From positions 1 to 29,570 of the IMG/VR virus record IMGVR_UViG_3300020442_000445: a DNA stretch of 29,570 bases; one strand, 5' to 3'. Shown piece by piece: positions 1-29,570 of this stretch; the first letter of the stretch is position 1; the number at the start of each line of letters is the position of its first letter. The notes beneath the pieces were generated by a model. That model made no database searches. It saw only the letters and a list, made by a program, of their open reading frames with translations, and was not told the origin of the DNA. This DNA is from a virus. Both the position numbers and the translations under genes were made by a program.

Positions 1-846
1 TGTCCAAAGACCCATAACAGGAACAAAGAGCATAAAGAAATGCAACCACCTCTTATTGCTAAACGCAATACCGAAGATCTGAGACCAGTAGCGGTTTGCT
101 GTAACCATTGAATAGGTTTCTTCTTCTTGTGTTGAGTCAAATGCTTTGAATGTGTTTGATTGTTCACCGTCTTGATAAAGTGTGTTCTCTACAGTCACTC
201 CATGAATTGCAGAGAGGAGTGCTCCACCTAGGATACCAGCAACACCCATCATGTGGAAGGGATTGAGGGTCCAGTTGTGGAATCCTTGTAAGAAGAGAAG
301 GAATCTAAAGATCGCTGCTACTCCGAAGGAGGGTGCGAAGAACCAACTGGATTGTCCGAGTGGGTAGATGAGAAATACACTGACAAAGACAGCAATAGGA
401 CCACTGAAAGCAATAGCATTGTAAGGACGGATACCGACGAGACGACTAACTTCAAATTGACGAAGCATGAAACCAATTAGAGCGAAAGCCCCGTGGAGTG
501 CCACAAAACACCAGAGTCCCCCAAGTTGGCACCACCTGACGAAATCACCCTGAGCTTCTGGACCCCAAAGTAGAAGAAGAGAATGACCCATAGCATCAGC
601 AGGCGTTGACACAGCCGCTGTGAGGAAATTAGCACCCTCAAGATAACTACTTGCCAAACCGTGGGTGTACCAGCTTGTAACAAAGGTTGTGCCAGTAAGC
701 CAGCCACCAATTGCCAGATAAGCAGTGGGAAAAAGAAGTAATCCAGACCAACCCACAAAGACAAAGCGATCTCGTTTAAGCCAGTCATCCAAGACATCAA
801 ACCATCCCCTCCCTTGTTGTTGTTGCGATAACGTTGATGCTACCAT
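1..846 (-). CDS. psbD: Photosystem II D2 protein, 3' end cut by window edge
   Basis: The reading frame is open from the ATG at 846 to the left edge and gives 282 codons of a protein that is normally about 352 aa, so roughly 70 C-terminal residues lie outside. Typical D2 segments are visible: [20 protein letters not shown] near the N-terminus, [15 protein letters not shown] around the YD tyrosine region, and [16 protein letters not shown]. The N-terminus ([14 protein letters not shown]) is longer in Gln than host D2. D2 pairs with D1 to form the photosystem II reaction centre in the thylakoid membrane; phage copies are thought to keep the centre supplied during infection. A strong ribosome-binding site (AGGAAGG, 856-862) lies 9 nt before the ATG. 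A TTTAAATA motif (late-promoter-like) sits just upstream. It follows psbA, from which a terminator separates it. Identification is very secure. Confidence 0.98.
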
Positions 847-896
847 TTTTATGTACCTTCCTATTTAAATCTTTCATTTTGTATAATTGAGGCCAT

Positions 897-912
897 GTAT
901 CCATTTGGATAC
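897..912. repeat. Short inverted repeat in psbA-psbD spacer
   Basis: GTATCC-ATTT-GGATAC forms a 6-bp hairpin in the 170-bp spacer between psbA and psbD, about 50 nt upstream of the psbD start. There is no T-run, so it is not a terminator. It may be an operator or an RNA-stability hairpin in the psbD leader; function unknown. No clear sigma-70 promoter was recognised in this spacer. Confidence 0.35.
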
Positions 913-961
913 TTAATAGTTTCCAAGAAGAATGTAGTTCAAACATGAAACTTTACATTTT

Positions 962-1001
962 TAGGGAAAAGAAAAGGGGTCCGTTTGGACCCCTTGTTTT
1001 T
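962..1001 (-). terminator. Rho-independent terminator after psbA
   Basis: A perfect 9-bp stem, AAGGGGTCC/GGACCCCTT (974-995), with a 4-nt loop is followed on the minus strand by TTCTTTTCCC. It begins about 20 nt after the psbA stop. The plus strand also has a T-run, so it could work both ways, but no plus-strand gene ends here. It would separate psbA transcription from psbD. Confidence 0.85.
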
Positions 1002-1016
1002 AGTATGTAACTGATA

Positions 1017-2093
1017 TCAACCGATAGCAGGTGCGACGAGAGCAACAGGAGTTGTCTCAGCAGCGGCAAGGTCAAGAGGGAAGTTGTGAGCATTACGCTC
1101 GTGCATAACTTCCATACCAAGACCAGCACGGTTAACAACGTCTGCCCATGTAGGGAGAACACGACCATTGTTGTCTAGAACAGACTGGTTGAAGTTGAAA
1201 CCGTTGAGGTTGAATGCCATGGTGCTAACACCCATGGAAGTAAACCAGATACCAACTACAGGCCATGCTGCAAGGAAGAAGTGAAGTGAACGAGAGTTGT
1301 TGAAAGATGCATACTGGAAGATTAGACGACCAAAGTATCCATGAGCAGCAACAATGTTATAGGTCTCTTCTTCTTGACCAAACTTGTAACCATAGTTCTG
1401 AGATTCAGTCTCAGTTGTTTCACGAACCAAGGAGGAGGTCACTAGTGAACCGTGCATTGCACTGAACAAGGAACCACCGAACACACCTGCAACACCAAGC
1501 ATATGGAATGGGTGCATGAGAATGTTGTGCTCTGCTTGGAAAACAAGCATGAAGTTGAATGTACCAGAGATACCTAGAGGCATACCGTCAGAGAAAGAAC
1601 CTTGACCAAAAGGATAGACAAGGAATACTGCCATAGCAGCAGATACTGGTGCAGAGTATGCAACACAGATCCAAGGACGCATACCTAGGCGGTAAGAAAG
1701 TTCCCACTGTCTGCCAAGATAAGCAGAGATACCAATGAGGAAGTGGAAGACAACGAGTTGGTAAGGACCACCGTTATACAACCATTCATCAAGGGAAGCA
1801 GCTTCCCAGATGGGGTAGAAGTGAAGACCAATTGCGTTGGAAGAAGGAACAACAGCACCAGAGATGATGTTATTACCATACATTAGAGAACCAGCAACTG
1901 GTTCACGAATACCATCAATGTCCACAGGAGGAGCAGCGATGAATGCAACAATAAAGCAAGTTGTTGCAGCGAGTAGACATGGAATCATAAGGACTCCAAA
2001 CCAACCGACATATAGACGGTTGTTAGTGCTGGTAACCCACTCACAGAAGGTTTCCCAGTTAGATTGTTGATTTGAACGTGTAAGAGTTGTCAT
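1017..2093 (-). CDS. psbA: Photosystem II D1 protein
   Basis: Full-length D1, 358 aa, uninterrupted by an intron. Hallmarks are present: [14 protein letters not shown], the YZ-region [24 protein letters not shown] with the chlorophyll-ligand His, [10 protein letters not shown] in the QB pocket, and the C-terminal manganese-ligand segment [13 protein letters not shown] followed by a cleavable tail (expected cut after DLA). D1 turns over fast in light, and a phage copy sustains photosystem II while host transcription is shut down. Residue 129 (130 in standard numbering) is Gln in GRQWEL, the low-light D1:1 type rather than the Glu of D1:2 forms. The ATG at 2093 matches the normal D1 N-terminus but lacks a close ribosome-binding site. 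It has its own promoter about 165 nt upstream and a terminator downstream, so it is probably monocistronic. Confidence 0.99.
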
Positions 2094-2253
2094 TATTAAT
2101 GCAATGAAGTAGGGCTGTTAGGGAGACAGCGAAACTTAGATCCTATCCGTACCCTTGAACGGTAGGTAACATTAGAGACGTAGTTTATCCTCCCTATAGG
2201 TCTCGGTTGAAGGGGAGCAGTATAACAAGTGTGGGAATCCTCACCTGCTCATG
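2094..2253 (-). other. Long structured 5' leader of psbA
   Basis: About 150 nt separate the promoter from the psbA ATG and hold no gene of note. Several stems can be drawn: CCTACCGT with ACGGaTAGG (one bulge), GCTGT/ACAGC directly before the start region, and GAGCAG/CTGCTC near the 5' end. The only strong ribosome-binding sequence (GGGAGG, 2189-2194) is about 95 nt from the psbA ATG. It lies 17 nt before a possible 9-codon leader peptide (2143-2172). This suggests control of psbA at the RNA level; it is inference from sequence only. Confidence 0.4.
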
Positions 2254-2287
2254 TATTTATATTAAGCGAAAGTTCAAGTTGTGTCAA
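2254..2287 (-). promoter_or_regulatory. Overlapping sigma-70 and T4-type late promoter of psbA
   Basis: On the minus strand TTGACA (2282-2287), a 17-nt spacer and TAATAT (2259-2264) form a good host sigma-70-type promoter. The sequence TATAAATA (2254-2261), the T4 late promoter consensus, overlaps this -10 box. psbA could therefore be read both early by host polymerase and late by the phage-modified polymerase. Confidence 0.75.
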
Positions 2288-2293
2288 GGGGTA

Positions 2294-2327
2294 TCGGTCG
2301 GTATATATACTCAAATTTACCGACCGA
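2294..2327. repeat. 10-bp inverted repeat upstream of psbA promoter
   Basis: TCGGTCGGTA (2294-2303) and TACCGACCGA (2318-2327) form a perfect 10-bp stem around a 14-nt AT-rich loop. It covers the stop codon of the 122-aa gene and lies 7 bp upstream of the psbA -35 box. No T-run follows on either strand, so it is not a standard terminator. It may be an operator, or a hairpin protecting the upstream mRNA 3' end. Confidence 0.5.
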
Positions 2328-2685
2328 CTCCTGACTGCCAACCATGACCAGACGCATCACCAGAACCATGAAGGTTTTCTGATCCACCTTGAGTCCATGA
2401 ACCACCGTTGGCAGTTGCCATACGATAAAGTTGCTCATGCATAGGAAGTGGTTTTTCTTTTGGTTGACTCTTAACATACTGATGGTTTGCTAAGTTGTCA
2501 AGAAAATCATTTCTATATGTCTGATCATTATTTAATCTTTCAGTAGGATCAGGTTCATTCTCTCCACCCAACTCATCTGCTAGGGGAGGAAGAATATCTC
2601 CATCATAAAATAGATGTTCAATTTCTTTATCTACGGTGAACCAATCATCAAGAGGTAGTTTACCTTCGGGTGCTGGAATTGTCAT
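2317..2685 (-). CDS. Hypothetical protein, acidic, Gly/Ser-rich tail
   Basis: 122 aa starting MTIPAPEGKLPLDDWFTVDKEIEHL. The N-terminal two thirds are acidic and soluble-looking. The last 35 residues are Gly, Ser and His rich (GSENLHGSGDASGHGWQSG). No known domain, signal peptide or membrane segment was recognised. Its ATG overlaps the stop of the upstream 72-aa gene by 4 nt (ATGA), so the two are translationally coupled and probably transcribed from the promoter at 2929-2957. Its stop lies inside the inverted repeat before psbA. Position between ferredoxin and psbA suggests co-expression with the photosynthesis genes, but no function can be assigned. Confidence 0.75.
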   Translation of the reverse strand: MTIPAPEGKLPLDDWFTVDKEIEHLFYDGDILPPLADELGGENEPDPTERLNNDQTYRNDFLDNLANHQYVKSQPKEKPLPMHEQLYRMATANGGSWTQGGSENLHGSGDASGHGWQSGVGR

Positions 2686-2900
2686 GTCTTGTTTTTAAAG
2701 TACTTGTTAATAACTTCAACTTGGTCATGATAACGTGCGATCTTATCTAGTTCTGTCTGAATTGCTTCAGTCACGTCACCATGTTCGCCAATGCCAACAG
2801 GATGTTCTAGATAGACTTCAACATTTGCTCTATGCTTGGCAATCTCACCTTGGGCGTGAGCAAGTAGAGCAGAAAGTAATTGTTCTCTCATGTGTAACAT
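2682..2900 (-). CDS. Hypothetical small helical protein
   Basis: 72 aa (MLHMREQLLSALLAHAQGEI...), predicted largely helical with heptad-like hydrophobic spacing and many charged residues. No membrane segment or metal motif was seen. The first ATG at 2900 is chosen because AAGGA lies 5 nt before it; a second Met follows at residue 4. It is the first gene after a TTGACA promoter and is coupled by ATGA to the 122-aa gene. I recall similar short proteins beside cyanophage photosynthesis genes, but this cannot be confirmed from sequence alone. Function unknown. Confidence 0.75.
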   Translation of the reverse strand: MLHMREQLLSALLAHAQGEIAKHRANVEVYLEHPVGIGEHGDVTEAIQTELDKIARYHDQVEVINKYFKNKT

Positions 2901-2928
2901 GTTAGTCCTTTACTGTAAATCATTTGAT

Positions 2929-2957
2929 ACTGTATCATAAAAGTATTTAATTGTCAA
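2929..2957 (-). promoter_or_regulatory. Sigma-70-like promoter for 72-aa/122-aa genes
   Basis: TTGACA (2952-2957) with a 17-nt spacer to TACAGT (2929-2934) on the minus strand. The -35 box overlaps the ferredoxin stop codon. The -10 box is weak (4 of 6) and lies in a 13-nt palindrome TGATACTGTATCA (2925-2937) that could be an operator. Confidence 0.55.
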
Positions 2958-3247
2958 TACAGACTTTCCTCTTGCTCAGCAAGAAGACTGACTGTATCGG
3001 AAGTAGGATATGCCACACATGTTAGCACAAAACCTGACTCCAGTTGATCGTCATCTAAAAATGACTGCTCGTCTTGATTCACTGACCCTTCAGTGACTCT
3101 CATAGCACAGGATGAACAAGCACCTGCTCTACAAGAATAAGGATGGTACAGTCCTGCCTCATCCAGTGCGTCTAGAATAGTAACGTCTTCAGGACATTCA
3201 AAGGTATCAACTGATCCATCTGTTGCTGTTAAATTAATTGTAGCCAT
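2954..3247 (-). CDS. petF: Plant-type [2Fe-2S] ferredoxin
   Basis: 97 aa, the usual ferredoxin length. The cluster ligands are Cys39, Cys44, Cys47 and Cys77 in the pattern C-x4-C-x2-C-x29-C ([14 protein letters not shown] ... VLTC). It accepts electrons from photosystem I and in phages may feed ribonucleotide reduction, NADPH formation or bilin synthesis. The ATG giving [11 protein letters not shown] is chosen over an upstream in-frame start because it matches the family N-terminus and the longer version would overlap the 37-aa gene. An extended -10 box (3272-3277) lies just upstream. It is the third gene of the leftward hli/ferredoxin cluster and its stop lies in the promoter of the next unit. 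Confidence 0.96.
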
Positions 3248-3271
3248 GTTAGATATGCGACCTAGGTATAT

Positions 3272-3277
3272 ATTATA
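3272..3277 (-). promoter_or_regulatory. Possible extended -10 promoter before ferredoxin
   Basis: The minus strand reads TGGTATAAT, an extended -10 with perfect TATAAT, about 25 nt before the ferredoxin ATG. No good -35 box is spaced correctly (TTGCAG at 15 nt is the nearest). The box overlaps the stop codon of the 37-aa gene. Confidence 0.4.
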
Positions 3278-3386
3278 CCAGACCGAGTGATCCTGCAACT
3301 ATTCCAACAGACATAAAAAAACCAAACTCTAGGAGTTCCCTAGAGCCTGGTGGAATTGAATTCAAAAATAATTCTAAAAATCTCAT
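3273..3386 (-). CDS. Small putative membrane peptide, 37 aa
   Basis: An open frame of 37 codons beginning [14 protein letters not shown] and ending in a hydrophobic stretch ([17 protein letters not shown]) long enough for one membrane helix. Its ATG overlaps the stop of the upstream 64-aa gene as ATGA, the same coupling used throughout this genome, which is the main support for it being real. It resembles in size the one-helix photosystem and cytochrome subunits, but I could not match it to PsbM, PsbX, Psb30, PsaM, PetM or PetN. Its coding sequence also contains a terminator-like hairpin (CTCTAGG/CCTAGAG followed by a T-rich run). Function unknown. Confidence 0.55.
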
Positions 3387-3577
3387 GCCGAAGGGACAGG
3401 CACTGCCTGCATTTGACCTTGACTTATCCTAATACCTTTACCATTGTCATCGTCATCATCATCGTCTGACAAGGCACGTAGAAATAATTCAATTGAAACT
3501 AGAAGTGTCATAGGATAAAAACACCATAGTATTGCTTTCCATATTGGAAATGATTCTATAATAGTGAAATCATCCAT
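3383..3577 (-). CDS. Small one-helix membrane protein with Asp run
   Basis: 64 aa. Residues about 12-34 (IWKAILWCFYPMTLLVSIELFL) form one probable membrane helix, followed by seven consecutive Asp and a short tail ending [10 protein letters not shown] ribosome-binding site (AAGGAAG) lies about 5 nt before the ATG at 3577, which supports expression. The stop is coupled by ATGA to the 37-aa gene. It lies between the hli genes and ferredoxin in the same leftward unit, so a role linked to the thylakoid membrane is possible but not shown. No family recognised. Confidence 0.65.
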   Translation of the reverse strand: MDDFTIIESFPIWKAILWCFYPMTLLVSIELFLRALSDDDDDDDNGKGIRISQGQMQAVPVPSA

Positions 3578-3617
3578 AGATACTTCCTTATTTTTGGTAC
3601 GAATTATTATTTAGAGA

Positions 3618-3725
3618 TCAAAAAATTCCTGGAATAATTTGACCAGTTACGGCATAAGATCCAAGTGCTGCCATGATTCCGATCATTGCCCAGCGTCCGT
3701 TTTGTAGTTCTGCGTTTTCGTTCAT
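3618..3725 (-). CDS. hli: High-light-inducible protein, minimal 35-aa form
   Basis: 35 aa, almost nothing but the chlorophyll-binding helix: ELQNGRWAMIGIMAALGSYAVTGQIIPGIF. The ExxNGRxAM signature of the HLIP/CAB family is intact. HLIPs bind chlorophyll and carotenoid in the thylakoid membrane and dissipate excess light energy around photosystem II; phage copies are common. The ATG at 3725 has AGGAGA about 9 nt upstream. It is the second hli gene in this cluster, 47 bp downstream of the 72-aa one, and is shorter than most phage HLIPs because it lacks the N-terminal extension. Confidence 0.92.
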   Translation of the reverse strand: MNENAELQNGRWAMIGIMAALGSYAVTGQIIPGIF

Positions 3726-3772
3726 TGTAGTAAGTCTCCTGTAAAAGTTAATTGATAGAAGTGAGGGGATCA

Positions 3773-3991
3773 TCAGATGCCGAAGGCACCGAAGAAAAAG
3801 ATGCTACCAGTAGTAGCATAAGAAATCATAGCGGCGATGAAACCAAGCATAGCCCAACGACCATTCTGTTTTTCAGCACGCTCAGCGTGTGTTTCATAAC
3901 CGTATCTTTCTGCATCTGTTTTGGATACCCAAGGTTGAGTCTCCCTTGCAAACATATTCTGTTGTCCATACTCGTTGGTTGTCGTCGTCAT
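3773..3991 (-). CDS. hli: High-light-inducible protein, 72 aa
   Basis: 72 aa with a polar N-terminal half and the HLIP helix at residues 40-66 (AEKQNGRWAMLGFIAAMISYATTGS). The conserved E-x2-N-G-R-x-A-M-x-G motif is present (E40, N43, R45). The C-terminus is Phe/Gly rich (IFFFGAFGI). Expected role is photoprotection of photosystem II together with phage D1 and D2. First gene of the leftward photosynthesis unit, directly behind a consensus sigma-70 promoter, so likely an early gene. No clear ribosome-binding site precedes the ATG at 3991; the next in-frame Met (residue 13) has none either. Confidence 0.95.
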   Translation of the reverse strand: MTTTTNEYGQQNMFARETQPWVSKTDAERYGYETHAERAEKQNGRWAMLGFIAAMISYATTGSIFFFGAFGI

Positions 3992-4015
3992 GATTATGTT
4001 AAGTAACGTAACATA

Positions 4016-4044
4016 ATTATATAGTAATTCTTAAATCTTGTCAA
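4016..4044 (-). promoter_or_regulatory. Consensus sigma-70 promoter for the hli unit
   Basis: TTGACA (4039-4044), exactly 17 nt, then TATAAT (4016-4021) on the minus strand: a perfect match to the bacterial housekeeping consensus, 24 nt before the first hli ATG. It should be read by host RNA polymerase immediately on infection. Confidence 0.85.
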
Positions 4045-4061
4045 GAAAGTTTACAAAGCGG

Positions 4062-4160
4062 TTAACCGTACCACAGATTTAGTGGATGTGGTAACACTTC
4101 TGTATCATAACAGTACCATTCATATTCTGTAGTATAAATTAAGACAATATTATTAGACAT
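4062..4160 (-). CDS. Candidate 32-aa Tyr/Trp-rich peptide
   Basis: Open frame MSNNIVLIYTTEYEWYCYDT... with four Tyr, two Trp and no membrane helix, in the divergent gap between the hli unit and the plus-strand genes. There is no ribosome-binding site before the ATG and the start region overlaps the plus-strand late promoter. The amino-acid composition looks protein-like rather than random, but support is thin. If not coding, the gap 4045-4190 holds only promoters. Confidence 0.25.
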   Translation of the reverse strand: MSNNIVLIYTTEYEWYCYDTEVLPHPLNLWYG

Positions 4161-4166
4161 AAATAA
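4158..4166 (+). promoter_or_regulatory. Late-type promoter for the plus-strand genes
   Basis: ACATAAATA matches the T4-type late promoter TATAAATA at seven of eight core positions and lies about 25 nt before the ATG of the first plus-strand gene. A purine-rich GGAAGGA (4170-4176) follows. No sigma-70 promoter was seen on this strand. Confidence 0.45.
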
Positions 4167-4190
4167 GACGGAAGGATACTGTGTCATGAT

Positions 4191-4709
4191 ATGAAAAATA
4201 TAATTCCTTTTATTATGTTGGCTAGTCTTGGAGTATTGAGTACTCCAGCAAAGGCAGATCTGGTCCATCGTTTGACTACATCTACTCAACTTTCCGTTGA
4301 TGGTGCAGCAACTCAAGCAACCAGAATTGGATCCACTTATAGCACTAGTGGAAATAACATTACAGCATCTACATTTGGTGGTTTGACTGCTGCGTCAGGG
4401 GATAATGCTCTGACCGCACCTGCCACAATGACAGATGCTACGTATACGATTACCACTGCTGGCTCGGCATATTCATTCAGTGAGTCATTCACAATGGGTG
4501 ATAGTGTAGCACCGATGGGATCTGGTGTAGACGTATCTGCTGGTGTCGTCGCAGACATGCCTGCTTTCGGACAAGTTACTACTCAAAGTGGTGGCGTTGC
4601 TGGATCTCTAGCTGGAACAATTACTTCTGCTGGTGTCATTGGGTTGACAGCTGGTGGAGCTGGTACTACAGCTACGGGACAATTTGTGTCAGAATTGACC
4701 GTGCGTTGA
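4191..4709 (+). CDS. Putative exported protein, Ser/Thr/Gly/Ala-rich
   Basis: 172 aa. The N-terminus MKNIIPFIMLASLGVLSTPAKA is a clear Sec signal peptide with likely cleavage after AKA. The mature part is low-complexity, rich in Thr, Ser, Gly and Ala, without Cys, and probably beta-structured. ATG at 4191 is the only workable start; the ATG at 4186 runs into a stop at once. GGAAGGA lies 14 nt upstream, somewhat far. It shares a short pattern (GSAYSFSESFTMG) with the next gene product (GQAFQFTQSYQGP), so the two are probably distant paralogues. It heads a three-gene plus-strand island flanked by minus-strand genes. Export to the periplasm or outer membrane is inferred; the role is unknown. Confidence 0.8.
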   Translation: MKNIIPFIMLASLGVLSTPAKADLVHRLTTSTQLSVDGAATQATRIGSTYSTSGNNITASTFGGLTAASGDNALTAPATMTDATYTITTAGSAYSFSESFTMGDSVAPMGSGVDVSAGVVADMPAFGQVTTQSGGVAGSLAGTITSAGVIGLTAGGAGTTATGQFVSELTVR

Positions 4710-4737
4710 GAAACATAATTATTAATGGAGGATCCAC

Positions 4738-5241
4738 GTGAGCATCCGTTTTGGAAAGATAATCATATCTACTGCGACAAGTGCGGTGGCAGTATTAGTT
4801 ACTGCTGCCGATGTCCTGGCGGTCCCCGTGGTCCCAAATTTCCAGCAGGGCTCAATGACGAGCCACACAGAAACAAACTCCACAGTAACGGAGACAATTA
4901 ATTCAATTGATTATAGAACAGGATGGGAATATTCAGTGACAGGTGTAGGGATCTCCAACAACGGAGAAGCATTAAATCCCAACGTAAATACATCAACAGT
5001 GACAGTAACTCCAAGTGCATCGTCAACAGCAACTGGGGGATCGGCAGTATCAGGAACAGTAACAAGTTCTTACGACGCTTTGGACTTCAACAACCAAAGC
5101 AAGTTCACGATATCAAGTCCAGGTCAGGCGTTTCAATTTACGCAGAGTTACCAAGGACCAGGTATGACGAATCAAACTATTATTCAAAGAACTACAACAA
5201 TCCAAAGCGTAACAGATACCACAAGTACGTTTACGCAGTAA
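4738..5241 (+). CDS. Putative exported protein, GTG start
   Basis: 167 aa. GTG at 4738 is chosen because GGAGGA sits 5 nt before it. The N-terminus MSIRFGKIIISTATSAVAVLVTAADVLA is a signal peptide with probable cleavage before VPVVPN. The mature chain is Ser, Thr, Asn and Gln rich with alternating polar/hydrophobic residues, suggestive of beta structure or a surface fibre. It has no Cys. Similar in style and in one short motif to the preceding gene. Its stop codon overlaps the region where the third gene should begin. Function unknown. Confidence 0.8.
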   Translation: MSIRFGKIIISTATSAVAVLVTAADVLAVPVVPNFQQGSMTSHTETNSTVTETINSIDYRTGWEYSVTGVGISNNGEALNPNVNTSTVTVTPSASSTATGGSAVSGTVTSSYDALDFNNQSKFTISSPGQAFQFTQSYQGPGMTNQTIIQRTTTIQSVTDTTSTFTQ

Positions 5242-5276
5242 TTGCAACGGTTCTCGGTACTAATACTTTACTACCA

Positions 5277-6071
5277 ATGAAAGCTTTTGCTGACGTTGGT
5301 GGTGTATCTGCTACTGCAAATCCAATCGCTAATAGTTCAGGCTCAGTAACTAACCAGGCAATTCAGGTGTTACAAGGTCCATATATTACTAACACTTATG
5401 GAGGAGGTGTGCAGTGTCAAGGTAGCACACTAAACTTCACTCCATATGTTCAGTTTGCTGATTCAAGAAAGGATCCATGGGAAGATTTCTACATGGAACC
5501 ACAGTATGATATGACTGATTATACTGGTAGATCTACAAAGCAAACTGTTACTGTAAAGAACTATCCTTGGGAGACATGGTATGACAATCGTACTAAGGAT
5601 GATGGTAGTAGATGGTTTGAAGATGGAGAATCTATTGAGATTGAAATTGATGTAGATGGTCCCGATGGAAAACCAGACAATCCTGGTGATGTGGTCTGGC
5701 ATAAACCTGTAAGGACAGACATGAGAGCAAACCAATCATTTAACGTTGGTTTATCTGCTACTCTATCAATCCCAATGAATAGAAAGTTAGTAAAGCAATG
5801 TCATGAAGCAGCGGCAGCACAGATTGCTAATCAACAACAATTGACTGCTAATAAAAGATTAGATTTTGAACTTGCAAGACTTAAAAATTGTGGTGAGTTA
5901 TTAAAGGCTGGAATTATGTTCCACCCACGTAGTCCTTATTCATCAATATGTGCTGATGTAGTTGTAACAAATCCTGGTGGTACTATCAAACCACATACAC
6001 ATGATTTCCCTAAACCTACATTCAAAGACCCTTCACAATCTAACGACCCTTCAACTTCCGAGCAGCCTTAA
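5277..6071 (+). CDS. Putative exported protein; start unresolved
   Basis: 264 aa if started at the ATG at 5277 (MKAFADVGGVSATANPIANS). The frame stays open upstream to an ATG at 4923, which would overlap the previous gene by about 320 nt. The residues just before 5277 (KRNRYHKYVYAVIATVLGTN) look like the n- and h-regions of a signal peptide ending AFA, yet no ATG, GTG or TTG lies where it would begin. An ATT at 5241 overlaps the upstream stop as TAATT. The mature part has a Cys-containing GGGVQCQGSTLNFTPYV segment, an acidic Asp/Gly/Pro stretch and a helical AAAAQIANQQQ segment. It ends overlapping the convergent minus-strand gene by 32 nt. I recall similar proteins in other cyanophages, without known role. 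Confidence 0.75.
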   Translation: MKAFADVGGVSATANPIANSSGSVTNQAIQVLQGPYITNTYGGGVQCQGSTLNFTPYVQFADSRKDPWEDFYMEPQYDMTDYTGRSTKQTVTVKNYPWETWYDNRTKDDGSRWFEDGESIEIEIDVDGPDGKPDNPGDVVWHKPVRTDMRANQSFNVGLSATLSIPMNRKLVKQCHEAAAAQIANQQQLTANKRLDFELARLKNCGELLKAGIMFHPRSPYSSICADVVVTNPGGTIKPHTHDFPKPTFKDPSQSNDPSTSEQP

Positions 6072-6996
6072 TACCTTCATTCGCTTCCCTCTGCTTTATC
6101 TTTCTCTCGTTGAGAGATAAAGTGGGGGGTTTCTTTCCAAGTTTTTCTTTTATCTTCGCAATTGTTTTCTTGACAATAGGTTTGATTACTTTTAAAAGCA
6201 AGTCAGCAATTGGTTTTGCAAGTAGTGCTGACGTAGTTGCAACAGCAGCAATACCAGCAGTGGTTGTTACAACACCTATACTGGGAAGATACTCATCAAT
6301 GAATGGAACGTCTTCCCATTCTGTAATACAAGTTAATTTATCTACACTTAACTTATAACCTGTAACCCTCTCCTTACCGCTCTGTGATAAGTCTCCAATG
6401 CGTCTTGCATTAGGTGGAGGACATTCCACTTCACTAGCAGTTTTTATCGGTGTCTTAGGAGGTTCTGGAGTCTCTGTTTTAATTTCTGGTTCTGGTTTTT
6501 CAGTATTAAGACCTTCTGCTTCTTCCTCTTCAGTCGTAATTGTCTGCCATGTCAACTCTCTATAGTCATATTCAGGTGGTTCATAGTAAGGCATACCTGA
6601 ATCACACAGAACAACATTCTGTTTTGGATCGTCGTTTACTAGATTCTTATTTCTAGATGGATCTTTTTTAACATTCTCTTTGTGTACCTTGACACAACCA
6701 GGCATGTTAACAATTGGTGTGCCAGCTTCTACTGTTACTGGAACTTCTAATGGTATTGCTTGGGGTGGATCAGTAATCCAAGTACGTGTCTCTGGTATCT
6801 CACTATCTCTGATATTCTTGGTGTTTACATTAGCAATAGTATTGCTTCGCACAAAAGCACTTTGGTTGTTTATTGTACCAACCATCCTTATCCCATTAGG
6901 AGATACAACAATACCATTTACATTTGATCCATGAACCTGATTGATTCTTGGAGTCGTACTATTCACCTGAGGAATATCAAAGATAGGATCCATCAT
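6040..6996 (-). CDS. Hypothetical protein with hydrophobic C-terminal region
   Basis: 318 aa. The N-terminal 110 residues are Asn, Val and Ile rich (INQVHGSNVNGIVVSPNGIRMVGT), resembling beta-helical or fibre sequence. A central acidic, Pro-rich linker (TEEEEAEGLNTEKPEPEIK) follows. Residues about 240-265 are hydrophobic (VVTTTAGIAAVATTSALLAKPIADLLL), and the tail is very basic (KKTIAKIKEKLGKKP). The ATG at 6996 overlaps the upstream stop as ATGA. Its 3' end overlaps the plus-strand gene by 32 nt with no terminator between, so the two transcripts would be antisense at their ends. It is the last of four coupled genes downstream of the late promoter at 8024-8031. Possibly a membrane-associated or virion protein; unproven. 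Confidence 0.75.
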   Translation of the reverse strand: MMDPIFDIPQVNSTTPRINQVHGSNVNGIVVSPNGIRMVGTINNQSAFVRSNTIANVNTKNIRDSEIPETRTWITDPPQAIPLEVPVTVEAGTPIVNMPGCVKVHKENVKKDPSRNKNLVNDDPKQNVVLCDSGMPYYEPPEYDYRELTWQTITTEEEEAEGLNTEKPEPEIKTETPEPPKTPIKTASEVECPPPNARRIGDLSQSGKERVTGYKLSVDKLTCITEWEDVPFIDEYLPSIGVVTTTAGIAAVATTSALLAKPIADLLLKVIKPIVKKTIAKIKEKLGKKPPTLSLNERKIKQREANEGIKAARKLKGR

Positions 6997-7256
6997 TTTT
7001 GAGGAATTTGAGTGCGATAATTTAATGGTGGACGATCAGCAGGTCCAGTAACACCACCAGTTTTAGGTGGGAATGAATCTTTAAGTTGTAAATACAACTC
7101 TTCAGCAACTACCTGTCTAATCAATTCAATTCTTTCTGCTTCTCTTCTATCAGGACCACCCTGTTGCTGATCAATCACATGACCGCCACCAACAACCGCC
7201 CCCGTCCCTAGCACAGCGACTGCTGTGCCAGTGGAGGTAATTTTTTGCAGGTCCAT
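6993..7256 (-). CDS. Hypothetical protein with Gly/Val-rich N-terminal helix
   Basis: 87 aa. Residues 10-26 (GTAVAVLGTGAVVGGGH) are Gly/Ala/Val rich and could insert in a membrane. The middle (RREAERIELIRQVVAEELYLQL) is an amphipathic helix and the C-terminus is Pro rich. The ATG at 7256 overlaps the preceding stop as TGATG and its own stop overlaps the next gene as ATGA, so it is tightly coupled within the four-gene group 6040-8001. No family recognised. Confidence 0.7.
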   Translation of the reverse strand: MDLQKITSTGTAVAVLGTGAVVGGGHVIDQQQGGPDRREAERIELIRQVVAEELYLQLKDSFPPKTGGVTGPADRPPLNYRTQIPQK

Positions 7257-7561
7257 CAGAACGGTGATCCTGGAACAGGAAGTCCCATACTCTTACCACC
7301 AACAGATCCTGCTGCGGATCCTACAGAACCTCCTGTTGCAGGAAGATCAGAAGCACCTTCTGGAAGTTGTGGTACAGCACCGCCAAGACCACTAGGAATA
7401 CCAATGCTTTCCATTGCTGCTTCAATAGCAGCTTCCTTTACTTCTTCAATAATTGTCTGACGATTTACGTAGACATAAGATCCTGCTGCAATAACAGCAG
7501 CAAGTGTTACTCCTGATGCAACACTAATTGCATTAGCAACATCATTAAATTTAATTTTCAT
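7256..7561 (-). CDS. Hypothetical one-helix membrane protein
   Basis: 101 aa. Residues 11-32 (AISVASGVTLAAVIAAGSYVYV) form a likely membrane helix. An acidic helix follows (IIEEVKEAAIEAAMESIG) and then a Gly/Pro/Ser-rich tail. The ATG at 7561 is 2 nt after the stop of the upstream gene. With its neighbours it forms a set of small membrane-type proteins between the protease and the plus-strand exported genes. A lysis or virion role is conceivable; none can be assigned. Confidence 0.7.
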   Translation of the reverse strand: MKIKFNDVANAISVASGVTLAAVIAAGSYVYVNRQTIIEEVKEAAIEAAMESIGIPSGLGGAVPQLPEGASDLPATGGSVGSAAGSVGGKSMGLPVPGSPF

Positions 7562-7563
7562 AA

Positions 7564-8001
7564 TTATACCTTTGGTTGATTTTGTGTTGGAGCAATTACC
7601 ATGGGTGCTTGCTCAATACGAATGGTTTGTGCTGGAGCAGTATTAGCAGCTTTTTCAATTAGTCTTTCCAAATCTGCTTTACTAACTTGTCCTGCACCAT
7701 TCATTTTCATAGTACCATCGCCACTTTTTTTGGCTGTTTGAACCCCAAAAGTAGCTAAAACCCCAGTAAAGACACTGGCTATGAAAGTTGGATCAATTTT
7801 TTGTTGTGGTAGATTAGGAATCGTCACATAATTGAGAGTCAATATACCACCAGACCAAACTAAGATACCAAGTCTAACAAATGTAGACAAAATAGCAAGA
7901 TGCTCATCAGCATCATCAGCCATCTTGTCTTTTAATTTGCCAAATGGACCTTTCTTTTTAGGTTCGTCTTTCTTAATTTCTTCTTTTACTTCTTCAGGCA
8001 T
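7564..8001 (-). CDS. Hypothetical membrane protein, holin-like topology
   Basis: 145 aa. A very basic/acidic N-terminus (KEEIKKDEPKKKGPFGKLKDKM) is followed by two hydrophobic segments at about 40-62 (FVRLGILVWSGGILTLNYV) and 72-89 (FIASVFTGVLATFGVQTA) and a soluble tail with an amphipathic helix. Two close helices with a charged N-terminus are compatible with a holin, but no lysis partner was recognised nearby and many phage membrane proteins look the same. It is the first gene after the late promoter 8024-8031, with a palindrome in its leader and no clear ribosome-binding site before the ATG. Confidence 0.75.
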   Translation of the reverse strand: MPEEVKEEIKKDEPKKKGPFGKLKDKMADDADEHLAILSTFVRLGILVWSGGILTLNYVTIPNLPQQKIDPTFIASVFTGVLATFGVQTAKKSGDGTMKMNGAGQVSKADLERLIEKAANTAPAQTIRIEQAPMVIAPTQNQPKV

Positions 8002-8008
8002 GATGTAC

Positions 8009-8025
8009 TAGGTATGGCATACCTA
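8009..8025. repeat. 17-nt palindrome in a late leader
   Basis: TAGGTATGGCATACCTA has 8-bp arms around one base. It lies between the late promoter (8024-8031) and the start codon of the 145-aa gene at 8001, so it would be at or near the 5' end of that mRNA. It could be a protein-binding operator or a 5' hairpin. Confidence 0.5.
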
Positions 8026-8031
8026 TTTATG
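8024..8031 (-). promoter_or_regulatory. Late-type promoter CATAAATA
   Basis: Seven of eight matches to TATAAATA on the minus strand, overlapping the stop codon of the protease gene and about 22 nt before the ATG of the 145-aa gene. It would drive the four coupled genes 6040-8001. Confidence 0.55.
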
Positions 8032-10117
8032 CTACGATGATTTCACCATGCATACCATTGTGGTTTGAACATTGGTAGAAGTATGTGCCAGCAGTATTAG
8101 GTGTCCAAGATACAGTACCATTATAAGAACCTTGTCCACTAGCAGCAGGAGTATTTACTTGATTACCAGTACCAGTTCCTTGCACAGTCTTGATATAGAA
8201 TGGATGACTGGAGGATACATTAACAGTAAAGTTAATTGTATCACCTACAAGTAAATTAATAGTAGGTTGTTGGTTGTTACTATGTGATGCCTGACGATCT
8301 TGTCCAGTGAATGTATATTGTCCACCAGAATAACCAATAGTATAATTAAATGTCTTGCTAGTTAAATCCTGTGGTAACGCTCTATGGTATGAGTTTGTCC
8401 TAGGAAATAGTTGTACTTGTCCTCGTTCAATGACTTCTTTATTACGTCTCTTACCATGGAGACATTCTTTATACCATCCACCCATGTAACCTTGTACTGG
8501 TCTTGGGGGTTCAAGTCTGAGCTCAGGACAATCACCATCATAAAAGAGACCACCATTAGAACCTTTACATGTTGCATCAGAAAAATCACCACCAAAAACA
8601 TCAAAGGACATGTCATCTTTTTTTCCAAACTGCTGGATGTAAGCATACATATCACTCTGAGTAAATCTTGTTTTACCAGTTGCTATACATGCAGCTACAC
8701 CACAAACTTGTGGTGATGCCATGCTAGTTCCATTGATGTTATCGTAATAATTTGATCCACCGTATTTGGTATCATATGTACCAGTATTATTGTAAGTGGA
8801 AACAATAGAGTAACCTGGTGCCCATACATCAATCGCAGGTCCAAAGTTTGAGAAAGATGCTCTACGGAAATCATCATCATTATCAATAGCACCAACACAA
8901 ATTGCATTCTTTGCATTGCCAGGACTAGATCCTCTTTGATAATAAGAAATACCATTATACAATCCTTGGAATTTGATTGCATTATTCCAATCAACATACG
9001 ATGGGTCAGTTGGATCTGGTTTTGGCATATAGAAATCATTATTGCCAGCAGCAATGATGACTACAACTCCATCTTCAATAGCATCCTCAACATCTGCTGT
9101 GATAGCAGAGTAATTATAATTAAACATCCTCTTCCATTGAGAGATGCCAAAGTCATTTTCCAATCCAGACATTGACCAACCACTAGGATTTGGATTATTA
9201 GAATCGTAAGTTGTTCCTCTGTATGTTACATATTCAATACTACTAATTCCAATACCGTTATCAAATGTACCTATTAGATTAGTACTCCAACCATAACTAT
9301 GGTTCGTAACCGTAGGATTCTTAAAACCAGTTTGTAAATTAATTGGTTTGTGTGCATGAAATGCTCTAAGGTAATCAAAAATCAATAGTGCTGGAACTGC
9401 ACCAGAACCTAAAACTCTAAGACTATAAATGTTTGCTTCTGGAGCCCACCCATACCACTTACCAGCAACAGTTCCTGCCACGTGAGTGCCATGATAACTT
9501 GTATTGTTTGCGTTAGAAATATACTGAGTATATGGAGCACTAGGAATACTCTGACCATCATCATCTATACTACTAACATACTGGTTTAGTTCACCATACC
9601 AGTCATACATCTGAAACCTGTCTCTGTTATCAGATATTGCTTTCCAGTCTTCACAATCAAATGATACTGGATCATCACAGATGACTACATCAACATGTCT
9701 ACCATCACTAAAAATATCAACGTTATCAGTCACACTACCACTAGGCCAATTATATTTTCTTCGTTGACCATCGCTACCTGCTACATGTAACTTCCCCCAA
9801 TCTCTATCAGTTGCTTGGTAAGTACCAGACTTACGAAATTCTGTTCCATGTCCATGAGGTGCATAATTATATAAACCAACATCAACTCCATATGGAGTTA
9901 GTTCAAGATGAGGGATATCATCTGGAGTTAATTCAACTGCAAGAACTCTACCATCTTTTCTTAATTGTTCTGCCTGTTCATCAGACATGTAGTAATGTGT
10001 GTTCCTACTGATAGGACGTTTTGCAGATAGTTTAAAACCATCTGCTTCCATCTCAGTATAGAATTCTTCTAAGTCTTCTTTACGTTTTAGCGTGACAATA
10101 TAAACTTTATCTGCCAT
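8027..10117 (-). CDS. Subtilisin-like serine protease with C-terminal cupredoxin-like domain
   Basis: 696 aa. An N-terminal part (1-75) resembles an inhibitor-like prodomain. The S8 catalytic domain spans about 125-500: Asp148 (VDVVICDDP), His209 (YHGTHVAGTVAG), oxyanion Asn359 (IIAAGNN) and Ser465 (INGTSMASPQVCG). All triad residues are present, so an active enzyme is likely. Residues about 590-696 form a beta domain with cupredoxin-type ligands His638, Cys683, His686 and Met689 (YFYQCSNHNGMHG). No signal peptide is present. It stands next to two tail-fibre-like genes, so it is probably a virion protein that cleaves tail or host-surface proteins. AGAGG precedes the ATG at 10117, and the gene starts 2 nt after its neighbour's stop. 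Confidence 0.92.
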   Translation of the reverse strand: MADKVYIVTLKRKEDLEEFYTEMEADGFKLSAKRPISRNTHYYMSDEQAEQLRKDGRVLAVELTPDDIPHLELTPYGVDVGLYNYAPHGHGTEFRKSGTYQATDRDWGKLHVAGSDGQRRKYNWPSGSVTDNVDIFSDGRHVDVVICDDPVSFDCEDWKAISDNRDRFQMYDWYGELNQYVSSIDDDGQSIPSAPYTQYISNANNTSYHGTHVAGTVAGKWYGWAPEANIYSLRVLGSGAVPALLIFDYLRAFHAHKPINLQTGFKNPTVTNHSYGWSTNLIGTFDNGIGISSIEYVTYRGTTYDSNNPNPSGWSMSGLENDFGISQWKRMFNYNYSAITADVEDAIEDGVVVIIAAGNNDFYMPKPDPTDPSYVDWNNAIKFQGLYNGISYYQRGSSPGNAKNAICVGAIDNDDDFRRASFSNFGPAIDVWAPGYSIVSTYNNTGTYDTKYGGSNYYDNINGTSMASPQVCGVAACIATGKTRFTQSDMYAYIQQFGKKDDMSFDVFGGDFSDATCKGSNGGLFYDGDCPELRLEPPRPVQGYMGGWYKECLHGKRRNKEVIERGQVQLFPRTNSYHRALPQDLTSKTFNYTIGYSGGQYTFTGQDRQASHSNNQQPTINLLVGDTINFTVNVSSSHPFYIKTVQGTGTGNQVNTPAASGQGSYNGTVSWTPNTAGTYFYQCSNHNGMHGEIIVA

Positions 10118-10119
10118 TA

Positions 10120-11202
10120 TTAAACCTCTAGTTTAACAAACCATAGTGTTACTGTAACATCTTGTGTATTACCAGATTTATTAACTACCTTCACGTATGC
10201 ATCAGTGGTTGGTGATGGTAAATCATTATACCCTAAAGTGCCAGGAGTAATTCTTTGCTTAGATCCATCACTAGTAATAACTTCTGCGATAACACCTGAT
10301 CCTGGTAGTGGATCTGTGTTCTCACTTCTATTTGCATCATTAGTTCTACTAGTAGGGTCAGTATATAAAGTTACCCAAGCAGCAACAGATGTTTGAATTG
10401 CATGTAAAGCATATGTTTTAGCCGCTGTAATATCAAGGTCTGCTACCCCTCCATTCGCTAATTGATTTGCTGTTGCTCCTGCTGTTGTTCTAGCTTCAAG
10501 TCCACTAGAACTACTACCACTCTCATTAAGAACATGAATTGTTCCAGTCATAGCAGGGTGTGCTGTACACTGATAATACAAAGTCTGTGGTGCATCCATT
10601 GGCACCAAGAATGTTAATGTACTACCACCAGCAGCATCTTGATTCGTTACACCATCATTATATGCTGTTCCTCCACCTGCTTGAGCAGTAGTAGATTGAA
10701 TTCTAAATGGATGACCACCAGTATCATTCTTAAACTTATAGGTCTGTCCCCTCATCAAATAGATTGTAGGATCATTAGTAGGTGTTGGGAATCCATCGCC
10801 TGCAAAAATATAATCTGAACTACCATTTGCTGTTAGAGTCCACTCAATCTCTGGAGCAGCAGTTAATACACCAGTGTCATCATCTGCTGGATTCCAAGAA
10901 CTACCATTGTATTTTAAAACTTGACCAACACCTGCACTAGTAGTGTTTACATCTGTTAGACCACCAAGTGTGGTAACACCAGCAGAGGAAGACAGTTCTC
11001 CTTGTGCATTGATGGTTAGATTATTACCTACCTTGATACCACCTAATTGACTGGAAGAAGCAATAGGTAAAGTATAACCTAAGTTCAATCCTTGTGCCTT
11101 CCACGTGGTTCCATCCCACGTCCATGTAATACCTGCTGCGGTATGTGCAAACGAACCGTCTGTTGGTTGGTTGATTGTTGAAGGAAAATTAATATTGGCC
11201 AT
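10120..11202 (-). CDS. Tail-fibre-like structural protein with cupredoxin-like domain
   Basis: 360 aa. The N-terminus (INFPSTINQPTDGSFAHTAAGITWTWDGTTWKA) and the segments SSSQLGGIKVGNNLTINAQGELSSS and VTTLGGLTDVNTTSAGVGQVLKYNG are typical of phage fibre or adhesin proteins. Residues about 145-226 form a domain similar to the end of the neighbouring protease: YLMRGQTYKFKND...GHPFRI and LYYQCTAHPAMTGTIHV, with ligand candidates His164, Cys212, His215 and Met218. The C-terminus (240-360) looks like a beta-rich tail domain. It lies 7 nt downstream of the 605-aa fibre protein and 2 nt before the protease, so all three are one late transcript. Exact virion location is unknown. Confidence 0.85.
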   Translation of the reverse strand: MANINFPSTINQPTDGSFAHTAAGITWTWDGTTWKAQGLNLGYTLPIASSSQLGGIKVGNNLTINAQGELSSSAGVTTLGGLTDVNTTSAGVGQVLKYNGSSWNPADDDTGVLTAAPEIEWTLTANGSSDYIFAGDGFPTPTNDPTIYLMRGQTYKFKNDTGGHPFRIQSTTAQAGGGTAYNDGVTNQDAAGGSTLTFLVPMDAPQTLYYQCTAHPAMTGTIHVLNESGSSSSGLEARTTAGATANQLANGGVADLDITAAKTYALHAIQTSVAAWVTLYTDPTSRTNDANRSENTDPLPGSGVIAEVITSDGSKQRITPGTLGYNDLPSPTTDAYVKVVNKSGNTQDVTVTLWFVKLEV

Positions 11203-11209
11203 TTATAGT

Positions 11210-13027
11210 TTAACCTACTGCTACGGTTGCTTTCCAGACAGCACCAAAGTATATAGCTTTGATGGTGAAAGTGTTTGTTACGTTTGCTTCTGGGGTGCCA
11301 GTAATTTTTAGTTGTGTGGCATCTGTTCCATCAATGCTTAACGAATCAATATTACGTGGTGTACTACCCTGTGGTAGATAAATTGTGATTTCAACTACAG
11401 TACCATCAACTGCTTGTGCTCCCTTAATTTTTACTGGGAAATCTGCAAGAACGGATGTGCGTAAGAAAGAAACACCCTTAGTTAGATCGTACTCATCACC
11501 ATCATTTGATAGTGTTGGAATAATTGATCTACCAGGTTGTGTCTGGGGAGTAATCTCTTCCCAATCAGCATCAGTATATCCAGTTGCACCTTCTGCTGGA
11601 TACAGATCTTCAATTTTTGTCTTAGTATTATCTAATGATGTTAGATAATCAAGAGACTTTTGAAGAGTTACTTCAGCAAGAGTTGCTACTGTTGCATATG
11701 CCAAAAGACCTGCCTCATCACCACCAGCAGTGGTAATAGAAGCAGGAACTACATTCTTATTTCTTTTCTTGGTTTTGATAGTACCACTACTAGTATCAAT
11801 TTTATTATCATCACCCAACCATAATGAGTTGTCTGATAAGAATAAATGTCTGATCTTATACTCTGCATTTCCCAAGTCATAGTCTGCATTACTTGCAGGA
11901 ATGATATGACCTGTTAATTTAAGATAACTATTGCTGAAGGCATCAGTAACTGCTTCAAGTTCAACAGTTTGGTTACTTAACTTAGGAGCAAAACTTGGTG
12001 ATAGTGGTGGGTTAGCATCAACCCATTGTAGTGTAGCATCAGCATCTGAGTAATAAACTTTTAGTCTACCCTCATCTGACTTCCACCAAAGGTCTCCAAC
12101 AGCAGGACCACTGGGAGGAGTATCATCAATGGTAACAGTAGCACCACCGCCTCCTCCACCACCTGAGGAATTGATTGTAAATCCATTTGCAGTTACACTG
12201 CTAAATGTAATTCCAGTGCCACCAACGACAGAGATATCATCTTGAACACCGAAACTATCGGTCAACCTCAAGATAAGATTAGCACCATCAACAACAACCT
12301 GCTGAGAATAAGTGGTGTTAGTAAATGTTTTAATGTAACCTTCAGAAGCATGGTTGCCCCAACCATATGCAGTGTTCCAATTAGTACAAGAAGCATCACT
12401 AATAATATTGACACCCATGTCAATACTATTACCATTGGCATCAAGTTGTCCACCCAACTGGGGTGTAGTATCTTCAACTAATTGAAGTAAACCAGAAGAA
12501 CCAGTACCCTCTTTCCATCTCAGAGCAGTAGCATCCCACTGTAAGTAAATACCATCAGTGATTGTCTGTGGTAGATCTACATCAGAAAGGTCTTTTACCG
12601 TAGCAGGAATAGATGGTCTGCCAGTTAGATCAGAGTATGCACCAGAAAATAAGGAAGGTTTATTTAAAATTCTACTGACACCACTGGTTGCATTCCAATC
12701 AGAATTAACTTGCTGAGCTGGAATGAACGGTCTATTAATTAGATCGTTGTAATCTCCCGATGAAGCAACGGTAGATAAAGATGGTTTGTTGAGAATCTGA
12801 GCAATACCACTCGTAGCATTCCAATCCACCTGTACCTGTGCTGCTGGAATACTTGGAAAAGTTTCCCATGCAACAGAAGAACCAGTGGACTTTAAATACT
12901 GTCCACTGGTTCCAGATGAACCTGCTACCTGTAACGGTTTACCAGATGAAACATTGATACCATCCTTGGCTTCAACTGGTCCATTATCAGTGTAATTGGA
13001 TATTTGATTCGCCAGTAATTTTGACAT
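11210..13027 (-). CDS. Tail-fibre-like structural protein, 605 aa
   Basis: 605 aa. The N-terminus MSKLLANQISNYTDNGPVEAKDGINVSSGKPLQV is common in phage fibre proteins. Two tandem repeats of about 40 residues follow at 60-140 (QVDWNATSGIAQILNKPSL and NSDWNATSGVSRILNKPSL). A Gly run and a motif TPPSGPAVGDLWWKSDEGRLKVYY, frequent in cyanophage structural proteins, come in the middle. The C-terminal part has a helical stretch (TTAGGDEAGLLAYATVATLAEVTLQKSLDYL) and a beta-rich end. Probably a trimeric tail fibre or related adhesin. A perfect TATAAATA promoter lies about 40 nt before its ATG, and it heads the fibre-fibre-protease transcript. Confidence 0.88.
   Translation of the reverse strand: MSKLLANQISNYTDNGPVEAKDGINVSSGKPLQVAGSSGTSGQYLKSTGSSVAWETFPSIPAAQVQVDWNATSGIAQILNKPSLSTVASSGDYNDLINRPFIPAQQVNSDWNATSGVSRILNKPSLFSGAYSDLTGRPSIPATVKDLSDVDLPQTITDGIYLQWDATALRWKEGTGSSGLLQLVEDTTPQLGGQLDANGNSIDMGVNIISDASCTNWNTAYGWGNHASEGYIKTFTNTTYSQQVVVDGANLILRLTDSFGVQDDISVVGGTGITFSSVTANGFTINSSGGGGGGGATVTIDDTPPSGPAVGDLWWKSDEGRLKVYYSDADATLQWVDANPPLSPSFAPKLSNQTVELEAVTDAFSNSYLKLTGHIIPASNADYDLGNAEYKIRHLFLSDNSLWLGDDNKIDTSSGTIKTKKRNKNVVPASITTAGGDEAGLLAYATVATLAEVTLQKSLDYLTSLDNTKTKIEDLYPAEGATGYTDADWEEITPQTQPGRSIIPTLSNDGDEYDLTKGVSFLRTSVLADFPVKIKGAQAVDGTVVEITIYLPQGSTPRNIDSLSIDGTDATQLKITGTPEANVTNTFTIKAIYFGAVWKATVAVG
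12608..12850 (-). repeat. Two tandem ~40-residue repeats in the fibre gene
   Basis: Residues 60-101 and 102-140 of the 605-aa protein share the pattern IPA-x-QV-x2-DWNATSG(I/V)-x2-ILNKPSL...D(Y/L)-x-RP-x-IP. This is an imperfect tandem duplication in the fibre shaft region. Confidence 0.75.
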
Positions 13028-13064
13028 ACTTCTAGTCCTGAAGACACTTATTCTGAGCTAGAAG

Positions 13065-13072
13065 TATTTATA
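13065..13072 (-). promoter_or_regulatory. T4-type late promoter TATAAATA
   Basis: Perfect eight-base match on the minus strand in the spacer between the 141-aa gene and the 605-aa fibre gene, about 40 nt before the fibre ATG. It should drive the fibre-fibre-protease unit late in infection. Confidence 0.75.
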
Positions 13073-13074
13073 AA

Positions 13075-13500
13075 CTATTCAGGACCACCCAATTTGTCTA
13101 GGTCTTTTCCATGCCTACCATCAAGACCTTCAGACTCACTACTCAAATAAATCTGATCATAGTCTCCACTGGAAACAATAGTATCATCAGTTGAAGCAGA
13201 GAAAGTAACACCAGTATAATCAGTTGGGAATGTGATGACATCTGCTGGAATTTTATATCCACCAGTGTTTAGATCAATATCACTCTCCAAGTTAAAATTA
13301 TACTCAGCTTTATTTCTAAAGTAATCAGTAGTATTATCAGTAAAGCGAATAGGTGTAGTGAGAATTAGTTCTCTAACTTTACCCAATGCTTCAAACAATG
13401 TGTCTAATTGTTCGTCTTGCTTATTTTCTAGGGCAGCAATGATTGCCTTACGAAGAGCATCATCTGCGTCTTCAATATGTTTACGGATGCCACATGTCAT
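13075..13500 (-). CDS. Hypothetical protein upstream of fibre genes
   Basis: 141 aa. The N-terminal 50 residues (MTCGIRKHIEDADDALRKAIIAALENKQDEQLDTLFEALGKVREL) are helical and probably coiled-coil. The rest is beta-like with many Asp and Thr (SDIDLNTGGYKIPADVITFPTDYTGV). The ATG at 13500 has AAAGGAG about 8 nt upstream, a strong site. There is no membrane segment. Its placement just before the fibre genes suggests a small virion or fibre-attachment protein; this is inference only. Confidence 0.75.
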   Translation of the reverse strand: MTCGIRKHIEDADDALRKAIIAALENKQDEQLDTLFEALGKVRELILTTPIRFTDNTTDYFRNKAEYNFNLESDIDLNTGGYKIPADVITFPTDYTGVTFSASTDDTIVSSGDYDQIYLSSESEGLDGRHGKDLDKLGGPE

Positions 13501-13519
13501 AATTATTCTCCTTTAGTTT

Positions 13520-13681
13520 TCATGTATCGTGAAGGGGTTCAAATTGTTCAAATTTTGTTACATCTGTGGCAATGAATGCACTGCCATCTTCTTTACGAAC
13601 CAAAAAATCTTGACCTTCTTCTACTTTAGTAGAGAATTCTTTTTGGTTCGCTTCCCATTCCTTCTCAGTAATCTCAATCAT
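13520..13681 (-). CDS. Hypothetical acidic protein, 53 aa
   Basis: 53 aa beginning MIEITEKEWEANQKEFSTKVEEGQDFLVRKEDGSAFIATD. An 18-codon longer version exists, but the inner ATG at 13681 overlaps the glutaredoxin stop as TAATG, the coupling pattern of this genome, so it is preferred. The protein is small, acidic and soluble. The pattern (FLVRKEDGSAFIATD) recalls a small beta-sheet fold. I do not recognise a family. Likely co-expressed with glutaredoxin and transaldolase. Confidence 0.65.
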   Translation of the reverse strand: MIEITEKEWEANQKEFSTKVEEGQDFLVRKEDGSAFIATDVTKFEQFEPLHDT

Positions 13682-13935
13682 TATACTTGACAACACAGTT
13701 TTTGTTCTTGCATGTACCTGAGTGATTCCTGACAACCACCCAGTCTCAATCTATCACCCTTAATATCTAGGACAACCTGAGGGAAAGTAGAACCTTCCCC
13801 AAACTCATCATAAAATTGAGAACGATTGAATTGTTTACCTAATTCATATACCACGTGTGTTAGATTTTCTAACTCACAGACTTGTTTAAATTTTTCACAA
13901 AATGGACAGTCAGGTTTAGAATAAATCGTAAACAT
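13681..13935 (-). CDS. Glutaredoxin
   Basis: 84 aa, the standard length of a small glutaredoxin. The active site Cys10-Pro-Phe-Cys13 (KPDCPFCEKF) is intact, with the cis-Pro region TFPQVVL and the GGCQES turn near the end. It reduces disulfides, above all the Cys pair at the C-terminus of ribonucleotide reductase, which here is CDSC in NrdA. It corresponds functionally to T4 nrdC. The ATG at 13935 lies 6 nt after transaldolase. Its stop overlaps the next gene as TAATG. Confidence 0.93.
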   Translation of the reverse strand: MFTIYSKPDCPFCEKFKQVCELENLTHVVYELGKQFNRSQFYDEFGEGSTFPQVVLDIKGDRLRLGGCQESLRYMQEQKLCCQV

Positions 13936-13941
13936 AAGGTG

Positions 13942-14619
13942 CTACGTTAAATCACTATTTATTTGTGATGACATGGCGAGCGTATGTGCTGCATGATCTT
14001 TGTCAAAGATGTTTAACCCTTTGTCAGTCAGAATATGATTATACATCTTACCCAAGACGGATGCTGGAACTGTTACGATATCAGCACCATTAGCAAAAGC
14101 ATCAGACACACTCTTTACATCTCTAATGGATGCAGCAAGAATCTCTGCTTCTGCTCCTTGCATACGGTAAACTTTATAAATGTCTTTGATAAGTTTCAAA
14201 CCATCAAAAGAATTATCATCAAGTCTACCTACAAATGGGGAGACATATGTTGCTCCTGCCTTAGTAGCAAGAATTGCCTGAGCAACAGAAAAAATTAGAG
14301 TAACATTAACTCTAATACCTTCCTCGGAAAGAGCACGACAAGCCATCAAACCATCTGGTGTGCATGGTACTTTAATCGTTGCTACCTTTCCATATTTTTT
14401 AGAGAGTCTTTTGCCCTCAGAAATCATGTTAGAAACACTACCAATAACTTCCATACTAATGTCTGTGACACCAATATCTTTCATCTCTTGGTAAACTTCC
14501 TCATGATTCCTACCACTCTTACGAATGAGAGATGGATTAGTTGTCAAACCGTCAATAAGACCTGTCTTGTAATAGCAGTCTACTTCACTAGTGATTGCTG
14601 TGTCTAGAAAAATTTTCAT
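13942..14619 (-). CDS. talC: Transaldolase, TalC type
   Basis: 225 aa, the length of the short TalC/fructose-6-phosphate aldolase-like family rather than the roughly 330-aa host TalB. The Schiff-base lysine is Lys83 in ATIKVPCTPDG. MKIFLDTAITSEV, GLTTNPSLI and VNVTLIFSVAQA are family signatures. It moves a three-carbon unit between sugar phosphates in the pentose phosphate pathway, in cyanophage infection favouring NADPH and ribose supply for dNTP synthesis. The ATG at 14619 overlaps the upstream stop as ATGA. It stands between ribonucleotide reductase and glutaredoxin in one leftward unit. Confidence 0.97.
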   Translation of the reverse strand: MKIFLDTAITSEVDCYYKTGLIDGLTTNPSLIRKSGRNHEEVYQEMKDIGVTDISMEVIGSVSNMISEGKRLSKKYGKVATIKVPCTPDGLMACRALSEEGIRVNVTLIFSVAQAILATKAGATYVSPFVGRLDDNSFDGLKLIKDIYKVYRMQGAEAEILAASIRDVKSVSDAFANGADIVTVPASVLGKMYNHILTDKGLNIFDKDHAAHTLAMSSQINSDLT

Positions 14620-14825
14620 TTGATTTCTCGTAAAGGTTCCATTTTAATAAACTGTTCCATCAGATTATAATACAATTTATAATTAGTTGTATTAACCCAA
14701 TACCCAACGATGTCGTTTCCATCACAGTGGAAACCGTAACCTGTTAATGGTTCATCAACGCCATCAATCTTAAACGTTTTCTTACCATTAAAATAAGATT
14801 CAAATTTTTGATCTAAGTTAATCAT
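14616..14825 (-). CDS. Hypothetical protein, 69 aa
   Basis: 69 aa (MINLDQKFESYFNGKKTFKI...), rich in Tyr, Asn and Asp, with no Cys pair or membrane segment. Aromatic content (GYWVNTTNYKLYYNLMEQF) suggests a compact beta/alpha fold. Its stop overlaps the talC ATG (ATGA) and its start overlaps the previous gene by 4 nt, so it is coupled on both sides. No family recognised. Confidence 0.7.
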   Translation of the reverse strand: MINLDQKFESYFNGKKTFKIDGVDEPLTGYGFHCDGNDIVGYWVNTTNYKLYYNLMEQFIKMEPLREIK

Positions 14826-15073
14826 CGTTCTTCAAAATCAAGTTTACGGACTTTACGCTTTCGTCTTTCCTCTTGATATTTTAAATCATTTGGAGATAAA
14901 ACAGAAGTTTTCTTTATAATCTTATTAGTTTGTAATAAAACAACTAGGTCTAGATTGTTTGCTCCCACCTTATCATCCACAACTTTCATCATGTTGGGAC
15001 ACCCACAACACTGAACTTTACCAGTGCCAGTAAGTTCTTTACCACACTGCTCGCATCTCACTACAATTGCCAT
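14822..15073 (-). CDS. Zinc-ribbon protein
   Basis: 83 aa from the ATG at 15073, which overlaps the upstream stop as TGATG; a GTG one codon earlier is less likely. Near the N-terminus CEQCGKELTGTGKVQCCGCPN gives two CxxC pairs, a rubredoxin-type zinc ribbon. The C-terminal half is basic (YQEERRKRKVRKLDFEER), suitable for binding nucleic acid. Probably a small DNA- or RNA-binding or transcription-linked protein. Target unknown. It stands between a GIY-YIG-like nuclease and talC. Confidence 0.75.
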   Translation of the reverse strand: MAIVVRCEQCGKELTGTGKVQCCGCPNMMKVVDDKVGANNLDLVVLLQTNKIIKKTSVLSPNDLKYQEERRKRKVRKLDFEER

Positions 15074-15513
15074 CACTCTGCCTCAAAATAATCTTTCCTA
15101 TAATATCTTCCTAAAATGTTACTATTATAAAACGCTGGAGTACCATCCTCCAACGCTTCCGTTAGTACGTTGTTTAAAAATAATTGTTTGGTTTCTTCGT
15201 AATTAGTTTTGCCTGGCGTGAGATGCATTGAAAGAATTTCTCTGCTAAAAGAATCCTTTCCAAACAGTTTGATATCGTCCTTTAATTCTGGACAGGATCC
15301 ATAGTACTTTCTCCAATCACTTTCAGAAGTAACTCTACGTTTACCTCCTTTGGGCTTTCTCTTTTGCCAAAAATACTTTCTCCCAATGTATTGTCGTTGG
15401 TTCTTGAGATTGGTAATGAGATACACAAAACCATAAAAATCCCCAATAAGACTCCCGTCAAACACGGTGCCCATATATCTCCAGGGATTTGGATACTGTT
15501 CAGGTTCTTCCAC
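15073..15513 (-). CDS. GIY-YIG-like endonuclease
   Basis: 146 aa from a GTG at 15513. Residues 28-46 (GFVYLITNLKNQRQYIGRK) match the GIY-YIG core with GFVY in place of GIY and an intact YIG followed by Arg45; a second conserved-looking block is SDWRKYYGSCPEL. Enzymes of this family nick or cut DNA and in T4-like phages are often freestanding homing endonucleases, but this one is small, so a repair or branch-cutting role is also possible. The GTG lacks a good ribosome-binding site. An ATG 8 nt upstream in another frame has one and is coupled to the previous gene, so the true N-terminus is uncertain. Confidence 0.75.
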   Translation of the reverse strand: MEEPEQYPNPWRYMGTVFDGSLIGDFYGFVYLITNLKNQRQYIGRKYFWQKRKPKGGKRRVTSESDWRKYYGSCPELKDDIKLFGKDSFSREILSMHLTPGKTNYEETKQLFLNNVLTEALEDGTPAFYNSNILGRYYRKDYFEAE

Positions 15514-15517
15514 TCAA

Positions 15518-15670
15518 TCATAATGTATCATCCTCAGTATTTATGTCATCAATAGGAGCTCCTAATGACTTATATTCTAATTGCTGTTTTAAAAATAAAA
15601 TCTCACGTTTCAAAATAAGATTTTCATTCTCAAGATATTCAATATGATTTTGATAAATTATAACACTCAT
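15518..15670 (-). CDS. Small coiled-coil protein, 50 aa
   Basis: 50 codons beginning MSVIIYQNHIEYLENENLILKREILFLKQQLEYKSL, a leucine/isoleucine heptad pattern over residues 8-36 that predicts a short coiled coil. An acidic tail (DDINTEDDTL) follows. Its stop overlaps the ATG at 15521 as ATGA. No clear ribosome-binding site was seen. Too short for standard callers, yet the heptads and the coupling support it. Function unknown. Confidence 0.5.
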   Translation of the reverse strand: MSVIIYQNHIEYLENENLILKREILFLKQQLEYKSLGAPIDDINTEDDTL

Positions 15671-15683
15671 AAAGTTAAATTAG

Positions 15684-15998
15684 TTACATTAAGATGTCGT
15701 CCCACGGGTCTGGTATTTCCTCACACTCTGTGACCATTCTTTTAGACTGCTCTGACAATTTGGTGGTTCTGGATCTTTGATCCCCTTCTTGCTTTTCCAG
15801 TCTTGGTACATAACCTGAAGAATCCAACTTTGTGATAGGGACTTCGGACCATTGGTCAACAGGTTCTCTTGGAACTTGCTGAGTTTCTTCATCCCTAAGT
15901 ACTCTTCTCGCCAATGTGCGAGTTGTTCTTCGGTAACCTTTGTCATAGTTTAAAACCAGCGAAAGTATCTTTCTTAACATCTTGTTTAATGCTCCCAA
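15684..15998 (-). CDS. Candidate protein overlapping the nrdB end (alternative frame)
   Basis: 104 codons, with another possible start at Met7 (15980). The first 18 codons lie inside nrdB. From about residue 35 it has phage-like codon choice and a plausible acidic protein sequence (REPVDQWSEVPITKLDSSGY ... TECEEIPDPWDDIL). It overlaps almost completely the ATGA-coupled 85-codon frame at 15689-15946. Both cannot easily be major products. Either one is spurious or the region holds a frameshift joining the N-terminus of one frame to the C-terminus of the other. The downstream part of this frame looks the more coding-like. Confidence 0.4.
   Translation of the reverse strand: MGALNKMLRKILSLVLNYDKGYRRTTRTLARRVLRDEETQQVPREPVDQWSEVPITKLDSSGYVPRLEKQEGDQRSRTTKLSEQSKRMVTECEEIPDPWDDILM
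15689..15946 (-). CDS. Hypothetical protein coupled to nrdB
   Basis: 85 aa beginning MTKVTEEQLAHWREEYLGMKKLSKFQENLL, a convincing helical phage-type N-terminus. Its ATG overlaps the nrdB stop as ATGA, the normal junction here, which makes translation of at least the N-terminal part likely. After about residue 45 codon use is less typical (GGG, CCG, AGG, GTG) and the sequence ends KYQTRGTTS. The competing frame at 15684-15998 looks better there, so a frameshift may be present. No family assigned. Confidence 0.5.
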   Translation of the reverse strand: MTKVTEEQLAHWREEYLGMKKLSKFQENLLTNGPKSLSQSWILQVMYQDWKSKKGIKDPEPPNCQSSLKEWSQSVRKYQTRGTTS

Positions 15999-17076
15999 TC
16001 ATATATGATTCCACCTCAGTTTCCTGTGGTGCTACTTGAAGTCCTTTAGATGACAACCAGTGTGCTGTCCATGGTAGTGGATTGTTCGCTAGTGGTGTAT
16101 CAAAAATAGGTTTTAGTCCAATGGACTTGAGACGGCGATTAGCAGTCCATTCAACATAGTTCTGTAGTAGTTTGTCATTCAAACCAATAATAGAACCATC
16201 TTTAAATAGATACTCTGCCCATTCCTTCTCCTCGTTTACACACTTTTTAAACATCTCATAGACATATGGTTCTTCTTCCCTTGCAATCTCAACCATCTCT
16301 GGGTCATCACCTTCTTTCCATTTGTTTAGAATGTTTTGGGTGATAGCCATGTGCTGAGATTCATCTCTGGCAATGAGGGATATAATTTTTGCAGACCCTT
16401 CCAACAACTTAAGCTCACCAAAGGCAAAACTACAAGCAAAAGATACATAAAAACGGATACCCTCAAGAATGAAAACATTTGCAACCGCCCTATAGAGTAA
16501 CTTTTTGAGTTCTTTTCTTTCCCAGTCTACACTAGGTCCACCATCTTCGTTATTAAACTCCCACCAGTTTCCAGTACCCCACTCCTGTGCTCTCTGGATG
16601 AACTCATCGTATGCTTTGGTGACTGACTTTGCACGTGCAAGAATCTTCTCATCATCTAGAATTGCATCAAAGACATCAGAAGGATCTGCATATACATTCT
16701 TAATAATGTGGGTATAAGAACGACTATGAATCATCTCCATAGTCTGCCAGATGTTCATAGCACCCTCAAGTTCAGGTAGTGAACAGTAAGGTGCAAAAGC
16801 CATCCCAGGAGCACGCCCTTGTACAGAATCCAAGAGGATCTGGTACTTAAGGTTACTAGTGAAGATGTGCTTTTGTGCTTCATTAAGTGTCTGATAGTCG
16901 GCACGATCTTTCTGTAGTGATACTTCTTCTGGTCTCCAAAAGAAACCAAGTTGTGTTTGAGTTAGTTTATCAAAGATAGGATACTTAAATTTATCATATC
17001 TTTGGACCCCAAGAGGGGGTCCGAAAAACATCTGTGCCTTAGATGTATCATGTTGCTTAGTATTGAATACTGTCAT
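15943..17076 (-). CDS. nrdB: Ribonucleotide reductase class I, beta (radical) subunit
   Basis: 377 aa from the ATG at 17076 (MTVFNTKQHD). A GTG 12 codons upstream would overlap nrdA and is less likely. The diiron ligands are all present: Asp83, Glu114, His117, Glu205, Glu239 and His242, and the radical tyrosine is Tyr121 in IHSRSYTHI, closely matching the spacing of E. coli NrdB. NrdB holds the tyrosyl radical that NrdA uses to reduce ribonucleoside diphosphates. The gap to nrdA is only 16 nt, and the stop is coupled (ATGA) to the next gene. A GC-rich inverted repeat lies within the early coding part (17004-17022). Confidence 0.98.
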   Translation of the reverse strand: MTVFNTKQHDTSKAQMFFGPPLGVQRYDKFKYPIFDKLTQTQLGFFWRPEEVSLQKDRADYQTLNEAQKHIFTSNLKYQILLDSVQGRAPGMAFAPYCSLPELEGAMNIWQTMEMIHSRSYTHIIKNVYADPSDVFDAILDDEKILARAKSVTKAYDEFIQRAQEWGTGNWWEFNNEDGGPSVDWERKELKKLLYRAVANVFILEGIRFYVSFACSFAFGELKLLEGSAKIISLIARDESQHMAITQNILNKWKEGDDPEMVEIAREEEPYVYEMFKKCVNEEKEWAEYLFKDGSIIGLNDKLLQNYVEWTANRRLKSIGLKPIFDTPLANNPLPWTAHWLSSKGLQVAPQETEVESYMIGSIKQDVKKDTFAGFKL

Positions 17077-17092
17077 CCCAGTAATTTTATTA

Positions 17093-19432
17093 TCAGATTG
17101 CACAACTGTCACAAGCTTCCTCCTCGGTTGAAAAAATATCGTCTAATAGGTTTGTAATCGCAGTCTTTTTATCTTCCTTTACGTCATCTTTCCATCCGAT
17201 AGAGTGTGCTGGTTCATCAATTTCACTCTTAGTATCATATGTATTTTGATAATAAGATGTCTTCCAACCATACTTATATGTTGTTAGAAGATCTTGTGCC
17301 ATAATGCTAGTAGGCACTTCATTGTCTGCATAATGCTCTGGATTGTAAGACCAGTTACCACTGATTGCTTGGTCAAAGAACTTCTGCATAACAGCAACGA
17401 TATTAATATAACCAGCGTTGCCTTGCATATCCCACAGCAATGTATAGTTATTCTTTAGGGTGCCGACCTGAGGAACAACCTGCTTAAGAGGCCCTTTCTT
17501 TGATTTTTTAGTGGACAGGTAGTCTCTAGGCGGTTCAATTCCGTTTGTGGCATTTGACACAACGGAACTGCTCTCCGAAGGCATTTGTGCGGACAACGTG
17601 CTGTGCCTGAGTCCATAGTTAATAATTCGTCCACGCAAATCTTCCCAATCATATGATAGGTCATTTGGTACTAGCTCATCAACATCCTTCTTATATGTAT
17701 CAATAGGAAGGATACCATCAGCATACTTTGTACGATTAAAATAATCACATGGTCCCTTATCCTTAGCAAGATTGTTGGATGCTTTGAGAAGATTGTACTG
17801 GAATGATTCTGTTAGATCGTGAACCAACTTCCACGCTTCTGGATCTTCATACTTGACACCATTCTTAGCAAGATAGTGTGCTAGACCAATGAATCCTACA
17901 CCAATAGAACGTCTTGCAAGAGTGCTAACACGTGCTGCTTCTACTGGATAACCTTGATAGTCAATCAACTCATCCAAGGCACGTACAGATAGGTCACACA
18001 GTTCTTCCATCTCATCTAGGTTACGTAGTTTACCCACGTTAACAGCAGATAGAATACACAATGCAATCTCACCTTCACCGTCAATATGTTGGATAGGATC
18101 TGTTGGTAGTGTAATCTCCTGACATAGGTTACTCATGTTAACCTTGTCTTTGAATGATGAGTGCTCATTACAATGGTCAATATTCATAATGTAAATACGA
18201 CCTGTCTCTGCTCTCTCCTTAAGAAGATCTAGGATGAGCTCTTGTGCTCCAATAGTTTTTCTTGGGACTCTATCGTCTGCTTCATATGAAGCATAGAGTT
18301 CATCAAAGGAGGGAGTACCAAAAGCATCATAAAGCCCTGGAACATGATGAGGAGAGAATAGACTAACATCCTCATTAGAGATGAATCTTTCATAAAATAA
18401 TTTAGAAATTTGAATTGAGTAATCAAGTTTTCTTACACGATTATCCTCAGTTCCTTTATTGTTCTTGAGAACAAGAATGTCCTCTATTTCTTGGTGCCAG
18501 ATGGGGAAGTGGACTGTTGCCGATCCACCACGGATGCCATTTTGAGTGCAGCATCTGACAGTGCTTTCAAACTTTTTGAGGAAAGGGACAACACCTGTGT
18601 GCTGAACTTCTCCGTCTCTGATCTTACTGTTGATGCCACGGATTCTGCCTGCGTTGATACCGATGCCTGCACGTTGAGCAACATAGTAACCAATAGCCAT
18701 GTCACTGCTAAAGATGCTATTGAGGGTATCATCAACATCAACAAGAACACAGCTAGCAAACTGTCGTAGAGGTGTCCTGACCCCTGCCATGATGGGCGTT
18801 GGGATGTTGATTTTGTGCTTTGAGATTGCGTCGTAGTATCGTTTGACATAATCCAGTCTATTTTCTGTATACTCTTGGAAAAGAGTTAGAGCAATCATCA
18901 TGTACATATACTGGGGTGTCTCATACACCTCACCAGAACTTCTATCCTGTACAAGATACTTGTCACAGACCTGACGCAATCCTGCATACGTAAACAGGAA
19001 GTCCCTGTCATGGTCTACCCAAGAATTAATCTTGTCCCACTCTTCTTGGGAGTATTTATTGATAATACTACTATCGTATACACCTTTTGTAATACAATCC
19101 TCAGCAAGTTCTTTGATATGTGGATGCTTCTGTACCCAATCAGAACCAAATAGTTGCTTGCGTAGTGAGAATAATAGCAGTCGTGCTGCCACAAACTGAT
19201 AGTTGTAATGATCAAGATCAATTAGATCACTGGCAGATCTAATCAAAATCTCTTGGATATCTTTTGTTTTGATTCCATCATAGAATTGGAGACCTGAACT
19301 CATCTCCACCTGTGAGGCACTTACACCGCTTCCTAGACCTTCACAGGCATCTTCAACCATCTTATGAATCTTGTCTAGGTTCAGGGGTTCTACAGACCCA
19401 TCTCGTTTGCGAACATTAATGCCGTTGCTCAT
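17093..19432 (-). CDS. nrdA: Ribonucleotide reductase class I, alpha (catalytic) subunit
   Basis: 779 aa. The ATG at 19432 (MSNGINVRKRDGSV) overlaps the primase stop as ATGA and is preferred over a TTG four codons upstream. An ATP-cone lies at the N-terminus (VRKRDGSVEPLNLDKIHKMV), suggesting dATP feedback. Active-site residues are Cys228, Asn435, Cys437 and Glu439 (NMSNLCQEITLP) and Cys459 (ALCILSAVNV). The radical-transfer tyrosine pair is in KTSYYQNT. The C-terminal CDSCAI carries the Cys pair reduced by glutaredoxin, which this phage also encodes. It makes dNDPs for phage DNA synthesis and works with NrdB directly downstream. Confidence 0.98.
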   Translation of the reverse strand: MSNGINVRKRDGSVEPLNLDKIHKMVEDACEGLGSGVSASQVEMSSGLQFYDGIKTKDIQEILIRSASDLIDLDHYNYQFVAARLLLFSLRKQLFGSDWVQKHPHIKELAEDCITKGVYDSSIINKYSQEEWDKINSWVDHDRDFLFTYAGLRQVCDKYLVQDRSSGEVYETPQYMYMMIALTLFQEYTENRLDYVKRYYDAISKHKINIPTPIMAGVRTPLRQFASCVLVDVDDTLNSIFSSDMAIGYYVAQRAGIGINAGRIRGINSKIRDGEVQHTGVVPFLKKFESTVRCCTQNGIRGGSATVHFPIWHQEIEDILVLKNNKGTEDNRVRKLDYSIQISKLFYERFISNEDVSLFSPHHVPGLYDAFGTPSFDELYASYEADDRVPRKTIGAQELILDLLKERAETGRIYIMNIDHCNEHSSFKDKVNMSNLCQEITLPTDPIQHIDGEGEIALCILSAVNVGKLRNLDEMEELCDLSVRALDELIDYQGYPVEAARVSTLARRSIGVGFIGLAHYLAKNGVKYEDPEAWKLVHDLTESFQYNLLKASNNLAKDKGPCDYFNRTKYADGILPIDTYKKDVDELVPNDLSYDWEDLRGRIINYGLRHSTLSAQMPSESSSVVSNATNGIEPPRDYLSTKKSKKGPLKQVVPQVGTLKNNYTLLWDMQGNAGYINIVAVMQKFFDQAISGNWSYNPEHYADNEVPTSIMAQDLLTTYKYGWKTSYYQNTYDTKSEIDEPAHSIGWKDDVKEDKKTAITNLLDDIFSTEEEACDSCAI

Positions 19433-20418
19433 ATCTTTTTCCAATTGTTAAATCTAAGGTTTGCTTCTAATCCTTGGTAGACATTACATTCTACCACAGT
19501 TTGCACATCATGTCCAGCAAGGTACATGTCATTGATGTCCTTCTGTTTGATATTATTTGGCCATATTACGACCTTATCTCCTCTGTCAATTGACTTGGAG
19601 ATTCTGGTGACAATTTCTCTGTTGCGTGGCTCGTTATCATAAATCCAAATATGATCGCTCCAACCAAACGTCCGAATATCAATATCGGACCCAGCCATAG
19701 CAACCGTGTTTTTGATAAATGTTGAGTCAAATGGTCCCTCTACAATATAAATTGGTTTATTATAATCTACCCTGTCTTGTCCAAAGATTTTGGGCGAGTC
19801 TTCATCAAGCATGATCGTAATATATCGCATTTTTGCCGTAGGGGCCAGCGATCTGCCTTGATAACCGAAGAGTTTGCCATCTTTATCCCTGAACGGGATT
19901 ATAATACGGGGACTATCTTGCTTTAAGTTATCAAAGGTTTTTTTCTGCTCATTAGTCCAAGCCTTAAACTTAGGACAATAGTAGAAGTATTCTAAGTCTT
20001 TGATACCTCGTTGCTCTAGATATTCTCTTGCTGGATGTGAGGTATTTAGCTCAGAAATCTTCTCTAAATTGATATCCCCCCTACGAAAATTGGGAGTTTT
20101 AAAATCAAATTTTGGATTGGGTACAGTTGTTCCCTTACCAGTTCTACCTTCTTTAAATTTCTCCATGACATATTGATCATGAAGATGATGATCTTGATCT
20201 TTCAGAAAATTTGATAATGTTCTGCCAACACCACAATTGTGGCATTTGTAAACAAAATCATTCTTGATTTTAAAAAGGTATCCTCTTGCCTTGTTCTTAT
20301 GTTTCTGTGAATCCCCACAATAAGGACACCTAAAATTAAAAAGGTCTGGTTTTTTCTTTTTGAAAAGAACCAGACGAGGTGAAACTAGTTGTATATACTT
20401 TACGTCAAGATACGACAC
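19429..20418 (-). CDS. 61: DNA primase, T4 gp61-like
   Basis: 329 aa. The N-terminal zinc finger is Cys31, Cys34, Cys59 and Cys62 (FRCPYCGDSQ ... YKCHNCG). The Toprim-type catalytic core begins near 222, with Glu227 in YIVEGPFDSTFI and acidic residues in HIWIYDNEPRN. It synthesises RNA primers with the replicative helicase (gp41) at the fork. The start is a GTG at 20418 that overlaps the upstream gene by 14 nt, with no strong ribosome-binding site; no in-frame ATG near the N-terminus would keep the finger intact. Its stop is coupled to nrdA, linking primer and dNTP synthesis. Confidence 0.92.
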   Translation of the reverse strand: MSYLDVKYIQLVSPRLVLFKKKKPDLFNFRCPYCGDSQKHKNKARGYLFKIKNDFVYKCHNCGVGRTLSNFLKDQDHHLHDQYVMEKFKEGRTGKGTTVPNPKFDFKTPNFRRGDINLEKISELNTSHPAREYLEQRGIKDLEYFYYCPKFKAWTNEQKKTFDNLKQDSPRIIIPFRDKDGKLFGYQGRSLAPTAKMRYITIMLDEDSPKIFGQDRVDYNKPIYIVEGPFDSTFIKNTVAMAGSDIDIRTFGWSDHIWIYDNEPRNREIVTRISKSIDRGDKVVIWPNNIKQKDINDMYLAGHDVQTVVECNVYQGLEANLRFNNWKKI

Positions 20419-20824
20419 GCACTACTGGTTCAGTTGTATCTACTATAGCAGCAACTGGTTGACCTGTCAACTGAGGTGCCATCATTGACCTTAAGATTCT
20501 TTGTCCGACAGGACTAACGACGAAAGATACAATACTAAGAGCACCAAAAATAGACCACATCTTCTTCTCCATGAGGCGAAGTCTTTCATCAATTTTTCTG
20601 ATGTCTCTTTCACAACCTTTTTTAATCTCCGCTGACTGACGATTAACTTCTCTGTGAAGACTTTCTACTTTCTCAAATAGAACTGCGTCAATTCTGTCTT
20701 GTTTATCAAGTTTTTCATTGTGAACGGCAAGCAACTTTCCCATTTGAATGGAATTATCTTGCAGAGATTCTACAACTCGTTCCAATCTTTCAAGGATGGC
20801 AGTATTAATGTTGTTTTCGTCCAC
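20405..20824 (-). CDS. Coiled-coil protein with one membrane segment
   Basis: 139 aa from a GTG at 20824, chosen because GGGAGG lies 5 nt before it and it falls after the upstream stop; a longer version begins inside that gene. Residues about 8-88 are a long charged coiled coil (ILERLERVVESL ... RDIRKIDERLRLMEKK). A single hydrophobic segment at about 90-108 (WSIFGALSIVSFVVSP) follows, then a short tail. Such topology is common in phage membrane-anchored or spanin/holin-associated proteins, but no lysis function can be claimed. It overlaps the primase gene. Confidence 0.75.
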   Translation of the reverse strand: MDENNINTAILERLERVVESLQDNSIQMGKLLAVHNEKLDKQDRIDAVLFEKVESLHREVNRQSAEIKKGCERDIRKIDERLRLMEKKMWSIFGALSIVSFVVSPVGQRILRSMMAPQLTGQPVAAIVDTTEPVVRVVS

Positions 20825-20834
20825 AGTGCCTCCC

Positions 20835-21524
20835 TCAGACGTTACGGATAGCAAAGTCTAAGGCAGATTGGAACGTAGTAGCATCTTTGTTTACCATATA
20901 TTGGAATTGTTTCTGATGCTCACCCTCTAGTTGTGCATAACATGCAGCGATTCTCTTAGCAGAGAAGTTATCTAAATTCTGTGATGAACCATCAGCAAAA
21001 TCAATCTTAGCAAAGTTTGTTTCACCACTTGGATTAAGTTCCTGTGTTGCCACGTCAAGTGCAACCTGAATAGCGTCTTGTCCTTCTTGAATCATATCAC
21101 CTTGTAATTCTGTAGAGTTGTTTTGTTGTTGTCTTGATAGTTTCTTAGTCTGCGTACCAGCTTTCTTTTTAAAATCAGCAAGTCTTGCCTTCATAAGAAT
21201 ATTCATCTCATCAGACTTAGCTTGCATTGCTTTTTTAGCCTGAGTCTTCTTAGTTTGAAGTTGTTTCTGTGCTCTTAGTTTCTTTTTCTGTGCGATTTGT
21301 TTTTGTGCTCGCTCAGTATTAGATGGAGCTGCTTCAGAAATCTGATTTTCTTCTACTTGTTCCTTCATTTTTCTTTTGTTAATACGAGACATAAGATCTT
21401 TGGCACCTTTTGAACGACCATCAACTTGATCTTGGTTACCTTTTTTATAACGTCTATGTTGTCGGGGGTTAATCATTACAAATGCTGGTGGCAGTTGTAA
21501 TGCACTTCCATCTCCAGCTTTCAT
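20835..21524 (-). CDS. Hypothetical Lys/Gln-rich protein, possibly virion-associated
   Basis: 229 aa. The ATG at 21524 (MKAGDGSALQLPPAFVMINPRQHRRYKKG) overlaps the upstream stop as ATGA. GTG eight codons earlier is less likely. The N-terminal motif PPAFVMINPRQHRRYKKG looks conserved from memory of other cyanophages. Residues 55-145 are extremely rich in Lys, Gln and Ala (AQKQIAQKKKLRAQKQLQTKK), a long charged helix. The C-terminal 80 residues form a more compact domain. Could be a scaffold, core or DNA-binding protein; evidence is only compositional. Confidence 0.75.
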   Translation of the reverse strand: MKAGDGSALQLPPAFVMINPRQHRRYKKGNQDQVDGRSKGAKDLMSRINKRKMKEQVEENQISEAAPSNTERAQKQIAQKKKLRAQKQLQTKKTQAKKAMQAKSDEMNILMKARLADFKKKAGTQTKKLSRQQQNNSTELQGDMIQEGQDAIQVALDVATQELNPSGETNFAKIDFADGSSQNLDNFSAKRIAACYAQLEGEHQKQFQYMVNKDATTFQSALDFAIRNV

Positions 21525-21877
21525 ATCAAGTTCAACTCCTTTAAACACTCGTTATTTACATCATTATTTAGTGATAGAGGAAGTCTATCTAAAAATAATA
21601 AAAATGCTTTCATAACAGGCCAATAGTTTTCTTCAATTTTATAGAAAAGTAGTGGCGTAGCAGCATCACCAAACACATTATATAATAGTATGATATGGTT
21701 GAGTATCAAATGTGTTTTAAGCTCCCCCGTAGTTTCATATCTACGGAAGAGCCTTTTAATGTACTTGAATTTTTTGATGTCTTCCTCAAAGTCAGAGTAT
21801 GTAACCGACTGAGGATTATCATAGTTTTTAATAGCGAAGATAGTCCAGTTATCCTGGTTCAATTCATCAAATTTCAT
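21521..21877 (-). CDS. Conserved-looking phage protein, 118 aa
   Basis: 118 aa, helical (MKFDELNQDNWTIFAIKNYDNPQSVTYSDFEEDIKKFKYIKRLFRRY). The segment NHIILLYNVFGDAATPLLFYKI is typical of a small family found in many T4-like and other marine phages next to the Lys/Gln-rich gene that follows here. The same order here supports that identification. No catalytic motif. Coupled by ATGA to the next gene and 6 nt from the preceding one. Probably a morphogenesis factor; function unknown. Confidence 0.75.
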   Translation of the reverse strand: MKFDELNQDNWTIFAIKNYDNPQSVTYSDFEEDIKKFKYIKRLFRRYETTGELKTHLILNHIILLYNVFGDAATPLLFYKIEENYWPVMKAFLLFLDRLPLSLNNDVNNECLKELNLI

Positions 21878-21883
21878 TCAACC

Positions 21884-22174
21884 TCACTCACTGTCTTGTG
21901 CGATAGCGTCGTCATCTTGAGTCTCGTTGGCATTAATGTCAGCGTTAGCAAGAGTAACTAGAAGTTCTGCTTTATGACGTGTCGCACCACCTGCATCAGT
22001 ATAGGTGAAATAGGACCACCAACCAGGACCGTTAATACCACGAGCTTTGTTTGCTGCTAGTGATGCTTCTGTTTCATCAACAAAGACAACTGTTTTTGCT
22101 TGTGATGATGCAGCGATGCCGATGCCTGCTTTAGCAAGATTGGCATTGCTGTCAGTTCTTCCGTATAGAGACAT
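21884..22174 (-). CDS. Probable virion structural protein, 96 aa
   Basis: 96 aa (MSLYGRTDSNANLAKAGIGIA...). It has Ala/Gly-rich beta-like segments, a GPGWWSYFTYTDAGGATRHKAELLV core and an acidic tail. I recall similar short proteins as conserved in marine T4-like phages, with a structural role suspected. The ATG at 22174 has GGAGA 5 nt upstream and a perfect late promoter TATAAATA about 34 nt upstream, so it is a strongly expressed late gene and heads a unit continuing to 20405. Confidence 0.8.
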   Translation of the reverse strand: MSLYGRTDSNANLAKAGIGIAASSQAKTVVFVDETEASLAANKARGINGPGWWSYFTYTDAGGATRHKAELLVTLANADINANETQDDDAIAQDSE

Positions 22175-22207
22175 GGTTTCTCCAGTAAATAACTTTTAAT
22201 CTAGATA

Positions 22208-22215
22208 TATTTATA
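22208..22215 (-). promoter_or_regulatory. T4-type late promoter TATAAATA
   Basis: Perfect match on the minus strand, overlapping the stop codon of the 60-aa gene and about 34 nt before the ATG of the 96-aa structural-type gene. Confidence 0.75.
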
Positions 22216-22393
22216 CTGCACCCAATCTCATTGCTTTCTTTACCTTTGCAACGAGTTTGTCGTCAATATCATTATCATTGGATTGTGCATAATCCTCAAG
22301 CATTTCAATAGCAAATACTTTCATTTGCTTTTTGAACACTCTCCTCACTAACATGAACAGAATGGGTTTGAATAGAACAAATAGAAATGTCAT
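22211..22393 (-). CDS. Small membrane-anchored basic protein, 60 aa
   Basis: 60 aa. The N-terminus MTFLFVLFKPILFMLVRRVFKKQMK is hydrophobic then basic, like an uncleaved membrane anchor, and is followed by an acidic helix (MLEDYAQSNDNDIDDKLVAKVKK). The ATG at 22393 overlaps the lipase stop as TAATG. Its stop codon is part of the next late promoter. Coupled expression with the lipase hints at a shared membrane-directed role, which is inference. Confidence 0.65.
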   Translation of the reverse strand: MTFLFVLFKPILFMLVRRVFKKQMKVFAIEMLEDYAQSNDNDIDDKLVAKVKKAMRLGAV

Positions 22394-23007
22394 TACATGA
22401 CCACTCGTTTTGATTCAAAAAATTTCTCTGCTGCTGTTACATAGTCACCCATATTGTGATCTGCAACACCATCAAATCTAGTATCATTCTCATCTTTCAA
22501 CTGAATTGCAGGGTGAGTATGAACATAACCTGCTAACCATGGAGGAGTTCCTGGTACAATATCATCTCCATGAACAAACCTCATATGCTCAAGGTTTTTT
22601 AATCTTTTTCTAAGTCTACGACCACCTGGTCTAGGAGATCCAGCAGTTACTAGTACAATATTTCTATTACCAGATTCCCAAAGTAAATCAGCAATCAATG
22701 TAGCAGTAGCACCACCAAGTGAATGACCTGCTAACACCAATGTTCTACTAGGATCCAAAGCTTCGTAACCAATTACTAGTTGTGCTAGTGTCCTATTAGC
22801 ATTGTTCTTAAATCCTCTGTGACAATCATCTCTCTTAATCATAAACTTCAGATTTGTCACCCAATCTGTAGTTTCATTCGTACCTTCTACAGCAAGAATA
22901 GTAAATCCATCAATTGCTCTACTAACTAGAAAGTCTTGATCATGTGGATAAACATCTCTACAACATCTAAGTGCTTCAAGTACCACATTTTTTGATAATT
23001 TAAACAT
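22393..23007 (-). CDS. Class 3 lipase-like alpha/beta hydrolase
   Basis: 204 aa. The ATG at 23007 (MFKLSKNVVLEAL) has GGAG 6 nt upstream and is preferred over starts up to 20 codons earlier. The nucleophile elbow is GHSLGGAT with Ser96. Asp149 in HGDDIVPGTPP and His184 in VADHNMGDY complete a class 3 lipase triad; the DDIVP-x-PP pattern and a His about 35 residues later are typical of that family. FTILAVEGTNETTDW gives the oxyanion region. There is no signal peptide, so it acts inside the cell or in the virion. Substrate is unknown; host membrane lipids during lysis or assembly are one option. Coupled to a small membrane protein. Confidence 0.9.
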   Translation of the reverse strand: MFKLSKNVVLEALRCCRDVYPHDQDFLVSRAIDGFTILAVEGTNETTDWVTNLKFMIKRDDCHRGFKNNANRTLAQLVIGYEALDPSRTLVLAGHSLGGATATLIADLLWESGNRNIVLVTAGSPRPGGRRLRKRLKNLEHMRFVHGDDIVPGTPPWLAGYVHTHPAIQLKDENDTRFDGVADHNMGDYVTAAEKFFESKRVVM

Positions 23008-23029
23008 ATTAAACTCCATAATTATAACG

Positions 23030-23419
23030 CTACTTATTTTTATGTTTCCATGCCGTAGCATATGCAATGGATTTTTCGTCTTTGGTTAGTTTACCGTCTT
23101 TAGCGTATGATTTTTTAATGTGTTTAACCATACGCTCATACTTTTTTCCAGGAGGTGCATCCTCCTTAACACCCAATGCCTTGTCTGGTCCCTCAGGAAC
23201 TTTAGGCATCACCTCAATCTTTGCGTCCTTTACTTTGACAGTTTTCTTTGACTTAATCTTGCTGTATGCTTTCTTATCGGCACCTTCAACATTTAATGTT
23301 TTAGGATAGTCTTTACTACCTTTTTTAGCAGGGGGTTCACCACGCTTTCTCTTAGCATGAATGTTATCCCACAGTCCTCTTTTCTTACCTTCCGATATAA
23401 ATTCTTGGAACGTTTTCAT
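23030..23419 (-). CDS. Hypothetical basic protein of phage structural type
   Basis: 129 aa, very Lys rich. The N-terminal motif EGKKRGLWDNIHAKRKRGEPPAKKGSKDYPKTL and the C-terminal HIKKSYAKDGKLTKDEKSIAYATAWKHKNK are patterns I recall from several proteins of cyanophages and other marine phages. The high charge suggests binding to DNA or to an acidic partner, such as in the prohead core, but this is unproven. A perfect late promoter lies about 24 nt before the ATG at 23419. No strong ribosome-binding site is visible. Confidence 0.75.
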   Translation of the reverse strand: MKTFQEFISEGKKRGLWDNIHAKRKRGEPPAKKGSKDYPKTLNVEGADKKAYSKIKSKKTVKVKDAKIEVMPKVPEGPDKALGVKEDAPPGKKYERMVKHIKKSYAKDGKLTKDEKSIAYATAWKHKNK

Positions 23420-23442
23420 TTAGAGCAGCGTATCTATAAATT

Positions 23443-23450
23443 TATTTATA
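23443..23450 (-). promoter_or_regulatory. T4-type late promoter in a palindrome
   Basis: TATAAATA on the minus strand is part of a 16-nt inverted repeat, TATAAAT-AA-ATTTATA (23435-23450), about 24 nt before the ATG of the 129-aa gene. Confidence 0.7.
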
Positions 23451-23451
23451 C

Positions 23452-23640
23452 CTAACGGGTAACTGTAACCTCAATAGAGTTATCATCCATTTCCCACTCT
23501 TCATCTACTTTAAATCCTAAAGACTCAATAGTAGTATGGACAGCAGTTCTAACGTATTGTTGGGTGGTACGATCATTATTATATAATTCTGTGTTATTTA
23601 CAATTCCATCTTGTTTGATGGTGAATTTAATTTTAGACAT
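23452..23640 (-). CDS. Hypothetical protein, 62 aa
   Basis: 62 aa (MSKIKFTIKQDGIVNNTELY...). The ATG at 23640 overlaps the oxygenase stop as TGATG and is preferred over a TTG one codon earlier. The opening strand KIKFTIKQDGIV resembles the short DUF2997-type proteins, though the remainder (TTIESLGFKVDEEWEMDDNSIEVTVTR) is different, so the link is weak. Small, soluble, probably alpha/beta. Co-expressed with the upstream oxygenase. Confidence 0.65.
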   Translation of the reverse strand: MSKIKFTIKQDGIVNNTELYNNDRTTQQYVRTAVHTTIESLGFKVDEEWEMDDNSIEVTVTR

Positions 23641-24212
23641 CAAATATTCCCTGCGTAGTTTATTAAAGTTGCGATCAAGATAACTCTCCTACCAGATGTA
23701 GGAAGTCTCATGTGGTGATTTCCCTCAAATACAATTACTTTATCTTCTTCTGGTTCAACACATTTATCACCAATGAAAGTTTCACCATCACAATCATTCA
23801 AATAGATTAACATATTATAGTGTGGAAATCTATGATCTACATGTGGCATTGAATACTGAATACCAGTATTAGGATGAGTGGCATTAACACTTATCCTTGT
23901 CCACATATGATCTTGATGATGAAATGGTATTGAATGCATGTTTGCATCAATTATTTCCTCTAAACAATCAACAAACAAATTGCAATGTTTGCTTTGTACT
24001 TCTGGATATAACTGATACTCTGGTCTTTGCAGCAAAATGTGACTATAAAAGGGAGCATCGGCATGTAACCTATGCTCCCCTCTATAAGTGCTTTCCGATG
24101 ATTCTTTTTGTGTAGAACTCCGTTGCCAAACCCATTCAAATTTTTGGTTAAAGACAACATCTTTAACCATTTCATATGGTTGACCAATAGGATTTTTAAG
24201 AACTCTATACAT
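23640..24212 (-). CDS. 2OG-Fe(II) oxygenase
   Basis: 190 aa from the ATG at 24212 (MYRVLKNPIG); a GTG two codons upstream is less likely. The iron site is His124-x-Asp126 (MPHVDHRFPHYN) with a distal His166 or His167 (FEGNHHMRLP) and the 2-oxoglutarate-binding Arg nine residues on (SGRRVILIATL). The HYNMLIYLND...GETFIG segment is typical of the prolyl-4-hydroxylase-like double-stranded beta-helix. It hydroxylates an unknown substrate, protein or small molecule. A sigma-70-like promoter (24234-24262) and a 10-bp palindrome (24214-24223) lie directly upstream, so it may be an early gene. Confidence 0.85.
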   Translation of the reverse strand: MYRVLKNPIGQPYEMVKDVVFNQKFEWVWQRSSTQKESSESTYRGEHRLHADAPFYSHILLQRPEYQLYPEVQSKHCNLFVDCLEEIIDANMHSIPFHHQDHMWTRISVNATHPNTGIQYSMPHVDHRFPHYNMLIYLNDCDGETFIGDKCVEPEEDKVIVFEGNHHMRLPTSGRRVILIATLINYAGNI

Positions 24213-24213
24213 G

Positions 24214-24223
24214 ATCACGTGAT
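24214..24223. repeat. Palindrome ATCACGTGAT before the oxygenase
   Basis: A perfect 10-bp palindrome lies between the -10 box and the start codon of the oxygenase gene, the position of an operator. It may simply be chance in AT-rich DNA. Confidence 0.3.
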
Positions 24224-24233
24224 ATACATGTAA

Positions 24234-24262
24234 AGCATATCACATAATCAGTTTAGTGTCAA
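24234..24262 (-). promoter_or_regulatory. Sigma-70-like promoter for the oxygenase
   Basis: TTGACA (24257-24262), a 17-nt spacer and TATGCT (24234-24239) on the minus strand. The -35 is perfect and overlaps the stop of the 322-aa gene; the -10 matches 4 of 6. It lies 22 nt before the oxygenase ATG. Confidence 0.6.
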
Positions 24263-25227
24263 TATCCCATTTTCTTTTTCTTAGAAGACTTACCCTTGCC
24301 GTATCCTTCTTTCCACATGTCCATGATTCTAGAAGTTTGTTTTGCTGCGGCAGCTTTCCATTCTTCAGAATCAAGGGTATCCTCAATCACATGACCATCA
24401 GGTTCGTAACCTGCTTTCACGCAATTATCTACAGTCTTTCCACCTTTCTTCTTGGTTCCTGCAAGCTTGTATCCTTTCCAACAAGCCTTACCATCTAGAC
24501 CTTTTGCTTTCTCTTCTTCTAGTTCCTTAGTCTCTTCCTCAGTCAATTCTTCCCAAGGTTGACCCTCAATAAACCATGTTGTCTCTGTTACTTCACTGAG
24601 TTCAGTTAGAATTTCTTCTGCCTGACTCCATAGATATGCTTCAACTTCTTCTTTAACCGTCTTACATTCAGCAGTAGCATGATCTTTGCTACCACACTTC
24701 TTGCAGCATCCTGCTGCTTCCCACACATTCTCCTCTTTCCTCATCTTCTTGCCCATTGCCTTTTTGATTGCCTTATCTCTGGAACCAAAATACTCATCTT
24801 TACCACTCTCTACCTTACCATCTCCATCATAGTCCTTCTTTGCTTTCTTCTCTTCGTTAGCTGCAACAAGGGTAGTCTGTCTAATCTGAGCACCATACTT
24901 AGGCTTTAGACCTTGTGAGTTAGTAGGTGGCTCTCCTCCATTAGAGGAGGATTTGGGGTCTTTTTTGCTGCCGTCATCAGCATTTTTCTTGTCAATGACA
25001 GGTAGACCAGTTGAACTGTCAAATTCCACAGCAGGGACACTGCCAATAGCGGTAGTAAATGCACCTGAACTACCACCACCTTGCTTCTGACCAGTGGGAA
25101 TCTCTTCCTCAGCAATAGTACTGTTTTGAAAAGTATCTCCACCCATCCAACGATTATATGCTTCCATCAAACCAGATGAAAAATCATCGTTTGCGGTAAC
25201 AGTGTTAACGGTTCTCTGTTTATCCAT
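24259..25227 (-). CDS. Modular EF-hand/zinc-knuckle protein
   Basis: 322 aa built of short motifs joined by low-complexity linkers. Residues 132-145 (DYDGDGKVESGKDE) resemble a calcium-binding EF-hand loop, though position 12 is Lys. Residues 175-188 (CKKCGSKDHATAEC) form a CX2CX4HX4C zinc knuckle. Residues 249-269 (CWKGYKLAGTKKKGGKTVDNC) are a Lys/Gly motif between two Cys that I recall from other marine phage proteins. The C-terminus is very basic. No enzyme motif. Likely a structural or prohead-core protein. A perfect late promoter sits about 32 nt before the ATG at 25227. Confidence 0.8.
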   Translation of the reverse strand: MDKQRTVNTVTANDDFSSGLMEAYNRWMGGDTFQNSTIAEEEIPTGQKQGGGSSGAFTTAIGSVPAVEFDSSTGLPVIDKKNADDGSKKDPKSSSNGGEPPTNSQGLKPKYGAQIRQTTLVAANEEKKAKKDYDGDGKVESGKDEYFGSRDKAIKKAMGKKMRKEENVWEAAGCCKKCGSKDHATAECKTVKEEVEAYLWSQAEEILTELSEVTETTWFIEGQPWEELTEEETKELEEEKAKGLDGKACWKGYKLAGTKKKGGKTVDNCVKAGYEPDGHVIEDTLDSEEWKAAAAKQTSRIMDMWKEGYGKGKSSKKKKMGY

Positions 25228-25250
25228 TCTATTTAAATTAAGACAGTCTT

Positions 25251-25463
25251 CTAGGATCTATTTATATCTCTAATATCCTTTACCCACGCACGAAACATCT
25301 CTCCACCCTCAGTAATACAGATAACATAGTTCACACCTGCTCTATGAATCGTTCCCTTCTGTCCTGTAATTGCATTCATTACAACATCTCCCTCAACAAA
25401 CACCTCTTTCTTACGGTAATGCTGTCTTACTGCTTGTTCACGTAGTTTCTTAAAGTCTTTCAT
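25251..25463 (-). CDS. Hypothetical small beta protein, 70 aa
   Basis: 70 aa. A basic helical N-terminus (MKDFKKLREQAVRQHYRKKE) is followed by a beta region (FVEGDVVMNAITGQKGTIHRAGVNYVICITEGGEMFRAWVKDI) that resembles a KOW or SH3-like barrel. Such folds often bind RNA or protein. The ATG at 25463 overlaps the upstream stop as TAATG. It is the last gene of the coupled group that begins at 28898. Confidence 0.7.
   Translation of the reverse strand: MKDFKKLREQAVRQHYRKKEVFVEGDVVMNAITGQKGTIHRAGVNYVICITEGGEMFRAWVKDIRDINRS
25259..25266 (-). promoter_or_regulatory. T4-type late promoter TATAAATA
   Basis: Perfect match on the minus strand inside the last codons of the 70-aa gene, about 32 nt upstream of the 322-aa gene. 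A second, weaker TTTAAATA lies nearer that gene. Confidence 0.7.
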
Positions 25464-26113
25464 TATTTAAAATTCTTGGGTAAGTTGTTCTTAATCTCTT
25501 GCATCAATTGCTTAGTTGAATTGTCTGTCAATGCAGATGGAGTTCCCTTTCTAAAGTTTTCAAAGTCACCTCTATGTGCATATCTCCTTTGATTTGTACC
25601 AGAAACTTTGAATGTATCACCGTCAGCATCTCTTTGACCTGATGATTTAATTTCCAAAGACAGGAATGTATATTCCTTTCCATTATACTTCTTTATCCAT
25701 TCCATGTCCTTAACTCTATCAGATCCTACCACAAAACATACATGATCATATCCTCTCATCATAAGATCTCTGAGGCAATCAACAGGACTAGAAATTTCTT
25801 TACCACCCAAAATTCTATTTTGAGGTATGAAGGGGTACATTTTTCTCATGTAAAACAGTTTCCTGTCAAGTGGTAATGGGTTCTTACCTTTATTATCTTG
25901 ACTCTTGGAAACATACACATAGAAATCATAACCCCTTGCTATGTTAGCAATGGTCTGAAAATTTTCTTGGTGACCTGTGGTTGGGGGATTGAATCTACCA
26001 AAAGTAAAGTATGCTTTCTTGCCAACTCCTTTGAGTATGGGGTCTGTAGAACCTGACTTGAGTTTTGAACCACTAACAATCCCTGCCTGTGGAACCATTC
26101 CAATAATACTCAT
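25463..26113 (-). CDS. Nucleotidyltransferase, adenylyltransferase-like (HxGH family)
   Basis: 216 aa. Residues 36-48 (FTFGRFNPPTTGH) carry the nucleotide-binding signature of the NMN/pantetheine/glycerol-phosphate transferase superfamily: GxFxPxTxGH, with the terminal GH as the catalytic His pattern. A second motif near residue 170 (FKVSGTNQRRYA) corresponds to the ISSTxxR-like motif. FVVGSDRVKD fits the central fold. It probably joins AMP or CMP from a nucleotide to a phosphorylated substrate; NMN (NAD synthesis) is one option, sugar phosphates or a nucleic-acid end are others. It is coupled by ATGA to the ligase-like gene upstream. Confidence 0.8.
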   Translation of the reverse strand: MSIIGMVPQAGIVSGSKLKSGSTDPILKGVGKKAYFTFGRFNPPTTGHQENFQTIANIARGYDFYVYVSKSQDNKGKNPLPLDRKLFYMRKMYPFIPQNRILGGKEISSPVDCLRDLMMRGYDHVCFVVGSDRVKDMEWIKKYNGKEYTFLSLEIKSSGQRDADGDTFKVSGTNQRRYAHRGDFENFRKGTPSALTDNSTKQLMQEIKNNLPKNFK

Positions 26114-27348
26114 ACCTGAAATGTTCCCCCAATGAAATTGTTCTTAGAAAATTCAAGTCGGTCAACAAATTTGACCATATCTTCATGTCTATGTAGTACA
26201 TAACCCTCAGGTCTAGTCACTTCATACCTACCCTCTTTAAGAATATAAGTTCTATATTTCTCTAGAGGATCTAACTTATCAATAACAAGTGTCTTTACAT
26301 GCTGGATGTCTCTATACAGAGCAATCATTGCTTTGAATTCCTCTTCCTTTGTTGCCAGATAAAGCAAAGTCTCATTAACCAATTGTTTTTTCTGTACAAC
26401 AACCTTAGGAGTTTTAACTGCTGAGATTAATTTGTGCATTTTCCCATGATAAAACTCAATCAAATTCTTTAAAGTTTCTGTAGGATTTGTGGTAACTTTA
26501 TTTTCTCTAATTTCTGCGTTAAAAAAAGCTTTGATGTATGGAGCAATATGATATCTAGTATCACCCTTTGGATTAGTACCACTACCAAACAAAACCAACT
26601 CATCTAAGAATGGACCACATTTCTTACAATTGTTGTTAATACAATTGACTAATTTCATCCACTCTCTCTTCTCAGATGGAGTCAAACCAACTTTATCCAT
26701 TGGTGTATCGTTATCAATAACAAATACATCTGGTGAATTATTAAACTTATTGATTTCAACACCAGGTTTTGCCTGCATCTCATCTAGGGTAGGACCAACG
26801 TAATGAGTATGGAAGACAACACCAATCTTTGATCGTGCTGCTTTATCACTTAATTTTTTATGTGCTATTGGAATACCATATGTAATGGTATTTGGTTTAA
26901 AAATATAATTTCTTTCACCGTCAATAGTTTCTGGTTTCAGATCTCCTTCTGTCCATAGAAGATCTCCTTGAATAACTCCCTTGATACCCAGTTGCTTGAA
27001 ATACTTTAACGAATATTTTAATTTAGTTGCTAGACCAGGTTTATCATCATATAACTCATCTATTCCTTGTTCAGAAGCACAGAGTTTAGGATCCTTTTTA
27101 TTGAAAACTGATTTGGTTCCAACAAAAAATATACCAGTAATAGGATCTGTTCCACACACCACAGATGGTGCTCCGTCCCATTTCGTTTGAACAAAACCAC
27201 CTGGTTGACCATCGGTAGGGTTTTTATCTCCAAGCAAACCAAAAATTTCCACGAAGTGTCCTACGATTGCTTCACAACCTTTGGTTCCATAATTCAATAG
27301 TTCATCTTCAAGATGCTCTAAGTGTTTTAGTTGTTTAATATTTGCCAT
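26110..27348 (-). CDS. Putative ligase-like (KxDG) nucleotidyltransferase
   Basis: 412 aa. Residues 53-62 (VQTKWDGAPS) contain Lys56-W-D-G, the motif I pattern of covalent nucleotidyltransferases (DNA/RNA ligases, capping enzymes). Candidates for the other motifs are GVIQGDLLW (125-132, motif III-like), PEGYVLHR (380-387, motif IV-like) and MVKFVDR (391-397, motif V-like). The long stretch between motifs III and IV is unusual and includes a Cys group (CINNNCKKCG). These proteins occur in cyanophages without assigned function as far as I recall. If the motifs are real it would form a Lys-AMP intermediate. ATG overlaps the 516-aa gene stop as TAATG; the stop is coupled to the adenylyltransferase-like gene. 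Confidence 0.75.
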   Translation of the reverse strand: MANIKQLKHLEHLEDELLNYGTKGCEAIVGHFVEIFGLLGDKNPTDGQPGGFVQTKWDGAPSVVCGTDPITGIFFVGTKSVFNKKDPKLCASEQGIDELYDDKPGLATKLKYSLKYFKQLGIKGVIQGDLLWTEGDLKPETIDGERNYIFKPNTITYGIPIAHKKLSDKAARSKIGVVFHTHYVGPTLDEMQAKPGVEINKFNNSPDVFVIDNDTPMDKVGLTPSEKREWMKLVNCINNNCKKCGPFLDELVLFGSGTNPKGDTRYHIAPYIKAFFNAEIRENKVTTNPTETLKNLIEFYHGKMHKLISAVKTPKVVVQKKQLVNETLLYLATKEEEFKAMIALYRDIQHVKTLVIDKLDPLEKYRTYILKEGRYEVTRPEGYVLHRHEDMVKFVDRLEFSKNNFIGGTFQV

Positions 27349-28898
27349 TACTGTATCTTCATGAACACGCAGGACTCATCACTCTTTGATGCTGCATATA
27401 GATATAGGTTTCTAACAATGCTGTCAGACACATTTGATCTTTCAATAGCATCAATTAGATATAAACCTAATAGTTTACTGTATCTGTATGATTGACTTCT
27501 CTTAGAAATTCTGAGAACGTAATCCATTTCCTCATCTTCTGTACAGTTTGCTTTTAAACCATCAGCATTATACTTTTTAAGTAACCTAACAATTTCCCTA
27601 CAAACTTTACCTACATTAGAATTTCTTTTTGCACAATCATTCCAAATTTTTGTGTTATTAAAGGAACTGTGCATACATCCTGATGGTGGGAAAGCAACAT
27701 TCAATCCATCAAGAACTGTTTCTACACTACCACCACCTAGACGACCCATGTTAGCAGCAGCACCTTTCAGTTCCATCTGCCAAGATGCAGTAGTATCTCC
27801 ACCAAAGTTTCTTGCTTGGAATCTGTCATGTGTTCCACTTCCATAGTAGATATAGGCATCCATAGGATACCTATCATCCTCATTTTTCTTATTCATGTTT
27901 GCATAGATCAATCCTATGCTTTTAAATCCATACTTTTCTACATCTCTCTTCTGTGCTTCCTTATCTACATTTATAGGAGTCAGTGATGCAACAGGATTTT
28001 CAACTTTCTTCAGTGAAATACCAATTAAACTTTCATCTTGGAAGTGTTGCTGAAGAACTTCATTCAACATCTGCCATGTAGTAATTTCAAATGATCTACC
28101 AGTCTTTTTGTGTAATTCTTCTGGTTTAAAATCACTGGATGCCATCCAAATATCAGCAGGATTCCACTTATCCTCAGAAGAAAATTTCTTTTCATTTGAA
28201 TTACATCTTGCATATGCTTTCGCTATGCTATTTCCTGAAGTAGTAGAACCATCCAGTCCAACACCTCTATAGAAATGGTACTTACCTTTTGCTGTACTAC
28301 CACCTCCATAAGTTTCCCATAAAATATTTGCTCCACGAATACAAGATCTAACCCAATCTGGTGACATTTTATCAGGCATCAATTCACTTAAAGTATCATC
28401 AATATGAATCCATGATGCAGCAGATCTTAATCCATCTAGATCAATACTATTTTCATCGTGTATAAAGTCACCCAAAACATTAAATGCATATGATGCAAAT
28501 AAACACTGAGCACACTCAGTTCTTTTAGTTTCTCTAGCACCACCACCAGATCCACCACCTGCTTCTGGTTTAATCTCTAAACGAATAATTTTATTGATCT
28601 TGCCGTCAGTAGCAGTAATGTCTACTTGATAATTTTCTCTTAAAAACTCTGCTCTAAGACCTTTCTTTTCTATAGCATCTCTAATCTGGTTCCCTGCTTG
28701 TGCTCTCTTAGCCCTTGGAACGTATGTAATAAAATGTAAATATAGTTTGCCTCTAGTTTCATCAGGATTAACTAGTTTTCTGATGTCAATATCATAATAG
28801 GCATAACCATCCCCACCAAGAGTATCAGCAACGTCGTTATATGCTTTCAACCAAGGTCCACTAAGATTATACTTTTTATCAATATGCCTTTGAGCCAT
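27348..28898 (-). CDS. Large hypothetical protein, 516 aa
   Basis: 516 aa (MAQRHIDKKYNLSGPWLKAYNDV...). Visible features: an IIRLEIKP segment (105-111) followed by a Gly run and ETKRTECAQCLFA (113-135), a KWNPADIWMAS motif (244-254), and a Cys-containing C-terminal region. The LEIKP strand plus upstream acidic residues could belong to a PD-(D/E)xK nuclease-like fold, but I cannot place the full motif, so no function is claimed. No signal peptide or membrane helix. It heads the coupled set 25251-28898. A terminator-type hairpin ends directly at its ATG, and there is no free ribosome-binding site. Confidence 0.75.
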   Translation of the reverse strand: MAQRHIDKKYNLSGPWLKAYNDVADTLGGDGYAYYDIDIRKLVNPDETRGKLYLHFITYVPRAKRAQAGNQIRDAIEKKGLRAEFLRENYQVDITATDGKINKIIRLEIKPEAGGGSGGGARETKRTECAQCLFASYAFNVLGDFIHDENSIDLDGLRSAASWIHIDDTLSELMPDKMSPDWVRSCIRGANILWETYGGGSTAKGKYHFYRGVGLDGSTTSGNSIAKAYARCNSNEKKFSSEDKWNPADIWMASSDFKPEELHKKTGRSFEITTWQMLNEVLQQHFQDESLIGISLKKVENPVASLTPINVDKEAQKRDVEKYGFKSIGLIYANMNKKNEDDRYPMDAYIYYGSGTHDRFQARNFGGDTTASWQMELKGAAANMGRLGGGSVETVLDGLNVAFPPSGCMHSSFNNTKIWNDCAKRNSNVGKVCREIVRLLKKYNADGLKANCTEDEEMDYVLRISKRSQSYRYSKLLGLYLIDAIERSNVSDSIVRNLYLYAASKSDESCVFMKIQ

Positions 28899-28923
28899 AA
28901 AAAAAGAGGGTATGATCCCTCTT
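28899..28923 (-). terminator. Rho-independent terminator abutting a start codon
   Basis: AAGAGGG-ATCATA-CCCTCTT on the minus strand, 7-bp stem and 6-nt loop, followed by T residues that run straight into the ATG at 28898. It ends transcription from the 69-aa gene, whose stop is a few bases upstream. The only purine-rich ribosome-binding candidate for the next gene (AGAGGG) is inside the stem. Confidence 0.8.
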
Positions 28924-28928
28924 ATTTA

Positions 28929-29138
28929 TTACTCATCTTCTTCAGTTTTCTTATTGAATCCAAACGGTGCTAGTTTATCTTCCACTCGTTTCTTCATAAC
29001 AACAGCAGCAAGTGACTCCATAACTTTTAGAACTTGCTCTGGTTTAGTCTCAGGTGGCAGTAGAGATGCGACGTGCTGATACTTCGGCATGAATTCATCG
29101 CCTGCTTCAATGTACTCTTCAAGTGTGATTGGCTTCAT
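28929..29138 (-). CDS. Hypothetical acidic helical protein, 69 aa
   Basis: 69 aa (MKPITLEEYIEAGDEFMPKYQHVASLLPPETKPEQVLKVMESLAAVVMKKR...), soluble, mainly helical, ending NKKTEEDE. No recognised family. It overlaps the 3' end of the 46-aa gene by 20 nt and is followed at once by a terminator, so it is the last gene of the unit that enters from the right edge. An AATAAATA sequence after its stop resembles a late promoter for the 516-aa gene but lies before the terminator. Confidence 0.7.
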   Translation of the reverse strand: MKPITLEEYIEAGDEFMPKYQHVASLLPPETKPEQVLKVMESLAAVVMKKRVEDKLAPFGFNKKTEEDE

Positions 29139-29259
29139 GGTTTTTTCTCATTGTTTCATGTAATCGTTCAATTGCTTTACGCATTTCAGGAGTTTCTTCC
29201 CACTCCCATGTTTCTTCACGTCCTTTGCTATCAGTTTTCTTAGAAGATTTCTTAGTCAT
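29119..29259 (-). CDS. Hypothetical charged peptide, 46 aa
   Basis: 46 codons, MTKKSSKKTDSKGREETWEWEETPEMRKAIERLHETMRKNHEANHT. Basic N-terminus, Trp/Glu centre and an amphipathic C-terminal helix. Its ATG overlaps the oxygenase stop as ATGA, and the codon choice matches neighbouring genes, so it is likely real despite its size. Function unknown. Confidence 0.6.
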   Translation of the reverse strand: MTKKSSKKTDSKGREETWEWEETPEMRKAIERLHETMRKNHEANHT

Positions 29260-29570
29260 TTTACTTTTATAGAATTTGGATATAGATTTACTTTATCAAA
29301 GGCAATATTAAAAGAGATACTAACTCTTTCTACATCTAAAGGGTTGGTTGAAATACCATGTTTTAAAAAACCAGGAAATAATACCATTGCTCCTTCAGGA
29401 ATTTGTCCAGATAATCTTGGTGCCCAATGCTGTGCATATAGAACACTTTCATTCATGCCTGGTGTAGGACATTCAAAAAATAAATTACCGCTTCCTTCAG
29501 GTTTCTTATGATAATAGACTCCTGCAATGTCTGCTTCTCCATGATTATGAATGTGACCATAATCTCCCTT
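29256..29570 (-). CDS. 2OG-Fe(II) oxygenase-like protein, N-terminus outside window
   Basis: The frame is open to the right edge and gives 104 C-terminal residues; the start lies outside. GHIHNHGEADIAGVYYHKKPEGSGNLFFECP resembles the His-containing, GVYY part of the phage 2OG-Fe(II) oxygenase family described under TIGR02466. EGAMVLFPGFLKHGISTNPLDVERVSISFNIAFD supplies the distal His and the Arg that binds 2-oxoglutarate. Substrate unknown. It is the second oxygenase in the window, of a different subfamily from that at 23640-24212. A Met at 29456 could be mistaken for the start, but the frame and similarity continue upstream. Confidence 0.8.
   Translation of the reverse strand, partial: KGDYGHIHNHGEADIAGVYYHKKPEGSGNLFFECPTPGMNESVLYAQHWAPRLSGQIPEGAMVLFPGFLKHGISTNPLDVERVSISFNIAFDKVNLYPNSIKVK

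Follow-up and report, generated by a model that had tools for sequence, protein, structure and literature searches.

The window, meaning the whole stretch of 29,570 nucleotides analysed here, is a fragment of a T4-like cyanophage. It contains psbA- and psbD-type genes along with genes for a transaldolase, a ribonucleotide reductase and a primase, and a megablast search with the contig matched 466 phage records, cyanophages nearly throughout. Two neighbouring genes on the minus strand carry the module described below: one encodes a subtilase, and the other, directly upstream of it, a gp9-like tail protein. The subtilase reading frame and the positions of its four candidate metal ligands are as the preliminary description gave them. 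Elsewhere in the window, the product of 22393-23067 (-) matches the phage esterase/lipase family phrog_21992. The features are listed here, with ligand counts referring to module copies less than 80% identical in which all four positions are readable (160 copies).

8027..10117, minus strand: subtilase (Peptidase_S8, Pfam PF00082) with a C-terminal cupredoxin domain, 696 aa
8030..8356, minus strand: cupredoxin domain, residues 588-696 (start approximate), A1 profile E 8.6e-44
8051..8053, minus strand: Met689, predicted axial ligand, codon ATG; 158/160 copies
8060..8062, minus strand: His686, predicted ligand, codon CAC; 153/160 copies
8069..8071, minus strand: Cys683, predicted thiolate ligand, codon TGT; 154/160 copies
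8204..8206, minus strand: His638, first predicted metal ligand (His-Pro), codon CAT; His in 154/160 copies
8369..8602, minus strand: stretch of low-confidence prediction joining protease and cupredoxin domain, residues 506-583, in the full-length AlphaFold2 model
10120..11202, minus strand: neighbouring tail protein, residues 42-226 matching phrog_677 'baseplate wedge tail fiber protein connector'
10528..10851, minus strand: second cupredoxin module with the same four ligands in its translation (GGHPF ... YYQCTAHPAM), A1 profile E 2.0e-41, this module being itself among the 12 rows of profile A1

The protease part belongs to the peptidase S8 family: residues 180-495 match PF00082 at 106.8 bits (cut-off 21.8), and the Asp-His-Ser triad is present together with the oxyanion Asn. 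These catalytic roles were assigned by motif to D148, H209, N359 and S465, which are invariant across 26 full-length relatives of the protease, and because of this invariance the subtilase is probably active. In the AlphaFold2 model of the full-length protein (mean pLDDT 75.8), the stretch that joins the protease to the cupredoxin domain has pLDDT values below 50 at residues 506-528 and 540-583. Low pLDDT alone is no proof of disorder, and the stretch probably behaves as a flexible tether, a reading that disfavors tight allosteric coupling between the two parts. Orthologues of the protease in S-WAM2 and S-RSM4 stop short of the cupredoxin module, so that the protease of some phages, to judge from these two, can do without it. 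In the ACG-2014h orthologue, an additional stretch separates the protease from the module. This stretch in the ACG-2014h / S-MbCM7 protein (locus L011, 2986-5910) comprises about 280 residues and appears by eye to be alpha/beta hydrolase-like, with a GYSNGG motif.

The C-terminal part of the subtilase had been described as a beta-type domain with the ligand set of blue-copper proteins, a description borne out by profile comparison, by the predicted fold and by the conserved His-Cys-His-Met set. Its C-terminal location also holds, while its start lies about 27 residues further upstream than first placed, near residue 588 (window position ~8356 rather than 8275). The Pfam Copper-bind model (PF00127; gathering cut-off 21.2) matches residues 618-695 of the whole protein at 16.9 bits, and the isolated domain narrowly misses the cut-off at 21.0 bits. 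The domain also scores under the thresholds of the equivalog models for amicyanin (TIGR02657, 23.8 vs 110.2 bits) and plastocyanin (TIGR02656, 17.9 vs 87.85 bits). Its best phmmer matches in the PDB are plastocyanin 1b3i and amicyanins. A profile of 52 relatives matched 62 PDB sequences at E values up to 0.1, and the best 60 of these 62 are without exception copper proteins, of cupredoxin or multicopper-oxidase type, namely plastocyanin, amicyanin, nitrite reductase, azurin, rusticyanin, auracyanin, pseudoazurin, cupredoxin, laccase-type oxidases and cytochrome oxidase subunit 2. One profile match, 1kbv, is AniA under its former name, 'Major outer membrane protein PAN 1'.

Structure prediction, which had been proposed as a check, gave a cupredoxin fold. 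AlphaFold2, run on the domain with the alignment of 52 relatives, returned a model with a mean pLDDT of 97.9 and a pTM of 0.90, and the top solved structures found for this model with Foldseek and VIA-align are cupredoxin-fold proteins, which places the domain in the Greek-key beta-sandwich superfamily of cupredoxins. The best structural matches are the N-terminal cupredoxin domain of a three-domain Cu nitrite reductase (2dv6; VIA-align Z 11.6, with 93 residues superposed at rmsd 1.9) and rusticyanin (2cal; Z 10.6), from which the phage domain differs in being only 24-27% identical and in having another protein context and other partners. In the model, where residue 1 corresponds to protein residue 586, Cys98 closes the strand 92-98, His101 and Met104 reside in the loop ahead of the strand 105-110, and His53 lies just ahead of the strand 55-58. 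As modeled, this arrangement of strands and ligands is the cupredoxin layout and is plastocyanin-like.

The domain shares its fold (by profile and model) and its His/Cys/His/Met ligands with amicyanin and plastocyanin, and the Cys683-x2-His686-x2-Met689 loop has the same spacing and length as in amicyanin. Profile alignment to the plastocyanins 1b3i and 1bxu puts all four residues on known ligands; in the profile alignment to 2plt the first His is shifted, and in the pairwise phmmer alignment to amicyanin from the PDB it is off by two residues. Unlike both proteins, the phage domain forms part of a larger protein with no evident secretion signal, and the residue following its first His is Pro, where plastocyanin has Asn; it also stays under the Pfam, amicyanin and plastocyanin cut-offs given above. 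The type-1 site of multicopper oxidases also shows His-Pro, and this dipeptide is therefore no sign against copper.

Conservation of the four ligands was assessed in several collections of homologues. All four are invariant in the 26 full-length protease relatives, and in 12 diverse module copies they account for four of the eight invariant columns. A set unbiased with respect to the ligands was obtained by seeking proteases with patterns confined to the protease part and taking the best 80 of 182 by full-length score, a selection mildly biased towards domain-bearing copies; His-Cys-His-Met is present in 59 of its 60 complete, less than 80%-identical copies, and in the remaining one Asn replaces the second His. 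Ligand-free patterns were also run against bacterial and archaeal genomes and yielded 24 non-redundant copies, every one of them with the complete set. Phage and bacterial sources together gave 171 non-redundant copies, some of them found in viral sequences with a pattern that included the Cys; the four positions are readable in 160 and intact in 153, while most positions outside the ligands vary across these 160. Since the ligands are invariant in the 26 relatives and intact in 153 of 160 copies, the four-residue match goes far beyond chance. A coincidental set of such residues in a beta-sandwich of another kind was considered and is ruled out by profile, fold and conservation. The sequences and the model agree that the protease ends in a true cupredoxin domain whose type-1-copper-like site is intact.

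The seven exceptions among the 160 copies are informative in their own right. In six of them both His and the Cys are gone together, and two of these six are also without the Met. The pairwise association of losses among His, Cys and His gives Fisher p values of about 1e-10 with relatedness ignored, values that overstate the association because the six site-less copies are partly related; judged by position in the protein, the six losses perhaps represent three independent events. The site-less copies retain Gly39 and Ile107 in six of six cases and Tyr95 in five of six. Because loss is joint and core fold residues are kept, we read these sequences as supporting a single metal shared by the four residues and a fold that is independent of the metal site. 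Five of the six site-less copies are found in proteins with another, intact copy. Five multi-module proteins were noted in which one copy is without all or nearly all of its ligands and another is intact.

The cupredoxin module is not confined to the protease. The second module lies within the gp9-like tail protein 10120-11202 (-), and modules of its type occur in 332 of 50,697 phage records, in 327 of them with at least 80% coverage. Nearly all of the module-bearing records are Synechococcus or Prochlorococcus phages. Cultured carriers of the module include S-H9-1 and Syn19. Among 21 phage genomes, which were chosen for relatedness and so provide no estimate of frequency, 19 have one to four copies. 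Some proteins contain two or three modules in tandem, tail-fibre families also contain the module, and it is found in many unrelated protein contexts. In GenBank, one module-bearing protein of S-SCSM1 is marked as a virion protein; the virion proteome of this phage was determined by mass spectrometry (PMC9602691).

Bacterial proteins hold the same module, with the same ligands and 42-51% identity in most of the matches that do not look like phage. Several of these carriers, unlike the phage ones, are lipoprotein-like and secreted rather than tail proteins, from Flavobacteriaceae, and some carriers join the module to Lipoprotein_15 repeats or to a CHRD domain. Two secreted lipoprotein-like proteins of Flavobacteriaceae have Lipoprotein_15 repeats and a C-terminal cupredoxin module. 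Three matches in genome contigs look like stray or integrated phage; among them is PAHY01000031.1, probably a stray contig of cyanophage origin filed under a Planctomycetota MAG, with a 98% match to the tail module of the window. A metal site of this kind on a phage protease had been called unusual, a view not supported in the light of the abundance of the module in cyanophage tail proteins, its second copy in the next gene and its presence in secreted bacterial proteins.

The variation from one to four copies, the tandem proteins, the S-WAM2 and S-RSM4 orthologues that end before the module and the insertion in the ACG-2014h orthologue form, at the level of sequence, the pattern expected of an optional, mobile cassette on cyanophage tail and baseplate proteins. 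Optional Ig-like domains are likewise mobile beta-sandwich modules on phage tail proteins, present or absent between relatives. To our knowledge, the Ig-like domains of phage virion proteins have no conserved metal site, whereas the cupredoxin module has a conserved predicted one. Cyanophages also encode the plastocyanin petE, a cupredoxin (PMC3037559). The petE product is a free-standing metabolic electron carrier, in contrast to the module considered here, which is part of tail proteins and has a shorter ligand loop.

The best overall explanation, which we hold with good confidence, is that a mobile, type-1-copper-like cupredoxin module occurs on cyanophage tail proteins and that the C-terminus of the protease is one copy of it. 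Given the complete site, and given that all of the listed solved sequence relatives are copper proteins, the domain would likely bind copper, and other metals could also occupy the site. The neighboring tail genes and the tail families that carry the module suggest that it probably sits on the virion tail, joined in this case to the protease by a stretch that is probably flexible. What it does there is a more tentative matter. Conceivably, the metal-loaded domain could serve for contact with the host envelope, with the protease cutting proteins at the surface. We regard contact with the envelope as the most likely role, and do so tentatively, ahead of stabilization, copper capture and electron transfer.

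It could be that the metal merely stabilizes an exposed beta-sandwich domain, serving as a spacer or in adhesion, and takes part in no specific copper chemistry. Copper does stabilize cupredoxins, and the many unrelated contexts of the module are those of a structural cassette. This reading, which the preliminary description had allowed for, is weakened by the site-less copies, which keep core fold residues, and the apo forms of plastocyanin-type proteins fold without copper; it seems rather unlikely. Capture or chaperoning of Cu(I) or Cu(II) from the host envelope or from seawater, which would shield the virion or starve the host, would draw on the tight binding of copper by a His2-Cys-Met set and on several copies per virion, which is plausible should the gp9-like protein belong to the baseplate. 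One metal per domain makes for a small capacity, however, and no copper gene besides the cupredoxin modules was seen among the scanned genes of the window, so that we consider such a function unlikely.

Electron transfer or a redox switch, by which the redox state of the host would gate tail firing or protease action, is doubtful: the fold and ligand set match those of type-1 electron carriers, but Pfam finds no domain for an electron partner elsewhere in the protein, two protease orthologues are without the domain and the poorly predicted linker disfavors tight coupling. Occupation of the site by zinc or another metal instead of copper is improbable, for while type-1 sites accept zinc and other metals in vitro, two His, a Cys and an axial Met are typical of copper, and the solved sequence relatives among the matches listed are copper proteins only. 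A vestigial site, that is, an adhesion domain with inherited and now functionless ligands, would fit the few copies that have lost the site and is highly improbable in view of four ligands kept in 153 of 160 copies, variation at most other positions and losses that occur as a unit.

Among the titles and abstracts listed in searches of open-access papers, none describes this module, and it may have been noticed earlier elsewhere, for example in InterPro labels. The fold itself is already known; the context and the His-Pro, short-loop signature set this domain apart within it. A copper site of this kind would extend the optional modules already known from phage tails by a metal-binding class. 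Few viruses of the sea outnumber cyanophages, and the recurrence of the module in the tail proteins of related viruses suggests a so far unreported role for copper in common ocean viruses. In its broadest and speculative form, for which we see only a slight chance, most T4-like cyanophages would have copper-loaded type-1 sites on their baseplate and tail-fibre proteins and would use their occupancy or redox state when adsorbing or firing the tail, and infection of ocean picocyanobacteria would thereby depend on copper. Were tail proteins to hold a conserved copper site, infection would be tied to a trace metal in short supply and yet toxic to the host.
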